Positions 1-64,000 of a stretch of DNA of 64,000 nt are shown here, piece by piece (the first letter of the stretch is position 1; every line of letters begins with the position of its first letter). The translations under genes and the position numbers were made by a program. The stretch spans positions 177,391-241,390 of the forward strand of contig NZ_BMGL01000003.1 in the NCBI RefSeq assembly GCF_014640175.1, given 5' to 3'. This DNA is from Psychroflexus salis. Lineage in GTDB: Bacteria > Bacteroidota > Bacteroidia > Flavobacteriales > Flavobacteriaceae. Below the pieces are notes generated by a model, which had not been told where the DNA came from, made no database searches, and was given only the letters and a program-made list of their open reading frames with translations.

Positions 1-2
1 GT

Positions 3-1178
3 AACTATCAAAATCAATATGAAGACCCAGGGAGTTTTGTAACTCATAGAAATAATTTTAATAAAGCAGTGCTTCAAAAAATAGATGGAAAATTAATTTT
101 AACAGGCGATGGGTATTCCCCAGAAGGTAAATTTCCTTTTGTAGATGAGTATAATTTAGCTTCAAAAGAAACCAACCGAATTTTTCAAGTAGAAGAAAGC
201 GATTATATCGAATCTTTTGTAAATATGATTGATGCTAAAAAAGGAGATGTATTAGTTAGGAGAGAAAGCAGCACAGATTACCCAAATTACTACCTACGCA
301 ACATTTACAAAAGTAAATTAAAACAAATATCTAATTTTCAAAATCCATTTAAGGCTATACAAGATGTTCATAAAGAAGTGATTACTTATCAACGTGAAGA
401 TGGATTAGAATTGTCTGCAACTTTATACTTACCTGTTGGTTATGATATAGATGAAAAAGAAAAAATGCCTATGATTATGTGGGCTTATCCACGAGAATAT
501 AAAGACAAGCAAAGCGCATCTCAGGTAACTTCGAGTAGTAAAGAATTTACGTATCCGTACTATGGTTCACCCATTTATTGGGTAAATCGTGGTTATGTGG
601 TTTTAGATGATGCTGCATTTCCTATAATTGGAGAAGAAGAAGACCAACCTAACGATACGTTTAAAGAACAATTAGTTGCTAATGCTAAAGCAGCAATAGA
701 TGCAGTAGACAAACTGGGTTATATCGATCGCAATAAAGTTGCTGTTGGTGGCCATAGTTATGGTGCTTTTATGACGGCTAATTTATTATCTCATTCTAAT
801 TTATTTGCTGCTGGAATTGCGAGAAGCGGCGCTTATAATAGAACTTTGACTCCTTTCGGATTTCAATCTGAAGAGCGGAACTATTGGGAAGCACCAGAAG
901 TATACAACACTATGTCTCCATTTATGAACGCGCATAAAATGAAAACACCTTTGTTGTTAATCCATGGCGAAGAAGATAATAATTCAGGAACTTATCCCAT
1001 GCAGAGTGAACGTTATTTTAATGCCTTAAAAGGGCTTGGTGCTCCAGCTAGATTAGTAATGTTACCTAAAGAAAGTCATGGTTATGCCGCACGAGAAAGT
1101 ATAATGCACATGCTTTGGGAGCAAGATCAATGGTTAGAAAAATATGTAAAAAATAGTGTAAAAAAAGATACAAATTAA
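3..1178 (+). CDS. S9 family prolyl oligopeptidase, glutamyl-peptidase-like (3' part)
   Basis: The frame is open from base 3 of the window, so the true start lies upstream; a GTG at 69 is internal. The visible part covers the end of a beta-propeller-like region and a complete alpha/beta-hydrolase catalytic domain. The nucleophile Ser (codon 756-758) sits in GGHSYGAFMTANLL, the form typical of the S9D glutamyl endopeptidase branch. The acid lies in the GEEDNNSGTYPMQS stretch and the His in KESHGYAARES. The family cleaves peptides in the periplasm or outside the cell; a signal peptide cannot be judged because the N-terminus is missing. The family is clear, the subfamily likely. Confidence 0.85.
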   Translation, partial: NYQNQYEDPGSFVTHRNNFNKAVLQKIDGKLILTGDGYSPEGKFPFVDEYNLASKETNRIFQVEESDYIESFVNMIDAKKGDVLVRRESSTDYPNYYLRNIYKSKLKQISNFQNPFKAIQDVHKEVITYQREDGLELSATLYLPVGYDIDEKEKMPMIMWAYPREYKDKQSASQVTSSSKEFTYPYYGSPIYWVNRGYVVLDDAAFPIIGEEEDQPNDTFKEQLVANAKAAIDAVDKLGYIDRNKVAVGGHSYGAFMTANLLSHSNLFAAGIARSGAYNRTLTPFGFQSEERNYWEAPEVYNTMSPFMNAHKMKTPLLLIHGEEDNNSGTYPMQSERYFNALKGLGAPARLVMLPKESHGYAARESIMHMLWEQDQWLEKYVKNSVKKDTN

Positions 1179-1221
1179 TTACATTGTCCCACACATTTGT
1201 TAAACATTTATAAGTATAAAT

Positions 1222-3102
1222 ATGCTTAATCAATTTTTTAAAACCGTATTTGTTACGGTTTTATTTTGTTTTGCTGCAAGCAAAAACATTCAAGCACAAA
1301 TTAATTTTTGTCCAGGGAATACAGGAGACCCTATTTTTGAAGAAGATTTTGGACAAGGCGCAAGCAATGGCCCTTCACTAGGTAACGACATTACTTCTTA
1401 TACATATGTAAATCAAGCACCAAACGATGGACAATATACCATTTCATCTAATTTAATGCAGTTGGATGGTTTTCATAATATATCTGACCATACAGGAAAC
1501 ACCAATGGCAAAGCATTAATTGTAAATGCAGATTTCGATGCTGGTTTATTTTTTCAAATTCCGATAGATGGATTATGTGAAAATAATTCTTACGAATTTT
1601 CGGCATTTTTAGTGAACCTTTACAACGCTTCAACTAATTTTTGTCCTGGAACTGGAATTCCAGTAAATGTTCGTTTCCAAATATGGGATGAAACAGATAC
1701 TGAGCTCTTAGCTGAAGGCGATTCTGGTAATATTGAAGGTAGTTTTAATAGTCCAACATGGCAGCAATATGCCGTAACTTTCGAAACACTACCTGGCCAA
1801 ACTTCGGTTATTTTAAAGATGTTGAACAATGGTGATGGTGGCTGTGGAAACGATTTAGCTATAGATGATATTGTTTTTCGTTCTTGTGGTGATTTAACCG
1901 AAATTTTTGATGATGATGAAGACAGCAATATTAGCTTTTGCGAAAATGAAACTTTAGATAATTTAACCTTAAATGCAGTACCCGATTTTTCGGTGTATGA
2001 TGAACATTTTTATCAGTGGCAGCAAAGTGCCGATAATGAAAATTGGGAAAATATTTCAGGAGAAACATCGGGTACTTTAGCACTAAACAATATTGAAGAA
2101 ACACAGTTTTTTCGTGTTTTGGTTGCAGAAGATTTAATTAACGTAAACAATACTTTATGCAACAGTGTTTCAAATGTATTTGAAATAATTCAACAAGATT
2201 TTATAGATGCAGAAAGTTTAGGTAATGTAGAAGTTTGCGAAGGAGAAGAAGCCATACTTCTCATTCAAAATAATAACAACATACAAATAGATTGGTACGA
2301 TTCGCCAACAGGCGGAAACTTACTTTTAGAAAACAGCTTTGATTTCGAACCACAGAGTGAAGGTACTTACTATGCAGAAAGCATTACCATAAACGGCAAT
2401 TGCATAAACCCTAATCGTGTAGCAGTTAGTTTAAGTATAAATGAAAGGCCAGAAAATGAACCTGTTTTTTATGAAATTTGCCCAGGAGAAACAGTAATTC
2501 TTGCATCAGAAACTGAAGAAGTTAGTTATTTATGGTCTACTGGAGAAACTACTTCGCAAATAGAAGTTTCAAATGAAGGAACCTATTCGGTAGAGCAAAC
2601 AACCATAAATGGATGTTCAACAACAAAATTTTTCGAAGTTGATGTATTAGAACAAGCTCTTGTTCAAAATATTAGTACAGACGAAAATGATATTGTAATT
2701 GATTTAGCTAACCAAGGTGATTTTTTATTTTCATTAGGTGGTGCAGCTTTTCAAGCTTCTCCCATTTTCGAAAATGTAGCAGGAGGTCAGTATCAAATTT
2801 TTATTAAAAGTAGTAAATGTGGAACCCAAGCTTTTACTTTTCTTCATATTGTAATACCGAGTTACTTTACACCAAATGGAGATGGTTTTAACGATGTGTT
2901 TAGAATTGCTGGAGATACTTATTTTAGTGAATTTAATATTCAAATCTTCAATCGATTTGGTAAATTACTCATCTCTGGTAATCGAGCTCCTTTTATTTGG
3001 GATGGCACCTACAACGGAAAAATTTTACCATCTCAAGATTATTGGTATAAAATCAACATTAATGGAGAAATTAAGACTGGAAATATCAGTTTAATTCGTT
3101 AA
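1222..3102 (+). CDS. Secreted protein with type B T9SS C-terminal domain
   Basis: 626 residues. A Sec signal peptide is clear at residues 1-26 (basic start, hydrophobic core, end at QAQ). The middle is low-complexity and Asn/Glu-rich, with repeated Ig-like segments built around WQQSADNENW, VCEGEEAILLIQNNNNI and ICPGETVILASETEEVSYLW. The last ~85 residues start with IPSYFTPNGDGFNDVFRI and contain IQIFNRFGKLL and WDGTYNGK, the gliding-motility-associated CHU_C type B sorting domain. This marks export across the outer membrane by the type IX system. The cargo function is not recognisable; an adhesin-like role is an inference. It starts 43 bp after the peptidase, with no operon proof. Confidence 0.88.
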   Translation: MLNQFFKTVFVTVLFCFAASKNIQAQINFCPGNTGDPIFEEDFGQGASNGPSLGNDITSYTYVNQAPNDGQYTISSNLMQLDGFHNISDHTGNTNGKALIVNADFDAGLFFQIPIDGLCENNSYEFSAFLVNLYNASTNFCPGTGIPVNVRFQIWDETDTELLAEGDSGNIEGSFNSPTWQQYAVTFETLPGQTSVILKMLNNGDGGCGNDLAIDDIVFRSCGDLTEIFDDDEDSNISFCENETLDNLTLNAVPDFSVYDEHFYQWQQSADNENWENISGETSGTLALNNIEETQFFRVLVAEDLINVNNTLCNSVSNVFEIIQQDFIDAESLGNVEVCEGEEAILLIQNNNNIQIDWYDSPTGGNLLLENSFDFEPQSEGTYYAESITINGNCINPNRVAVSLSINERPENEPVFYEICPGETVILASETEEVSYLWSTGETTSQIEVSNEGTYSVEQTTINGCSTTKFFEVDVLEQALVQNISTDENDIVIDLANQGDFLFSLGGAAFQASPIFENVAGGQYQIFIKSSKCGTQAFTFLHIVIPSYFTPNGDGFNDVFRIAGDTYFSEFNIQIFNRFGKLLISGNRAPFIWDGTYNGKILPSQDYWYKININGEIKTGNISLIR

Positions 3103-3440
3103 CAATTTAATGCATTATATGCTTTTTAAGGATTGATTATAAGATTAAAAATAGATGTATTTGTTTTAAGTTTATAGTAAATCTTGATTTAGTTCATAAT
3201 GCAGTAAGCCGATTTAAGAGGATCTTTAATGTAAAACTCTAGTAGCCATTTTAATGCAAGTAGGTAACTAAATTATAGGTATAATTAGTTTTTATGCAGA
3301 ATTGGGCAAAACAAAAAGCAGATTAAATAATTAATCTGCTTTTTGTTTGAATACCTATGATATTATACTTAAAAAGTAAAATTTGCTTCTAAAATAATAC
3401 CTGATAAACCTTATTTTAAACTGTTTATGTTGCTAATGCG
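3103..3440. other. Intergenic stretch with a terminator and a possible gene remnant
   Basis: 338 bp without an intact gene. It holds the perfect 16-bp inverted repeat listed separately. On the minus strand just before that repeat (about 3369-3408) a short frame reads GLSGIILEANFTF followed by a stop. This resembles the aromatic last strand of an outer-membrane barrel, but a stop lies directly upstream. It may be the tail of a lost gene; the evidence is weak. Confidence 0.35.
3311..3346. terminator. Bidirectional intrinsic terminator
   Basis: A perfect 16-bp stem (acaaaaagcagattaa at 3311-3326 and its complement at 3331-3346) closes on a 4-nt loop. Runs of A and T flank the GC part on both sides, so it can stop transcription from the type B protein on plus and from the YwqK-like gene on minus. 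Confidence 0.8.
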
Positions 3441-3809
3441 TTACCTGTTAACAATATAAGAATCTGTTTTTTGATAATCGTTAACCTTTACGATATGGTT
3501 AGAGTCGTATTCAACTTCTGTTAGTTTATTTTCTTTCCAAAAAAACCATCTTCCGTTTTTTACTCCATTATCGTATTGAGCTTGTGTAATTTTATTGCCA
3601 TTTTCATCATAAACTTTCCATATTCCTGTTGGTTTATTGTCTTTAAAAAAACCTACCTGGCTTATAGTTCCATTTTCATGAAAATAAGTGGCTTCAACTA
3701 AATCTCCTTTTTTTTCAAATTTTGCTTTGTCGTTATTCTCTTGAGCGTAAAGGATAACACCCATAAAAAAGAAAATCATAAAAGCTGCTACATTTTTCAT
3801 ATCCATCAT
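3441..3809 (-). CDS. YwqK-family (MORN-like repeat) exported protein
   Basis: 122 residues with a hydrophobic signal segment ending at ILYAQ, so probably exported. The body carries consecutive MORN-like units: EATYFHENGTISQVGFFKD, GIWKVYDENGNKITQAQYDN and GRWFFWKENKLTEVEYDS. These are typical of the family annotated as YwqK antitoxin in Bacteroidota, where a real antitoxin role is unproven. Start at the first Met of MMDMK; the third Met is an alternative. It stands alone and reads away from the neighbouring peptidase gene. Confidence 0.75.
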   Translation of the reverse strand: MMDMKNVAAFMIFFFMGVILYAQENNDKAKFEKKGDLVEATYFHENGTISQVGFFKDNKPTGIWKVYDENGNKITQAQYDNGVKNGRWFFWKENKLTEVEYDSNHIVKVNDYQKTDSYIVNR

Positions 3810-3962
3810 ATTTTATGCTAATATACAAATAAATTTACAATTATGTTACTTTTACTTAACATTAAATTTACATTGGAGATGCTTTAAAACTGATTTTAGT
3901 CAATTTTTCTTTGTTTTCATGTGTTTATTTATTCAACTATAATGAAGGTTTTTCGTATTTTT

Positions 3963-3978
3963 AAATCGAATTCGATTT
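3963..3978. promoter_or_regulatory. 16-bp perfect palindrome just before the M3 peptidase start
   Basis: AAATCGAATTCGATTT is self-complementary and ends 7 bases before the ATG at 3986. Its place in the leader makes an operator or a translation-modulating structure possible. There is no second copy to support a regulon. Confidence 0.3.
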
Positions 3979-3985
3979 TGTATAC

Positions 3986-6127
3986 ATGAAAAAAAAATTT
4001 TTAAGTCTAGGTTTAGCAAGTATATTGCTAGCTTGTAACACACCAAAAGAAGATAACAGTTTGAATAAAAACCCTTTACTTTCGAAAAATTTTGAAACTC
4101 CTTACGAAGTACCCGCATTTTCAGATTTAACTCCTTCAGCTATAGAAGAAGCTATGTTAGAAGGAATAAAAGAACAAAAATCTGAAATTTTAGATATCGT
4201 TAAACAAACTGATGCTCCAACTTGGAAAAATAACCTATTGGCTATAGAAAATTCGGGAAAAATATATAGCCGCGCTAGCCGGATTTTTAATAATCTAAAT
4301 TCAGCACATACCAACGGCGAATTAAAAGCTATTGCACAACGAATTTCTAGCAAAGCAGCCGCGCATACGGATTTTATTTATATGAATGCAGATTTGTACC
4401 AACGTGTAGCTAAAGTTTGGGAACATAGAGAAAAAGAAAATTTAAATGCTCAACAACTTAAGGTTTTAGAAAATACCTACAAACGTTTTGTTAGAAGTGG
4501 TGCAAACCTGAATAAAAATCAACAGCAAAAGTTAGCTAAAATCAATGCTGATATAGCTGAACTTACCACTAATTTTGGTCAAAATATTTTAGAAGATAGC
4601 AATGCGTTTTCCTTACGAGTTGAAAATGAACAGGATTTAATAGGAATTCCTGAAGCTGTTATTGAAGCGACAGCTGAAAAATCTCCTGATAAGGAGAATA
4701 CAGCTTGGGTTTTCGGACTTCAAAATTCTATTGTAATGCCAGTTTTAGCTTATGCTGAAAACCGTTCACTTCGCGAAAAAATTTATAAAGCCTACAAAAA
4801 TCGAGGAAATAATAATAATGAATTTAATAACTCTAAAATAGCTATTCAATTAGCTAATTTATGTTTGCAAAAAGCAAATTTATTAGGTTACGATTCCTAT
4901 GCAGATTATGCATTAGAAAACACAATGGCTAAGGATCGAGAAAGTGTAAATACTTTTCTTGAAAAACTATGGAGACCAAGTTTAAAAGTAGCTCAACGCG
5001 AAATCGATCAAATTGCTTCTATGATGAAGGAAGAGGGAATAGAAGGTGAAGTTGAACCTTGGGATTATAAATATTACCTAGAAAAAATTAAAGAAGAACA
5101 ATTTCAAATCGATAATCAAGAATTGGCAGAGTACTTTAGTTTAGAGCAGGTACAAAATGGTATTTTTAGGGTTACTGAAAAATTATATGGTCTTCAATTT
5201 GAAGAGTTAACAGATGTACCTGTTTATCAAGAAGATGTTACTGCTTGGAAAGTGTCTGAAGCTAACGGAACTCATGTAGGTATTTTGTATATGGATTTAC
5301 ATCAACGAAGTTCTAAACGCGGTGGAGCTTGGATGACTAGTTTTAGACCACAAAGCAAAAAGGATGGTAAACGCTACGGACCCATAATTTCTATAAATTG
5401 TAATTTCTCTGAAAAAGTAGAGAATCATCCTACTTTGCTTAGCCTAGACGAGGTTACTACATTTTTTCATGAATTTGGACATGCGCTACACGGACTACTG
5501 TCTGATGTAGAATACCAAAGTTTAGCTGGAACAAATGTGCCAAGAGATTTTGTTGAACTGCCATCGCAAATTATGGAAAATTGGGCAACCGATCCAGAAG
5601 TATTAAAAATGTATGCTTTTCATTATGAAACTGGAGAGCTTATTCCAGACAATTTAATACAGAAACTAGAAGATTTAGGAACTTTTGGTCAAGGTTTTGC
5701 AACTACCGAATACCTTGCTTCTGCCTTGTTAGACATGAAATTTCATAGCATTACAGATAAATTGAATACAGATACAGCAAGTTTTGAAGTAGAAACTTTA
5801 ACCAATTTAGGAATGCCCGAAGCAATTACCGCAAGGCATAGTAGTACTCATTTTTCGCATATTTTTGCTGGTGGTTATTCAGCTGGCTACTATTCTTATA
5901 TATGGTCGGGTGTTTTAGATAGTGATGCATTCAATCAGTTTAAGCAAACGGATTTGTTTAATCAAGAAAAAGCGAATTCCTTCAGGAAAAATGTATTAGA
6001 AACAGGGGGTACGCAAGAACCGATGGAATTGTATAAAAAGTTTCGTGGCTCTGAACCTAGCATTGAACCCTTATTGAAAAAACGTGGTTTAGACGATGAT
6101 TCTTACGGAAGCAACTTAAAAGGCTAA
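3986..6127 (+). CDS. dcp: M3 family metallopeptidase lipoprotein (peptidyl-dipeptidase Dcp-like)
   Basis: 713 residues, the usual length for Dcp/oligopeptidase A. A lipoprotein signal (LASILLAC, Cys at residue 17) places it as a lipid-anchored envelope enzyme, unlike cytoplasmic E. coli Dcp. The zinc motif HEFGHALHG is followed by the second-ligand region (PSQIMENWA) and a conserved Tyr/Gly-rich C-terminal stretch (FAGGYSAGYYSYIWS), both typical of M3. It removes dipeptides or cuts short peptides, consistent with protein use by this group. Start chosen at the ATG giving the lipobox. It is monocistronic, with a terminator at 6191. Confidence 0.9.
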   Translation: MKKKFLSLGLASILLACNTPKEDNSLNKNPLLSKNFETPYEVPAFSDLTPSAIEEAMLEGIKEQKSEILDIVKQTDAPTWKNNLLAIENSGKIYSRASRIFNNLNSAHTNGELKAIAQRISSKAAAHTDFIYMNADLYQRVAKVWEHREKENLNAQQLKVLENTYKRFVRSGANLNKNQQQKLAKINADIAELTTNFGQNILEDSNAFSLRVENEQDLIGIPEAVIEATAEKSPDKENTAWVFGLQNSIVMPVLAYAENRSLREKIYKAYKNRGNNNNEFNNSKIAIQLANLCLQKANLLGYDSYADYALENTMAKDRESVNTFLEKLWRPSLKVAQREIDQIASMMKEEGIEGEVEPWDYKYYLEKIKEEQFQIDNQELAEYFSLEQVQNGIFRVTEKLYGLQFEELTDVPVYQEDVTAWKVSEANGTHVGILYMDLHQRSSKRGGAWMTSFRPQSKKDGKRYGPIISINCNFSEKVENHPTLLSLDEVTTFFHEFGHALHGLLSDVEYQSLAGTNVPRDFVELPSQIMENWATDPEVLKMYAFHYETGELIPDNLIQKLEDLGTFGQGFATTEYLASALLDMKFHSITDKLNTDTASFEVETLTNLGMPEAITARHSSTHFSHIFAGGYSAGYYSYIWSGVLDSDAFNQFKQTDLFNQEKANSFRKNVLETGGTQEPMELYKKFRGSEPSIEPLLKKRGLDDDSYGSNLKG

Positions 6128-6190
6128 TTCTAAAAATAGTGCTATTTTTAGCCTAACACTTAAATTTATACAATAAATTATACAACATAA

Positions 6191-6231
6191 AAACACCTAA
6201 AATTGAAACATCAATTTTAGGTGTTTTTTTT
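6191..6231. terminator. Intrinsic terminator between convergent genes
   Basis: A perfect 16-bp stem (6191-6206 with 6211-6226), loop aaca, followed by a run of T. It lies between the convergent M3 peptidase and DUF5686 genes and can serve both strands. Confidence 0.85.
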
Positions 6232-6240
6232 CAATAAAGA

Positions 6241-8688
6241 TTAATTAAAACTGAAGGTTGTATTTATTTTTAAAGCAAAATTATCACTAGAATTATCTAA
6301 ACTATAATCGCCATAACGATAAAAGCCACCGATGCCAAAGTTAAAGTACATGGTGTTTAAATAGTTCATTTGTATTAATTTAGTAAGTTCTAGTCCAGAT
6401 TCTATAAAAACATCATCTTTTGTTTTGTATGTCCATGCATGCGAAAAAACAGTATTCAAACTTCCCCAACCCATGTTGTGGTGAATTACTAAGCCAGGAC
6501 TAAACTTTTTGGTTTTAAAAAGCAAACTTCCTAAATCGTGTGTTAAGAATAAATGTGCATATCGATCTGATAAAAATTCGTAGGGTAACATGGTTTGAAA
6601 GGTATCGTACATAACAACTGGAATGTCGTTATCTTTACTGCCTTCACCAGTAAACAATAAGCCTAAAGGTACATTTCCATCTAAATATCCAGTCTGAAAT
6701 CGATATCTAGTTTTACCAAAATTGCGTAAAAAGAAGCTTTGGTGTACACTAGCTTCAATTTTTTGGTAAGAAAAGTCGCCACCTAACAAATTATCGAATC
6801 CTTGCGTATAGATAGCATTAAAAACAGGATAATTTGTACCTAAACTTACGCGCTTTAATGGAGTTTCAACAATGCGTTCTCGATGTGCATACCGAAGCTT
6901 AAACTCAGCTTGCGTATTGGAGTAGTTGCTAATTAAATTTTGATTTTCAATAAAGAAATAATCGTATTGTGGCTTTATATTTTCATTTTTAAGGCTGGCA
7001 CTCCAAGTTAGATACTTTAAATCTCTTCGACCAAATTTAAGTTCGAAAGATTCTACAAAATCCATATGTGAAGCAATAAAAGAACGTAAATCTCCATTCA
7101 AAGAAAATCCACTACTTCTGTTCATCGATGCTGTTCCTATTTCTCGCACATCGTTTTGATAATTCAACTGCAAAAACATATCTTTTGTAGGATCTATATC
7201 AAAACGTATTTTTACACCGTATTTCCAATCATTGTCTCTATGCCCATAAGCTACATAACCACCAAACACAATATTTTTAAAAAGTTTTTTGTTGGTTTCT
7301 AAACCTGCACCAAGCCTAAAACCTTCGTGTTTATTATACCCAAAAAAACGATTAATAGGAATGTTGAATTTTCCCCATGGAATATAGCCATTACCAATTT
7401 CTGTTCCAACTTCAACAATCTTATCTAGCTTTAAACGCTCACCAATACTGTCTACTACGCGATAAGTAGCTTTGTCTTTTTGGCTTAAACTGTCAATTCT
7501 GTAGGCATCCCAAAATGCTTCAGGTTTGTTTGGTGCATCTTTAGCATAAGTAAGGGCTACTTCACTAAAATCTTTTTTCTTTAAACTATCTAGTAGTTCA
7601 ATTTCACTTAAATATGACTTGCCATTTATAAAAACTCCATTATTCTCCATAATTTCGAAATTGAGTTGTTCTGGAAACCAATCTTCATTATTTAAGTATT
7701 GATATTTCTGCTGAATTTTCAAATTAATCATCATCTCATCGAAGGGTTCAGCAACAATATTTTGTAAGGCGTATCCATTTGAGTTTACGTACATAAATCC
7801 TTTTAAACCATCTATATTAGAAGATTTTTTAGGCTGAAATGAAATATTAAAAATAGTGTCTTTTGCTCTAAAAATTTGTTCTTCAAGTTGGTAATCATAG
7901 CGTTTTATGCTTCCACTAGCAATTGGATTTAAAAAATGTAAGTCAAGTAAGTCTATATTATCTTCGTAAAAACCAAAAGGTTGTAATTCTGTAGCTAGCA
8001 TGGCAAAATAAGGGTTTTTAAAACCAGATACCCGAGTAGCAATAACTTTTTCTTCGCTTAAATCGGGAGGTAAAAATTTTCGTTGACTAACCGACTCGAA
8101 CAGCATTATATTAAAATTTCTTTCTTGAATTAATATCTTTTCATAATCGCTAATTGAATCACTTTTTGGGTCTAATTCACCTTTTTCAATTTGATTTAAA
8201 AATGCATTCCTTAAAGAATCGGCAGTTTTTTGTCTTCCTTCTCTGTCAATTATACTTCGATTGTAAGCCGTATATTTAAACCCGCCTTTTTTCAAAGGAT
8301 TATTTAAATCTCGATTAGCAATTACTTTTCTAATAATTCGCAAAGCTGGATTTTCTCCATTAGTTATAATTACTTCATTTAAGCTTTCTTCACTGGTTTC
8401 AAGTTGTAAAATTACATCTTTGTATTGCTTTACTTCAATTTGTAAATCCTTGTATCCCAAATACGAAACCTTTAAAGTTTTAAGGCTGTCTTTGCTTTGG
8501 TAATAAAAATTGCCATCAATATCTGTAATTACGCCTCGATTTGAAATAGCATTAAAAGTAATATTTGCAAAGGCAAGACTTTCTGAAGTTTTAGCATCAA
8601 TTACTTTTCCACTAATTTCAAACTGACCATAGGCTAAACTCGTACATAAAAGTACGAAAGTGCTTAAAAGGATATTTATTTTCATCAA
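6241..8688 (-). CDS. DUF5686 outer-membrane protein with carboxypeptidase-regulatory-like domain
   Basis: 815 residues. A signal peptide ends near SLAYGQ. Residues ~22-105 form a CarboxypepD_reg-like beta-sandwich (FEISGKVIDAKTSESLAFAN, GVITDIDGNFYY), as at the front of SusC-type receptors. The rest matches the DUF5686 pattern, with alternating aromatic strands typical of a beta-barrel and a terminal Phe (NTTFSFN). No TonB plug is visible, so it is not an ordinary TonB-dependent receptor. Its function is unknown; the outer-membrane location is inferred. It diverges from the Rrf2 gene with a 100-bp gap. Confidence 0.8.
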   Translation of the reverse strand: MMKINILLSTFVLLCTSLAYGQFEISGKVIDAKTSESLAFANITFNAISNRGVITDIDGNFYYQSKDSLKTLKVSYLGYKDLQIEVKQYKDVILQLETSEESLNEVIITNGENPALRIIRKVIANRDLNNPLKKGGFKYTAYNRSIIDREGRQKTADSLRNAFLNQIEKGELDPKSDSISDYEKILIQERNFNIMLFESVSQRKFLPPDLSEEKVIATRVSGFKNPYFAMLATELQPFGFYEDNIDLLDLHFLNPIASGSIKRYDYQLEEQIFRAKDTIFNISFQPKKSSNIDGLKGFMYVNSNGYALQNIVAEPFDEMMINLKIQQKYQYLNNEDWFPEQLNFEIMENNGVFINGKSYLSEIELLDSLKKKDFSEVALTYAKDAPNKPEAFWDAYRIDSLSQKDKATYRVVDSIGERLKLDKIVEVGTEIGNGYIPWGKFNIPINRFFGYNKHEGFRLGAGLETNKKLFKNIVFGGYVAYGHRDNDWKYGVKIRFDIDPTKDMFLQLNYQNDVREIGTASMNRSSGFSLNGDLRSFIASHMDFVESFELKFGRRDLKYLTWSASLKNENIKPQYDYFFIENQNLISNYSNTQAEFKLRYAHRERIVETPLKRVSLGTNYPVFNAIYTQGFDNLLGGDFSYQKIEASVHQSFFLRNFGKTRYRFQTGYLDGNVPLGLLFTGEGSKDNDIPVVMYDTFQTMLPYEFLSDRYAHLFLTHDLGSLLFKTKKFSPGLVIHHNMGWGSLNTVFSHAWTYKTKDDVFIESGLELTKLIQMNYLNTMYFNFGIGGFYRYGDYSLDNSSDNFALKINTTFSFN

Positions 8689-8755
8689 TAGAATGTTTTT
8701 TTGACAAGTTTAAGCAAGAAATCTGTATTTTTAAAAATTAAGATGAATTAAAAGT

Positions 8756-8763
8756 TATTTTTG
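8756..8763 (+). promoter_or_regulatory. Candidate -7 box for the Rrf2 gene
   Basis: TATTTTTG fits TAnnTTTG and lies 25 bp before the ATG at 8789. No good -33 TTG is visible at the expected spacing. Confidence 0.4.
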
Positions 8764-8788
8764 TAGTATTCATATATATTATTAATTT

Positions 8789-9226
8789 ATGTTATCTAAA
8801 AAGACAAAATATGCCATAAATGCCTTGGTATATTTAGCCAAAAAAAAAGATAAAACACCTACTTTAATTTCAGAAATTGCTGAAAAACAAAATATACCCC
8901 AAAAGTTTTTAGAAGCTATTTTATTAAATCTAAAACGTGACGGAGTCTTAGCCAGCAAACGAGGAAAAGGCGGTGGTTATTATTTGTTGAAAAAACCAGA
9001 AGATGTTAATTTAGCAGAAGTTATGCGTTTGTTCGATGGACCTATAGCTTTTATACCATGCGTAACACATCATTATTATGAAGCTTGTGAAGAATGTACC
9101 AACGAGTCGATTTGTGGTATTCGAGACATATTTTTTGAAGTCCGTAACAAAACAGTTGAAATTTTAAAACGTGCAACTTTAGAAGAAATTATTACTCGCG
9201 AAAATTTATTAAATCCCGACTATTAA
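8789..9226 (+). CDS. Rrf2 family transcriptional regulator
   Basis: 145 residues, the standard Rrf2 size. An N-terminal winged helix (LSKKTKYAINALVYLAKK, ISEIAEKQNIPQKFLEAIL) and a wing (SKRGKGGGYYLLKKP) are clear. The cysteine region CVTHHYYEACEECTNESIC has four Cys, spaced as in Fe-S sensing or redox-sensing members of the family. It therefore probably binds an iron-sulfur cluster, but the ligands are not certain. No cluster-assembly or cysteine genes sit next to it, so its target is unknown; it could control the divergent DUF5686 gene. Confidence 0.88.
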   Translation: MLSKKTKYAINALVYLAKKKDKTPTLISEIAEKQNIPQKFLEAILLNLKRDGVLASKRGKGGGYYLLKKPEDVNLAEVMRLFDGPIAFIPCVTHHYYEACEECTNESICGIRDIFFEVRNKTVEILKRATLEEIITRENLLNPDY

Positions 9227-9672
9227 TTTCATTCAAGCTTATCATTGATATAAAACAAACTGAATACGATAAGCTTTGTGTATTCTGTGTCACTGCCTGC
9301 CGGCTGCCTGGTTTTTAGTTAAATAGAATTTATAGCAGGCACAAATAGCAAATACAAACTAAATTGTATATGAAAACCTTGCTAGAGTTAAGAAATAATT
9401 TATGCTTACAAAAGCTGAATTCAAGTCTCAAATGCAATTTAGCTGTAAAACAATATTTTTTTCCATTTTTTAAAAACAACAATAAATAATTCTCTAAAAA
9501 CAAAGCACCACTAATTTTAGCGGGCTTTTTTTGTTATTTTAACATTATATAAATTATTGAAGCAGAATTAATTGTTAGCCACAAGATGACGATACGTGTG
9601 AATAGATAAAAAATAACACGTGTAGAAAAAAATCTTATATTTTTTATATTAATTGTTTGAAGTCATAAAAAA
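9227..9672. other. 446-bp intergenic region with a GC-rich repeat fragment
   Basis: No gene seen. At about 9291-9310 there is ctgcctgccggctgcctg, related to the ctgcctttgccgacaggcag motif at about 10424-10443 on the other side of the toxin pair. The GC content of these short pieces stands out against the AT-rich surroundings; such motifs look like interspersed repeats and flank the antitoxin/PIN locus. Confidence 0.4.
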
Positions 9673-9913
9673 ATGAACATAAAACTCACTTTAACGATAG
9701 AGCAAGAAATCATTCAAAAGGCTAAAGAATACGCTAAAGATAAAAATAGGAGTTTATCTGATATTATAGAAAACTATTTAAAAATTCTAACAAATGCAGA
9801 AAAAGCTAAGGAACTAAAAAAAATTAAATCCTGTCGTAAAATCTTTAAAAGGTTCTTTTAAAATGCCTAAAAATATGGATTATAAAAAAGAACTCAGAAA
9901 CCGAGTAGAATAA
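9673..9913 (+). pseudogene. DUF6364-like antitoxin with a frameshift in an A8 run
   Basis: The ATG frame gives a ribbon-helix-helix-like start (MNIKLTLTIEQEIIQKAKEY, RSLSDIIENYLK) and then stops at 9861 after an atypical basic tail. One frame over, from about 9827 to the stop at 9911, the expected family tail is present: NPVVKSLKGSF, KMPKNMDYKKELRNRVE. Removing one A from the A8 run at 9816-9823 joins the two parts into an ~80-residue antitoxin. So the gene is broken by +1, is restored by slippage on the A-run, or carries a sequencing error. It sits 11 bp before the PIN gene, the normal antitoxin-toxin order. Confidence 0.75.
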
Positions 9914-9924
9914 AAGTATTTATA

Positions 9925-10347
9925 ATGGATAACGTGTTAATCGACACCGATGTAATATTGGATTTTTTCTTTGACCGTGAACCTTTTGTAGAATTTGCCA
10001 CAGAAATTTTAAATCAATGTGAAGATAGAAGAATAAACGGATTTACAACACCAGTTATAATCTGTAATGTTTATTATCTATTAAGAAAGACGGCAAATCA
10101 TCAATTGATTATAGAAAAACTAAAACAGCTTTTAAGCATAATTGAAATTACAGAAATGAACAAAGAAGTTGTCTTGGATGCTCTTAATTCAAAGTTTAAA
10201 GATTTTGAAGATGCATTGCAAAATTTTTCTGCTATTCAAAATAGAAAAATCAACATTATCCTAACCAGAAATATAAAAAATTTTAAAAAAAGCGGTTTAG
10301 CAGTATTGACCCCAGAAACATATTTGAAAGGAAAAGCTAGTGGCTAA
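9925..10347 (+). CDS. PIN domain (VapC-like) toxin with a changed active-site Asp
   Basis: 140 residues, a full-length PIN_3-type domain. The first acidic cluster is present (VLIDTDVILDFFFDREPF, Asp7), as is the central FEDALQ (Asp96). The last conserved Asp of the usual TRNIKDF motif is replaced by Asn119 (TRNIKNF). PIN toxins are Mg-dependent RNases that need these carboxylates, so activity may be reduced or lost. The upstream antitoxin is frameshifted, which fits a toxin that no longer has to be neutralised. The domain call is firm; inactivity is inferred. Confidence 0.85.
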   Translation: MDNVLIDTDVILDFFFDREPFVEFATEILNQCEDRRINGFTTPVIICNVYYLLRKTANHQLIIEKLKQLLSIIEITEMNKEVVLDALNSKFKDFEDALQNFSAIQNRKINIILTRNIKNFKKSGLAVLTPETYLKGKASG

Positions 10348-10492
10348 AAGCGCATATAGTTTATAGCGGAATTAGTGCTAAATCTAATTTTTTTGTATTT
10401 TAAAAACCTAAAAGCTTAATCTGCCTTTGCCGACAGGCAGGCTAAAAAAACCAAGCATTTTTGCCACCCACAAACCATATGCACGAAGCGTT

Positions 10493-11383
10493 CTACGAAC
10501 CTTTTTTCTGCTTTATCATCGCTTCTAGCATATCCCACATTTCATCAGGAATTTGCTCTAATAAATTGAATTGCCCAGCGCCTTTTAGCCATTCGCCACC
10601 ATCAATTGTAATCACTTCTCCATTTAAATAATGAGAAAAGTCAGATACTAAATAGGCTGCTAAATTGGCTAATTCTTGGTGGTCGCCAACGCGTTTTAAA
10701 GGCACTTTTTTAGCTAAATCGAATTTGTCTTTTAATTCGCCTGGCAGCAATCGATCCCAAGCACCTTTGGTAGGGAAGGGTCCAGGTGCAATAGCATTAA
10801 AACGAATACCGTATTTAGCCCATTCAACAGCTAATGAACGCGTCATCGCTAAAACACCTGCTTTAGCTGTTGCACTTGGAACTACATAAGCCGAACCGGT
10901 CCAAGCATAGGTAGTTACAATATTTAGCACGGTTTTATTGGTTTGTTTTTTATCAATCCAATATTTACCTAAAGCTAAAGTACAGTTTTTGCTGCCTTTT
11001 AATACAATATCTATAATGGTATCGAAGGCATTGGCAGATAAACGTTCAGTAGGCGAAATAAAGTTTCCAGCGGCATTATTGAGTAAAACATCAACTTCAC
11101 CAAAAGTTTCGTGCGCTTTTTTAAGCATATTTTCAACTTGGTCATAGTGCCGAACATCGCATTGGAGCGGTAAGCATTTGGCTCCAGTTTCAGTTTCTAA
11201 TTCTTTAGCTGTAGTTTCTAGTTTATCTAAATTTCTAGAAGTAATAACAGCGTTGGCACCTAATTCCATAAAATATTTGGTCATAGATTTTCCCAATCCA
11301 CTGCCACCACCAGTTACTAAAATTGTTTTGCCTTGAAGTGCGTTATCCCGCAACATTTTATCTGTATAACTCATAAATTTCAA
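10493..11383 (-). CDS. SDR family oxidoreductase, 2,4-dienoyl-CoA reductase-like
   Basis: 296 residues with a Rossmann fold. TGGGSGLGKSM is the NADP-binding loop and NNAAGNF the structural motif. The active region TAKAGVLAMTRSLAVEWAKY followed by IRFNAIAPGPF matches 2,4-dienoyl-CoA reductases (DECR/PDCR), which lack the classical YxxxK, rather than ordinary SDRs. The likely role is NADPH-dependent reduction of dienoyl-CoA during beta-oxidation of unsaturated fatty acids. The first Met or the second (MSYTDKM) may be the start. Its place near methylmalonyl-CoA mutase fits acyl-CoA metabolism. The exact substrate is inferred. Confidence 0.82.
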   Translation of the reverse strand: MKFMSYTDKMLRDNALQGKTILVTGGGSGLGKSMTKYFMELGANAVITSRNLDKLETTAKELETETGAKCLPLQCDVRHYDQVENMLKKAHETFGEVDVLLNNAAGNFISPTERLSANAFDTIIDIVLKGSKNCTLALGKYWIDKKQTNKTVLNIVTTYAWTGSAYVVPSATAKAGVLAMTRSLAVEWAKYGIRFNAIAPGPFPTKGAWDRLLPGELKDKFDLAKKVPLKRVGDHQELANLAAYLVSDFSHYLNGEVITIDGGEWLKGAGQFNLLEQIPDEMWDMLEAMIKQKKGS

Positions 11384-11433
11384 TTTTTTCTAAAAATAGT
11401 GAATTTCGTTTTTATTAAAGCGCTTTTAACCAA

Positions 11434-12459
11434 TTATTGAAGCTTAGGATTTTCGATTTTCGAGTCCCAAGATTTACCACTTATATCGGTTAATTTAACG
11501 TATTTCGCATCTTTTATTTGATTTTCACTGAGTTGAAGTTTTATTTCAGCTTTTGCACCCAGTGGAATAATCATTGCATGTTTGCCAGGTTTTACTTTAG
11601 CGATGTATTGATTTTTAATATGTGAAGAATTAAAATTGGCTAAATCTTCCGAATCTAACGTATGTATTACTTTATTCGATTCATTGAATACTTCTATTTG
11701 TATTAAAAATGAACCGTAAACATCTACACCTTCTACACGATATACTTCAAATTGAAGCCAATTATCTTCTAATTTTACACGGCTAACTTCCAATTCGGGA
11801 CTAACTGATTTATTGTGCAAATCGCCCCAAAGTCCACCATGAAAAATTTGATTGGTCAATAGGGTTAAACCTAAAATAGTAAATGCAACAATTATATTCA
11901 ATTTTTTTAATTTGTATTCCGAAAGTGAAAGTTTTCCTGAAGTAAAATAAGTTGCAGTTTTCGATGTAAACCAAGCTTTTTTCTTTGTTAAATAATGGTC
12001 TATAGAAAAATGACCACCGCCTGAAAAATAGGTTGTAAATCCGGCTGCAATTCCTAACACACCAATTTGCCATTCATCTAAACATGTCGTGCCAATCCAA
12101 CCGGCACCGAGTAAAATACCCAATGCAAGCCCAATAACGCCAATACTGCTTAGGCGTGTAAAAAAACCAAACATAAAAAATAAGCCTACGACACCTTCTA
12201 TTATAGTAAAAGCTACCATATTTATATACAATAAATCAGGGTTTTCTAATAAATATTCTATCATTGGACCAATGCCCAAAGCATTTGGTAAAAAATGATT
12301 GAATTTCTCACCAATGTAACCTGGTAATTCGGGATCGAGTTTATTTTTTAATACTATTCTTCGCCATAGGGCAGAAAAGTATGTCCAACCAGCTACTAAG
12401 CGCAGTGATAATGTAAAAAGTCCAGCATAACTAAACGCTGTTGTTGTTTTTGAAGTCAT
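11434..12459 (-). CDS. DoxD-DoxA fusion membrane protein (thiosulfate:quinone oxidoreductase-like)
   Basis: 341 residues. Residues ~10-150 form a DoxX/DoxD-type membrane domain with several transmembrane helices (SLRLVAGWTYFSALWRR, GVIGLALGILLGAG). After another membrane segment (~190-210) comes a DoxA-like domain with GLWGDLHNKSVSPE, YRVEGVDVYGSFLI and KVKPGKHAMIIPLGAKAEI. In Acidianus the two are separate subunits that oxidise thiosulfate and reduce quinone; here they are fused. Enzyme activity in this organism is not shown by the sequence. Sulfur genes are not adjacent. Confidence 0.8.
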   Translation of the reverse strand: MTSKTTTAFSYAGLFTLSLRLVAGWTYFSALWRRIVLKNKLDPELPGYIGEKFNHFLPNALGIGPMIEYLLENPDLLYINMVAFTIIEGVVGLFFMFGFFTRLSSIGVIGLALGILLGAGWIGTTCLDEWQIGVLGIAAGFTTYFSGGGHFSIDHYLTKKKAWFTSKTATYFTSGKLSLSEYKLKKLNIIVAFTILGLTLLTNQIFHGGLWGDLHNKSVSPELEVSRVKLEDNWLQFEVYRVEGVDVYGSFLIQIEVFNESNKVIHTLDSEDLANFNSSHIKNQYIAKVKPGKHAMIIPLGAKAEIKLQLSENQIKDAKYVKLTDISGKSWDSKIENPKLQ

Positions 12460-12540
12460 CTGAAATAATTTAAAATTTAATAAAATGGTACGGTTTCCAA
12501 TCTTATTTATTGAAAACCCAAATAGTCTGATCTTAAAATT

Positions 12541-12903
12541 TTAAACTAAATCGGTTTTTAGTTGAAGGTAGAGTAGGTATAAAGGAATTTTTAATGAATG
12601 AGTTTTTTCTTCATTAGGTAAGCATGATGAAAGCTTTGCATGAGTTAGTTCATTTTTAAAATGAATTTCATTACCTGATAAATCAACAGATGTGGATTCA
12701 TCATCAAATGTTTCAATATTGTTTTGTGTTAGTTGATTCCATTCTAATTCAGAACAAGAATTTTGTTGCAAATTGGCTTTGGAAACATTCAGTGTTTTTT
12801 GAAAAGGAATATCAAAAAATGCATCTAAACCTTTTCTTGTGTTGCAAGAAGAAAGCAAAACAATGCATGTACAAATTAAAAAGAAATTCGATTTCTTAAA
12901 CAA
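12541..12903 (-). CDS. Small hypothetical lipoprotein
   Basis: 120 residues with a lipoprotein signal (FFLICTCIVLLSSC, Cys at ~20). The mature part is Ser/Asn/Leu-rich with two further Cys (QQNSCSEL, KLSSCLPN) that could form a disulfide. No known domain recognised. It lies between the DoxDA fusion and the mutase genes on the same strand with gaps of 81 and 175 bp, so it is probably transcribed alone. Confidence 0.6.
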   Translation of the reverse strand: MFKKSNFFLICTCIVLLSSCNTRKGLDAFFDIPFQKTLNVSKANLQQNSCSELEWNQLTQNNIETFDDESTSVDLSGNEIHFKNELTHAKLSSCLPNEEKTHSLKIPLYLLYLQLKTDLV

Positions 12904-13078
12904 ATGTATAATTTTGGATCAAACCTAAAAATAACAACTAAGATTTGTATAGCTTTTAGGCTTATTTTATCAATCTAAAATATTCAGATCTGAAGTTTTT
13001 CAATTAATTCAAATCCTTTTCTCTTTTCAGTCTTTTTTTCTATTCAGTCCTTTTCATCAACCATCTACCAACTAAAAA

Positions 13079-15202
13079 CTACTCATCAATTAAAATTTCG
13101 AGTAATTCAATAGCAGCTTGACTAACTTTAGTACCAGGGCCAAATACAGCTACTGCACCCGCATTGAATAAAAACTCGTAATCGGCTGAAGGAATTACAC
13201 CACCAACAATAACCATAATATCTTCTCTGCCTAATTTTTTTAATTCTTCAATAACTTGTGGTACTAGGGTTTTGTGTCCGGCAGCTAACGAAGATACGCC
13301 TAAAATGTGAACATCGTTTTCTACGGCTTGTTTAGCAGCTTCTTTAGGAGTTTGGAACAACGGACCAATGTCTACATCAAAACCTACATCGGCATAACCA
13401 GTAGCAACAACTTTGGCGCCACGATCGTGTCCATCTTGTCCCATTTTGGCAATCATAATTCGAGGTCTTCTACCTTCTAATTCGGCAAATTTATCGGCTA
13501 ACTCCTTGGCTTTTGTAAAAGATTGATCTGTTTTCATTTCGTGACTATAAACTCCACTAAAGGATTGAATTTTGGCTTTATGTCTACCAAAAACTTCTTC
13601 TAAGGCATCGCTAATTTCGCCCAATGTAGCTCGCTCACGTGCAGCTTCTACGGCGAGTGCCAGTAAGTTCTGGTTGTTGGTTTTTGCTGCTTGCGTTAAA
13701 GCATTTAGTTTTTCTTGAACTGCTTTTGTGTTACGCTCAGCTTTAATTTTAGCTAATTTTTCTAGCTGTTGTTTTCTTACCGTTTGGTTGTCTACTTCTA
13801 GCGTTACAATAGGATCTTCTTGTTTTAATCGGTATTTATTTACACCAACTATAGTATCCATTTCGCTATCGATTCTAGCTTGTTTTTTAGCGGCTGCTTG
13901 TTCAATTCTAAGTTTGGGAATGCCTTCTTCAATCGCTTTGGTCATTCCACCTAATTCTTCAACTTCTTGAATATGTTTCCAAGCACTTTGGGCAATTTCT
14001 TGTGTAAGCTTTTCTACATAATAACTACCTGCCCAAGGATCTACCGTTTTGGTAATTAAAGTTTCATCTTGCAAGTATAATTGTGTGTTTCGTGCAATTC
14101 GTGCAGAAAAATCGGTAGGTAAGGCAATGGCTTCATCTAAAGCATTGGTATGTAAAGACTGTGTGCCACCAAAAGCAGCAGCGGCAGCTTCAATACAAGT
14201 TCTAGCTACATTGTTAAATGGGTCTTGTTCGGTTAAACTATAACCACTAGTTTGGCAATGAGTTCGTAAAGAAAGCGATTTCGGATTTTTCGGATTAAAT
14301 TGCTTTACCAATTTGGCCCATAACATTCTGGCGGCTCGCATTTTTGCAATTTCCATAAAATGATTCATACCAATGCCCCAGAAAAACGATAGTCGTGGCG
14401 CAAAGGTATCGATGTCCATTCCAGCTTCAATTCCTTTTTTAATGTATTCTATTCCATCTGCTAAAGTGTATGCCAATTCAATATCGGCGGTGGCTCCAGC
14501 TTCTTGCATGTGGTAACCAGAAATACTAATGCTATTGAATTTCGGCATGTTTTTAGACGTAAATTCAAAAATATCTGAAATAATTTTCATGGAAGGTGTT
14601 GGTGGATAAATGTAGGTGTTCCGAACCATGAATTCTTTAAGAATATCATTTTGAATGGTTCCTGAAAGTTGTTCAGGTTTAACCCCAGTTTCTTCAGCAG
14701 CTACTATATGAAAAGCTAAAATGGGTAAGACTGCACCATTCATAGTCATAGAAACCGACATTTTATCTAATGGAATTTGGTCAAAAAGCACTTTCATATC
14801 TTCAACCGAATCGATGGCAACACCAGCTTTACCCACATCGCCAACAACACGTTCATGATCCGAGTCGTAACCACGATGTGTAGGTAAATCGAAAGCAACC
14901 GATAAACCTTTTTGGCCAGCGGCTAAATTTCTTCGGTAAAATGCATTGCTTTCTTCTGCAGTTGAGAATCCCGCATATTGCCGAATTGTCCATGGTCGAG
15001 TAACATACATGGTTGAATATGGTCCGCGTAAATAGGGTGGTTTTCCAGCCACATAATTCAAGTGGTCTACATCTTCAATATCTGCTGAAGTATACGCAGG
15101 CTTCAATTTTATTTTTTCTGCCGTTGGAAATTTTTTCTGGCTCGAATTTAAACTCTTAGGAAGTTTTTTAATTTCTAACTGGCTTAAATCTTTTCTTTTC
15201 AT
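13079..15202 (-). CDS. mutB: Methylmalonyl-CoA mutase large (catalytic, B12-binding) subunit
   Basis: 707 residues, the usual length. The TIM-barrel half has [19 protein letters not shown] and [19 protein letters not shown]; the C-terminal B12 domain carries the DxHxxG motif ([13 protein letters not shown], His near residue 590). It interconverts succinyl-CoA and (R)-methylmalonyl-CoA with adenosylcobalamin, linking propionyl-CoA to the TCA cycle. It follows the small subunit with an 11-bp gap, so both are one operon. A cobalamin riboswitch and transporter start on the opposite strand just upstream of this operon. Confidence 0.96.
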
Positions 15203-15213
15203 AAGTTAATTAT

Positions 15214-16575
15214 TTAAGCTCTGGTAGTTTGGTTTATTCGTTGTTTTTCGACTTCTTCAGCTAATCGTTTTTCTACAATAGGCTCGATTAATGTTTTCCT
15301 TGTTTCGGTTTCCATAAAAGGATTTCTTTCGAAATTTTCGCTGAGTTTTTCATCTTTGTTTTCGTAAGCATTTGTACCTACCAATTTTCTATCGCCAACA
15401 CTAAACTCTTCTTGTTCTTTAGTCTCTTGTTCTTTTATTTTTTTCTGAATTTTTCCTTCAAAAAGTTGTTTTATCAATCCGCCACCTTGTTCAATGTCTT
15501 TAAAAATGGCCAAGGCTTTATCTTGTAATTGTTGCGTTATTTTTTCAATATAATAACTACCATCTGCTGGATTGTGGACTTTATCAAAATAACTTTCATT
15601 TTTTAAAATTAACAATTGGTTACGACTTATACGATTAGCAAATTCGTTTTCATTTTGATAAATCGCATCGTAGTTTTGATTGCAAACTACATCGGCACCA
15701 CCTAAAATTGCACTCATACATTCTGTAGTAGTACGCAGCATATTTACATTGTAATCGTATAAAGTTTTGTTGCGGTTGCTGGGTTCTGTAAAAATATAAA
15801 TAGGAATTTCTAGATGATATTCACTTAACAAACTATACAGTAAAACCCGTAAAGAACGTAGTTTGGCAATTTCGAAAAAGTAATTTCCACCAACTGCAAC
15901 TTCTACATAAAAGGCTTTAATTTTATTTAAAAATTCCTTGTCTTCGGCTAAGTTTAAATATTCATTAGCTTGGGCTAAGGCGTAAGCTAGTTGCTGAACA
16001 TGTGTTGCTCCAGCTTGCTGAAAATGCTTCAACTGAAGTGTAATATTAAAATTTGCATCGGCTGAAGCATCTTTTATAAATGCAAAATCTGTTTTTTGAT
16101 TGGTATACCAATTTCCTGTTCTAGCTAATTTTGCAATAGGATCGATTACAAAAATGGCTTTTCCAGAAAGTTTTGAAATAGTTGCTTCTAATTCATTAAA
16201 ATGAACTCTTTTATAGGTAACATAAACCTGGATTTGTTTTTCGTGTAAAGTCAACACCAATTTTTCGATAGGAGTAGAAGTAGAGTCGACTTCTAATTTA
16301 ATTTGTTCGGCTCCCCGTTGTGTAGCATCTACTATGGTATGGGTTTTAGTTTCAGAAGTTACTTCAAAAGCTTGGCAAATTTTCCAAGATGAAGTTTGAA
16401 GATGCGTAAATTTTTCGACATCATCGGCATGATAAAAAGGCTTAATGTCGATGCCATCTTCTGTTTTGGTAACTAATTTTTCATTAAAATCAGCTCCCTT
16501 TAATTCTACTTGTATCTGTTGCTTCCATTCTTTAGCAGAAACAGCTTCAAATTGACTAAATAAAGATTTATTCAT
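15214..16575 (-). CDS. mutA: Methylmalonyl-CoA mutase small subunit
   Basis: 453 residues, with the same barrel fold as the large subunit but degenerate. ECMSAILGGADVVCNQNYD and DPIAKLARTGNWY correspond to catalytic-subunit segments. The C-terminal B12 motif is absent; instead there is a Lys/Glu-rich tail (KIKEQETKEQEEF). It is the structural partner in the heterodimeric mutase. It lies 8 bp after the FtsB/DivIC-like gene, an arrangement common in Bacteroidota. Confidence 0.93.
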   Translation of the reverse strand: MNKSLFSQFEAVSAKEWKQQIQVELKGADFNEKLVTKTEDGIDIKPFYHADDVEKFTHLQTSSWKICQAFEVTSETKTHTIVDATQRGAEQIKLEVDSTSTPIEKLVLTLHEKQIQVYVTYKRVHFNELEATISKLSGKAIFVIDPIAKLARTGNWYTNQKTDFAFIKDASADANFNITLQLKHFQQAGATHVQQLAYALAQANEYLNLAEDKEFLNKIKAFYVEVAVGGNYFFEIAKLRSLRVLLYSLLSEYHLEIPIYIFTEPSNRNKTLYDYNVNMLRTTTECMSAILGGADVVCNQNYDAIYQNENEFANRISRNQLLILKNESYFDKVHNPADGSYYIEKITQQLQDKALAIFKDIEQGGGLIKQLFEGKIQKKIKEQETKEQEEFSVGDRKLVGTNAYENKDEKLSENFERNPFMETETRKTLIEPIVEKRLAEEVEKQRINQTTRA

Positions 16576-16583
16576 GTTTATTT

Positions 16584-16901
16584 TTATTGCAAACTATCTT
16601 GATATTCAATAATAAAAATTTCTTCATTAGGGCGTTTCATATAATAGTTTTCACGAGCAAATTTTTCAATTTCAACCGAGTCGTTTAAGCGTTTTAGCGT
16701 TTGCTTATCTTTTTCAATTTCCTTTAAATAATAGGCTCTGTTATTAAGTAATTCTTCTTTTTCTTGGTTTAATTCACGTTGAATTAACCACGAATTAGTG
16801 TCTAAAAAAAGCATCCAAATAACAAAAACCATACTTACTAAAAAGTACTTGTTGCTTGCAATTTTAAACCAGGTTTTTGTTTTGAGTTCACTCCACTTCA
16901 T
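16584..16901 (-). CDS. FtsB/DivIC septum formation initiator family protein
   Basis: 105 residues. A short cytoplasmic start is followed by one transmembrane helix (YFLVSMVFVIWMLFLD) and a coiled coil (QRELNQEKEELLNNRAYY, EIEKDKQTLKRLNDS). The typical ending KFARENYYMKRPNEEIFII is present. It probably acts in the FtsB/FtsL/FtsQ-type divisome complex in the inner membrane. It heads the operon with both mutase subunits; a functional tie between them is not expected. Confidence 0.9.
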   Translation of the reverse strand: MKWSELKTKTWFKIASNKYFLVSMVFVIWMLFLDTNSWLIQRELNQEKEELLNNRAYYLKEIEKDKQTLKRLNDSVEIEKFARENYYMKRPNEEIFIIEYQDSLQ

Positions 16902-16981
16902 CTTTCAAAAATACAAAATTATTGAAGGAGTTTGCACTTGCTTTTAGGAGTATTTTTTAACAAATGTTTCAATATTAATTC

Positions 16982-16989
16982 TATCTTTG
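16982..16989 (+). promoter_or_regulatory. Promoter -7 box for the cobalamin uptake operon
   Basis: TATCTTTG fits TAnnTTTG exactly and lies just upstream of the riboswitch, placing the start of transcription around 16995. A TTTC about 13 bp upstream is the nearest -33-like sequence and is weak. Confidence 0.6.
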
Positions 16990-16993
16990 CGCT

Positions 16994-17186
16994 GAATTAT
17001 GGTTGAAAATGACTTTTACAAGCGTTTTCATTAAAAGGGAATTCCGTTAAAATCGGAAGCTGTTCCCGCAACTGTAAGCTTAGTCTCGTTTTACGAGATG
17101 CTTTGTTTTGCAAACTGCAATATGCCACTGTCAAAATTCGATGGGAAGGTTAAAACAAAGACGCCAGCCAGGAGACCTGCCTAATT
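16994..17186 (+). ncRNA. Cobalamin (AdoCbl) riboswitch
   Basis: The classic conserved blocks occur in order: aaaagggaa, then GCTGTTCCCGCAACTGTAAGC split over 17059-17079, then gccactgt, gggaagg, and the B12 box gacgccagccaggagacc ending in tgcc near 17182. It sits in the 5' leader of a BtuB-type receptor, the standard place in Bacteroidota. High cobalamin should reduce expression of the receptor operon. The aptamer ends about 45 nt before the ATG, so control is probably at translation initiation; no strong terminator follows. Confidence 0.95.
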
Positions 17187-17230
17187 CTAAATTAAAAACA
17201 AAAATTCTCGGGATAAGGATTGAGTTGGTT

Positions 17231-19075
17231 ATGAAACATGTATTTTTTTACATTTCGCTTATAGCGTTATGTTGCCATACAATTTATGCGCAAGTTCACT
17301 TGGACTCTATTCAACAACTTGACGAAGTAATTGTTAGCAACAAATTGCTATCTACTTTTTCAACTGGGCAAAAAACGCTTCGGTTGAAGGATTCTATTTT
17401 GCAGCAAAATCCAGCAAATTTAACCGATTTACTCAATTTTAATACCAGCATTCATTTCAATCAAAATGGTTACGGAATGGTTGCTTCTCCTGCTTTTCGG
17501 GGTACAACTGCCCAGCAAACTGCTGTGGTTTGGAATGGAATTAACATTAGCTCACAATTAAACGGGCAAGCCGATTTTAATACTTTGTTGAATCCAACTA
17601 TGCAACAAATTAAGATTCAACCAGGTGGCGGAAGTGTGATTTATGGAACTTCGGCTATTGGTGGTAGCATTCATTTAGAAAGTAAATTGAAATTTAACAA
17701 CAAAAGCAAGCATTTTTTTCAAACAAGGTATGGAAGCTTCAACAGCTTAGATTCGCGTTACCAATTTCAAAAAGCTACTGAAAAATGGAGTTTTAATTTT
17801 GGACTTCAACACAATTCATCCGATAATGATTTTCCGATACATAATGACAACCGAAAGAATATTAATGGAAAATTCAATAACAATTCATTAGGATTAGACA
17901 TTGCTTATAAACTCAATGAAAAGCATCAATTCAAGTTTTTTTATTGGTTGTTTTTAGGCGATAGAAATCTCTCTGTTATTCGCCCCAGCGATATTAAATC
18001 TGCTTACAAAAATGAAGATTTACGGAGTTTATTGGAATGGGAATTTCAAGATGAAAAATGGCGTTCTACTTTAAAAATGGGTTATTTTAATGAAGCATTT
18101 ACCTTTATTCAGAATATTAATCGGGCAAATGAATCGACTTCTAATTTAGCTGAAACTTTTTTAACGCAGTACAATTTGCAATTGGAAAAAGACAATTGGG
18201 TGTTTTCTGCTTTAATCGATGCCAATTTAGCCAACGCATCTGGCGACGATTTATTAGAAGACCGTAGAAATACGGCAGCCTTTGCTTTGTTAGCCAAGCG
18301 AAAAATAAACCAAAAATGGATTGTTGAAGGCAGTTTACGGCAAGAGATTTCGAATTTGTATGATAGCACAGTTTTATACACTTTGGGAAGCGATTTTCGT
18401 TTTTCTGAGCACTATTTAATGAAGCTAAATACTTCTAAAAATTTCCGAATTCCAACCTTTAATGATTTGTTTTGGGGCAGGAGTGGAAATGCCAATTTAA
18501 AACCAGAAACCGCTTACCAAGTGGAGTGGGGACATCATTTAAGTTGGAAAAATATTCAGTTTTCAGCAACCGGTTTCTACAATTACATCGATAATATGAT
18601 TCGGTGGATTCCCAACGAAAATGCTGTTTGGCAGCCTGTTAATACAGATCAAGTTAGAACCTATGGTGCCGAAATTGAAACGAGTTTTTCTCAAAAATGG
18701 AATCAGCATCAACTGCAATGGAAGGCGAATTATGCCTATACCGTTTCCGAAAATAGAGCAACAGGGTTTCAGTTGCGTTATGTTCCATTTCATAAAGCTA
18801 CTACTTCTTTAGCCTATCATTTTAAAAAATTCACAGCAGATACACAATTCATCTATGTAGGTGAAGTTTTTACACGTTCTAATAATCAAGCTAACGCGGT
18901 AGTTCAAGGTTATGCATTGCAACATCTTGGTTTACGCTATCAATTGCTATCCCATTCCCCAAAAATCGATGTAGGTGTTCGTGTCTTTAATCTTTGGAAC
19001 AAAGAATTTCAAGGAATTGAAAACCGACCCATGCCGGGAAGATATTATCAAATTCAATTCAATTTAATTTTATAA
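17231..19075 (+). CDS. btuB: TonB-dependent cobalamin receptor BtuB
   Basis: 614 residues from the ATG at 17231; the same frame runs upstream through the riboswitch, so the earlier in-frame ATGs are not used. The signal peptide ends near HTIYAQ and a TonB box-like QLDEVIVSNK follows. The plug domain includes FNQNGYGMVASPAFRGTTAQ and GGGSVIYGTSAIGGSIHLES, then a beta-barrel ends in a terminal aromatic strand (YYQIQFNLIL). Control by the cobalamin riboswitch and the following BtuG-like lipoprotein support a vitamin B12 or cobinamide substrate. Confidence 0.93.
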   Translation: MKHVFFYISLIALCCHTIYAQVHLDSIQQLDEVIVSNKLLSTFSTGQKTLRLKDSILQQNPANLTDLLNFNTSIHFNQNGYGMVASPAFRGTTAQQTAVVWNGINISSQLNGQADFNTLLNPTMQQIKIQPGGGSVIYGTSAIGGSIHLESKLKFNNKSKHFFQTRYGSFNSLDSRYQFQKATEKWSFNFGLQHNSSDNDFPIHNDNRKNINGKFNNNSLGLDIAYKLNEKHQFKFFYWLFLGDRNLSVIRPSDIKSAYKNEDLRSLLEWEFQDEKWRSTLKMGYFNEAFTFIQNINRANESTSNLAETFLTQYNLQLEKDNWVFSALIDANLANASGDDLLEDRRNTAAFALLAKRKINQKWIVEGSLRQEISNLYDSTVLYTLGSDFRFSEHYLMKLNTSKNFRIPTFNDLFWGRSGNANLKPETAYQVEWGHHLSWKNIQFSATGFYNYIDNMIRWIPNENAVWQPVNTDQVRTYGAEIETSFSQKWNQHQLQWKANYAYTVSENRATGFQLRYVPFHKATTSLAYHFKKFTADTQFIYVGEVFTRSNNQANAVVQGYALQHLGLRYQLLSHSPKIDVGVRVFNLWNKEFQGIENRPMPGRYYQIQFNLIL

Positions 19076-19084
19076 ATCCTAATT

Positions 19085-20131
19085 ATGAAGTATTTTAAGT
19101 ATTTATCTTTTTTATTATTTACTAGTATTTTATTAACCGCTTGTAGCGACGACGATGATTTTAATTCGCAAACTCCAATACCAACAGGCGATTATGCCGA
19201 TGGTTTTTTTGTGGTGAACGAAGGTCCTTTTGGTGGAACAGGCTCGTTAAGTTTTATAAAAAATGATTTTTCTGAAGTAACTCAAAATGCATTTGTAGCC
19301 GAAAATCCAAATGAAGATTTGGGAAGTTTCATTCAATCTGTGTTTTTTGATGAAGAACGTATGTTTATTATATCTAACGGAAGTAATTTAATTAATGTGG
19401 TAAATCGGTATACCTTAGAATTTATTGCTTTAATCGATGCAGGATTTGAAGTTCCGCGTTACGGAACAATTTTAAATAACAAAGCTTATGTAACTAATTT
19501 AGCTAGTTTTGGAAGTACTACAGACGATTTTGTTTCAGTAATTAATTTGGAAACCTACCAAGTTGAAAACACCATCCCTGTGAATAACATTGCCAACCAA
19601 ATTGAAGCAGTTAACGGAAAACTCATTGTTGAAAATTCAGCTTTTTCTGATGGAAACAGTTTAACTGTAATTGATGCCGCTTCACAAGAAATAGAATCTC
19701 TGGTTGAAGTAGGAGCAGGCCTAAACTCGATGGTTTTATTAAATAATGAAATTTTTACGTTAAGCGCAACACAATTTTCTAGAATAAATACCAATTCATT
19801 TTCAATTGATGCAAGTGTTGATTTTAATGAAGAACAAGGCAATTTTCAAAATCTACAAGTAGCCAACGGAAAAGTTTACTACACTTCTGGGAATGCTGTT
19901 TACTTCACAAATTTAACAGATCTAAATTTTGAAGAAGAAGCCTTGTTTTCTTATGAAACTGATTCTGCTTTTGGAATGTTTTATGGTTTTGCGGTTCAGA
20001 ATAATCAAATTTATATAGCTGACGGAAGTGATTTTGCATCCAACGGAACTATTTTGGTATACAATGAATCTGGACAATTGCTTTTTGAAACTGAAGCTGG
20101 CTTAGGACCTAACGGATTTTATTTTAACTAA
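19085..20131 (+). CDS. BtuG-like YncE/DUF5074 beta-propeller lipoprotein
   Basis: 348 residues starting 9 bp after btuB. Lipoprotein signal SILLTAC followed by SDDDD, an acidic stretch that in Bacteroidota favours surface export of lipoproteins. The body shows repeated propeller-type strands (GSLSFIKNDF, FVSVINLETYQVE, SLTVIDAASQEIES). In Bacteroides thetaiotaomicron the equivalent BtuG sits on BtuB and captures cobalamin with extreme affinity. Position and fold make the same role likely here; the sequence relation to characterised BtuG was judged by pattern, not alignment. Confidence 0.82.
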   Translation: MKYFKYLSFLLFTSILLTACSDDDDFNSQTPIPTGDYADGFFVVNEGPFGGTGSLSFIKNDFSEVTQNAFVAENPNEDLGSFIQSVFFDEERMFIISNGSNLINVVNRYTLEFIALIDAGFEVPRYGTILNNKAYVTNLASFGSTTDDFVSVINLETYQVENTIPVNNIANQIEAVNGKLIVENSAFSDGNSLTVIDAASQEIESLVEVGAGLNSMVLLNNEIFTLSATQFSRINTNSFSIDASVDFNEEQGNFQNLQVANGKVYYTSGNAVYFTNLTDLNFEEEALFSYETDSAFGMFYGFAVQNNQIYIADGSDFASNGTILVYNESGQLLFETEAGLGPNGFYFN

Positions 20132-20237
20132 AAGTTTTAGCACACAATATTTAGTTTTAGCTGACTGTATAATAATTCCAATTATTAACAATCTTAAAGC
20201 CAATGGCTTGGTTAGTGAATGATTAAAATTTAATAAT

Positions 20238-20807
20238 ATGAAACATAAATTTGCAAAAATGAGTTGCTTAGATGTTTATTTGTCTTCGCTCTCGACTAAA
20301 GAATACCAAAAAATTAAGATGAAAATTGGCTCAAATGCCATTCGATTTATGCCTTTACAATCTTGGGATGTTTATATTTCACACTTTCATGAATTGATAC
20401 ATTTGTCTAAAATTGAAGCCGATGTACATCAAGTTTCCGTATTTGCTGAAAAATTTAGTTGGGATGTAAATATGAAAGATTTATTCAAAAAAGCAGATTA
20501 CGATGCTTTGATTATTACAGATGCTGATCAAAAGATTTTGTGGGTAAATGATGGATTTTCAAAAATGACGGGTTATTCTAAAAAATATGCTATAGATAAA
20601 ACTCCACGTTTTCTTCAAGGAGAAAAAACCGATGTACAATCAAAACAGCAAATTCGCTTACATTTAAAAGAGCACAAAGTGTTTAAAGATGTAATTTATA
20701 ATTACAAAAATGACAACAGCTTGTATAAATGTGAAGTAAAAATTGTTCCCTTATTTGGAGCCAACAATAATTTGCATTACATCGCTTTAGAAAAGGAAGT
20801 AGGATAA
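20238..20807 (+). CDS. PAS protein with LOV-like RFLQG motif lacking the photoactive Cys
   Basis: 189 residues. The first ~85 form an uncharacterised helical part; residues ~88-188 form a PAS domain (ALIITDADQKILWVNDGFSK, MTGYSKKYAIDKTPRFLQG). The GxNCRFLQ signature of flavin LOV photoreceptors appears as DKTPRFLQG, with Pro where the adduct-forming Cys should be. There is no output domain, so it would act by protein contact. It follows the cobalamin genes by 106 bp; co-regulation is possible but not shown. Flavin or another ligand may still bind. Confidence 0.75.
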   Translation: MKHKFAKMSCLDVYLSSLSTKEYQKIKMKIGSNAIRFMPLQSWDVYISHFHELIHLSKIEADVHQVSVFAEKFSWDVNMKDLFKKADYDALIITDADQKILWVNDGFSKMTGYSKKYAIDKTPRFLQGEKTDVQSKQQIRLHLKEHKVFKDVIYNYKNDNSLYKCEVKIVPLFGANNNLHYIALEKEVG

Positions 20808-20822
20808 TTTAAACAAACTACA

Positions 20823-22220
20823 TTACACCGCAATCTTATTTTTAATTTGTGCCGAAATTTTAAAAGCTGCTTCACGACCATCCAATGCTGCATTTACGGC
20901 TAAATCTGCTCCGCGCACCATATCGCCACCAGCATAAACACCAGTTAAACTGGTTTGGTAATTTTCGTCTACTTCAATGCCACCGTAGGTGTTAGCTTTA
21001 ATCCCCGCTTTATTTAAAAATTTAATTTGTTGATGATTGAATCCTAAAGCTAAAATAATGATGTCAGCTTCTATAATAAATTCAGAGTTTTCTACTTCAA
21101 CTACCTTACCACGTGGGGATTTTTCATCTGAAGCTATTTTGGTTTTTACAAATTTCATTCCTATGATTTTACCTTTCTCATCGGCTACAAAATGTTTTGG
21201 AGCAGTGGTAAAAATAAATTCGATGCCTTCTTCTTTGGCTGCTTTTACTTCTTTGTCACTTCCAGGCATATTTTCTTCGTCACGTCGGTACACGCACTTT
21301 ACGCTTTTGGCTCCAGAACGAATACTAGTGCGTACACAGTCCATTGCCGTATCGCCACCACCAATCACCACTACATTTTTACCATGCACATTGTATTTTA
21401 AATCAAAATCTTTACCCAAACGCTTCTTTTGAATATTGGTTAAAAATGGGACTGCCATATACACATGTTCACTATTGTAACCTTCATGATTGAGCACTCT
21501 GCCTTCAGTTGCTCCAAAACCCATAAAAACCGCATCGTGCTCATTTCGTAGCTCTTCAAAACTAATGTCTTTACCAACTTCGGTATTTAATTTAAGTTCC
21601 ATTCCGGCTTCTAATAATAGTTGTATTCTTCTGAAGACATCTTTCTTTTCTAGTTTAAATTCAGGAATTCCGTACAGTAATAATCCGCCTGGTTCATCTG
21701 CTTTTTCAAATATAACGGGTTTAATTCCTGCTCTCAGCAAAAAATTGGCACAAGAGATACCAGCGGGACCTGAACCAATAATGGCTACTTTTTTATCAGA
21801 AAGTTGCTTAGGAAAACTAGGTTTTAGTCCATTTTCAAAGCCTTTTTCGTTAATGTGTACTTCAATAGAACCGATAGTTACAGCGCCATGACCATCGTTT
21901 AGTGTGCAAGCACCTTCGCAAAGTCGATTGTGTGGACAAATCTTACCAAGAATTTCGGGAAACGGAGATGTTTCATTCGAAATTTGGAAAGCTTTTTCAT
22001 CGTTGCCTTCTGCATTGAATTTTAACCAATGCGGAATGTTGTTGTTTAACGGGCAACCCGATGATGCGCAATACGGAATTCCACATTGAATACAACGGCT
22101 AGATTGTCCTTTAGCAGTAGTATCAGAGTAAGCTTCGTAAATTTCGTTATAATTTGCTAAACGCTCTTTGGCATTTATTTTTTTTCGTTCTAAGCGTTCT
22201 ATTTTGGTGTAATCGTACAT
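20823..22220 (-). CDS. gltD: Glutamate synthase small subunit
   Basis: 465 residues, slightly short for GltD. The N-terminal Fe-S region contains CIQCGIPYCASSGCPLNN and CPHNRLCEGACTL. Two nucleotide-binding folds follow: the FAD site (VAIIGSGPAGISCANFLL) and the NADPH site (VVVIGGGDTAMDCVRTS). The C-terminal GVYAGGDMVRGADL is the FAD motif. It passes electrons from NAD(P)H to GltB for ammonium assimilation. It lies 11 bp downstream of gltB in the same operon. Confidence 0.96.
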   Translation of the reverse strand: MYDYTKIERLERKKINAKERLANYNEIYEAYSDTTAKGQSSRCIQCGIPYCASSGCPLNNNIPHWLKFNAEGNDEKAFQISNETSPFPEILGKICPHNRLCEGACTLNDGHGAVTIGSIEVHINEKGFENGLKPSFPKQLSDKKVAIIGSGPAGISCANFLLRAGIKPVIFEKADEPGGLLLYGIPEFKLEKKDVFRRIQLLLEAGMELKLNTEVGKDISFEELRNEHDAVFMGFGATEGRVLNHEGYNSEHVYMAVPFLTNIQKKRLGKDFDLKYNVHGKNVVVIGGGDTAMDCVRTSIRSGAKSVKCVYRRDEENMPGSDKEVKAAKEEGIEFIFTTAPKHFVADEKGKIIGMKFVKTKIASDEKSPRGKVVEVENSEFIIEADIIILALGFNHQQIKFLNKAGIKANTYGGIEVDENYQTSLTGVYAGGDMVRGADLAVNAALDGREAAFKISAQIKNKIAV

Positions 22221-22231
22221 TAGTTTTGTTT

Positions 22232-25200
22232 TTAGTTTCCTTCAAATGGGTTTAGTGGTGCTTTCATATCTTTTGGTGTTACAAGCCAAAAGAAACGCAA
22301 TTCTGCTAAAAAGTGGGTAAGAAGTTTTTTAGCCGTTTCACTTTGAGTTCGGTAAATATAACTGCGTAAAATTTTCTTTAAGTAGTGTCGAGCTTCTTCA
22401 GTTTCTTCGGTGTCGATACGCTCTAATTTTACTAACTCCATATTTACTTTATCGAAAAAGCTCAAATCTTTATCGTACACAAAAGCAGCGCCACCCGTCA
22501 TTCCTGCACCAAAGTTGTAGCCAGTTTTTCCGAGAATTACCACAGTGCCACCAGTCATATATTCGCAAGCATGGTCGCCAGTTCCTTCTACAACTGCTAA
22601 GGCACCAGAATTACGCACTGCAAAACGCTCGCCTACACTTCCTGTAATAAATAGTTTTCCACCTGTTGCACCGTATAAACACGTATTGCCGGCGATGCTC
22701 ATTTGTTTATTTGTGTCTTTTGGACGAATTACAATACGTCCGCCACGCATACCTTTACCAACATAATCATTGGCATTTCCAGTTAAATATAAGGACATGC
22801 CTTGACTTAAAAATGCGCCAAACGACTGACCTGCATTTCCTTTGATATAATAAATTAAACTGTCTTTGGGTAAGCCAACATCGCCATATTTTTCTGCTAT
22901 AAATCCGCTGGTGTATGTTCCAAAACTTCGGTTAGTATTATTGATTTCAAGGCTTAAACTTTTCGAATTCTTGGGTTTTTCTATAAAGAATTTTACTTCT
23001 TTAAAAATTTCTTTTTCAAAAGTATTTTTATCGAAAGGATCATTGTGTTTGATACGCTGAATGTTTTCGCCTTTATAATCAAATAAGATAGATTTAAAAT
23101 CGAATTTATCTGCTATTTCGTTTTCAACTACATCAAGCAATTCCGTTTTTCCAATTACATCATCTAGACTAGTGTAACCTAATTTTGCTAAAATTTCCCG
23201 AATATCCTGTGCAATATGTTGTAAATATTGAACAATGGCTTCTACAGTTCCCGTATAATGTTCGCGAAGCGTTTCATTTTGAGTAGCAATTCCCACGCTG
23301 CATTTATTTAAATGGCAAACCCGTAAAATTTTACATCCAACGGTATTCAATAATACGGTACCAAAACCAAAGGTTTCAGCACCCATAATAGCAGCTTTAA
23401 CTACATCTAAACCTGTTTTTAATCCCCCATCAGTTTGCAACTCAATACTTTTTCGTAAATCGTTTACTTTAAGTGCATTATGTGCTTCAATTAATCCTAA
23501 TTCCCATGGATTTCCTGCAAATTTAATAGATGCCAATTGTGCAGCACCCGTTCCACCATCGCATCCTGAAATAATAATTTTATCGGCATAGGCTTTAGCT
23601 ACACCCACTGCAATAGTTCCTACACCTGAAGATGAAACTAACTTTACACTTACGCGCGCTTTTGGATTAATTTGCTTTAAATCGTAAATAAGTTGTGCTA
23701 AATCTTCAATAGAATAAATATCGTGATGTGGCGGTGGCGAAATTAAAGTTACACCAGGCATGGTATGGCGTAAATTGGCGATTAAAGGGGTTACTTTTTT
23801 TCCGGGTAATTGACCACCTTCACCTGGTTTTGCCCCTTGTGCGAGTTTAATTTGAATTTCTTCTGCACTGCGTAAATATTGCGGAGTTACCCCAAATCGA
23901 CCAGAAGCTACTTGTTTTATTTTACTATTTTTTATAGTGTTGAATCGTTTACGGTCTTCTCCGCCTTCGCCAGAATTGCTCATGGCACCAATTTGATTCA
24001 TAGCTTCTGCCAGAGCTTCGTGGGCTTCAGGTGAAATGGCGCCCAAACTCATGGCAGCCGAATTAAACCGCCATGTAATATCTTCGATGGGCTCTACTTC
24101 TTCAACTGAAATAGATTTTTTAGTTGAATTTAAATTATAAAAATCCCGAATCATCCGAAAACCCCGTTGGTTAATTCTGTTTTGAACAGCATCGTATTCA
24201 TCTTTATTTAAGCTAGCTGCAAAACGCCGAATACCCATAGAAACCGCAGGTGCATAATCGTGGTATTCGCCTTTAGGCATATATTTATAAAAACTACCTA
24301 CTTCTAATTCATATTGATTTGAAAATTCATTTAATTGAAATGTTTTAGCATGGTCTTGATCAATTCGCATTTCGATGTCTTTATAAGTCAATCCTGCTAA
24401 AAACGTATGAGCATTACTAAAACATTCGTCTGTAATTTCTTTGCTTAAACCTATAATATCGAACAAACCGCTATGCTGGTAACTATCTATGGCGCAAATT
24501 CCCATTTTTGACATAATTTTTAACAATCCTGCATTTAAGGCATGATGTATATTTTGCAATGCCTTTTTTTGCACGAGTTTTAAGTTATGGTTTTTAGCTT
24601 TTTTGTTACGCTCGGCAATAGTTAAAGCAGTACCATATAATAAATAGGGATAAACCGCTGTGGCACCAAAACCAATTACAACTGCACATGAATGCGAATC
24701 GTATAATTCGCCAGAGCAAACTATAATAGAGACTTTGCTGCGAAGTTGATGTTTAGACAAATAATTATTTACAAACCCAACCATTAATGGAATGGGAATT
24801 ATTTTTTGTGAATTAGATAAACAACGATCATCTAAAATAACCATGCTAATGTTATCTTCTTCAATAGCTTTTTTTATTTGAAAAGCGATATTAAATAAAG
24901 ATTGATGTAAATTTTGCTCAAATGAAGTGGAGAAGCTTTTGTATTTGTAAGCAGATTTATAATTGGAATGATTTGGGTTTCCGAAGTTTTTAATGATATC
25001 TAGTTTTTCTTTAGATAGCACAGGACTATTTAAGCGAAGACCCGTTGCATTTTCGGGCACTTCTTTTAAAATATTTCCGCGTGGTCCTAAGGTAACACTT
25101 AAAGACATAATAAGTTTTTCGCGAAGCGGATCTACAGCTGGGTTGGTAACCTGAGCAAACTTTTGTCTAAAAAAGTCGGTAAAATTACGTTGCACTTGGC

Positions 25201-26671
25201 TAAAACAAGCTAGGGGCGTATCGTCTCCCATCGAACCGATTTCTTCTTTCCCATTTTGAAGCATAGGAGCGATAATTTGCTCTACCGTTTCATGCGTATA
25301 ATTAAAATAACGCTGATAAACCAAAGCATCATTTAATTGGTAATCTGAAAAATCTACAAAATTTTCATCGTAATGTTCAGCCAAGTAATGCTGATGTTTT
25401 GCAAGCCATTCGCCATAAGGCTGAGAATTTTTTAAGTAATCGCGAATTTCTTCATTCATTAAAACCTTGCCATGTTTTGTATCGACTGCAATAGCTTCGC
25501 CACCATGAAGTTTACCTTGGTATTTAACATTTTCTTCATCAATATCAATTACGCCTAATTCACTTGCGATAAGAAATCGATTATCTTTTGTAATAATGTA
25601 TTTAGCTGGGCGCAAACCATTCCTATCCATTGCGGTGGCTAAATATCTGCCATCCGTAAAGTTTAGTGCAGCCGGACCATCCCAAGCTTCAAAATTAGCC
25701 GTTAAATATTCGTAATAAGCGCGAATTTTAGCATCTTGCTTGGGTAAATTTTGCCAAGCAGGTGGAAACATGCTGCTCATGGCTTTAAAAAAATTAACTC
25801 CGTTAGCCAACAGGTATTCAAACATATTATCTACACTTCCGCTATCGCTAGCATCTTGATCTAGTATTTCACCGATTTCTTTTAATTCTTTAGCAGAGTA
25901 AACATTACTTTCTACTTTTTCAGTATTGATTTTTACATTAAAACGATTACCATTTATGGCATTGATTTCACCATTGTGAGCTAAAGTTCGAAATGGTTGA
26001 GCAAGCGACCAACGTGGTAAGGTGTTGGTAGAAAAACGCTGATGAAATAAAGCAAAACCTGTTTTAAATTCATCTCCTTGTAAATCCAAATAAAAATCTT
26101 TCAACAAGTCTGGTTTTACCAATCCTTTATAACTAATTACGTAAGGCGAAAGTGAAGCGATGTAAAAATCTTTATCTTTGGGTAAGTTGTTTTCAGTTTG
26201 TTTTCTACACAAATACAAAAACTCTTCAAAGCGTTGTTCGGCAACTGGAGCGTTTGGGATGATGAAGGCATGTTTAAGATCTGGAATGCATTTCAGGGCT
26301 TGGTCGCCTAAAAAAGATTTATCGATAGGAACATCACGATAGAAGAGTAATTTTAAATCGTATTTTCCAAGCGCATTTTCAAATACTGTTTTTTGATTTT
26401 GATTAGTGAAGAATATACTTCCCACTGCATATTTCTTTGGTAGAGAAAAGCCATTAGCTAAAGCTATGTTTTTCATAAACTCGTGTGGCATGGCAGTTAA
26501 AATTCCGCATCCATCGCCACTTTTTCCATCAGCTGCTATGGCACCACGGTGCATCATTCTTCCTAATGCCGTAAGCGCGTCATCTTTTATTTGCGCATCG
26601 GGTTTGCCATCTATGTTAGCAATAATTCCACAACCACAACTGTCTTTAAATCCATGAATTAAATCTTGCAT
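22232..26671 (-). CDS. gltB: Glutamate synthase large subunit
   Basis: 1479 residues, full length. A short pro-sequence precedes the probable catalytic Cys12 (DSCGCGIIANIDG) of the class II amidotransferase domain. Next come the central domain, the FMN-binding synthase domain (SGEGGEDRKRF, GVTPQYLRSAEEIQIK, GCDGGTGAAQLASIKF), the 3Fe-4S cysteines (CKILRVCHLNKCSVGIATQ), and the C-terminal glutamine-amide beta-helix with repeated GG motifs (GKGMRGGRIVI, GATGGKLFI). It makes two glutamates from glutamine and 2-oxoglutarate. It is first in the gltBD operon. Confidence 0.97.
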   Translation of the reverse strand: MQDLIHGFKDSCGCGIIANIDGKPDAQIKDDALTALGRMMHRGAIAADGKSGDGCGILTAMPHEFMKNIALANGFSLPKKYAVGSIFFTNQNQKTVFENALGKYDLKLLFYRDVPIDKSFLGDQALKCIPDLKHAFIIPNAPVAEQRFEEFLYLCRKQTENNLPKDKDFYIASLSPYVISYKGLVKPDLLKDFYLDLQGDEFKTGFALFHQRFSTNTLPRWSLAQPFRTLAHNGEINAINGNRFNVKINTEKVESNVYSAKELKEIGEILDQDASDSGSVDNMFEYLLANGVNFFKAMSSMFPPAWQNLPKQDAKIRAYYEYLTANFEAWDGPAALNFTDGRYLATAMDRNGLRPAKYIITKDNRFLIASELGVIDIDEENVKYQGKLHGGEAIAVDTKHGKVLMNEEIRDYLKNSQPYGEWLAKHQHYLAEHYDENFVDFSDYQLNDALVYQRYFNYTHETVEQIIAPMLQNGKEEIGSMGDDTPLACFSQVQRNFTDFFRQKFAQVTNPAVDPLREKLIMSLSVTLGPRGNILKEVPENATGLRLNSPVLSKEKLDIIKNFGNPNHSNYKSAYKYKSFSTSFEQNLHQSLFNIAFQIKKAIEEDNISMVILDDRCLSNSQKIIPIPLMVGFVNNYLSKHQLRSKVSIIVCSGELYDSHSCAVVIGFGATAVYPYLLYGTALTIAERNKKAKNHNLKLVQKKALQNIHHALNAGLLKIMSKMGICAIDSYQHSGLFDIIGLSKEITDECFSNAHTFLAGLTYKDIEMRIDQDHAKTFQLNEFSNQYELEVGSFYKYMPKGEYHDYAPAVSMGIRRFAASLNKDEYDAVQNRINQRGFRMIRDFYNLNSTKKSISVEEVEPIEDITWRFNSAAMSLGAISPEAHEALAEAMNQIGAMSNSGEGGEDRKRFNTIKNSKIKQVASGRFGVTPQYLRSAEEIQIKLAQGAKPGEGGQLPGKKVTPLIANLRHTMPGVTLISPPPHHDIYSIEDLAQLIYDLKQINPKARVSVKLVSSSGVGTIAVGVAKAYADKIIISGCDGGTGAAQLASIKFAGNPWELGLIEAHNALKVNDLRKSIELQTDGGLKTGLDVVKAAIMGAETFGFGTVLLNTVGCKILRVCHLNKCSVGIATQNETLREHYTGTVEAIVQYLQHIAQDIREILAKLGYTSLDDVIGKTELLDVVENEIADKFDFKSILFDYKGENIQRIKHNDPFDKNTFEKEIFKEVKFFIEKPKNSKSLSLEINNTNRSFGTYTSGFIAEKYGDVGLPKDSLIYYIKGNAGQSFGAFLSQGMSLYLTGNANDYVGKGMRGGRIVIRPKDTNKQMSIAGNTCLYGATGGKLFITGSVGERFAVRNSGALAVVEGTGDHACEYMTGGTVVILGKTGYNFGAGMTGGAAFVYDKDLSFFDKVNMELVKLERIDTEETEEARHYLKKILRSYIYRTQSETAKKLLTHFLAELRFFWLVTPKDMKAPLNPFEGN

Positions 26672-26941
26672 ATATGAATAATTCTATTAAATGAGAATTC
26701 GAAATATACAGCAAAACAGCACTCAATTCAATTAATATTTACTAAAATATCTTAAATTATTAAAGATATTTTTTTAAAATCAATTTTTAGATAAGAAAAA
26801 TTAAATCTATAATTATGATTTTGATATTATGAAGCTTTTATATTTTCAATTTATTAATATTTGCTCTTTAATTTTTTAAATTGACAAAAAATAGTTGAAT
26901 TGTGATTTTAGTCTTTTATTATTTGTAATCGGTTTAAATTA
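26672..26941. other. AT-rich upstream region of gltB
   Basis: 270 bp of very AT-rich sequence. No gene, hairpin terminator or clear TAnnTTTG box recognised. It probably contains the minus-strand gltB promoter, which I cannot place. Confidence 0.3.
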
Positions 26942-27300
26942 CTATACATGTAAAATTCGCAATGCATTCAAAGTGAAAAGCAAGTGAATTGCGATGGAAA
27001 TGACAGCTATGTTCTCAAATTGACAGCCTAAGTCCAACATAAAACCAAATAACAAAGGACCAAGCGCAGTAGGGAAAAACATCATCATGGTATATAAACT
27101 ATTTACTGAATCGATAATGCGTTCACCATAAATTTCAGCTAAGGCTAAATTTTTAACGATTGAACCGAAACCATTGGTAAGGCCAAACCACTAATCAAGG
27201 CAATGTAAACCCAACAGGAAAGTTGCTAGGAGAATCACCATCAGCATAGGTTGTAAAAATCATCAGTGGTAAATTCGGGTGACCAATCCTTGAGTATCTT
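26942..27300 (-). pseudogene. Remnant of an MFS transporter (C-terminal end)
   Basis: On the minus strand from about 27165 down to a stop at 26942-26944 a frame reads NGFGSIVKNLALAEIYGERI, then SLYTMMMFFPTALGPLLFGF and MLDLG, ending LRILHV. This is the last part of an MFS transporter: a membrane helix pair with a GPLLFG motif. Upstream (27165-27300) related segments occur but are split by frame changes and stops, and no start remains. The beginning of the gene is gone, and the intact SulP transporter lies directly beyond. Confidence 0.7.
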
Positions 27301-27304
27301 GAAT

Positions 27305-28831
27305 TTATTCGTTTGCTAATACCTTATAGGTAGGGTCTTCAATAATATTTACATCAATAATTTCATCTGCATTTTGAAGCAACCTTCTACAATCTGGACT
27401 TAAATGCTTCAAATGAACCTTTTTATCAACTTTTTGATATCGTTCAGTAATTTTATTTAGCGCTTCAATAGCAGACATATCTACTACACGACTTTCATAA
27501 AAATCAATTACTATTTCATCTGGATCATTGGCTACATCAAATTTGTCATTAAATAGAGCAGTAGAGCCAAAAAATAGCGGTCCGTATATTTCATAATGTT
27601 TTACACCATTTTCATCGATGCTTTTGCGGGCGCGAATTCGTTTGGCATTATCCCAAGCAAAAACTAAAGCAGCGATAATTACACCTACTAAAACAGCAAG
27701 TGCTAAGTTGTGAAGAAATACAGTAACCAAAGTAACTAGTACCATTACCAAAACATCTGATTTAGGCATGCGTTTAATAGTTTTAAAACTTGCCCACTCG
27801 AATGTGCCGATAGAAACCATAATCATTAATCCTGTGAGTGCAGCCATTGGAAGCAACTCAATAACAGGTGCACCAAACATTACAAAAGCGAGCAAAGCCG
27901 ATGAAGCTATAATTCCAGAAAGTCTTGCACGAGCACCGTTAGAAACATTGATTAAACTTTGACCAATCATAGCACAACCACCCATGCCACTAAAAAAACC
28001 AGATAATAAGTTTGCAGCTCCTTGCGCCATGGCTTCTTTATTACTTTTACCACGTGTTTCGGTTATTTCATCAACAATATTTAAGGTTAACAAACTTTCA
28101 ATTAAACCTACACCTGCCATGATGCCAGCATAAGGCAGAATAACCATGAAAGTTTCCCAGTTTATAGGAATAGCAGGAATATGAAAAGGAGGAAAACCAC
28201 CACTAATGGAAGAAATATCGCCAACAGTTTTAGTATCAATTCCAAGGAAATATGTAATGGCAAAAATAACTAAAATAGAAACTAAAGAAGCTGGAACTGC
28301 GCGAGTTAATTTTGGTAATCCCCAAATAATGAGCATAGTAGTTAATACTAGGGCAAGTAAAATATATAAATTGGTACCTGAAAGCCAATTTCCATCTGCA
28401 TCTTTAAATTGTTCCAATTGGGACATAAAAATAATTACAGCCAGACCGTTTACAAATCCAAAAATTACGGGATGTGGAACGAGACGCATTAACTTTCCTA
28501 ATTTTAAGGCACCCGCTAAAAATTGAATTATTCCTGAAAGCACAACAGCAGCAAAAACATATTCAACTCCATAATCTTTAGCAAGCGTCACTACCACAAC
28601 CGCAATTGCTCCTGTAGCGCCAGAAATCATTCCTGGTCTGCCGCCAAAAATGGAAGTAACAAAAGCCATTACAAAAGCAGCGTAAAGACCAGTTAAAGGG
28701 CTTAATCCAGCAATAAGGGCAAAAGCCATGGCTTCAGGAACTAAAGCTAAAGCTACGGTGAGACCAGAAAGAATTTCAATTTTGTAATCTACTTTCTGCT
28801 TAAAATCAAATAGTTTAATGTATTTCTTCAT
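27305..28831 (-). CDS. SulP family inorganic anion transporter with STAS domain
   Basis: 508 residues from the ATG at 28831; an upstream in-frame Met at 28870 is possible but gives an odd N-terminus. Residues ~10-390 hold the multi-helix permease (LTVALALVPEAMAFALIAGL, FVTSIFGGRPGMISGATGAI, FFSGMGGCAMIGQS). The last ~100 form a STAS domain (FGSTALFNDKF, DFYESRVVDMSAIEALNKI). Members carry sulfate, bicarbonate or other anions, often with Na+. The sequence alone does not choose; Na+-dependent bicarbonate uptake as in BicA is one option. It stands alone. Confidence 0.9.
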   Translation of the reverse strand: MKKYIKLFDFKQKVDYKIEILSGLTVALALVPEAMAFALIAGLSPLTGLYAAFVMAFVTSIFGGRPGMISGATGAIAVVVVTLAKDYGVEYVFAAVVLSGIIQFLAGALKLGKLMRLVPHPVIFGFVNGLAVIIFMSQLEQFKDADGNWLSGTNLYILLALVLTTMLIIWGLPKLTRAVPASLVSILVIFAITYFLGIDTKTVGDISSISGGFPPFHIPAIPINWETFMVILPYAGIMAGVGLIESLLTLNIVDEITETRGKSNKEAMAQGAANLLSGFFSGMGGCAMIGQSLINVSNGARARLSGIIASSALLAFVMFGAPVIELLPMAALTGLMIMVSIGTFEWASFKTIKRMPKSDVLVMVLVTLVTVFLHNLALAVLVGVIIAALVFAWDNAKRIRARKSIDENGVKHYEIYGPLFFGSTALFNDKFDVANDPDEIVIDFYESRVVDMSAIEALNKITERYQKVDKKVHLKHLSPDCRRLLQNADEIIDVNIIEDPTYKVLANE

Positions 28832-29015
28832 AAGTTGAAGTTCGTAAATGCATAAAATTTCAGCTTGCAAAAGTAGGCTTTAAAACTGCATATCAAAACC
28901 TTTTTTAATGCAGTATTTTAAATTCAAATTACGAAAAGCTTTAAGTAAAATTAAATAGCTTCTTTATAGGAAATACAATTCATCAGAATTACTTGACTTA
29001 TAAATAATGAAATTG

Positions 29016-29924
29016 CTAAATCAATTTATTTGTAAACAATTCTTGTTTTAAAATTTCACTGTTTTCTAATTTATTATCAACTAACCATTGTAAAAATAAA
29101 TTAACTCTTTCATCTTTCATATAACCACAGGATTGTTTATCCCCAAAATATTTTGTTGTTGCATTTAAAGCTGCTAAAACATCTATATTAGTTTTGTCAT
29201 AGTCGGTAAGATATTTGTTTAAAATTGTAACCGCATCTAGTTGATGTTCTATTGCATGTAAATAAGCCTTTTTAGTTGCTTTTATAAAATTCTTATATTC
29301 ATTTTCATTACTTTGAATACGTGATTTTTTTGAAAGAATTATGGGCGAATAACCATAAGGAATACCATAGTTATCCATAGAAAATGTAGTGAGATCTATT
29401 CCTTTACTTTTTGCTTCAATACCTTCCCAATTATTAAAAATCCAAGTAGCATCAGCTTTCCCTTCTAAAAGTGTATTCCATATTCCTAATTTTTTAGGAT
29501 AAACAATTTTCATATCGCCATTGCCACCATCATTCATTATCATTTTTTTGACAATATGATCTTCATATCTAGCTTTATAAGATGCGTAAGTTTTGCCATC
29601 TAAGAACTGTGGGCTTTTAATATTAGAAGTTTTTAGCGAAGCTATACTACTAATGTCTTCTTGTAAAATAGCATAAACTGCAATGGCGTCTACCTTATTT
29701 TTCTTATTGTTTAAACTAATTACCGTTTCAAATGGAGCGATGGCAAAATCAGCTATATCCAACTCTAATTTTTTACCTGGAGTTACTTTATAATCATCAG
29801 TGATAGGATTCAAGATTTCAAGGTCAATGCCTAAATCGGTGTAAAATCCTAGCTCTTTAGCCATAATAATTCCAATGTGATTGATATTTGGAGTCCAATC
29901 TAAAGCTATGCGAATAGTTTTCAT
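29016..29924 (-). CDS. NMT1/THI5-like substrate-binding protein without signal peptide
   Basis: 302 residues. The start MKTIRIALDWTPNINHIG is the hallmark of the THI5/ThiY family, which binds or makes the thiamine pyrimidine HMP or related pyrimidines. There is no signal peptide or lipobox, and no ABC permease or ATPase gene next to it, so it is unlikely to be an ordinary periplasmic binding protein. The yeast THI5 CCCFC iron motif is absent. It could be a cytoplasmic enzyme or a binding protein using an unusual route; the function is open. Confidence 0.75.
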   Translation of the reverse strand: MKTIRIALDWTPNINHIGIIMAKELGFYTDLGIDLEILNPITDDYKVTPGKKLELDIADFAIAPFETVISLNNKKNKVDAIAVYAILQEDISSIASLKTSNIKSPQFLDGKTYASYKARYEDHIVKKMIMNDGGNGDMKIVYPKKLGIWNTLLEGKADATWIFNNWEGIEAKSKGIDLTTFSMDNYGIPYGYSPIILSKKSRIQSNENEYKNFIKATKKAYLHAIEHQLDAVTILNKYLTDYDKTNIDVLAALNATTKYFGDKQSCGYMKDERVNLFLQWLVDNKLENSEILKQELFTNKLI

Positions 29925-30068
29925 GTTTTATATTTTAAATTTAAAGATAATTAAATAGATACTTTATTTAAACATAATTAGGCAAAGTAATATGAAGTAA
30001 CAGTAATAATGGCTATTCGATTCATTGCTTACTTTGACTTTCGATTCAATACTATTTATTTTTTTAAC

Positions 30069-30076
30069 TATATTTG
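30069..30076 (+). promoter_or_regulatory. Candidate -7 box before the InsA-like regulator
   Basis: TATATTTG fits TAnnTTTG, 34 bp before the ATG at 30110. The -33 region is not convincing. Confidence 0.45.
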
Positions 30077-30109
30077 CTAAATTAATATAGTTATGCTAAA
30101 ATAATATAT

Positions 30110-30523
30110 ATGAATTATTGCCCACAATGTCAATCTTCTCAACTCGTAAAAAGTGGTATTATCAATAAGCGTCAACGCTATAAATGTAAAAACTGCAACT
30201 ATAATTTTACCGTAAATAAAATTGGTAAAAAAATTGATCAGTATTATGTTACTAAAGCGCTTCAATTGTATTTAGAAGGTTTAACCTATCGAGAAATTGA
30301 ACGGATTATTGGGGTTTCTCATGTAAGTGTTATGAATTGGGTACGGAAATATAATATTCATAAAGTGCAAAACACCGATTACCATCCTACATATAAAATT
30401 TTGAACCAATCTGAATTGTCTATCTATTTTTCTAAACCAGAAAATACAAAAGGAGCAGGTATGATTGTTACTGAGTTGGGTGATAAATATATGGTTATTA
30501 AATGGGAACGATTCAAAGAATGA
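30110..30523 (+). CDS. IS1 InsA-like zinc-ribbon/HTH protein, probably a regulator
   Basis: 137 residues. Residues 1-35 form a zinc ribbon (CPQCQSSQLVKSG, RYKCKNCNYNFTV; four Cys in two CxxC). A helix-turn-helix follows (LEGLTYREIERIIGVSHVSV, MNWVRKYNI), as in InsA of IS1. There is no DDE catalytic domain, no InsB frame after it and no IS ends, so it is not a working transposon. The C-terminal ~50 residues are different (GAGMIVTELGDKYMVIKWE). Its place at the head of the acetate-use cluster suggests a domesticated transcription factor; that role is inferred. Confidence 0.72.
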   Translation: MNYCPQCQSSQLVKSGIINKRQRYKCKNCNYNFTVNKIGKKIDQYYVTKALQLYLEGLTYREIERIIGVSHVSVMNWVRKYNIHKVQNTDYHPTYKILNQSELSIYFSKPENTKGAGMIVTELGDKYMVIKWERFKE

Positions 30524-30629
30524 TATATATTAAATTAACGAATATATATATTCTATTTTATTTAACAATATTCTCACTAGATATTTGATTTCGATAATTC
30601 AAACGTTTTCGTTATAAATCAAATATCAC

Positions 30630-31844
30630 ATGAAACAATTTTCTTTATTAATTTTTATTTTGGCTTTTGTATGTTCAAGCCAAAATTATGCTCAAGGTAT
30701 TACAGAATATACAGGCGGTTACAAGATAAAATTAAACGAAGATGGTACCAAGTATTTTCGAACAATTGCATGGGGACAGTTTTGGGCTCAGTATGACGAA
30801 AATGCTCCTGAAATGGATAGTAATCTTGATTTTAGTGTTCGACGTGCCAGATTACTTACCTACGTTCAATTAAATAAGAAGTTTCTTATCCTTACTCACT
30901 TTGGTCTAAATAGTTTGAATGCAGATAATATTTCTCCAACCGGTAAAGGAGAGAGCTCACAATTATTTTTTCATGACTTTTGGGGAGAATGGCAGTTGAA
31001 TGATTTGCATTCAGCTGGAATCGGATTGCATTATTGGAATGGTATTTCCCGAGCCAATAATCAAAGTACATTAAATATGCTAACTCTAGACAACAATCGT
31101 CAATCTTGGTCGACGATTGGACTTTCAGATCAGTTTGCCAGACATATTGGATTGTATTTAAAAGGAAAATTTGGCAAGCTTCAATATCGTGTAGCGGTAA
31201 ATGAAGCAAACTCAAGTACCTTAGATAATCGTAACCCGTTGGAAGATGGAGTTAGTGTTTATGGTGGAAGAAGATTGCTTGGTTCTGCTGATGCAGGCAA
31301 AGTATATCAAGGCTATTTTGATTTCAATTTTTTTGATCAAGAATCTAATTTTTTACCTTACAAAGTGGGTACTTACTTAGGTAGTAAAAAAGTGTTTAAT
31401 GTTGGTGCTGGATTCTTCTTGCATCCAGATGGTGTTGTTGAAACAAGTGGAAAAGGTGCAAATGTGAGTATCTTTTCTGTAGATGCGTTTTATGATGCTC
31501 CTTTAAGTGGTAATAATGATGCAATAACTGCTTATGCTCAATACCAAACTAACGACTATGGTGAGAATTATGATTTTGGACCTTATGCCACAGGAAATAT
31601 GGTCTACACACATGTAGGTTATCTTTTACCAGGCGATAAAACTAAAACCAGATTTCAACCTTATTTATCTTACAACAACAGAAGTATAGATGCTATTAAT
31701 GATAATGCATCTAGAATAGGTGTGGGAGGGAATATATTTCTTACAGGTCACCATTCAAAATTTACCATAGAATATTCTAATGAAAAAATCGGGAATGCCG
31801 ATGCAAGAGGTTTACTAACCGTTCAAGCTATGATATTCCTATAA
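30630..31844 (+). CDS. Outer-membrane porin of the acetate cluster
   Basis: 404 residues. The signal peptide ends near SQNYAQG. The rest is a beta-barrel-like succession of aromatic strands (FRTIAWGQFWAQY, FSVRRARLLTYVQLNKKFLI, YRVAVNEANSS), ending in VQAMIFL. The pattern resembles phosphate-selective-porin (OprP/O) type proteins in Bacteroidota. It is 30 bp before the DUF4212 and symporter pair, so it probably lets the same small organic acid pass the outer membrane. Substrate inferred. Confidence 0.72.
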   Translation: MKQFSLLIFILAFVCSSQNYAQGITEYTGGYKIKLNEDGTKYFRTIAWGQFWAQYDENAPEMDSNLDFSVRRARLLTYVQLNKKFLILTHFGLNSLNADNISPTGKGESSQLFFHDFWGEWQLNDLHSAGIGLHYWNGISRANNQSTLNMLTLDNNRQSWSTIGLSDQFARHIGLYLKGKFGKLQYRVAVNEANSSTLDNRNPLEDGVSVYGGRRLLGSADAGKVYQGYFDFNFFDQESNFLPYKVGTYLGSKKVFNVGAGFFLHPDGVVETSGKGANVSIFSVDAFYDAPLSGNNDAITAYAQYQTNDYGENYDFGPYATGNMVYTHVGYLLPGDKTKTRFQPYLSYNNRSIDAINDNASRIGVGGNIFLTGHHSKFTIEYSNEKIGNADARGLLTVQAMIFL

Positions 31845-31873
31845 TCAATCATTAAACACTAAATAATTAAACA

Positions 31874-32134
31874 ATGAAAAAAACAGACGAAAACGCAAAA
31901 GCCTATTGGCGTGAAAATGTAAAATACTTAGTGATTTTATTAAGTATATGGTTTTTAGTTTCTTATGGAGCAGGAATTCTATTTAAAGATGCTTTAAATG
32001 AAATTCGCCTTGGTGGCTTTAGACTCGGATTTTGGTTTGCTCAACAAGGAGCGATTTACACCTTCGTGATACTCATTTTTGTATACGTAAGATTAATGAA
32101 CAAATTAGATAAAAAATATGGTTACGACGAGTAA
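31874..32134 (+). CDS. DUF4212 small subunit of sodium:substrate symporter
   Basis: 86 residues with two transmembrane helices (YLVILLSIWFLVSYGAGILF and the one around IYTFVILIFVYV), a conserved GGFRLGFWFAQQGAI between them and the family start (ENAKAYWRENVKYL). DUF4212 proteins are nearly always encoded just before an ActP-like symporter, as here (22 bp gap), and are thought to be its small subunit. Confidence 0.92.
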   Translation: MKKTDENAKAYWRENVKYLVILLSIWFLVSYGAGILFKDALNEIRLGGFRLGFWFAQQGAIYTFVILIFVYVRLMNKLDKKYGYDE

Positions 32135-32156
32135 TCTTCACTAAAAACAAATTAAA

Positions 32157-33953
32157 ATGAGTGCACAAGTATTAACATATATTATAGTAGGAGCTACATT
32201 TGCTCTTTACATCGGTATTGCCATTTGGAGTAGAGCGGGATCTACTAAAGATTTTTACGTAGCTGGAGGAGGAGTTGGCCCAATAGCAAACGGAATGGCA
32301 ACAGCAGCTGACTGGATGTCTGCCGCATCTTTTATCTCTATGGCAGGTATCATTTCATTTATGGGATATGATGGTTCGGTTTATTTAATGGGTTGGACAG
32401 GTGGATACGTACTTCTAGCTTTAATGTTAGCGCCTTATCTGCGTAAATTTGGAAAATTTACAGTACCCGATTTTATTGGAGATCGGTATTATTCTAAAAC
32501 TGCACGTATTGTTGCTGTTTTCTGTGCTTTAATTATTTCATTTACATACATCGCAGGACAAATGCGTGGAGTGGGAGTGGTTTTTTCCCGCTTTTTGGAA
32601 GTAGAAATAAATACAGGCGTGTATATAGGAATGTTCATTGTTCTATTTTATGCGGTTTTAGGCGGAATGAAGGGAATTACATATACACAAGTTGCTCAAT
32701 ATTGTGTATTGATATTTGCCTTTATGGTACCTGCGATTTTCATTTCAATTCAAATGACGAATAATCCAATCCCCATGTTAGGAATGGGAGATACACTGGC
32801 AAGCAATCCAGATGTATATTTAATGGATCGTCTAGATGGTTTAAGTCAGGAATTAGGCTTTGCAAAATATACTGATGGTTCTAAGAGCATGCAAGATGTT
32901 ATTGCTATTACTTTAGCTTTAATGGTAGGAACAGCTGGATTACCACACGTAATTGTTCGCTTTTTTACTGTAAAAAAAGTAAAAGATGCTCGTAAATCTG
33001 CTGGTTATGCTTTGTTGTTTATAGCTTTACTTTACATTACTGCTCCTGCAGTTTCTGTATTTGCAAAAGTAAATTTAATGGAAACAGTAAATCAGGCAAA
33101 TTACGAAGAGATGCCAGAATGGTTTCACAATTGGGAAGAACTCGGTTTAATTGGCTGGACAGATAAAAATAACGATGGTAAAATACAATATTTAGGACCA
33201 AACAAAGGTGGTGGAAAAGCTTTTGAAGGAAACAAAAATGCACCAATGTTTATTGAAAAAGAACGTGGTCAAGTAGGACAACGTCTTACTTCAAACCCTT
33301 CAGATAACTTAAACGAATTGTATGTAGATAGAGACATCATGGTGATGGCTAATCCTGAAATTGCAAAACTGCCTAATTGGGTAATTGCTTTAGTAGCTGC
33401 AGGTTGTTTGGCAGCAGCACTTTCTACAGCTGCAGGATTATTATTGGTAATTTCTTCGTCGGTTTCACACGATTTAATTAAAAAAATAATCAATCCTAAA
33501 ATAAGTGATAAAGGCGAATTAATTGCAGCGCGTTTATCTGCAACTGTAGCGGTTGTAGTTGCTGGATATTTTGGTATTAATCCACCAGGGTTTGTTGCAG
33601 CAGTCGTCGCATTGGCCTTTGGTTTAGCAGCAGCTTCATTTTTTCCAGCTATTGTATTAGGAATTTTTAATAAACGAATGAACAAACAAGGAGCAATCGC
33701 AGGAATGGTGGTTGGTATTGTTTTGATGTTGTTTTACATGCTGAAATTTAAATTCGATTTATTTGGTGGTGGTACCGAAGCAGATTGGTGGTTTGGAATA
33801 TCTCCAGAAGGTTTTGGAGCCGTAGCCATGGTAATTAATTTTATTGTTTCTGTTGTTGTAAGTAAGTTTACACCCGCACCACCAGAAGATGTTCAAGATG
33901 TGGTAGAAAATATCCGAATTCCAAGTGGAGCTGGAGAAGCCACAGGACACTAA
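32157..33953 (+). CDS. actP: Sodium:solute symporter, ActP-like (probable acetate carrier)
   Basis: 598 residues, SLC5-type. The start has FYVAGGGVGPIANGMATAAD and WMSAASFISMAGI, conserved in cation/acetate symporters; many transmembrane helices follow. Residues ~320-400 form a long extra-membrane insertion with DKNNDGKIQ, which resembles an EF-hand calcium loop. The C-terminus is hydrophilic. With DUF4212 before it and an acetyl-CoA synthetase later in the cluster, acetate or propionate is the likely substrate. Confidence 0.88.
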   Translation: MSAQVLTYIIVGATFALYIGIAIWSRAGSTKDFYVAGGGVGPIANGMATAADWMSAASFISMAGIISFMGYDGSVYLMGWTGGYVLLALMLAPYLRKFGKFTVPDFIGDRYYSKTARIVAVFCALIISFTYIAGQMRGVGVVFSRFLEVEINTGVYIGMFIVLFYAVLGGMKGITYTQVAQYCVLIFAFMVPAIFISIQMTNNPIPMLGMGDTLASNPDVYLMDRLDGLSQELGFAKYTDGSKSMQDVIAITLALMVGTAGLPHVIVRFFTVKKVKDARKSAGYALLFIALLYITAPAVSVFAKVNLMETVNQANYEEMPEWFHNWEELGLIGWTDKNNDGKIQYLGPNKGGGKAFEGNKNAPMFIEKERGQVGQRLTSNPSDNLNELYVDRDIMVMANPEIAKLPNWVIALVAAGCLAAALSTAAGLLLVISSSVSHDLIKKIINPKISDKGELIAARLSATVAVVVAGYFGINPPGFVAAVVALAFGLAAASFFPAIVLGIFNKRMNKQGAIAGMVVGIVLMLFYMLKFKFDLFGGGTEADWWFGISPEGFGAVAMVINFIVSVVVSKFTPAPPEDVQDVVENIRIPSGAGEATGH

Positions 33954-33969
33954 CTAATTTATTAATCAT

Positions 33970-34008
33970 AGAATTCTGTTTTTCATCTAGAGAAACAGAA
34001 TTCTTTAT
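33970..34008 (+). terminator. Hairpin between symporter and sensor-kinase genes
   Basis: A 12-bp perfect stem (AGAATTCTGTTT at 33970-33981 and its complement at 33993-34004), loop of 11, followed only by tttatta. The T-run is poor, so this may be a leaky terminator or an mRNA 3'-end stabiliser setting different levels for transport and signalling genes. Confidence 0.55.
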
Positions 34009-34045
34009 TAAAAGATAAATCAGTATATTTAGGAATTAACTTTAT

Positions 34046-34240
34046 ATGAAGAAAAGGCATCAACAAAAATTGGTAATTATTGCATTGGGTTTATTGGTTT
34101 TATTCAATATCCCATTCATTCTTATTTTTGATGGGAGTAGTTCCGTTTTTGGTTTTCCTAGCTTTTACGCATTTGTATTCATAACCTGGCTATTGGCGGT
34201 ATTGTTTAGTTATATCATTATTAAACGCTTTTATGAGTAA
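34046..34240 (+). CDS. Small two-helix membrane protein
   Basis: 64 residues: basic start (MKKRHQQK), helix VIIALGLLVLFNIPFILIF, a short polar loop, and a second helix FYAFVFITWLLAVLFSYIII. It overlaps the start of the sensor kinase by 8 bp, so the two are translationally coupled. No characterised function known to me; as a neighbour of an SLC5-type sensor it may be a small partner, like DUF4212 for the symporter. That is inference. Confidence 0.72.
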   Translation: MKKRHQQKLVIIALGLLVLFNIPFILIFDGSSSVFGFPSFYAFVFITWLLAVLFSYIIIKRFYE

Positions 34241-36938
34241 TTGGTTTATACTTACAATTATCCTTTTATACTTGAGCTTTTTGTTTTTAATAGCTTATTG
34301 GGCAGAACGCAATAAACAAAACAAATGGGTCAATTCGCCTTATGTTTATGCTTTATCGCTTGCAGTGTATTGTTCGGCTTGGACGTACTATGGAAGTGTA
34401 GGAATTGCAGCTCGCTCTGGAGTAGAATTTCTAGCTATCTATTTGGGGCCTGTAATTGCTGCGCCACTTTGGGTGGTAGTAATGCGAAAAATTATTCAAC
34501 TTTCTAAATTGTATAATGTTTCTAGTATAGCTGATTTTATTTCTTTAAGGTATGGAAATAATCGTTCGGTTGGAGCTTTAGTTACTTTAGTTTGTGCAAT
34601 TAGTGTAATTCCATATATTTCATTGCAACTAAAAGCTATTTCTGAAACTTTTCAAATTATAACCTTATACGATACTGGTTTTTCAGAAGGATTTATTTTT
34701 TCAGATTCTACATTTTATATTGCTGTAATTCTTGCTGTGTTCGCATCCTTCTTCGGGACTTTAAGTTTAGATGCATCTAAAAGAAGAAAAGGAGTGCTTT
34801 TTTCGGTTGCATTCGAATCTATATTGAAACTTGTTTTCTTTTTAATAGTAGGAGTTTACGTTAGTTTTTTTGTTTTTGATGGCACACAGGATATTTATAA
34901 TCAGGCTAATGAAGAATTTAATTTAGCAGCATTAAGTAGTGTTGGTGGAATTTCTGGTGGCTTAAATTGGTATTTTACAATTGTACTTTCTTTTCTAGCC
35001 ATTTTTTTATTACCAAGACAGTTTCAAGTGAGTGTTGTTGAATTTTCAGATCGGAGTCAACTAAAAAAAGCCATATGGGTTTTTCCTTTATACCTTTTAC
35101 TTTTTAATGTATTTGTAATTTTTATTGCATGGGGCGGAATGCTATTATTAGGCAATAAAACGGTAAATCCAGATTATTTTAGTTTATTAATTCCTTTGCA
35201 TACAGGGCAAAATTGGTTAGCAGTTTTAGTCTTTCTTGGCGGATTTTCTGCTGTAATTTCTATGGTAGTAGTTTCAACTTTAGCACTTTCTACTATGTTG
35301 AGTAACAACTTAATTATACCGTATGGATTTATAAAAAAATTCAATAAAAATCAATCGGTTAAAAACGAGAAGTACATTAAAAACATACGTCGTTTTAGCA
35401 TTTTTAGTTTAATTTTAATTGCCTATTTACTTTACTTGTTTTTCGATCCTGATGTTTCATTGTTTTCTATTGGCTTAATTTCATTCTTAATAATAGTTCA
35501 ATTAGCTCCAAGTTTCTTTTTAGGAATGTATTGGAATCGGGGCTCATCCTTAGGAACAAAAGCAGGAATTATAGCAGGACTTTTTATTTGTCTGTATTCC
35601 TACGTGCTACCATTTTTTGCAAGTGTTATTTTTAATAATCCCAGTTTCGAAAATCTTGGACCATGGGGAATTGAATTTCTACGACCTTACCAATTATTTG
35701 GTCTTGATGCGCTTAACCCAACAACACATGCATTGTTTTGGAGTTTATTGGTAAATACCTTTTTATATGCTTCAATTTCAGTTTCTTTTAAAGGAAATTA
35801 CCGTGAGCGCAATTATGGTGAAATGTTTGTGAATAGCGAACAAGTAGTAGCCATGCGAGAAACAGCTTTTGTATGGAAAGGAGAAGCCTATGTTTCCGAT
35901 ATTCAGCAATTGCTTATTCGGTTTATAGGCGAACAAAGAGCTGAAAAAGCTTTGCGTATTTTCAGAAAACGTTACGCAGTTAAACCAGACGAAAAGTTAG
36001 CAGATGCCCGTTTTATCAATTTTGCAGAACGTTTACTTACGGGTGCGGTGGGAAGTGCTTCTGCTAAAATCTTAATTGGAAATGTAGCCAAAGAGAAACC
36101 TGTTTCCTTAGTTGAAGTGCTTCAAATTTTAGAAGAAAATAAAGAAACGATTTCTACTAATAAATCTTTAGCAGCTCAATCTGAAAAACTCATACAGTTA
36201 ACACAGAAGCTTCAACAAGCCAATGAAGAATTAAAGATACAAGACCAATTAAAAGACGATTTTTTAGATACCGTAGCACACGAACTGAAAACGCCAGTAA
36301 CTTCTATACAAGCTAGTAGCGAAGTTTTAGCCGATGGAGAAGATATGCCTTTTCAATTACGTAAACAGTTTATAGAAAATATTTTAAACGATACGGAACG
36401 CCTTGCTGTATTAATCAACGATATATTAGATTTAGAGAAGTTGGCTTCAGGAAGAGATAACTTAAACCTGGCTAATAATAATTTTGTTAAAACAGTTACA
36501 AAAGCTATTCAAGGTGTTCAGAATATAGCCGATAAAAAGAAAGTTTCTCTTCAATTAAAAACTGAATATACTTCAATTGAAGCTGAATATGATCATGATA
36601 AAATGATGCAGGTTTTAACTAATTTACTTTCTAATGCCTTGAAGTTTGTAAATAGTGAAACAGGTATAATCCAGCTTCAAATTACTTCAAAAAAAGAAAA
36701 TATAATTTGTGAAGTTTCCGATAATGGCAAGGGAATTCCAAATGAAGATTTACCACATATTTTCAAAAAATTCTATCAATCGAAAAACCAGAATTTAAAG
36801 AAACAAAAAGGCAGTGGATTTGGTTTAGCCATTTGTAAAAAGATTATTGAATTGCACAACGGAAACATTTCCGCAAAAGCGAATTTAAAACAAGGAGCAA
36901 GTATACATATTGAATTTCCTAAAAAAACAAGCCGATGA
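34233..36938 (+). CDS. Sensor histidine kinase with N-terminal sodium:solute-symporter domain (CbrA/CrbS-like)
   Basis: 901 residues. Residues ~1-520 form an SLC5-like permease with about 13 membrane helices (AWTYYGSVGIAARSGVEFLA, SIADFISLRYGNNRSVGALV). Residues ~545-640 look like the STAC linker (DIQQLLIRFIGEQRAEKALR, NFAERLLTGAVGSASAKILI). A coiled coil leads to the kinase: phospho-acceptor His683 in TVAHELKTPV and ATP-binding boxes NLLSNALKF, DNGKGIP and GSGFGLAI. Such kinases (CrbS in Vibrio) control acetate use by sensing transport. The response regulator gene overlaps by 4 bp. Confidence 0.93.
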   Translation: MSNWFILTIILLYLSFLFLIAYWAERNKQNKWVNSPYVYALSLAVYCSAWTYYGSVGIAARSGVEFLAIYLGPVIAAPLWVVVMRKIIQLSKLYNVSSIADFISLRYGNNRSVGALVTLVCAISVIPYISLQLKAISETFQIITLYDTGFSEGFIFSDSTFYIAVILAVFASFFGTLSLDASKRRKGVLFSVAFESILKLVFFLIVGVYVSFFVFDGTQDIYNQANEEFNLAALSSVGGISGGLNWYFTIVLSFLAIFLLPRQFQVSVVEFSDRSQLKKAIWVFPLYLLLFNVFVIFIAWGGMLLLGNKTVNPDYFSLLIPLHTGQNWLAVLVFLGGFSAVISMVVVSTLALSTMLSNNLIIPYGFIKKFNKNQSVKNEKYIKNIRRFSIFSLILIAYLLYLFFDPDVSLFSIGLISFLIIVQLAPSFFLGMYWNRGSSLGTKAGIIAGLFICLYSYVLPFFASVIFNNPSFENLGPWGIEFLRPYQLFGLDALNPTTHALFWSLLVNTFLYASISVSFKGNYRERNYGEMFVNSEQVVAMRETAFVWKGEAYVSDIQQLLIRFIGEQRAEKALRIFRKRYAVKPDEKLADARFINFAERLLTGAVGSASAKILIGNVAKEKPVSLVEVLQILEENKETISTNKSLAAQSEKLIQLTQKLQQANEELKIQDQLKDDFLDTVAHELKTPVTSIQASSEVLADGEDMPFQLRKQFIENILNDTERLAVLINDILDLEKLASGRDNLNLANNNFVKTVTKAIQGVQNIADKKKVSLQLKTEYTSIEAEYDHDKMMQVLTNLLSNALKFVNSETGIIQLQITSKKENIICEVSDNGKGIPNEDLPHIFKKFYQSKNQNLKKQKGSGFGLAICKKIIELHNGNISAKANLKQGASIHIEFPKKTSR

Positions 36939-37303
36939 AGAAGATATTAATAGTCGATGATGAGCCCAATATTTTAATGGCTTTGGAATATACATTAAAA
37001 AAAAACAATTTTGAAGTATTCATAGCTCGCGATGGAGAAGAAGCCATACATATTGCCAAAGAGAAAAAGCCAGATGTTCTTGTTTTAGATATTATGATGC
37101 CAAAAGTAGATGGTTTTGAAGTACTTGAATATGTAAAATTTAATTCCGATTTACAGGAAACTAAAGTGATATTTCTAAGTGCAAAAAACAAAGAAAAAGA
37201 TATACAAAAAGGAATAGATAAAGGCGCAAACGCTTATTTAACTAAACCTTTTTCTATGAAAAAATTAATACAAGAAATTGAAAATCAGATTTTGGTGAAT
37301 TAA
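36935..37303 (+). CDS. Receiver-only response regulator
   Basis: 122 residues with a single CheY-like domain: acidic pocket ILIVDDEPN, phospho-acceptor Asp52 in VLVLDIMMPKVDG, Thr/Ser in VIFLSAKN and Lys in YLTKPF. There is no DNA-binding or enzymatic output domain, unlike CrbR, so the signal must go to another protein. The InsA-like protein at the front of the cluster is a candidate, without direct evidence. Confidence 0.92.
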   Translation: MKKILIVDDEPNILMALEYTLKKNNFEVFIARDGEEAIHIAKEKKPDVLVLDIMMPKVDGFEVLEYVKFNSDLQETKVIFLSAKNKEKDIQKGIDKGANAYLTKPFSMKKLIQEIENQILVN

Positions 37304-37451
37304 GATGTGAGAATTAAGAATTGAGAATTAAGATTTTAGATATGAGAATAACAGATTAATACCAACTACTAACTACTAACTACTAACTAATAACTAATAA
37401 CTAATAACTAATAACTACTGACTAACAACTAAACACTAAAAACATATAATT
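37304..37451. repeat. Low-complexity short tandem repeats before the acyl-CoA synthetase
   Basis: From 37306 to 37350 gagaattaag-like units recur, and from about 37361 to 37435 an actaacta/ataacta motif is repeated about ten times. Such tracts may change in length by slippage. They separate the two-component genes from the synthetase gene and could hold or modulate its promoter. Confidence 0.7.
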
Positions 37452-40400
37452 ATGAAGTATAAAGAAGCCTACGAAAAAAGTTTAACTCACCCAGAAGAAT
37501 TCTGGTTAAGTCAGTCAAAAAACATCAAGTGGTTTAAAGATCCAAAAACGGCCTTATCTCAAACTGATGAAGGAGTTTACCATTGGTTTCCTGATGGTGA
37601 AACCAACTTGAGTTATTTGTGCATCGATCAACATATTGAAGATGGATTTGGCGACGAAATTGCTGTAATATACGACTCAGCTGTTCGTCAAAAACAAATT
37701 AAATATACGTATAAGCAAGTTCATGAAAAAGTAGCCAAATTAGCCGGTGGTTTACGCGATTTAGGTGTAGAAAAAGGCGATCGGGTAATTATTTATATGC
37801 CAATGATATCGCAAGCACTATTTAGCATGTTGGCTTGTACGCGAATAGGAGCAATACATTCGGTTGTTTTTGGTGGTTTTGCTCCAGACGAATTGGCTAT
37901 GCGAATTGAAGATGCTAAACCCAAAGTAATTATTACTGCAACTTCAGGAATTGAACTCGATAGACTAATTCCTTACAAACCCATGATCGATGAAGCAATT
38001 GAAAAATCGAATCATGAAGTAGAACATGTAGTTGTTTTTAATCGAAAACTAGGAGCAGAGTTTGAAGAAAAAGCCTACGATGTAGATTATGTAAAACTAC
38101 TTGAAAAATCTAATCCTGTTGAAGCAATTGCCTTAAAATCATCAGACCCATCCTATATTTTATATACTTCAGGAACTACAGGGAAACCAAAAGGAGTAGT
38201 TCGCGATACAGGCGGTTATGCTGTTGGCTTAAAATATTCTATGGAACATATTTATGGAACCAAACCCGGCGATACATTTTGGGCAGCATCTGATGTGGGT
38301 TGGGTTGTAGGGCACAGCTATATCGTTTACGCACCGCTAATTCACAGAAATGCAACAGTAATTTATGAAGGAAAACCTGTAAAAACTCCAGATGCAGGAG
38401 CTTTTTGGCGCGTTATTGAAGACCATAAAGTTAATGTAATGTTTACAGCTCCAACTGCTTTTAGAGCTATTAAAAGAGAAGATCCTAAAGGCGAATTTAT
38501 TAAGAAACATGATATCTCTTCTCTAAAATATCAATTCTTAGCTGGCGAGCGTTGCGACGAAGCTACTATGAAATGGGCACAAGAAAAATTAGGCATTCCT
38601 GTAATTGACCATTGGTGGCAAACCGAATCAGGTTGGTCTATTGCAGCAAATTTTATGGGAACAGATCCACAACCTGTTAAAATAGGTTCTTCTGGTAAAC
38701 CCGTTCCAGGATACGACTTACAAATTCTCTCAGCAGATGGGGAAGTTTTACCAGTTGGACAAGAAGGTTATTTGTGTTCTAAATTGCCTTTACCACCAGG
38801 ATTTATGCAAACTTTGTGGCAAAACCATGAACGCTATAAAAATGGATACCTTAGTAAATTTCCAGGGTATTATTTCTCGGGTGATGGTGGTTATATAGAT
38901 GAAGATGGTTATGTATTTATAACAGGAAGAATCGACGATGTAATTAATGTTTCAGGTCATCGACTTTCTACTGCTGCTTTAGAAGAAGTAGTTGCCCTGC
39001 ATCCTGCAGTGGCCGAATGTGCAGTTATTGGAATGGAAGATGACTTAAAAGGACAGGTTCCCATGGCCATTGTGGTTCCAAAAATTGGCGAAGAAGCATA
39101 CGAAACCTATAAATTAGAAACTGAAATTGTACAAAGAGTTCGGGATTCTGTTGGAGCTGTTGCGAGTTTAAAAACGGTTGTAATGGTTAAACGTCTGCCG
39201 AAAACTAGAAGTGGAAAAACACTTCGTCGAACACTTCGCAAAATTGTAGATGGTAAAACCTATAGTATTCCATCTACCATTGCAGAACCCATGGTAATTA
39301 GTGAAATTATCGAGAGCTTTAACGAAGCCCAAGTAGGAGCTTTTAAAAACGATAAAAACATTGTTTCTCAATCTCTAAAAGCGCTTACTAAAAGTTATTA
39401 TAATATCGATTCTTTGGCCAAATACATGGATGTGTATCGTATATCGCAAAACGACCCTGAAAACTTTTGGAACACTATAGCCGAGCGCAATTTTGTTTGG
39501 AAGAAAAAATGGGATAAAGTAATGGATTGGAATCCAGAAGAAGCCAAATTTACTTGGTTTGAAGGTGCAAAATTAAATATTACAGAAAATGCCATCGATC
39601 GGCATTTAAAAACAAGAGCAAACAAAACAGCTATTATTTGGGAGCCTAATAATCCTGAAGAAGAAGCTCAGAAAATAAGTTATGCCGAACTAGCCAAGCG
39701 AGTTAATAAAATGGCTAATGTTTTAAAAAGCAAAGGTGTAGGAAAAGGCGATCGCGTTTGTATTTATTTACCTATGATTCCTGAATTAGCGGTTGCTACT
39801 TTGGCATGTGCTAGAATAGGAGCAGTACATTCTGTAGTTTTTGCTGGATTTTCAGCTACAGCTCTAGCTTCACGAATTAACGATTCAGATTGTAAAATGT
39901 TAATCACTTCAGATGGTTCGTATCGTGGCGCTAAATCTATCGATTTAAAAGCTATTGTGGATGAAGCTTTAACGATAACACCTTCAATCGAAAGTGTTTT
40001 AGTTGTTAAAAGAACTTTCGCTAAAATTAATATACAAGAAGGTAGAGATGTTTGGTTACATGACGAATTGAAAAAAGTAGACGACCAATGTGAAGCTGAG
40101 GTAATGGATGCTGAAGATATGTTGTTTATTTTGTATACTTCTGGTTCTACAGGAACACCAAAAGGAATGGTTCATACCACGGCTGGTTATATGGTTTATT
40201 CTGCATTTTCATTCAAAAATGTTTTTCAATACAAAGAAGAAGACGTGTATTGGTGTACGGCAGATATTGGCTGGATTACTGGTCATTCTTATATTGTTTA
40301 CGGACCATTGTTAAATGGAGCAACTACTTTAATGTTTGAAGGCGTGCCTTCGTATCCAGATTTTGGACGTTTTTGGGAAGTGGTAGAAAAGTACAAAGTG

Positions 40401-41303
40401 AACCAATTTTACACCGCTCCAACAGCAATTCGTGCGCTAGCTAAACAAGATATTGAGTTTGTGAATAAATACGATTTATCTTCTTTAAAAGTTTTGGGAA
40501 GCGTAGGTGAACCTATCAACGAAGAAGCTTGGAACTGGTACAACGAAAACATCGGTAAAAAGAAGTGTCCCATTGTAGACACATGGTGGCAAACCGAAAC
40601 GGGTGGAATTATGATTTCGCCAATTCCGTTTGTAACCCCTACAAAACCTACTTATGCAACCTTACCTTTACCAGGAATTCAACCTGCTTTAATGGACGAA
40701 AAAGGAAATGAAATTGAAGGAAACAGCAGCGATGGTAGATTGTGTATAAAATACCCTTGGCCAAGTATGGCAAGAACAGTTTATGGAAACCACCAACGCT
40801 ACAAAGATACCTATTTTTCTGCCTTTAAGAATATGTATTTTACTGGCGATGGCGCTCTACGAGATGAAGTAGGTTATTATAGAATTACTGGTAGAGTAGA
40901 CGATGTAATTATTGTTTCGGGTCATAATTTAGGCACCGCACCAATTGAAGATGCCATCAACGAACATCCAGCGGTGGCAGAATCAGCTATTATTGGATTT
41001 CCCCACGATGTAAAAGGAAATGCTTTAGCGGGCTTCATTATCTTAAAAAATGACGATCGTAACCAAGAAAATTTAAGCAAAGAGATAAACGCTTTAATTT
41101 CAAGTAAAATTGGACCTATTGCTAAATTAGACCGAATTCACTTTGTATCGGGTTTACCTAAAACACGAAGTGGAAAAATTATGCGTAGAATTATGCGTAA
41201 AATATCATCGAATGAATCAAGCCAGATTGGAGATGTTTCTACCTTACTAGATCCTAGTATTGTAGATGAAATTAAAGAGAAAGTGAACCCGTTTTTAAAG
41301 TAG
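37452..41303 (+). CDS. acs: Tandem acyl-CoA synthetase: propionyl-type half fused to acetyl-CoA synthetase
   Basis: 1283 residues in one open frame, twice the usual size. Half 1 (about 1-625) has YTSGTTGKPKG (~236), the PrpE-like HWWQTESGWSIAAN and the A10 Lys motif PKTRSGKTLRRTLRKI (~582). A linker of about 25 residues leads to half 2 (about 650-1283), which matches ordinary flavobacterial Acs throughout: YTSGSTGTPKG (~889), TWWQTETGGIMISPIPF and PKTRSGKIMRRIMRKI (~1235). Both halves keep ATP-binding and catalytic motifs, so both should make acyl-CoA from the acid, ATP and CoA. The A10 lysines are the usual acetylation sites. It closes the acetate cluster. Confidence 0.92.
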   Translation: MKYKEAYEKSLTHPEEFWLSQSKNIKWFKDPKTALSQTDEGVYHWFPDGETNLSYLCIDQHIEDGFGDEIAVIYDSAVRQKQIKYTYKQVHEKVAKLAGGLRDLGVEKGDRVIIYMPMISQALFSMLACTRIGAIHSVVFGGFAPDELAMRIEDAKPKVIITATSGIELDRLIPYKPMIDEAIEKSNHEVEHVVVFNRKLGAEFEEKAYDVDYVKLLEKSNPVEAIALKSSDPSYILYTSGTTGKPKGVVRDTGGYAVGLKYSMEHIYGTKPGDTFWAASDVGWVVGHSYIVYAPLIHRNATVIYEGKPVKTPDAGAFWRVIEDHKVNVMFTAPTAFRAIKREDPKGEFIKKHDISSLKYQFLAGERCDEATMKWAQEKLGIPVIDHWWQTESGWSIAANFMGTDPQPVKIGSSGKPVPGYDLQILSADGEVLPVGQEGYLCSKLPLPPGFMQTLWQNHERYKNGYLSKFPGYYFSGDGGYIDEDGYVFITGRIDDVINVSGHRLSTAALEEVVALHPAVAECAVIGMEDDLKGQVPMAIVVPKIGEEAYETYKLETEIVQRVRDSVGAVASLKTVVMVKRLPKTRSGKTLRRTLRKIVDGKTYSIPSTIAEPMVISEIIESFNEAQVGAFKNDKNIVSQSLKALTKSYYNIDSLAKYMDVYRISQNDPENFWNTIAERNFVWKKKWDKVMDWNPEEAKFTWFEGAKLNITENAIDRHLKTRANKTAIIWEPNNPEEEAQKISYAELAKRVNKMANVLKSKGVGKGDRVCIYLPMIPELAVATLACARIGAVHSVVFAGFSATALASRINDSDCKMLITSDGSYRGAKSIDLKAIVDEALTITPSIESVLVVKRTFAKINIQEGRDVWLHDELKKVDDQCEAEVMDAEDMLFILYTSGSTGTPKGMVHTTAGYMVYSAFSFKNVFQYKEEDVYWCTADIGWITGHSYIVYGPLLNGATTLMFEGVPSYPDFGRFWEVVEKYKVNQFYTAPTAIRALAKQDIEFVNKYDLSSLKVLGSVGEPINEEAWNWYNENIGKKKCPIVDTWWQTETGGIMISPIPFVTPTKPTYATLPLPGIQPALMDEKGNEIEGNSSDGRLCIKYPWPSMARTVYGNHQRYKDTYFSAFKNMYFTGDGALRDEVGYYRITGRVDDVIIVSGHNLGTAPIEDAINEHPAVAESAIIGFPHDVKGNALAGFIILKNDDRNQENLSKEINALISSKIGPIAKLDRIHFVSGLPKTRSGKIMRRIMRKISSNESSQIGDVSTLLDPSIVDEIKEKVNPFLK

Positions 41304-41328
41304 TTCATTCTTCTTATTACTATTATTC

Positions 41329-41372
41329 AGCCAGTACTACACGAATTTACATTTGTGTAGTACTGGCTTTTT
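41329..41372 (+). terminator. Intrinsic terminator after the acyl-CoA synthetase
   Basis: A 14-bp perfect stem (agccagtactacac at 41329-41342 and its complement at 41355-41368), 12-nt loop, then a T-run. It ends the acetate cluster. Confidence 0.88.
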
Positions 41373-41526
41373 AAATAATTAAGCTTTTTTAAAATTACAA
41401 TTTTCGAAAAGCAGTAAAATAAATTTGTTTTTAAAACAATGCCATAGCTAATTCTGCTTTTTTTTTGAAAATATTGTTTTAACGGTCTGTTGTTGTTTTA
41501 ATAAGATGTCTTGTACACCGTTTTCG

Positions 41527-41534
41527 TATATTTG
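41527..41534 (+). promoter_or_regulatory. Candidate -7 box for the MCP four-helix protein
   Basis: TATATTTG fits TAnnTTTG and is 22 bp before the chosen ATG at 41557. Confidence 0.5.
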
Positions 41535-41556
41535 AAAATACTTTAAATTGACCGCT

Positions 41557-42153
41557 ATGGCATTCTACGATAAATTAAAATGGATTTTAGGGATTTTAAT
41601 GATTTTTATCTTAATTATTACTACAAATCTTATTGATAAAAACAATTTTCTAAGTGTTCGAGATTCTGTGATTACTATTTATGAAGATAGACTCATTGCA
41701 GATGATATGGTCTTTGAGATGTTGAAAAACATACACAAGAAAGAACTAGCCATGACTTCGAAAGATTCTATTTATTTTAAAAATGAGAATCTTAAAGTAA
41801 ACGAAAACTTAGACGAATTAATATCAAAATTTGAAAAAACTAAATTAACTACCGAAGAAGTTATTATTTTCAATGATTTAAAACAAAACCTTCAATCTTT
41901 AATTACTATTGAAGAAAAGCATTCAATTTTTGATAGAAATAAATCTACTGTGCTTCATTACTTACAGAGCATAAAAGCCAACTTAAATAATTTATCTAAA
42001 ATTCAACTTATTGAAGGAAGCCGACAAATGTCTATAAGCAAACGAGCTATAGATACCATAGAATTGTATACTCAAATTGAAATTTACGTACTTGTTTTTT
42101 TGGCAATTATTATTCAGATTATTGTAATGTATAAGCCTAAAAACAAATCGTAA
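41557..42153 (+). CDS. Four-helix-bundle MCP-like sensory protein without signalling domain
   Basis: 198 residues from the ATG at 41557; an earlier TTG in frame is less likely. Two transmembrane helices flank a helical extracytoplasmic part: ILGILMIFILIITTNL near the start and IYVLVFLAIIIQIIVMY near the end. The part between, rich in Leu/Lys/Glu with heptads, resembles the 4HB_MCP ligand-binding bundle. The protein ends in the cytoplasm right after the second helix, so it has no HAMP or methyl-accepting part. It may be a bare sensor or structural protein; partner unknown. Confidence 0.7.
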   Translation: MAFYDKLKWILGILMIFILIITTNLIDKNNFLSVRDSVITIYEDRLIADDMVFEMLKNIHKKELAMTSKDSIYFKNENLKVNENLDELISKFEKTKLTTEEVIIFNDLKQNLQSLITIEEKHSIFDRNKSTVLHYLQSIKANLNNLSKIQLIEGSRQMSISKRAIDTIELYTQIEIYVLVFLAIIIQIIVMYKPKNKS

Positions 42154-42262
42154 ACACATTTTTTACTTAGAATTTTGCTTAGAATAATATAAACTTGATT
42201 TAATTTGGTAACTTCTATTGCTTCAATAAATGAAGTAGTGCTTACATGTATTGAGGAAGCTA

Positions 42263-42637
42263 TTAATTTATTAAAGAAACTTCTTGTACACGGGCAACGG
42301 AATCGCAATTTTCAAAAAGCATAGCCAATTCTTGATGCTCATATTTTCCTTGAATATAATACATTTTACAAGAGTCTAATTTGGTATCACTTTTTTTGAA
42401 ATCTACATTACCGTTGGCTAAAATTGAAGATATACTCGCCGTATCAATTTGAAGCACTTTAAATTGCAATTCAGCTTCTTTAGTAATTTCACGTTTTTTT
42501 ATGCGTATATTTTTTTTAACTCGTGCATCTAGTCCATAATCGCAAGATGTTTTTTTTCCAGATAAGAAAAATAGTAAAAAAACAATACCGATACCTAAAC
42601 CGATGGAGTAATAAGCAAAACGTTGAATAAATTTCAT
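42263..42637 (-). CDS. DUF4258-like small membrane-anchored protein
   Basis: 124 residues with an N-terminal membrane helix (YYSIGLGIGIVFLLFFLSG), then KKTSCDYGLDARVKKNI, a conserved start of a flavobacterial family usually labelled DUF4258. The rest is an alpha/beta domain with two Cys (SCKMYYIQG, ENCDSVARV). It is immediately upstream of ald on the same strand, with 53 bp between them. Function unknown; the family name is my recollection, not an alignment. Confidence 0.6.
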   Translation of the reverse strand: MKFIQRFAYYSIGLGIGIVFLLFFLSGKKTSCDYGLDARVKKNIRIKKREITKEAELQFKVLQIDTASISSILANGNVDFKKSDTKLDSCKMYYIQGKYEHQELAMLFENCDSVARVQEVSLIN

Positions 42638-42690
42638 AGTAAATTTTGTGTAAAAATAGGAATTCGCTTAACAAGTTAATCTAAACGGCT

Positions 42691-43890
42691 TTAAAATATC
42701 AATAAATTAGGATCGCGAAACGATAAACCAAACCAATCCGCAACAGATTTATTGCTGCTTACTCCGTGGTAGCAATACAGACCATTGCGCAAACCAGAAT
42801 CAAATCGCAATGTGTTTTCTAAACCACCTTCTTCGCCAATATGAAGCAAATAGGGTGTAAATATATTACTTATAGAAATGGAAGCAGAACGCGCATACCG
42901 CGAAGGAATATTGGGTACACCATAATGAATAACACCATGCTTAGTTTGCGTAGGATTATCGTGTGTGGTAATCTCTGAAGTTTCAACACAACCGCCCATA
43001 TCGATACTTACATCAATAATAACTGAATTGTTTTTCATTTTTTCGACCATATTTTCTGTAATAATAATCGGTGATCTATTTTTACCACGAACAGCACCGA
43101 TTAATACATCTGCTCTTTTAAGCGATTTAATTAAGTTTTTAGGTTGTAGGGTAGAGGTGTAAATATGGGCTTGTAAATCGCGTTGTATTTTTCGTAATTT
43201 GGTAATGGAGCTATCAAAAACCTTCACATTTGCTCCTAATCCTAAAGCAGATTTTGCAGCAAAATAACCCACTGTTCCAGCACCAATAATAACCACTTCT
43301 GTTGGTGGAACACCGCTAATATTACCAAACATTAAACCATTTCCATTAGATGTATTCGCCATTAATTCCGATGCAATTAAAACCGAAGACTGTCCTGCAA
43401 TTTCGCTTAAGGCTTCAACTGCTGGATAACTTCCAAAGGGATCTTTTATAAATTCAAAAGCTAAAGCTGTAATTCGTTTTTCACTTAACAGCTGAAAGTA
43501 ACTTTTAGAACGGGTTTTAAGTTGTAAGGTTGAAATTAATATCGATCTTGGATTAATTAGTTTTATTTCTTCAACCGTAGGTGGTGAAACCTTTAAAATC
43601 ATAGGGCAAGAAAATACTTTTGCAGTTTCTCTAGTAACTTCTGCTCCAGCTTCACTAAATTCTTTATCGGTAAAATTGGCATGTAATCCTGCGCCACTTT
43701 CAATTAAAACACGATGACCATTGGCAGTTAAGGCACTAACCGAATCAGGTGTTAAGCAAACTCGCTTTTCTTGATAGGCTGTTTCTTTAGGCAAACCGAT
43801 AAAAAGTTCACCTTTCATGCGCTCAATTTCTAAAGTTTCTTCTTGTGGTAACAATTCACTTTTAGAAAACGGAGTAGTAGGCTTATTCAT
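42691..43890 (-). CDS. ald: Alanine dehydrogenase
   Basis: 399 residues; about 25 more than many Ald because of an N-terminal extension. Conserved parts include GLPKETAYQEKRVCLTPDSV, VLIESGAGLHANFTD, the NAD-binding VVIIGAGTVGYFAAKSALGL and DVSIDMGGCVETSE. It converts alanine and NAD to pyruvate, ammonia and NADH, reversibly. The related transhydrogenase alpha subunit was considered; the lack of a PntA membrane tail and the GGCVETS region favour Ald. Confidence 0.88.
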   Translation of the reverse strand: MNKPTTPFSKSELLPQEETLEIERMKGELFIGLPKETAYQEKRVCLTPDSVSALTANGHRVLIESGAGLHANFTDKEFSEAGAEVTRETAKVFSCPMILKVSPPTVEEIKLINPRSILISTLQLKTRSKSYFQLLSEKRITALAFEFIKDPFGSYPAVEALSEIAGQSSVLIASELMANTSNGNGLMFGNISGVPPTEVVIIGAGTVGYFAAKSALGLGANVKVFDSSITKLRKIQRDLQAHIYTSTLQPKNLIKSLKRADVLIGAVRGKNRSPIIITENMVEKMKNNSVIIDVSIDMGGCVETSEITTHDNPTQTKHGVIHYGVPNIPSRYARSASISISNIFTPYLLHIGEEGGLENTLRFDSGLRNGLYCYHGVSSNKSVADWFGLSFRDPNLLIF

Positions 43891-43946
43891 TTATTAATTT
43901 TCAATACAAAGTCTAAATTTAAGGGAAATTTTAAGCTTTACAAACT

Positions 43947-44363
43947 TTAATTAGAATTTGTGAGTTTTAGCTTCCGGTTTCCGTTGGCTAATAATTCAAT
44001 TTCTATTTTGGTATAGGCTTCTGGGAGAAGATTAGGAATTAACTCTGGCCATTCCATGAACTGCCAATCTTTAGCCTGATAAAAATAATCTTCAAAGCCT
44101 ATATCGTAGACTTCTTCTTCGTGGTTAATTCGGTAAAAATCAAAATGATAAATCGAAAAACCAGTAGATTCATATTCGTTTACAATTGAAAATGTTGGGC
44201 TGCTTACTTCATCTTTACTTCCTAAAAGTTTTACAATTTTTTTTATCAAAGTAGTTTTGCCAACCCCCATTTCTGCATAAAACAATAGGCTTTTATGCTT
44301 TGCATTTTCGATGCAATGTTGTGCCACTTTTTCAATTTCATTTAAACTATACTCAATTTCCAT
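43947..44363 (-). CDS. tsaE: tRNA threonylcarbamoyladenosine biosynthesis ATPase TsaE
   Basis: 138 residues, typical size. Walker A is AEMGVGKTTLIK, followed by SSPTFSIVNEYES, FDFYRI and the terminal EWPELIPNLLP. TsaE works with TsaB and TsaD to make t6A at position 37 of ANN-decoding tRNAs. Its start is 3 bp after the methyltransferase stop, so the two are one operon. Confidence 0.95.
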   Translation of the reverse strand: MEIEYSLNEIEKVAQHCIENAKHKSLLFYAEMGVGKTTLIKKIVKLLGSKDEVSSPTFSIVNEYESTGFSIYHFDFYRINHEEEVYDIGFEDYFYQAKDWQFMEWPELIPNLLPEAYTKIEIELLANGNRKLKLTNSN

Positions 44364-44366
44364 AAT

Positions 44367-45077
44367 TTATGCTTGTAAAGTTAATTTAGCAAGGTATTCG
44401 TAATGCGGTCCATCCCATATTTTTTCGGCAGAAAAACCATGTAATTCTGCAAAAAATGCCAATGAATTGAAATCGATATACAACCAATCAAATTCGGTAG
44501 ATTTAAACTGTTTATACTGAATTTGGTATTGTATTTCGCCATAATAAAACGGACTGTTTTTAGCATCTTCTTCGGTTCCTTCGTAAAGATAAATTAAATC
44601 TGAAGAATCTAATAAAACTTGACCTTTAGGTTTTAAAAGCAACTTAATTTGATCGAAAAATGAATGCATGTTTTCTAACTTTCCAACAATGCCAATACCA
44701 TTCATTAAAAAGAGAAGCGTATTGTATTTTTGTTTTTTTAATTTAAAAAAATCCTTTACTTCAGCATTTTTTAAACCTTGTAATTTACAAGTTTCAATGG
44801 CTTTAGGTGAAGTATCTATAGCGCTAACAGGAATGTTTTGCTGCTGTAAATACAAACTATGAGCGCCAGCTCCACAACCTACATCTAGTGTTTTTCCATT
44901 ACACAATTGAAGCGCTCTTTGCTCGATTTCAAGCATTTCATTAAAACTTCTAAATAAATAGGAAACTGGAATTTCATCATCTTCAAAATCAGGCGACTTT
45001 ACGATAATTTTTGTTGAATTTGGAGAGACGTAATAGTCGGCTATAGCATTTCCAAATACATCATTTTCATTTTTCAT
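44367..45077 (-). CDS. Class I SAM-dependent methyltransferase
   Basis: 236 residues. Motif I is LDVGCGAGAHSLYLQQQ, followed by VSAIDTSPKAIE and the DUF-type loop FLMNGIGIVGKLE. Residues after 160 form a small substrate domain. The SAM fold is clear; the methyl acceptor is unknown. It is co-transcribed with tsaE and diverges from the YkgJ gene with a 34-bp gap, so the two promoters overlap or are adjacent. Confidence 0.88.
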   Translation of the reverse strand: MKNENDVFGNAIADYYVSPNSTKIIVKSPDFEDDEIPVSYLFRSFNEMLEIEQRALQLCNGKTLDVGCGAGAHSLYLQQQNIPVSAIDTSPKAIETCKLQGLKNAEVKDFFKLKKQKYNTLLFLMNGIGIVGKLENMHSFFDQIKLLLKPKGQVLLDSSDLIYLYEGTEEDAKNSPFYYGEIQYQIQYKQFKSTEFDWLYIDFNSLAFFAELHGFSAEKIWDGPHYEYLAKLTLQA

Positions 45078-45099
45078 TTATTACAATTAAAGCTTGTTG

Positions 45100-45107
45100 T
45101 ATCTTTG
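45100..45107 (+). promoter_or_regulatory. -7 box placing transcription start at the YkgJ start codon
   Basis: TATCTTTG matches TAnnTTTG and ends only 4 bp before the ATG at 45112. At the usual spacing the mRNA would start on or within a few bases of the start codon, a leaderless transcript. The in-frame TTG at 45094 lies upstream of the box and cannot be the start if this box is used. Confidence 0.5.
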
Positions 45108-45111
45108 CTTT

Positions 45112-45606
45112 ATGGAAGAATTACTCTCAAGTTTACCAGAAAAAGCAAAGCAAAACCATAAAGCCAACAAAAAGTTTTTTGCAAAGTTACGAAAGAAACC
45201 ACCGAAAAATTTAGATGTGCTTATGCAAGATTTGCACAATGAAACTTTCGAAGAAATCGATTGCCTTACTTGCGCTAATTGTTGTAAAACCACAGGCCCG
45301 TTATTTACTCAAAAAGATGTTGACAGAATTGCTAAATTTTTGAAAATGAAGCCTAAAGATTTTGAGAGCAAGTATTTGCAAACCGATGAAGAAAACGATT
45401 TAGTTTTGCAAAATTTACCATGTACGTTTTTAGGTGAAGACAATAAATGCTTAATTTATGAAGTACGCCCCAAAGCTTGTGCAGAATTTCCACACACAGA
45501 TCGAAAAAAGTTTCAACAAATAAGTCATTTAACGCTAAAAAACGTGGCGATTTGTCCAGCGGCCTCCCGAATTGTAGAGAAAATGAAGGAGCAAATTAAT
45601 TTATAA
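45112..45606 (+). CDS. YkgJ family cysteine-cluster protein
   Basis: 164 residues from the ATG at 45112. The CxxCxxCC-like cluster CLTCANCCKTTG, then CTFLGEDNKCLIYEVRPKAC and CPAASRI are the family pattern; together they probably bind zinc or an Fe-S cluster. The N-terminus is Lys-rich. Function is not known for the family. Start chosen after the promoter box. Confidence 0.85.
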   Translation: MEELLSSLPEKAKQNHKANKKFFAKLRKKPPKNLDVLMQDLHNETFEEIDCLTCANCCKTTGPLFTQKDVDRIAKFLKMKPKDFESKYLQTDEENDLVLQNLPCTFLGEDNKCLIYEVRPKACAEFPHTDRKKFQQISHLTLKNVAICPAASRIVEKMKEQINL

Positions 45607-45607
45607 A

Positions 45608-46795
45608 TTACCTTCTTACTACAAATTCAATATCTAATCTACGTGCTTCGGCTAAGTTTTCAGCATTGTAATCAATTCCTTTATAGTCGGTTAATATGCG
45701 TTGAGATGAAATTCCTTTCCGCATCAAATCTTTTTTCAATGTTTAAGCACGTTGCATATATAGTTGTAGATTGTAAGCTTCATTTCCTGTTTTACTGGCA
45801 AAACCTGTAATTGAAACATCAATTTTTGGTTCTTCGTTTAACTGAACCACTAAATTTTCAATTATACTAGTGTATTTATTTTCAAGTTCAACACTATTGT
45901 TAGCGAAATAAATTTACTCAAAGTAACTTCCGTATTTTTCTTTACGAGCTAAAAAAGCTTCATGCAGGTGGTCTATTTCATTTGTTTTTTCTACCACAAG
46001 TGTGTCAGTATCTTGCTTCATTCGTTCCACTTTTTGCTCGGCTTCTTGTTCAATTTCATCTTCCAAAAGACGATCTATTTTTGTGTTTAATAAATTAATT
46101 TATTTTTTAAATAACTGATGTATAATTTTTTATTAGTGTTTACTTCAAGTGTTTATTTGCTGTTGTTTTCTGTTGAATCTTGAGTAAGCTTGTTTCTTTT
46201 TAGGCTTGGTATGCTATCTAGTTTACTTGTGTTTTAATCAGTTTCTTCGGCAGCTCTTTTAGTTTGGTTAGAAACAGGTGTTTCAATAATAGCAAGTTGC
46301 TAGCAAGCATTTTCGTCTTTTTTAACTGTAATAAGTTGATATTGAGTGTTTTTTGAAGTTTGTAATTGTTTTTTTATAGCTGCTAAGTATTATAAAATTA
46401 GTTGAATTGCATCTTCGATTGTAGTTGCATATGTTATAGGATTTGAATTGCTTTTGCATTGCTTTTGCATCCTGTTTTTGGTTTTCTGTTTAGTTTAGTC
46501 TTGTATTTAAGTTCTGTTTTACAAGTATTTTGTATGTAAATTCAATACTTAAAGTATTAGTATTAGTTTTTTTATTTAAATAATTGGTTAATAGGTTTTT
46601 ATATTCTTTTTTAGTGCCTGGTTTTGTTGGTATTTTTCGTTCTTTTTTTAATTCAAATAGCTTATTAGCTAGCTGATGGATCTGTGCTTCTGAAAGTATA
46701 ATTTTACTTTCGGAAATTTGTCCGTAATTCAGTGGTGTTATTAATAAAACAATAGAAAGAATAAATGGTAATATCATCAATACAAAAAGTTTCAA
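45608..46795 (-). pseudogene. OmpA-family outer-membrane protein, inactivated
   Basis: On the minus strand an intact start (MKLFVLMILPFILSIVLLI, signal-like) runs to a stop at 46490. Beyond it, coding-like pieces continue over several frames: AAIKKQLQTSKNTQYQLIT, LLEDEIEQEAEQKVERMKQ, VEKTNEIDHLHEAF, and a C-terminal OmpA-like end, LMRKGISSQRILTDYKGIDY, then NAENLAEARRLDIEFVVRR and a stop at 45608. Several stops sit where CAA is expected (TAA for Gln), and there are at least two frame changes. A gene for a signal-peptide, coiled-coil and OmpA peptidoglycan-binding protein has decayed. Confidence 0.78.
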
Positions 46796-46964
46796 TTCAA
46801 TATTAATTTTACTATTTACTAAGGTTTAATTTATAATTATGCAATAGTTGTTTATTTCTTATTTAGGTAAGTATTCTTGTTTATTAAAATGTAGTTTACC
46901 TGAATATTACATTAACTAAAACTTTTTTGGAAACAATATGCTATCTGTATCTGTTGCCTATAGA

Positions 46965-46996
46965 TTGTCATTTTAAACTAAAATAATTTAGATTTG
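46965..46996 (+). promoter_or_regulatory. Promoter of the lipocalin-like lipoprotein
   Basis: TTG at 46965-46967 and TAGATTTG at 46989-46996 with a 21-bp spacer fit the Bacteroidota TTG/TAnnTTTG pair. It lies 15 bp before the ATG at 47012. Confidence 0.65.
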
Positions 46997-47011
46997 TAAA
47001 AAATTATAAGC

Positions 47012-47443
47012 ATGAAAAATAAGATTTTTACTATTGTAGCAGCATTTTTTATTGCATTTACTTTATCCTGTTCAAGCGACGATGATGGACCCAGTATTTC
47101 TGAAGCATCTAGAGATTTACGTGGCACTTGGGAATTGTTTCAAATCATTGAAAACAATACTCCAGTAGCAAGTATTCCATGTAATCAACAAAGAGAATTT
47201 ACGTTTAACCAAGATTTTTCTTATTCTGAAATTGATTATGCAGGCCAAGATCCAGATAACTGCGAAGTAGCAGCTACCTTTAATGGTACATGGGAAAATG
47301 TTGAAGACGATATGGTGCTAACTTTAAGAAGAACAGGGGCTGAAACCACTGAGAGTTTTACTATTTCATTCAGAAATAACGCACAATTTTTTGATGTAAA
47401 TCAGTCTTCAGAAAGAACACTTACCTATCAAAAAATAAACTAA
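47012..47443 (+). CDS. Lipocalin-like lipoprotein
   Basis: 143 residues. Lipobox region AFTLSC followed by SSDDD, the acidic tail that favours surface display in Bacteroidota. The body reads as a small lipocalin-like barrel: LRGTWELFQIIENN, FTFNQDFSYSEID, FNGTWENVEDD, LTLRRTG. Ligand unknown. It is followed by a terminator and is transcribed alone. Confidence 0.75.
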   Translation: MKNKIFTIVAAFFIAFTLSCSSDDDGPSISEASRDLRGTWELFQIIENNTPVASIPCNQQREFTFNQDFSYSEIDYAGQDPDNCEVAATFNGTWENVEDDMVLTLRRTGAETTESFTISFRNNAQFFDVNQSSERTLTYQKIN

Positions 47444-47464
47444 ACATTACCTATTAAAATTTAG

Positions 47465-47490
47465 AAGCCACCTTTAAAGGTGGCTTTTTT
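47465..47490. terminator. Intrinsic terminator
   Basis: AAGCCACCTTTAAAGGTGGC followed by a T-run; a 22-bp perfect palindrome at 47465-47486. Confidence 0.85.
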
Positions 47491-47584
47491 TGGGGTAATA
47501 AGCTGCTAATAATCCTATTGTGATAATCGATGATTAAAAGTTGTACTTTATCTAATTCGATTGTATTTTTAGAAAAAATAAATT

Positions 47585-47983
47585 ATGCGATTTCATACCC
47601 GAAAATGGATTAAACCAGAAGATTTAAATCCCAATCAAACTTTATTTGGCGGAAAGCTTTTAGCTTGGATCGACGAAGAAGCAGCTCTTTACGTAACCAT
47701 TCAACTAGAAAATAAACGTGTGGTTACCAAATACATGAACGAAATTAATTTTGTAAGTTCAGCTGAGCAAGGAGATATTATTGAAATTGGTATTGAAGTA
47801 GTAAAATTTGGTAAAACATCCCTTACTTTAGCTTGCGAAGTTAGAAACAAAATGACCCGTAAAACCATCATCAAAATCGATAAAATTATCATGGTTAACC
47901 TAGGTGAAGATGGCAAGCCAAGTCCACACGGAAAAACAAAAATAGAATTTGTTAAAGACCGATTAAACTCCAGTAAAAGTTAA
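47585..47983 (+). CDS. Acyl-CoA thioesterase (hotdog fold, YciA-like)
   Basis: 132 residues of a single hotdog domain. PNQTLFGGKLLAWIDEEAAL carries the catalytic Asp/Glu helix; INFVSSAEQGDIIEIGIEVV is the next conserved strand, followed by FGKTSLTLACEV. It hydrolyses acyl-CoA esters in the cytoplasm. Its stop overlaps the convergent DUF3817 stop by 4 bp. Confidence 0.88.
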   Translation: MRFHTRKWIKPEDLNPNQTLFGGKLLAWIDEEAALYVTIQLENKRVVTKYMNEINFVSSAEQGDIIEIGIEVVKFGKTSLTLACEVRNKMTRKTIIKIDKIIMVNLGEDGKPSPHGKTKIEFVKDRLNSSKS

Positions 47984-48273
47984 GTTGACGGCAGGTATTT
48001 CTTATCAGCATAAAATGGCCCAAAAGGTAAGATAGAGCAAATTACAAAAACGCCAAAAACTTTAAACTTCCAATTTAATTTTTCGTATAAATAATAGGCA
48101 CCAAAAATATACAAGACAAATAAAATGCCGTGAGCCATTCCTACAGCACGAACATATGCTGGCATATCAAAAAAGTATTTTAAAGGCATAGCAATTCCCA
48201 AAAGCAGAAGAAAAGAAATGGCTTCTAAGTAGCTTAAAACTTTAAACAATTTAATAAAAGTAGGGTTCTTCAT
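47980..48273 (-). CDS. DUF3817 membrane protein
   Basis: 97 residues from the ATG at 48273; in-frame Met codons upstream give an implausible N-terminus. Three transmembrane helices (VLSYLEAISFLLLLGIAMPL, AVGMAHGILFVLYIFGAYYL, VFGVFVICSILPFGPFYAD) with the family motifs EAISFLLLL and GMAHGILF. Function unknown. Confidence 0.85.
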   Translation of the reverse strand: MKNPTFIKLFKVLSYLEAISFLLLLGIAMPLKYFFDMPAYVRAVGMAHGILFVLYIFGAYYLYEKLNWKFKVFGVFVICSILPFGPFYADKKYLPST

Positions 48274-48389
48274 TTTTAGCGCGAAGTTAAGCTTTAGGTG
48301 TAATATTATTTTTAATAATAACATAAAAATTTATTCATAAATTGTAATATTGTGTAACTTTTCAATTTAAATTAAATAACTAACATCAC

Positions 48390-49427
48390 ATGAAAATTTT
48401 AGTAACAGGCGGTTTAGGTTTTATAGGCTCGCATACTGCAGTTGCTTTGCAACAAAAAGGACACGAAGTATACATAATTGACAATTTATCGAATTCGAGT
48501 TTACAAGTTTTAGAAGGAATTACAAAAATTACAATTTCAAGTCCCAATTTTACAAAGTTAGACTTACGCAATAAAGAAGCCGTTTCTGCTTACTTTAATG
48601 TGCATTCCGATATAGATGGTGTAATTCATTTTGCCGCTTCAAAAGCGGTTGGAGAGAGCGTTCAAAACCCGCTATTATACTACGAGAACAATTTAAATAC
48701 TTTAACCTACATCCTGCAAGAATTGAGTAAAATGGAAAATGCAAATTTTATTTTCAGTTCTTCATGCACGGTTTATGGTCAGGCCGATGAGCTACCTATT
48801 ACTGAAAACGCACCAGTAAAACCAGCTGAATCTCCGTATGGAAACACCAAACAAATTGGTGAAGAAATAATTCGTGATACAACCTACATCAATTCAAACA
48901 TAAAAGCCATTGCTTTGCGATATTTTAACCCAATTGGCGCACATCCAAGTGCCGAAATTGGCGAATTACCCATTGGCGTACCACAAAACTTAATTCCTTT
49001 TATAACCCAAACTGCAGCAGGTCACCGCGAAATTTTATCTGTTTTTGGAAATGATTATCCAACCGAAGATGGTACTTGCATTCGCGATTACATTCATGTA
49101 ATGGATTTAGCTGAAGCGCATGTAGTAGCGATAGAACGATTGCTAAATCGTAAAAATCAATCTAATTTTGAAATTTTTAATTTAGGTACAGGAAAAGGAA
49201 ATTCGGTTTTAGAAGTGATTGAAACTTTTGAAAAAGTGACGCAAACCAAATTAGCTTATCAAATAGCTAATCGTAGAGAAGGCGATGTAATTGAAGCTTA
49301 TGCTAATACAGATAAAGCAAACCAAGTATTGGGCTGGAAAGCTAAACTAAGCTTAGCAGAAGCGCTAGAAAGTGCTTGGAAATGGCAACAAAAAATAGAT
49401 CAAAATAAATACCCTAATAAAAAATAA
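48390..49427 (+). CDS. galE: UDP-glucose 4-epimerase
   Basis: 345 residues. NAD loop VTGGLGFIGSHTA; catalytic Ser/Tyr/Lys region FSSSCTVYGQADELP and SPYGNTKQIGEEI; the GalE sugar-binding part RYFNPIGAHPSAEIGE and DGTCIRDYIHVMDLAEAH. It interconverts UDP-glucose and UDP-galactose for envelope sugars. It is 7 bp before ettA, so the two may be co-transcribed. Confidence 0.95.
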   Translation: MKILVTGGLGFIGSHTAVALQQKGHEVYIIDNLSNSSLQVLEGITKITISSPNFTKLDLRNKEAVSAYFNVHSDIDGVIHFAASKAVGESVQNPLLYYENNLNTLTYILQELSKMENANFIFSSSCTVYGQADELPITENAPVKPAESPYGNTKQIGEEIIRDTTYINSNIKAIALRYFNPIGAHPSAEIGELPIGVPQNLIPFITQTAAGHREILSVFGNDYPTEDGTCIRDYIHVMDLAEAHVVAIERLLNRKNQSNFEIFNLGTGKGNSVLEVIETFEKVTQTKLAYQIANRREGDVIEAYANTDKANQVLGWKAKLSLAEALESAWKWQQKIDQNKYPNKK

Positions 49428-49434
49428 ATAAATT

Positions 49435-51126
49435 ATGGCAGACGATAAAAAAATCATTTTCTCCATGTCTGGAGTTACCAAAACCTTTCCCAATGCGGCT
49501 AAACCAGTTTTAAACAATATTTATCTAAGTTTCTTTTATGGAGCCAAAATCGGAATTTTAGGCTTAAACGGTTCTGGTAAATCTACTTTGCTTAAAATTA
49601 TAGCTGGTAAAGAAAAGAACTTCCGTGGAGATGTAGTTTTTTCGCAAGATTATTCTGTTGGATATTTAGCTCAAGAACCAGAGTTAGACGAAGACAAAAG
49701 CGTTTTAGATATTGTAAAAGAAGGTGTGGCAGATGTAGTTGCTATTTTAGATGAATACAATAAGATTAATGACGATTTTGGATTACCAGAAGTTTACGAG
49801 AATCCAGATAAAATGCAAAAACTCATGGATCGGCAAGCGGTTTTACAAGATAAAATTGATGCTACAAATGCATGGGAACTCGATAATAAATTAGAAGTAG
49901 CAATGGATGCTTTGCGTACACCACCATCGGACCAGCTTATTAAAAATCTTTCGGGTGGAGAACGTAGGCGAGTGGCTTTATGTAGATTGTTATTACAAGA
50001 ACCCGATGTGTTGCTTTTAGATGAACCTACAAACCATTTAGATGCCGAATCGGTGCATTGGTTGGAACATCACTTACAACAATACAAAGGAACGGTAATT
50101 GCCGTAACCCACGATCGTTATTTTTTAGATAATGTTGCAGGTTGGATACTAGAATTAGACCGTGGCGAAGGCATACCGTGGAAAGGAAATTATTCTTCTT
50201 GGTTAGATCAAAAATCCAAGCGCTTAGCTCAAGAGCAAAAACAAGCTAGTAAACGCCAAAAGACTTTAGAACGCGAATTAGAATGGGTAAAAATGGCTCC
50301 AAAAGGAAGACAATCTAAACAAAAAGCGCGTTTGAAAAATTATGACAAACTGATGAGTCAAGATCAGGAAAAACTCGATGAAAAATTAGAAATTTATATT
50401 CCGAATGGCCCACGTTTAGGAACCAATGTTATTGAAGCCAAAGCGGTGAGCAAAGCCTTTGGAGATAAGTTGTTATATGAAGATTTAAACTTTAATTTAC
50501 CGCAAGCTGGAATTGTTGGTGTTATTGGTCCTAATGGAGCTGGTAAAACTACTATCTTTAAGATGATTATGGGAGAAGAGAAACCCGATACTGGTGAGTT
50601 TTTAGTTGGAGAAACTGCAAAAATTGCCTATGTAGACCAAGCACATGCTAATATTGATGCTAATAAATCCATTTGGGAGAATTTTTCAGACGGACAAGAT
50701 TTGGTTATGATGGGTGGCAGAAAAGTAAATTCTCGTGCTTATTTAAGTCGTTTTAACTTCAACGGAAGCGAACAAAATAAAAATGTTGAAACGCTGTCTG
50801 GTGGTGAACGAAACCGATTGCATTTAGCCATGACGCTAAAAGAAGAAGGCAATGTTTTATTGTTAGATGAGCCAACTAACGATTTAGATGTAAACACTCT
50901 GAGGGCCTTAGAAGAAGGTTTAGAAAATTTTGCAGGTTGTGCTGTGGTTATTTCTCACGACCGTTGGTTTTTAGATCGTATTTGCACCCATATTTTAGCC
51001 TTCGAAGGAAACTCACAAGTTTACTTTTTTGAAGGCAGCTTTAGCGATTATGAAGAAAACAAAAAAGCTCGCTTAGGTGGCGATTTAATGCCTAAACGTA
51101 TAAAATACAAAAAGTTGACACGCTAA
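49435..51126 (+). CDS. ettA: Energy-dependent translational throttle protein EttA (ABC-F)
   Basis: 563 residues, two ABC cassettes and no membrane helices. First cassette: GLNGSGKSTLLK, LSGGERRRVALCRLLL, LLLDEPTNHLD. Second: GPNGAGKTTIFK, LSGGERNRLHLAMTL, LLLDEPTNDLD. The interdomain linker (RQSKQKARLKNYDKLM) and the arm region in cassette 1 fit EttA rather than other ABC-F types. EttA binds the ribosomal E site and gates elongation by ATP/ADP level. Confidence 0.94.
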   Translation: MADDKKIIFSMSGVTKTFPNAAKPVLNNIYLSFFYGAKIGILGLNGSGKSTLLKIIAGKEKNFRGDVVFSQDYSVGYLAQEPELDEDKSVLDIVKEGVADVVAILDEYNKINDDFGLPEVYENPDKMQKLMDRQAVLQDKIDATNAWELDNKLEVAMDALRTPPSDQLIKNLSGGERRRVALCRLLLQEPDVLLLDEPTNHLDAESVHWLEHHLQQYKGTVIAVTHDRYFLDNVAGWILELDRGEGIPWKGNYSSWLDQKSKRLAQEQKQASKRQKTLERELEWVKMAPKGRQSKQKARLKNYDKLMSQDQEKLDEKLEIYIPNGPRLGTNVIEAKAVSKAFGDKLLYEDLNFNLPQAGIVGVIGPNGAGKTTIFKMIMGEEKPDTGEFLVGETAKIAYVDQAHANIDANKSIWENFSDGQDLVMMGGRKVNSRAYLSRFNFNGSEQNKNVETLSGGERNRLHLAMTLKEEGNVLLLDEPTNDLDVNTLRALEEGLENFAGCAVVISHDRWFLDRICTHILAFEGNSQVYFFEGSFSDYEENKKARLGGDLMPKRIKYKKLTR

Positions 51127-51150
51127 TTAACTGTGTTTATATTAAAAATA

Positions 51151-51192
51151 AAAATGGTCTTATTATTAGCTTAATGTAAGACCATTTTATTT
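51151..51192 (+). terminator. Intrinsic terminator after ettA
   Basis: A 12-bp perfect stem (AAAATGGTCTTA at 51151-51162 and its complement at 51177-51188) with a T-rich end. Confidence 0.75.
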
Positions 51193-51196
51193 TATG

Positions 51197-51204
51197 TAGT
51201 TTTG
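51197..51204 (+). promoter_or_regulatory. Candidate -7 box for the secreted nuclease
   Basis: TAGTTTTG fits TAnnTTTG, 14 bp before the ATG at 51219; it follows directly on the ettA terminator. Confidence 0.55.
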
Positions 51205-51218
51205 TAAAAAATCACCCT

Positions 51219-53180
51219 ATGAATTTTAAATTGTATTTTTCTTTACTAAGTATTTTTTTATGTAAATTAATTACAGCTCAAAATGTAATTATTAATGAGT
51301 TAGATTCTCGAAATCCAGGTATAGACACAGCCGAATTTATCGAACTAAAAACCCAATCGCCTAATACGCCGTTGGATGGTTATGTTATGGTTCTGTTTAA
51401 TGGTTCGAGTTCGGGTGGAAATTCGAGTTATTACACTTTAGATTTAGATGGTTTTGTAACCGACTTTAATGGGTTGTTTGTTATTGGTGGTGCAGATGTT
51501 TCGCCATCTCCAAATTTCATTGTTTCGCAAAATACCTTTCAAAATGGTGTTGATGCAGTTGGAATTTATGTTGGTAACGACTTCAATTATCCTGATGGTA
51601 CATTAGCAACAACGGCTAATCTTGTCGATGCTTTGGTGTATAGTCACGGGCAGTCTGATGGTCAGGATTTACCAACTTTGCTAAATTTCAATGGAATTAT
51701 CAATGAAAATATAAACGGACAAGGTTTGGTAGAATCTATTCAGCGTGCAGACGATGGTTCGTGGTTTGTTGCAACGCCAACTCCCCGCGTTCCTAATGAA
51801 GGTGGTGGCGTACTTCCAATTTTTATCGATGTAAACACACCCGCTTCAACTGTAAATGAAGGTGAAGATTATACCATTACCTTTACTACTTCTTCAACTT
51901 TATCAGAAGATTTAACATTGAATTTTTCCGTAGAAAATGGAAATTTCGATCAAAATGATTTCACAGGAAACACTACGGTTAGCATTCCAAGTGGAGAAGA
52001 TTCTGCTTCAACAACTTTAAGTATAATCGATGATAATTTAGATGAAGGCGATGAAACTTTCATTATTGATATTGTTGAGCCAGCACCACCTTATGTTTTA
52101 TTGCAAAATGAAATTCAAGTAATTGTTATTGATAACGATTTTCAAGTTGCCAGCTGGGGAAGCCCGGTAAATCCTACTTTCGATCAGGTAAATTCGACTG
52201 CACCAGATGGTTACTACGATGATTTAGATGGAAAAGCAGGCGAAGAATTAATTGATGCTATGCAAGATTTAATTGCCGAAGAAGGCGTAGTTAGAATTCA
52301 TACCTATAGTGATATTATCGATATTTTAAAAGAAGCAGACCAAAGTCCAGACAACTCTAATCAAGTATGGTTAATGTATCGCGAAGAAAATAGAGCCAAA
52401 TACCTATTTCAAACCGGTTCTGATGGAACGGGATTTTGGAATAGAGAACATGTTTTTCCACGTTCTCGCGGCGGGTTCTTTAGTATAGAAGATGATGGAA
52501 TAGCCACAGGAATTAATGTATGGTGGAATACCAATGCCGACTCTTTACGCCACGGAAACTCTGATGCCCACGCTTTGCGAGCAACCGATGCCAATGAAAA
52601 TAGTTCTCGTGGAAATAAAAACTTTGGCGATTATGTAGGACCTACTGGCAACGAAGCAAGCTTTTATGGCGATGTAGCACGTTCTGCTTTTTATATGGCT
52701 ATTCGTTTTAATGGTTTATCGGTTGTAGATGGTTTTCCAACACTTTCTAATGCTGGAGAACTTGGTGATTTGCAAACCTTGTTGGATTGGCACGAACTTG
52801 ATCCTGCAGACGATTTTGAAATGAATAGAAACAATGTAATTTACAATTGGCAACAAAACCGAAACCCATTTATCGATTATCCTGAATTGGTAGATTACAT
52901 TTGGGGCGACAAACAAGGCGATTTTTGGAACCAGCCTTTATCTCTGGTTGAAGAAGAATTTAACGAATTTAGTTTTTATCCTAATCCAACTTCAGGAAAA
53001 ATTACAGTTAAGGGTTTAGCCAATGCTGAAGTAGAAGTATTTACACTACAGGGAAAATCCATTCAAAAATCTGAAATCAACAACGAAACCCATATTCATT
53101 TAGACGTATCTAGCGGAATGTATTTATTGCGTTTTACAAGTAACAATACAAGTTTGGTAAAAAGATTAGTAGTTAAATAA
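51219..53180 (+). CDS. Secreted endonuclease I family protein with lamin-tail, Calx-beta and type A T9SS domains
   Basis: 653 residues. Signal peptide to about residue 20 (ends CKLITAQ). Lamin-tail-like domain ~22-170 (VIINELDSRNPGIDTAEFIE). Calx-beta-like ~205-300 (ASTVNEGEDYTITFTT, DNLDEGDETFIIDI). Endonuclease I domain ~315-560 with the catalytic NREHVFPRSRGG and later DSLRHGNSDAHALRA. The C-terminal 70 residues are a type A sorting domain (FSFYPNPTSGKITVKG, LRFTSNNTSLVKRLVVK). It is exported by the type IX system and probably degrades extracellular DNA or RNA. Confidence 0.92.
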   Translation: MNFKLYFSLLSIFLCKLITAQNVIINELDSRNPGIDTAEFIELKTQSPNTPLDGYVMVLFNGSSSGGNSSYYTLDLDGFVTDFNGLFVIGGADVSPSPNFIVSQNTFQNGVDAVGIYVGNDFNYPDGTLATTANLVDALVYSHGQSDGQDLPTLLNFNGIINENINGQGLVESIQRADDGSWFVATPTPRVPNEGGGVLPIFIDVNTPASTVNEGEDYTITFTTSSTLSEDLTLNFSVENGNFDQNDFTGNTTVSIPSGEDSASTTLSIIDDNLDEGDETFIIDIVEPAPPYVLLQNEIQVIVIDNDFQVASWGSPVNPTFDQVNSTAPDGYYDDLDGKAGEELIDAMQDLIAEEGVVRIHTYSDIIDILKEADQSPDNSNQVWLMYREENRAKYLFQTGSDGTGFWNREHVFPRSRGGFFSIEDDGIATGINVWWNTNADSLRHGNSDAHALRATDANENSSRGNKNFGDYVGPTGNEASFYGDVARSAFYMAIRFNGLSVVDGFPTLSNAGELGDLQTLLDWHELDPADDFEMNRNNVIYNWQQNRNPFIDYPELVDYIWGDKQGDFWNQPLSLVEEEFNEFSFYPNPTSGKITVKGLANAEVEVFTLQGKSIQKSEINNETHIHLDVSSGMYLLRFTSNNTSLVKRLVVK

Positions 53181-53200
53181 TTTTTTTACTTAAACTATGA

Positions 53201-53237
53201 AAACAGGCTTATTTTTTAAAAATAAGCCTGTTTTTTT
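53201..53237. terminator. Intrinsic terminator after the nuclease
   Basis: AAACAGGCTTATTTTT at 53201-53216 with its complement at 53218-53233, then a T-run; works best on plus and may also serve the convergent ABC genes. Confidence 0.8.
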
Positions 53238-53304
53238 GTTTAATCACTCTACAATTTTAATCGTTATTTCTTAAAGTGAAATACTAAATTTAAGCTACTT
53301 AAAA

Positions 53305-54087
53305 TTAGTTATTACTAATTTTAAAACTTTTGCTTTGTATATCAAAATGAATTAAATCCTTTGGAAACAAATTAGATAAAACCCCTTTTTCAATTAAAAC
53401 CTCTGGTTTGTTTTGTTGAACTTTTCCATCGTTAATTAAAATAATTTCGTCGCATAATTGCAAGGCTAAATTAATTTCGTGGGTAGCAAAAACAATACTT
53501 TTCTGTGTATTTAAGCTAATGTTTTTTAATAAATGAAGCACTTGTGCTTTATGGTACATATCTAAGTGAGAAGTTGGCTCGTCCATTAAAATAACAGGCG
53601 TATTTTGTGCTAATGCGCGAGCAATCATTACTTTTTGTAATTGTCCATCGCTTAATTCGTTACATTTTTTAGCTTTTAGTTTTTCAATTCCTACTTGCTG
53701 TATAGCTTTTGCAATGTGTATTTTATCTTGTCTTGTGTTTACTCCTAACCAATTGGTATAAGGATGTCGCCCCAAGCTGATCAACTCAATTACACTCAAG
53801 TTTTTAGATTGATTTTGTTGCGTTAACACCAAGCTAATTAATTCCGCTAATTCGTTTTTTTGTAAGTTTTCTATGCGTTTATTTTCGATGTGCAAACTAC
53901 CCTTTAAAGCTGGCTGAATTCCTGCAATACTTTTTAATAAAGTAGATTTTCCTGCTCCATTTACACCAATAATCGCTATTAATTTTGCCGCTGGTATTGC
54001 TATTGAAATATCACTAGCAATAGGATTTTTAGCTTCATAACCTATTTGAAGCTTCTCTGTGTGTAGTATTGCTTTAGATGTTTTCAT
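53305..54087 (-). CDS. ABC transporter ATPase of FecE/BtuD type
   Basis: 260 residues from the ATG at 54087, 2 bp after the permease stop; a longer start at 54126 would overlap the permease. Walker A IGVNGAGKSTLLKSI, signature ELSDGQLQKVMIARAL (LSDGQ instead of LSGGQ), Walker B VILMDEPTSHLD, switch His in FATHEINLAL. It powers import by the FecCD/BtuC permease encoded just upstream. Confidence 0.92.
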   Translation of the reverse strand: MKTSKAILHTEKLQIGYEAKNPIASDISIAIPAAKLIAIIGVNGAGKSTLLKSIAGIQPALKGSLHIENKRIENLQKNELAELISLVLTQQNQSKNLSVIELISLGRHPYTNWLGVNTRQDKIHIAKAIQQVGIEKLKAKKCNELSDGQLQKVMIARALAQNTPVILMDEPTSHLDMYHKAQVLHLLKNISLNTQKSIVFATHEINLALQLCDEIILINDGKVQQNKPEVLIEKGVLSNLFPKDLIHFDIQSKSFKISNN

Positions 54088-54089
54088 AC

Positions 54090-55118
54090 TTAAAATAGCA
54101 TTTTCTTTTTTCGTAAAAGCAACCATATTACAACGGGTGCACCAAAAATTGAAGTAACTGCATTGATGGGTAAGGTAAAGTCGCTTCCTGGTAATTGCGC
54201 AATACTATCGCATACCAGCATAATACTTGCACCACAAAACAAAACGGAAGGGAAAAGTATAAAGTGATTGCTTGTTTTTACAACTTGTTTCACTAAATGC
54301 GGAACCGCTAAACCAACAAATGCAATAGGGCCGGCAAATGCAGTAATACTCCCCGCCATAATTCCCGTGGCTAGAATTACTAAGTTTCGGTTTTTATGAA
54401 TAGAAACCCCTAAACTTTGCGCATAACTTTCACCCAGAAGCAAGGCATTCATGTTTTTTAAAGAAAACAAACTTAAAATTAGTCCACAAGTAACACAAAT
54501 CGATAAAATAAAGACTTCATTCCAATTTAAATTACCCAAACTGCCAAACGACCAAAATACATATTGCTGTAATTGGTTTGCTGGACTAAAGTAAGCCAAA
54601 ATACTTACCACGGCACCAGTTAAACTTGCAAACATGAGTCCTATAATTAGCAAAGCCATGGTGTCTTTTATTCGAATAGCTGTCGATATTACAGCTAGCA
54701 TAACTAAACCACTTCCGAGAGTTGCAGCCAATACAACTGCCCATTTCGAAAAAATTAAACTAGCGAAAAAACCACCAAACAAACTACCACCCAAAAACAA
54801 AAGCGCAACACCTAAACTTGCACCACTGCTTAAACCCAGTACGTAAGGACCGGCCAAGGGATTTCTAAACAGAGTTTGCATTAGCAAACCACAAACCGAT
54901 AAGCCAGCACCAACTAAAATAGCAGTTATGGCTTTTGGAAATCTAAATTGTAAAATAATGTATTCCCAACTTGAATTTTCACTTCCCTGTCCTAATAAGA
55001 TTGAAATTAGTTCGTTTAATGGAATTTTAACAGACCCCAAACTTAAATTCAATACCGTAAAGATGAATAATATTATAAAAAGCAGTAAAAATGTGAGTTG
55101 ATGTTTCATTTTATTCAT
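54090..55118 (-). CDS. FecCD/BtuC-family ABC permease
   Basis: 342 residues with about ten helices. Conserved parts are RFPKAITAILVGAGLSVCGL, LMQTLFRNPLAGPYVLGLSS, FAGPIAFVGLAVPHLVKQVV and LPINAVTSIFGAPVVIWLLL, the family's coupling-helix and terminal regions. It imports iron-siderophore, heme or cobalamin. It overlaps the binding-protein gene by 8 bp. Confidence 0.93.
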   Translation of the reverse strand: MNKMKHQLTFLLLFIILFIFTVLNLSLGSVKIPLNELISILLGQGSENSSWEYIILQFRFPKAITAILVGAGLSVCGLLMQTLFRNPLAGPYVLGLSSGASLGVALLFLGGSLFGGFFASLIFSKWAVVLAATLGSGLVMLAVISTAIRIKDTMALLIIGLMFASLTGAVVSILAYFSPANQLQQYVFWSFGSLGNLNWNEVFILSICVTCGLILSLFSLKNMNALLLGESYAQSLGVSIHKNRNLVILATGIMAGSITAFAGPIAFVGLAVPHLVKQVVKTSNHFILFPSVLFCGASIMLVCDSIAQLPGSDFTLPINAVTSIFGAPVVIWLLLRKKKMLF

Positions 55119-56244
55119 CTAGTGCTTCAAAAAATGAAAATTCTTTTACTTGTAATAGTTCTGGATGAAAAATTCCCACCAAATCCTGTAAAACCAAATC
55201 GGGTCGGTTAGGGGCTAATTCATAATACAAAACGCCACCTTTTTTTCCTTTGGTTTTAGCAAATGTATAGGTTTTTTTATCTTGAAAAGCTGTAAATTTT
55301 TGGTAGTGTACACTACTTTTTAATAGTTGCTGATAACTTGTAAATTGAGCTGGAGCAACCCAAAAATCGGTTTGTTGCGCTTTATTTAAAACCGCTTCGA
55401 AGGATTTTGATAAACTTCCTGTTTCAGAATTATCGGCGTATACATAGTTGGTGTTTGCATCTTTTAGAAATTGTGCTTGCCAAGATTTTCCACCTGGTAA
55501 ATACCAAACATCTTTATACATAGCTCCTGCCAGCACGCTAGGTCGCGATCCTGATGTTGCTGCTAATTTTTTTAAGTCGTTGTAATTTTTTTCAATGCTA
55601 TTAAATTGCTTTTCGGCTTCTGGAAGTGAGTTGGTTAAGACTCCAAAAAACTTAATCCATTCGGCTTTGCCTAAAGGATGCTCGTCTAACCAATCGCTAT
55701 TGTACAATACAGGAATTCCTGCTTTGCTTACGGTGTTTAAGCTTTTATTGCTTCCTTTTACAGCAAAACCAACTACTACATCGGGTTGTAATTCGAGTAA
55801 TTTTTCGGTGTTTAAAGCTTCATTTTGTCCGATTTCGGTAACATGTCCTGCTTCAATTTTTGTTCTGGCAGCTTCCGACGAAACATAATCTAAACCTGGA
55901 AAACCCACCCATTTTTCTAATTGGTTTAAACTAATGAGCGATGGAATATGCGTGGTAGAAGTAAGCACGATTTTTTGAACAGGCAGCTGTACAAAAGCAT
56001 CGTATTTTAAATTTTTGGGGATTTTAGCCTTGTCTTTTGCACAAACATAAACCAATTCTTTTTCGGCATCTGGCCAAGGCTTTATTACAACAATGCGTTT
56101 ATAATTTTCGGTTTCATAAAGTTGAAAAGTTGTACTATATTTTAATTCAATTTGTTCTTCTACTAATGTTTCTGTTTTTTTTGTATCGTTTTTACAACTG
56201 CAAAAAAGCAAACTAAGCACAAGAATGTTGAAATATAACTTCAT
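55111..56244 (-). CDS. Substrate-binding lipoprotein of the FecCD-type importer
   Basis: 377 residues. Lipobox LSLLFCSC. Cluster A-2 (FecB/BtuF) fold signs: KIVLTSTTHIPSLISL, ELQPDVVVGFAVKGSNK, PVLYNSDWLDEHPLGKAEWI, and VLAGAMYKDVWYLPGGKSWQ. The substrate cannot be read from the sequence: cobalamin, heme or a siderophore are all possible. No cobalamin riboswitch is seen upstream; instead the 65/66-bp repeat array begins ~80 bp before the start. Confidence 0.86.
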   Translation of the reverse strand: MKLYFNILVLSLLFCSCKNDTKKTETLVEEQIELKYSTTFQLYETENYKRIVVIKPWPDAEKELVYVCAKDKAKIPKNLKYDAFVQLPVQKIVLTSTTHIPSLISLNQLEKWVGFPGLDYVSSEAARTKIEAGHVTEIGQNEALNTEKLLELQPDVVVGFAVKGSNKSLNTVSKAGIPVLYNSDWLDEHPLGKAEWIKFFGVLTNSLPEAEKQFNSIEKNYNDLKKLAATSGSRPSVLAGAMYKDVWYLPGGKSWQAQFLKDANTNYVYADNSETGSLSKSFEAVLNKAQQTDFWVAPAQFTSYQQLLKSSVHYQKFTAFQDKKTYTFAKTKGKKGGVLYYELAPNRPDLVLQDLVGIFHPELLQVKEFSFFEALDE

Positions 56245-56321
56245 AAAAGCATTTTAAACAAAAATAGAATTTTAATGCGATTAATTCCACTTTAAGCAGC
56301 AAATGTCGCTTTCTAACTCAT

Positions 56322-57215
56322 TCCTTTTGTTGCCCCGGCCCTAAAGGGTGCAAAAGGTTTTTGAAGGTTTTTGATTTTTGTTTGAATTCCTTTTGTTGCC
56401 CCGGCCCTAAAGGGTGCAAAAGGTTTTGAAGGTTTGTGATTTCTGTTTGAAGTTCTTTTGTTGCCCCGGCCCTAAAGGGTGCAAAAGGTTTTTGAAGGTT
56501 TTTGATTTCTGTTTGAAGTTCTTTTGTTGCCCCGGTCCTAAAGGGTGCAAAAGGTTTTGAAGGTTTTTGATTTCTGTTTGAAGTTCTTTTGTTGCCCCGG
56601 CCCTAAAGGGTGCAAAAGGTTTTTGAAGGTTTTTGATTTCTGTTTGAATTCCTTTTGTTGCCCCGGCCCTAAAGGGTGCAAAAGGTTTTGAAGGTTTTTG
56701 ATTTTCGTTTGAATTCCTTTTGTTGCCCCGGTCCTAAAGGGTGCAAAAGGTTTTTGAAGGTTTTTGATTTTTGTTTGAATTCCTTTTGTTGCCCCGGCTC
56801 TAAAGGGTGCAAAAGGTTTTTGATTTTTGTTTGAATTCCTTTTGTTGCCCAGGCCCTAAAGGGTGCAAAAGGTTTTTGAAGGTTTTTGATTTCTGTTTGA
56901 AGTTCTTTTGTTGCCCCGGCCCTAAAGGGTGCAAAAGGTTTTTGAAGGTTTTTGATTTCTGTTTGAAGTTCTTTTGTTGCCCCGGTCCTAAAGGGTGCAA
57001 AAGGTTTTTGAAGGTTTTTGATTTTCGTTTGAATTCCTTTTGTTGCCCCGGCTCTAAAGGGTGCAAAAGGTTTTTGATTTTTGTTTGAATTCCTTTTGTT
57101 GCCCGGCCCTAAAGGGTGCAAAAGGTTTTTGAAGGTTTTTGATTTCTGTTTGAAGTTCTTTTGTTGCCCTGGCCCTAAATGGTGCAAAAGGTTTTTGAAG
57201 GCTTCGGCTTTTTAA
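56322..57215. repeat. Minisatellite: 14 copies of a 65/66-bp unit
   Basis: Units start with gttgccccggccctaaaggg near 56329, 56395, 56460, 56526, 56591, 56657, 56722, 56788, 56844, 56910, 56976, 57042, 57098 and 57163. Spacing is 65 or 66 bp except two 56-bp units. Each holds a GC-rich imperfect palindrome (CCTTTTG...CCCTAAAGGG...CAAAAGG) and a T-rich part in two alternating versions (tttttgtttgaattcc or tttctgtttgaagttc). All minus-strand frames are open across units, but the 65- and 56-bp units break phase, so the open frames look like composition rather than a gene. Confidence 0.93.
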
Positions 57216-57294
57216 TAATTAATTTTATGTTTAATTAAGGTTGACTTTGAATGTGATAAGTTTCAAACTTCTTAAAGCATAATTTACTTTACTT

Positions 57295-58104
57295 TTACAT
57301 TTGCTTTTCTGGATAAAAATTTATTCGTTTTACTTTTGTTTGGTCTGAGGCATCGCTTATTAAACGTTCAAAAACTTCTGTATTGTACAAATGATATTCA
57401 CCATCTTTCATTCCGCGATAATGATATGGAATTACTGTTTTTGGTTCGAAAGATAAAGTAGCTTCAACAGCTTGTTTTATCGACATGGTGTAAGGTAAAT
57501 TCATACACATAAAAGCTAAATCTATGTTTTTTAGTTCAGCCATTTCAGGAATGTTTTCGGTATCGCCGCTAATGTAAGTTCTGTAGCTGCCATTATCAAT
57601 TAAGTAGCCATTGCCTCTGCCTTTGGTGTGAAATTTTAGGCGTTCTTCTGTAATATTGTACATGGGTATTGCCTGAATTTTAAAGTCTTCCCACTTTATG
57701 CTTTCTTCATTTTTTATAACTATCGATTTTTTTTGAAGATTCTCTGGCATTTCTTCAAACACAGTTTGTGGTACGATGATTTTAAATTCGCCTTTAAGCG
57801 ACAACAAGGTTTCTATACTAAAGTGATCGCCATGAATATCGCTTATTAATATTACATCAGGATTCTTAAAATCTGCATAATCTTCTATGGAGCCCACAGG
57901 GTCGTTATACCAAACTTTGTTGCCCCATTCCATTACAAAACTGGCATGACTAATTGGATTTATTTTTGGTGTGTTTACTTCTTTTGTTTTTATTGAAGTT
58001 GCTTCAATTGTTGAACTCTTTTCTGTGGTTTTTTCTTTCTTTTCAGCTTTATTACAAGCAAAATTGAGTGCTACAAGGATTAATAAAAGCGTTGTTTTTT
58101 TCAT
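57295..58104 (-). CDS. Metallo-beta-lactamase-fold hydrolase lipoprotein
   Basis: 269 residues from the ATG at 58104, chosen because it gives the lipobox VALNFAC; the longer in-frame start has no sense as a signal. ISHASFVMEWGNKVWYNDPV, then ILISDIHGDHFSIETL (HxDH-type zinc motif), TYISGDTENIPEMAEL and the final VIPYHYRGM fit UlaG-like metal-dependent hydrolases. Lipid-anchored in the envelope; substrate unknown. Confidence 0.85.
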   Translation of the reverse strand: MKKTTLLLILVALNFACNKAEKKEKTTEKSSTIEATSIKTKEVNTPKINPISHASFVMEWGNKVWYNDPVGSIEDYADFKNPDVILISDIHGDHFSIETLLSLKGEFKIIVPQTVFEEMPENLQKKSIVIKNEESIKWEDFKIQAIPMYNITEERLKFHTKGRGNGYLIDNGSYRTYISGDTENIPEMAELKNIDLAFMCMNLPYTMSIKQAVEATLSFEPKTVIPYHYRGMKDGEYHLYNTEVFERLISDASDQTKVKRINFYPEKQM

Positions 58105-58218
58105 TTCTATAATTTTATGTGAATTTACGATGCTTTCTTGTTTCAGCAATTTCTTTTACAAATAATTAGTAGAAGCTTTTCATTTTTTATTGATTTCTAT
58201 TATTTTGCTTAAAAATGA

Positions 58219-59730
58219 ATGATGAAGATTTTTGATGCAGAACAATTAGCAAAGCTTGACCAATTAACTTTACACAGCCAGCATATTTCGTCTTGGGAAT
58301 TGATGGAGCGTGCAGCAAAAAATGCGCTTCATGCTTCGTTACCTTTTTTAAAAAGCAAGCAGCAAAACATTCATGTTTTTTGTGGAGTAGGCAATAATGG
58401 TGGCGATGGATTGGCTATTGCTTTTCATTTAATTAAACACGGATATAATGTAAAAGTGTATAAAGTTGAATTTAGTAAAAGTGCATCTTCTGATTTTCAA
58501 CAAAATGAAAAACGTTTAGCTGAAGCTGAAATTTTATTGCACACTATTACTATAGCAAATTTTAATGAAGTTATAATTGCAGAAAATGATATTTTAATCG
58601 ATGCCATTTTTGGAGTAGGCTTAAACCGAAGAATGCCCGATTTTGTTGAAGCTTTGGTTGCTCAATTTAATAAATCTAAGGCTTTTTGTATAAGCATAGA
58701 TTTGCCAAGTGGTTTGTTTTTAAATGAAGCTATTCCGCATGGAGCTAGCTTTGTAAAAGCAGATGTATGTTTAACTTTTCAGCTTCCTAAGTTGCCTTTA
58801 TTGCTTCCTGAAAATGGAAAATACATTCAGCAATTTCAAATAATTCCGATTGGTTTAGCTCAGGAAGCAATTAAAAATGAAGAAACGCAACATTATTTTG
58901 TTGATGCAGATTTTGCAAAAGTATTGTATAAACCAAGAGCTAAATTTTCTCATAAAGGAACTTATGGACATGCACTTTTAGTGGGCGGACAAGTAGGAAT
59001 GCTTGGTAGTATTTTGTTAGCTAGTAAAGCAGCGATAAAAAGTGGAGTAGGGAAGTTGAGTGTAATGTTACCTAATTCTGGCAAAACCAATTTACATACG
59101 TATTTGCCAGAAGCTATGGCTATAAACCATACTGAAAATAATTATATTTCGTTTACTGAGTTAACAATTTATGATAGCGTTGGAATAGGCGTAGGCATAG
59201 GAAAATCTGCAGCTGTAGTTGCTGCTTTAGCCAAATTTTTAGTAGAAGCAAATAGACCTATTTTATTAGATGCTGATGCTTTAAATATTATTTCTGAACA
59301 TAAAAACTTATTAAAAAGCATACCAAAAGATTCTATTTTAACTCCGCATCCTGGCGAGTTAAAGCGTTTAATAGGGGGTTGGCAAAATGATTTTGAAAAA
59401 TTGACTAAAATTAAATCTTTTGTCCAAAAGTACAATTTAATTGTTGTAGCTAAAGAAGCCTATACTTGTATTTGCAGTGCTAAGGCTTTTTATTTTAACT
59501 CTACAGGAAACCCAGGTATGGCTAAAGCCGGAAGCGGCGATGTGTTAAGTGGTATAATAACATCTTTACTTGCTCAAAATTACACAGCCTTAAATGCTGC
59601 AATTTTAGGTGTTTTTTTACATGGTTTAGCTGGCGATTTTGCTTTAAAAAATGAAAGTGAAGCAAGTTTAACTGCTTCAGATATAGTTGATAGTTTAGGT
59701 ACAGCATTTTCAATTTTAACAGATAGATAA
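58219..59730 (+). CDS. nnr: Bifunctional NAD(P)H-hydrate epimerase/dehydratase
   Basis: 503 residues. The N-terminal YjeF epimerase domain (~1-215) has FCGVGNNGGDGLAIAFHLI and LIDAIFGVGLNRRM. The C-terminal ADP-dependent dehydratase domain (~230-500) has KGTYGHALLVGGQVGMLGSI, LDADALNII, LTPHPGELKRL and NPGMAKAGSGDVLSGII. Together they repair hydrated NAD(P)H. Two adjacent ATGs can start it. Confidence 0.95.
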   Translation: MMKIFDAEQLAKLDQLTLHSQHISSWELMERAAKNALHASLPFLKSKQQNIHVFCGVGNNGGDGLAIAFHLIKHGYNVKVYKVEFSKSASSDFQQNEKRLAEAEILLHTITIANFNEVIIAENDILIDAIFGVGLNRRMPDFVEALVAQFNKSKAFCISIDLPSGLFLNEAIPHGASFVKADVCLTFQLPKLPLLLPENGKYIQQFQIIPIGLAQEAIKNEETQHYFVDADFAKVLYKPRAKFSHKGTYGHALLVGGQVGMLGSILLASKAAIKSGVGKLSVMLPNSGKTNLHTYLPEAMAINHTENNYISFTELTIYDSVGIGVGIGKSAAVVAALAKFLVEANRPILLDADALNIISEHKNLLKSIPKDSILTPHPGELKRLIGGWQNDFEKLTKIKSFVQKYNLIVVAKEAYTCICSAKAFYFNSTGNPGMAKAGSGDVLSGIITSLLAQNYTALNAAILGVFLHGLAGDFALKNESEASLTASDIVDSLGTAFSILTDR

Positions 59731-60300
59731 ATTGGTTTATTACTTATAATTGAAACTGCTATATTACCATAGGTTTGTTAGTTTTATTAAAAGATGTTTT
59801 AACTTCATATTAAGTTATTTACACCTAATGTTTTATTTCAACAAAATAAAAGACTGCACACCTAATTAGATTAATAAATTTATAAAGAAAGTTTTTAGTT
59901 TTAAGCACTTAGATGCTTAAAGCTAGCTATGTTAAAAAGAATAATAACTCAAATTTTCTTTACTATAGTGGTAACAATCTCATGTATTTTAATGAATATT
60001 ATTGATTAATAATTAATATTTTCTATTTTTTCTTTTGTATTGTTAAGATTTTTTTTAGTTTTAAGCAATCAATTTACTTTATCCACACAATTGTATTGTG
60101 ACTGGCAATGGCGTAGCATTCTATTTTGCTAAAGTTTCGTTTTTGTTTTATGAGGTAAAAGTTTTTTTTATTTGTAATTTATACAATTGGCACTAGGCTA
60201 TTTAAATGGTTTATTCTTTGCTTAATTTTAAAAGCCTATCTTCGTGGTTATTAGTGTTTAAAGTTTTATTTTTAAAGAAAAATATTCAAAATCTTTATTT
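59731..60300. other. 570-bp AT-rich region before the recombinase
   Basis: No gene recognised. It contains a small hairpin (TTAAGCA at 59901-59907 with TGCTTAA at 59914-59920) and long T-runs. tatcttcg near 60238 is one base off a TAnnTTTG box and lies about 55 bp before the recombinase start; it could be its promoter. No attC-like site was seen here, so the array appears only on the 3' side of the recombinase. Confidence 0.4.
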
Positions 60301-61515
60301 ATGAAAAAAACTGTAAAATTAGTTCCGCTGCAGCATCGAAACAAAAATAATATAGCTATACAGTTTGTATATGACTTAAAGATTAAGCAATGTATAATGA
60401 AGTTAGGTGCAAAATGGACCAAAACACATAAATGTTTTTATGTAGAAAGCACTTCTAAAAACAAACAAACTATTTATTATAATTTAAGGGATATTGGTTG
60501 TTATGTAGATTATTCGGCCATGCCAAAAAATCAATCTAAGATTTACTCTAAACCCATAGCTAAAGTTAAACCTAGAAATGAAGTTTCTAATTCAGTTATA
60601 GAAATGCCAAAAACTCACACGGATGCCTTGCAAGCTTTTGAAGATTATTTATTAGGGCAGCGCAAGAGTGCATCGACCATACATACCTACTCTAATTTTA
60701 TTCAATTATTTTTAAAATTTTATTCATCTAGAGAGTTATCAAGTTTAGATTTTCGCGATGTAGAGATATTTTTAGAGCAAGTTATGGCCAAGCGTGGTTA
60801 CAGTGTAAGTTCTCATAGGCAATGTATAAGTGGCTTAAAGCATTTTAGTAAGTTAGAGTTGGGTTTAAATTATGATCCTGATGATTTGTTTATGCCCAAA
60901 AAAGACAAAAAACTGCCAGTAGTTTTATCTTCTACTGAAATTGTTTTGATTTTGCGTGCAACTAAAAATTTGAAGCATCGTGCAATTATTGGTTTATTGT
61001 ATTCTTCGGGATTACGAATTGGGGAGTTATTAAAGTTACAATTAGGCGATTTAGATTTAGAGCGCAATGCTATTTATGTAAAACAAAGTAAAGGAAGGAA
61101 GGATCGGAATTGCACATTAGGGCATCGTATTCGGCCGATGTTATTAAATTATTCGCAAACTTACCAACCTAAGGTATATTTATTTGAAGGAGAGCAAGAA
61201 GGTACTCCATACAATGCTACATCTATACGTCAATTTTTAAAGCGCAGTTGTGCTGCGGCAAATATACAAAAGCACGTAACCCCGCATACTTTGCGGCATA
61301 CTTATGCTACGCATTTGTTAGAGAATGGGGTAGACATACGTTATATACAGGAGTTGTTAGGGCATTCTAGGCCAGAAACCACGATGATTTATACGCATGT
61401 AACCGAGCGTAAGATTAATGAGATTACTAACCCGTTGGATTCTGCGATACAGAAGTTTAACAAACTGGATAACGAAGCAGCAAACCCTCTGTTATACCGT
61501 AACAGTAATAAATAA
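60301..61515 (+). CDS. Xer/IntI-like tyrosine recombinase of the cassette array
   Basis: 404 residues. All catalytic residues are visible: Arg239 (SSGLRIGELL), Lys264 (QSKGRKD), His329-Arg332 (TPHTLRHTYATHLLENG), His355 (LLGHSRPETT) and Tyr364 (MIYTHV). A SAM-like core-binding domain spans ~103-190. Residues 1-100 are an N-terminal extension (IAIQFVYDLKIKQ, LGAKWTKTHKCFYV) not found in XerC/D or IntI. The end TTMIYTHV...ITNPLD resembles IntI (…SPLD), but the IntI-specific insertion before box II is not visible (only ~25 residues between LLNYSQ and SIRQFLK). It reads toward the cassettes and ends 28 bp before the first junction. I infer it recombines the attC-like sites. Confidence 0.85.
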   Translation: MKKTVKLVPLQHRNKNNIAIQFVYDLKIKQCIMKLGAKWTKTHKCFYVESTSKNKQTIYYNLRDIGCYVDYSAMPKNQSKIYSKPIAKVKPRNEVSNSVIEMPKTHTDALQAFEDYLLGQRKSASTIHTYSNFIQLFLKFYSSRELSSLDFRDVEIFLEQVMAKRGYSVSSHRQCISGLKHFSKLELGLNYDPDDLFMPKKDKKLPVVLSSTEIVLILRATKNLKHRAIIGLLYSSGLRIGELLKLQLGDLDLERNAIYVKQSKGRKDRNCTLGHRIRPMLLNYSQTYQPKVYLFEGEQEGTPYNATSIRQFLKRSCAAANIQKHVTPHTLRHTYATHLLENGVDIRYIQELLGHSRPETTMIYTHVTERKINEITNPLDSAIQKFNKLDNEAANPLLYRNSNK

Positions 61516-61552
61516 AAGTGTATATTTGTCTTGATATAACAAGTTGTACCGC
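61516..61552 (+). other. attI-like primary junction
   Basis: Between the recombinase stop and cassette 1 lies ataacaaGTTGTACCGC; the GTT core is at 61543-61545. No inverted-repeat partner is present on the left side, as expected for attI rather than attC. The crossover is placed between G61543 and T61544 by analogy with integrons. Confidence 0.65.
61521..61528 (+). promoter_or_regulatory. Pc-like candidate promoter reading into the array
   Basis: TATATTTG fits TAnnTTTG, directly after the recombinase stop and 15 bp before the first crossover point. A start of transcription near 61533 would serve cassettes 1-3, none of which shows a promoter box of its own. The -33 element is weak. Confidence 0.45.
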
Positions 61553-61565
61553 ATTAAAAATTATA

Positions 61566-62075
61566 ATGGATAAAAAAGTTATAGATAAATATTTTAATAT
61601 CGTTTTGTTGTCAGATAAAGACGATAGTTTTTTTGATTTATATGATATTTTAGTTTCAAAACATCTTAAAGTCGATACAAATGAAAATAGAAAATATTTT
61701 ATTAACTTAAAATCAGAAATAATTGAATTTGGAAAAAAAGAAGGGTATTTTAACCAATTTGATAGCGGACATTGTGAATTAACCGATAAAGGAAAATTAG
61801 CAAAGAAAAAAGGTGGACATAAAAAATATTTAAAATCCGAAAAAAAATACTGGCTGAATAAATACCAATCTATAAGTTTGTTTTTTGTCGTTTTTTTTGG
61901 TTTCATAGCTATTTATCAAAGGGGTGACAACAATTCTTATAAATCTGATTCTTATTCTCTAAATAATGAATATAATCACGCTGATTCTTTATCTGTTTCT
62001 CACCAAGAAAAAACAACAGAACAGCAAGAAAAAAAATTAAATGACTCATTAAACGCCAAAAGTTGGTCGGATTAG
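61566..62075 (+). CDS. Cassette 1 protein: small membrane protein of unknown function
   Basis: 169 residues from the ATG at 61566; an in-frame GTG at 61518 would lie across the integration junction and is rejected. Residues ~1-85 are soluble, with a winged-helix-like ending (GHCELTDKGKLAKKKGGHKK). One transmembrane helix follows (ISLFFVVFFGFIAIY), then a polar Ser/Asn/Gln/Glu tail. No known family recognised. The stop is 7 bp before the attC-like site. Confidence 0.75.
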   Translation: MDKKVIDKYFNIVLLSDKDDSFFDLYDILVSKHLKVDTNENRKYFINLKSEIIEFGKKEGYFNQFDSGHCELTDKGKLAKKKGGHKKYLKSEKKYWLNKYQSISLFFVVFFGFIAIYQRGDNNSYKSDSYSLNNEYNHADSLSVSHQEKTTEQQEKKLNDSLNAKSWSD

Positions 62076-62082
62076 AAAAAAC

Positions 62083-62222
62083 GCGGTACAACAGCGCATA
62101 ACAAAAATGGCTGAATTTGTGTAAAATTGATAGTATTTTCATATTTATAAAATTTAAAGTTTAACCGAAAGACTTGCGTATTTTAGCTCGCCACTTTCGT
62201 TATGCGCGAGACGTTGTACAAC
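62083..62222 (+). repeat. attC-like site 1
   Basis: Outer left arm GCGGTACAAC (62083-62092), inner arm GCGCATAAC (62094-62102) then AAAAATGGC; right side GCCACTTTC, GTTATGCGC (62199-62207, exact complement of the inner arm), GAGAC, and GTTGTACAAC (62213-62222). The spacer between inner and outer arm is 1 nt on the left and 5 nt on the right, the asymmetry expected of attC. The outer left arm pairs 10/10 with the start of cassette 1 but only 7/10 with the next cassette. Confidence 0.85.
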
Positions 62223-62229
62223 ATTTAAA

Positions 62230-62766
62230 ATGACCATCGCAAAAAAAATAATATTCGGAATTTTAATCTTAATCGGACTATTTATAGGCTGGATTATTTT
62301 TGGATTATTTGCAGAAGATTATGAAGAAACAAAATTTTATAATATTGAAATTCCTGATAAATTAAACTTTGAAAAACCTATTGAATTTCTGACAAATCAA
62401 CAAATAGATTCTCTGGAAAAAATAAAAGTTGACAATGAAAAAATTGTAATAATTGGGGATGGATATAGTGGTTATGACTTTTATATGTGGCATAAACCTA
62501 CCGAAAAAGGAGAAATTTATATTAAAGCGTACGAATTGACTCAAAACATACAATTATCGGAATGGAAGTTAAGTACTCGGACAAAAAACAAAATATCGGA
62601 ATTAAGCGATAACTATAAACTGTACGAAGGAAATACTGTCATTGACGAAGGAACTTTTGAAAACTACTATCCAACTCGATTTGAATTATGGTTTAAATCC
62701 GAAAGTTCTGGAATTGAAAAAAAACTGACTGAAAAAAATTATGTGATTGATGGTTGGGATAGATAA
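62230..62766 (+). CDS. Cassette 2 protein: membrane-anchored protein of unknown function
   Basis: 178 residues with one N-terminal helix (IIFGILILIGLFIGWIIFGL) and a ~150-residue domain probably outside the cytoplasm (IPDKLNFEKPIEFLTNQQID, IGDGYSGYDFYMWHKPTEKG). No family recognised. Starts 16 bp after the junction and ends 5 bp before the next site. No promoter seen, so it depends on upstream transcription. Confidence 0.75.
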   Translation: MTIAKKIIFGILILIGLFIGWIIFGLFAEDYEETKFYNIEIPDKLNFEKPIEFLTNQQIDSLEKIKVDNEKIVIIGDGYSGYDFYMWHKPTEKGEIYIKAYELTQNIQLSEWKLSTRTKNKISELSDNYKLYEGNTVIDEGTFENYYPTRFELWFKSESSGIEKKLTEKNYVIDGWDR

Positions 62767-62771
62767 AAAAC

Positions 62772-62910
62772 GTTGTACAACAATGTATAACCGCAATTAC
62801 GGCGGATTCGACTACGTCCGAATCCACTCGGAATTGCTAAAGCCTGTGATAAATCGAAAATTAACGCATATTAACCCGTAACTGACGGTTATACGAGACC
62901 GTTGTAGCAC
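62772..62910 (+). repeat. attC-like site 2 (different inner sequence)
   Basis: Outer left arm GTTGTACAAC (62772-62781); inner arm GTATAACCG (62785-62793) with exact complement CGGTTATAC (62886-62894), extending to ATTACGG/CCGTAAC with one unpaired base on the right. A second hairpin (GGATTCG/CGAATCC) lies inside. Right junction gagacc then GTTGTAGCAC. The left arm matches its own cassette start 10/10 and the next start 8/10. The middle differs completely from sites 1 and 3, so this cassette has a separate origin. Confidence 0.85.
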
Positions 62911-62913
62911 ATT

Positions 62914-63591
62914 ATGAAAAGACCGCTAAAAATAACATTAATAGTTATCGGAATTATATTTGGGATTTATACAGTACTAGGGCAAACTGATATGCTGAAA
63001 ATGTATAATATTCCGTCAACAGCGAACGAACCTGGAATAAAACTGAATTCAAGAATATTTGTCTCAAATTTAGCCAGTTATGAAAATGGCGACTTTATCT
63101 GTTATGAATACGAGAATGAAATGTTGGGAAAACACATAAGAGTTCATCGACTTTTAGGAAAAGCCAACGATACCATAGAAATCAAAGACGGAATTTTATT
63201 TATCAACGGACAGAATTTTGATCGAACTATAGATTTACAGCATTTTTACCTACTATATCCTGAAAAATTTCAAGAACTACTTAAAAATAAAATAATCACA
63301 AAAGAAGTCCAAGTATTCGATATTAATGATAAAATGATATTGACATTATTGGACAAAGTCGCAGAAAAAAATGGACTTTCTGGACAAATTATAATTGAAC
63401 CTAAAAATCAAGCCGACCAAATAATAAAAGAGATTTATAATCAGAATTGGAATATGGACAATTTCGGACCATTAAAAATCCCAGAAGGTAAGTGTTTTGT
63501 GATTGGAGATAACAGACACAATTCGGAAGATTCGAGATATATCGGACTGATTAACGAATCGGACATTGTTGGAACTGTGATAAAAAAATAA
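62914..63591 (+). CDS. Cassette 3 protein: S26 signal peptidase-like, His in general-base position
   Basis: 225 residues. N-terminal helix (ITLIVIGIIFGIYTVLG). Candidate nucleophile Ser35 in NIPSTANEPG. The base region reads VHRLLGKANDTIEIKDG, with His78 where bacterial type I enzymes have Lys (VKRIIGLPGD); ER-type SPases (Sec11, SipW) also use His here. The C-terminal box FVIGDNRHNSEDSRYIG is typical of S26A. A long insertion (~105-185) separates the boxes. It may cut a special set of exported proteins, or be a non-canonical form; catalysis is unproven. Confidence 0.78.
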   Translation: MKRPLKITLIVIGIIFGIYTVLGQTDMLKMYNIPSTANEPGIKLNSRIFVSNLASYENGDFICYEYENEMLGKHIRVHRLLGKANDTIEIKDGILFINGQNFDRTIDLQHFYLLYPEKFQELLKNKIITKEVQVFDINDKMILTLLDKVAEKNGLSGQIIIEPKNQADQIIKEIYNQNWNMDNFGPLKIPEGKCFVIGDNRHNSEDSRYIGLINESDIVGTVIKK

Positions 63592-63592
63592 C

Positions 63593-63734
63593 GTGCTACA
63601 ACAGCGCATAACAAAAATGGCGAATTTATTGCTTAAACGATAGATTTGTGTATTTTTAGAAAAGTATAAGTTTAACCGAAAAACTTGCGCATTTTAAGCT
63701 CGCCACTTTCGTTATGCACGAGACGTTAGGCAAC
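63593..63734 (+). repeat. attC-like site 3
   Basis: Outer left arm GTGCTACAAC (63593-63602), starting 1 bp after the gene's stop; inner arm GCGCATAAC (63604-63612); right GTTATGCAC (63711-63719, one mismatch), GAGAC, then GTTAGGCAAC (63725-63734). GTTAGGC is exactly the canonical GTTRRRY integron core. The left arm matches its own cassette start 10/10, but the next one only 5/10. The middle is closely related to site 1 throughout (aaaaatggc, gtttaaccgaaa, cttgcg, gctcgccactttcgttatgc). Confidence 0.88.
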
Positions 63735-63748
63735 ATTTGAAAAAAAAT

Positions 63749-63781
63749 TTTGCAAACATTCAAACATTTTACTTATCTTTG
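63749..63781 (+). promoter_or_regulatory. Promoter inside cassette 4
   Basis: TTTG at 63749-63752 and TATCTTTG at 63774-63781 with a 21-bp spacer fit the Bacteroidota promoter pair. Toxin-antitoxin cassettes typically carry their own promoter, and this one also has the long 80-bp leader that cassettes 1-3 lack. Confidence 0.7.
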
Positions 63782-63805
63782 GCGTTAGTAACGTAAAACA
63801 AAAAT

Positions 63806-64000
63806 ATGATTGTTTCTTTTCGCTCGAAAGAGACTGAACAAATTTGGAATGGAAATCGAGTAAAGAAAATTCCGATTGATATTCAAAAAATTGGACGCCG
63901 AAAATTGAGAATGTTGAATAATTCACAAAACATAGCTGATTTGAGAATTCCGCCATCGAACCGACTTGAAAAGCTAAGCGGAAATTTAAGTGGATTTTAC
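63806..64000 (+). CDS. higB: Cassette 4: HigB/RelE-type toxin (5' part)
   Basis: 65 codons are visible before the window ends. MIVSFRSKETEQIWNGNRVK, then IDIQKIGRRKLRMLNNSQ and DLRIPPSNRLEKLSGN follow the HigB pattern closely (…RRKLRMI…LRIPPSNRLE.LKG). HigB enzymes cut mRNA on the ribosome. In this family the toxin gene comes first and a HigA antitoxin gene should follow outside the window. Addiction modules are a common integron cargo that stabilises arrays. Confidence 0.85.
   Translation, partial: MIVSFRSKETEQIWNGNRVKKIPIDIQKIGRRKLRMLNNSQNIADLRIPPSNRLEKLSGNLSGFY

What the first reader, a model, noticed from the sequence alone, without database searches (positions are those of the whole stretch)
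61543..63734. Each cassette's attachment site carries the exact complement of that cassette's own 5' end
Directly visible: GTTGTACCGC (61543) with GCGGTACAAC (62083); GTTGTACAAC (62213) with GTTGTACAAC (62772, self-complementary); GTTGTAGCAC (62901) with GTGCTACAAC (63593). All three are 10/10. Against the neighbouring downstream junction the same arms match only 7, 8 and 5 of 10. An ordinary hairpin or terminator repeat would pair with its adjacent right arm. Pairing with the far end of the unit instead means the unit was once a circle closed at GTT, the defining trait of integron cassettes (R'' and R' boxes). This makes the region a real, probably active or recently active, cassette system.
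Basis: seen in the sequence. Interest (0 to 1): 0.95.

Follow-up and report, generated by a model that had tools for sequence, protein, structure and literature searches.

The report
Integron lacking the standard integrase domain
Behind a recombinase gene this bacterium carries a row of gene cassettes whose end sites begin with the complement of the same cassette's own first bases; such sites occur in most sampled genomes of its family, and the enzyme that likely moves the cassettes lacks the part thought indispensable for this job, so it would let us test how integrons evolved.

Summary
A unit's downstream site starts with the complement of that unit's own 5' end: at least 9 of 10 bases in 157 of 180 units here and in relatives, against 9 of 180 for the actual neighbour, and in 77 of 86 and 85 of 90 units of two closed relatives. 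The match runs to base 14 around a near-invariant A at base 11. Sites fold like attC with covariation, and energies favour the bottom strand. An attI overlaps and follows the integrase gene's end; its core recurs in 34 of 47 loci. In three of four duplicated cassettes identity stops exactly at GTT. It works like an integron, but the enzyme is a Xer-type tyrosine recombinase without the IntI I2 domain, with an extra N-terminal domain faintly resembling XPB and HARP domains. No canonical IntI was found in 100 sampled family genomes, while sites occur in 167 of 199. Recombination itself is not shown. Verdict: a new integron variant, common in Flavobacteriaceae.

The parts
60301..61515 (+). Tyrosine recombinase (404 aa) transcribed toward the cassettes; Phage_integrase plus SAM-like core-binding domain; lacks the IntI additional (I2) domain
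60301..60534 (+). Extra N-terminal domain of the recombinase (about residues 1-78); predicted beta-beta-alpha-beta-beta-alpha-beta fold faintly resembling the XPB damage-recognition domain / HARP
61492..61545 (+). attI, overlapping the end of the integrase gene: TTATACCG (61492; relatives TATCCnG), TATATTTG (61521), core GATATAACAAGTT (61533-61545) with the predicted crossover at G/TT
61543..62222 (+). Cassette 1: start GTTGTACCGC, ORF 61566-62075 (no Pfam or NCBIfam match), attC 62083-62222
62083..62222 (+). attC of cassette 1 (R'' 62083-62092; R' 62213-62222 belongs to cassette 2)
62213..62910 (+). Cassette 2: ORF 62230-62766 (no Pfam or NCBIfam match), attC 62772-62910; closely similar attC type in other genera
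62901..63734 (+). Cassette 3: ORF 62914-63591 (signal peptidase I family), attC 63593-63734
63725..64000 (+). Cassette 4, cut by the contig end: start GTTAGGCAAC, ORF from 63806; homologue on C18 obeys the own-start rule
9574..10499 (+). Probable decayed solitary cassette: start GTTAGCCACA 9574 (10 of 13 positions), site 10339-10499, R'' AAC mutated to AAA

Best explanation
The window holds the integrase-proximal end of an integron-like cassette array in which each complete cassette's 5' end is complementary to the arm of its own downstream site, and the adjacent Xer-type tyrosine recombinase, which lacks the IntI I2 domain, is likely the enzyme that captures and excises the cassettes. Shown in sequence: an attI (TTATACCG, TATATTTG, GATATAACNNGTT) overlapping and following the end of the recombinase gene; sites on one strand only in the arrays examined; the own-start rule, to base 14; a conserved R''-L''-L'-R' fold; duplicated cassettes ending at GTT. 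Inferred: the recombinase cleaves the folded bottom strand of attC at the GTT box; a circle closes G to TT and pairs best with its own R'' (most stable hairpin, so best substrate); it re-inserts at attI, and the neighbour's start then replaces its own in R'. The conserved T.G wobbles on the bottom strand (A opposite C on top) at R position 11 and in the L arm would mark the strand to be used, and the N-terminal XPB/HARP-like domain is my candidate for reading the hairpin in place of I2. First cassettes would be transcribed from a promoter inside attI (TATATTTG resembles the Bacteroidota -7 box; consensus recalled).
For: Own-start rule 157 of 180, 77 of 86 and 85 of 90 in two closed genomes with 88 and 93 anchored sites (of 90 and 98 hits) over about 77 kb each and no hit on the other strand. 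Complementarity to base 14; A at base 11 in 205 of 205 starts and 174 of 176. Of 1850 R-arm cells in 185 rule-obeying units, 1705 are Watson-Crick, 34 A.C on top (= G.T on bottom), 2 G.T on top, 109 other; L box 268 A.C against 65 G.T, 82 other. Bottom strand of the closed form more stable than top in 184 of 185, own closure more stable than array form in 179 of 185, random-segment control 76 of 185. Cells paired 94.1% against 74.4% shuffled, covariation 0.488 against 0.132, slid versions at most 0.098. attI core in 34 of 47 integrase loci against 0.006 per 140 nt background; TATCCnG at exactly -50 in 24 of 34, although the stop codon lies 16-76 nt from the core. All 59 sites found near named relatives (in 18 of 35 loci) lie 3' of the integrase on its strand. 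Longest ORF runs with the array in 176 of 194 units. Genomes with the integrase have sites in 121 of 125, without it in 46 of 74 (p 2e-10; counted by me from the lists, test). No IntI over the cut-off in 100 sampled family genomes; 4 of 4 positive controls.
Confidence: 0.83

Rival explanations
1. An ordinary member of the known integron family: the recombinase is simply a divergent IntI that lost or never needed I2, and nothing mechanistic differs.
For: Same attI/attC/cassette logic; the AU test does not reject IntI plus this clade as one group (p 0.198); an integrase reading toward attI is known in Treponema (PMC3607928, passages).
Against: Score 207 bits against a cut-off of 265, with a profile gap at 180-238; the clade (100/100) is separate from IntI (100/99) in the tree; arm complementarity to base 14 with A at base 11, though canonical arms were not measured here.
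Confidence: 0.3
2. The arrays are moved in trans by an unseen canonical IntI; the adjacent Xer-like gene is a bystander.
For: Many site-bearing genomes lack the close integrase (46 of 74); Polaribacter phage P12002L has sites of this type, and IntI1 recombines one published P12002L attC (PMC9892861, passages; whether it is one of my hits was not checked).
Against: 0 of 100 sampled family genomes have IntI over the cut-off, with 4 of 4 positive controls; attI adjoins this enzyme at a conserved spacing; integrase and sites co-occur.
Confidence: 0.07
3. Hairpin repeats of another kind (terminators, REP-like or retron-like DNA) mimic attC sites.
For: The sites are quasi-palindromic and lie between genes.
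Against: Arms pair with the far end of the unit rather than with their own right arm; duplications stop at GTT; attI adjoins the integrase.
Confidence: 0.02
4. A fossil array: once mobile, now fixed.
For: Solitary sites in this genome at window 10339 and on C7 look decayed; many of the more distant integrase homologues carry internal stops.
Against: 29 of the 30 best integrase hits, the window's among them, have no internal stop; catalytic residues are invariant in 12 aligned; near-identical non-adjacent duplicate cassettes (99.8-100%) in relatives.
Confidence: 0.1

Closest known systems
Canonical integron (IntI1; VchIntIA with VCR arrays)
   Same: attI next to a tyrosine recombinase, mostly one-ORF cassettes in one orientation, R''-L''-L'-R' sites with AAC/GTT cores, unequal central spacer, bottom-strand preference by folding energy, long arrays (88 and 93 sites in two relatives)
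   Different: Recombinase lacks the I2/additional domain and carries an extra N-terminal domain; arm complementarity reaches base 14 with a near-invariant A at 11; conserved A.C (bottom T.G) mismatches; gene reads toward the cassettes
Treponema integrons (integrase reading toward attI)
   Same: Gene orientation (PMC3607928, passages)
   Different: That paper treats their enzymes as intI; not compared by sequence here
XerA / Xer chromosome-resolution recombinases
   Same: Best profile and fold matches (NF040815 214 bits; 5hxy, 4a8e)
   Different: Sits at a cassette array and attI and has an extra N-terminal domain; the genome has three further recombinase genes
Archaeal and other-phylum integrons (PMC9668308; Salinibacter ruber in PMC9024848)
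   Same: Integrons outside Proteobacteria; Bacteroidota named among phyla with integrons
   Different: Archaeal IntIs are reported to have the additional domain (PMC9668308, passages)
CALIN of Polaribacter phage P12002L (PMC9892861) and OTH-22-1 motif (PMC8632094)
   Same: attC-like sites, Flavobacteriaceae-associated or unassigned, already in print; P12002L matches my model (best E 3e-9)
   Different: No recombinase or chromosomal array of this kind was tied to them in the passages I read

Membership tests
Integron (platform) | Tyrosine recombinase gene beside the array with the RKHRHY catalytic residues | tested here: met
   R239 K264 H329 R332 H355 Y364 invariant in 12 integrases; that these are the catalytic ones is recalled
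Integron (platform) | attI beside the integrase with crossover at G/TT | tested here: met
   Core in 34 of 47 loci, 11 without, 2 too short; the crossover itself is inferred from junctions and duplications
Integron (platform) | attC sites: R''/L''/L'/R', AAC/GTT cores, unequal unpaired spacer | tested here: met
Integron (platform) | Canonical extrahelical bases (bulged T and G) on the bottom strand | tested here: inconclusive
   A opposite C (bottom T.G) conserved in R and L arms, and a one-base column present in part of the sites; not the published T-N6-G layout (PMC3053210), bulging not resolved
Integron (platform) | Circular cassettes and integrase-dependent attI x attC recombination | not testable with these tools
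   Only sequence traces: own-start rule and duplications
Integron (platform) | Cassette promoter next to attI | tested here: inconclusive
   TAnnTTTG in 15 of 34 attI, 2% per 40 nt background; no expression data; consensus recalled
IntI (integron integrase) | IntI additional domain with helix I2 around patch III | tested here: not met
   IntI4 chain positions 181-243 have no aligned counterpart; TIGR02249 positions 180-238 unmatched; no such insertion in 12 aligned integrases
IntI (integron integrase) | TIGR02249 curated cut-off 265 bits | tested here: not met
   Window 206.8, four relatives 192-213, six canonical IntIs 404-506
XerA (NF040815 equivalog) | Curated cut-off 220 bits | tested here: not met
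   Window 214.2; of four relatives L049 (220.6) and L113 (232.2) pass, L028 and L117 do not
HARP / XPB damage-recognition fold (N-terminal domain) | Structural or profile match | tested here: inconclusive

The most novel reading that the evidence does not exclude
A second solution to single-strand cassette recombination: Flavobacteriaceae run large integrons with a Xer-type enzyme that never had the I2 helix, reading the folded bottom strand through conserved T.G wobbles and an XPB/HARP-like N-terminal domain instead of bulged bases. It is either the surviving pre-I2 stage of integron evolution or an independent invention, and it escaped surveys that ask for the IntI additional domain.
Probability: 0.5. 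Interest if true: 0.93.

Novelty: new variant of a known kind. Interest (0 to 1): 0.86.

Why it matters
Published work holds that integron integrases gained single-strand recombination by acquiring I2, that I2 is needed for cassette capture, and that it is found in no other protein (PMC7790495, PMC4792948, passages). An integron whose enzyme lacks I2, yet whose sites carry the sequence signs of bottom-strand folding, makes that account directly testable and may supply the intermediates whose lack PMC7790495 notes. It would also add an abundant, little-noticed pool of gene cassettes: sites in 167 of 199 sampled family genomes, 88 and 93 in two closed ones. The own-start rule is a simple consensus-free way to check cassette systems. 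I found no paper on integrons of this kind in Flavobacteriaceae in nine searches (listings, and passages of some hits); the library holds open-licence papers only.

Tried and rejected
Terminator or REP reading: rejected because arms pair with the far end of the unit. A canonical yardstick for the 14-nt arm: I looked for arrays beside eight IntI genes and found none usable, so that canonical arms are shorter (seven-base boxes) is taken from the papers, not tested here. Independent origin of the enzyme: not shown, the AU test does not reject one clade with IntI (p 0.198). Of the eight tree rows labelled IntI, six were tested against the cut-off; L134 and L151 were labelled by likeness only. First genome-contig scan with the single protein found nothing; the alignment scan worked. 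Plasmids: 62 records with E<=1e-40, best 37% identity. Phages: no blastn match to attC 2, although the covariance model finds sites in P12002L. Of 7 consecutive pairs there 1 matches 10/10, 1 9/10, 2 8/10 and 3 only 5-6/10; the counts are the same read on either strand, and the genes run against the sites, so this phage does not settle orientation. My ORF picker kept only 12 of 30 relatives' loci, so attI counts rest on those 12 plus 35 named loci. Cassette content: 24 ORFs of this genome gave a few Pfam families (Gp49 in 2, one each of HepT, Fic, signal peptidase, GDSL lipase and others) and one strong PADLOC candidate; no trend claimed. The XPB/HARP likeness is not claimed to be homology. 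A paper search on HARP and XPB gave a listing only, and none was read.

Full report
WHAT IS THERE. The three pairs stand as described. Window bases are contig C3:177391-241390 of a 2.87 Mb genome, and the contig ends with the window. Further array pieces lie on contigs C17, C18 and C19, single or paired sites on C7, C8 and C11. The closest named integrase is from Psychroflexus aurantiacus (52%), and many of the other named relatives are Flavobacteriaceae; the genome itself is unnamed.

THE RULE. A covariance model (R1) was built from 34 sites of this genome and relatives. Over 28 sources it gave 240 matches, which include antisense twins, cut-off sites and window/L011 duplicates; I kept 212 full-length array-strand sites and tested 180 consecutive units (gap up to 4 kb). 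The arm matches its own start at 9-10 of 10 in 157, its downstream junction in 9; random pairing gives 2.7%. With 56 more sites (268, of which 261 unique), 205 units have GTT and AAC at both anchors; how many were dropped for lacking them was not printed. Agreement by position is 90-100% for 1-9, 65% at 10, 80-85% at 12-14, against 27-63% shuffled for positions 4-10 and 12-14. Position 11 is A in 205 of 205 starts, and opposite C in 154 of 185 arms. In two closed genomes an nhmmer profile gave 90 and 98 hits, all on one strand; 88 and 93 could be anchored, and the rule holds at 9/10 or better in 77 of 86 and 85 of 90 units, with A at base 11 in 85 and 89. This goes beyond the seven-base R boxes of the literature (PMC2727003 passages; PMC7370490 passage), but I did not measure canonical arrays.

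WHICH STRAND. A top-strand A.C mismatch is a G.T wobble on the bottom strand. Among 185 rule-obeying units (20 of 205 dropped) such pairs outnumber top-strand G.T pairs 34 to 2 in the R arm (base 11 left out; 109 cells are other mismatches) and 268 to 65 in the L box of 251 of 261 sites. With DNA energies the closed-circle bottom strand beats the top in 184 of 185, by 4.0 kcal/mol on average; in array form in 161 of 185. The own closure beats the array form in 179 of 185, by 6.5; random segments favour the bottom strand in 76 of 185. Pair counts on 150 aligned sites (the alignment is fitted to the structure) give 459 double-change cells against 166 shuffled; two of five measures do not stand out.

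THE ENDS OF THE UNIT. In relatives, near-identical cassettes occur at separate places of one array. Of four pairs examined, three run through the attC and diverge exactly after GTT on the right; in the fourth (L068) an indel broke the comparison. On the left, likeness before GTT is limited to the conserved end of the preceding attC in L060 and L068; in the two L065 pairs the preceding attCs are themselves alike, so the left end says nothing.

attI. At and just after the end of the integrase gene, TATCC.G (exactly 50 before GTT in 24 of 34; the window has TTATACCG), a TATATTTG-like stretch and GATATAACNNGTT recur. The core is present in 34 of 47 loci: 34 of the 40 closer ones (L025-L110) and none of 7 in the more distant L111-L117, two of which are too short. 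The stop codon lies 16 to 76 nt upstream of the core: a DNA element, not a coding accident. Around named integrases all 59 sites, in 18 of 35 loci, lie 3' of the gene on its strand.

SPREAD. Sites: 167 of 199 sampled family genomes (only 16 candidates scored per genome, so per-genome counts are lower bounds). Across the phylum 29 of 148; by the order of that listing 12 of 15 in the family and 17 of 133 outside (model trained mostly on the family). Integrase at E<=1e-40: 125 of 199. Canonical IntI over the cut-off: 0 of 100, positive control 4 of 4.

AGAINST THE KNOWN. It works like an integron; its enzyme is not an IntI by the published definition. IntegronFinder 2.0 reported that only In0 elements had been detected in Bacteroidetes earlier and names one complete integron there, in Salinibacter ruber (PMC9024848, passages). 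A 2008 survey selected intI by the additional domain or intI patch (PMC2426708, passages). PMC8138268 notes that the insertion is not fully conserved in its integron-like subgroup (passages), so enzymes without it have been seen, but the passages tie none to arrays. [quoted passage not shown] my model finds sites in that phage, but I could not map that attC to my hits.

WHAT IS SHOWN AND WHAT IS NOT. Shown: sites, rule, fold covariation, attI, polarity, unit ends, the missing domain. Inferred: who recombines, the strand used, the role of the N-terminal domain, the promoter, present activity.

Noticed in passing
window 9574-10499: A probable solitary cassette far from the array, with its R'' core mutated (AAC to AAA), likely dead.
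   Followed up: partly
L016 (C8:150001-160000), array strand '-': Two sites whose units match their own starts at 13 of 13 positions behind an attI-like stretch (TATATTTG...GATATTAATA-GTT), on a contig where the TIGR02249 search found no recombinase: a possible second, orphan array start.
   Followed up: partly
L178 (Polaribacter phage P12002L) 30002-39716: A lytic phage carries several sites of this type around DNA-modification genes; of 7 consecutive pairs 1 matches 10/10, 1 9/10, 2 8/10, 3 only 5-6/10; all 8 starts have A at base 11.
   Followed up: partly
L012, L013 and L014 cassettes: Cassette ORFs of this genome include two Gp49-like, one HepT-like and one Fic-family protein and one strong PADLOC candidate (PDC-S04).
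   Followed up: no
window 56669-57187: Tandem repetitive stretch whose frames read as repeated HPLGPGQQKxFKQKSKTFKNLL-like units, probably not a gene.
   Followed up: no
window 16983-17198: Cobalamin riboswitch, 95.5 bits.
   Followed up: no
L113, L114: A second Bacteroidota recombinase clade (99/98), without the common attI core, also has site arrays 3' of the gene; its attI looks different.
   Followed up: partly
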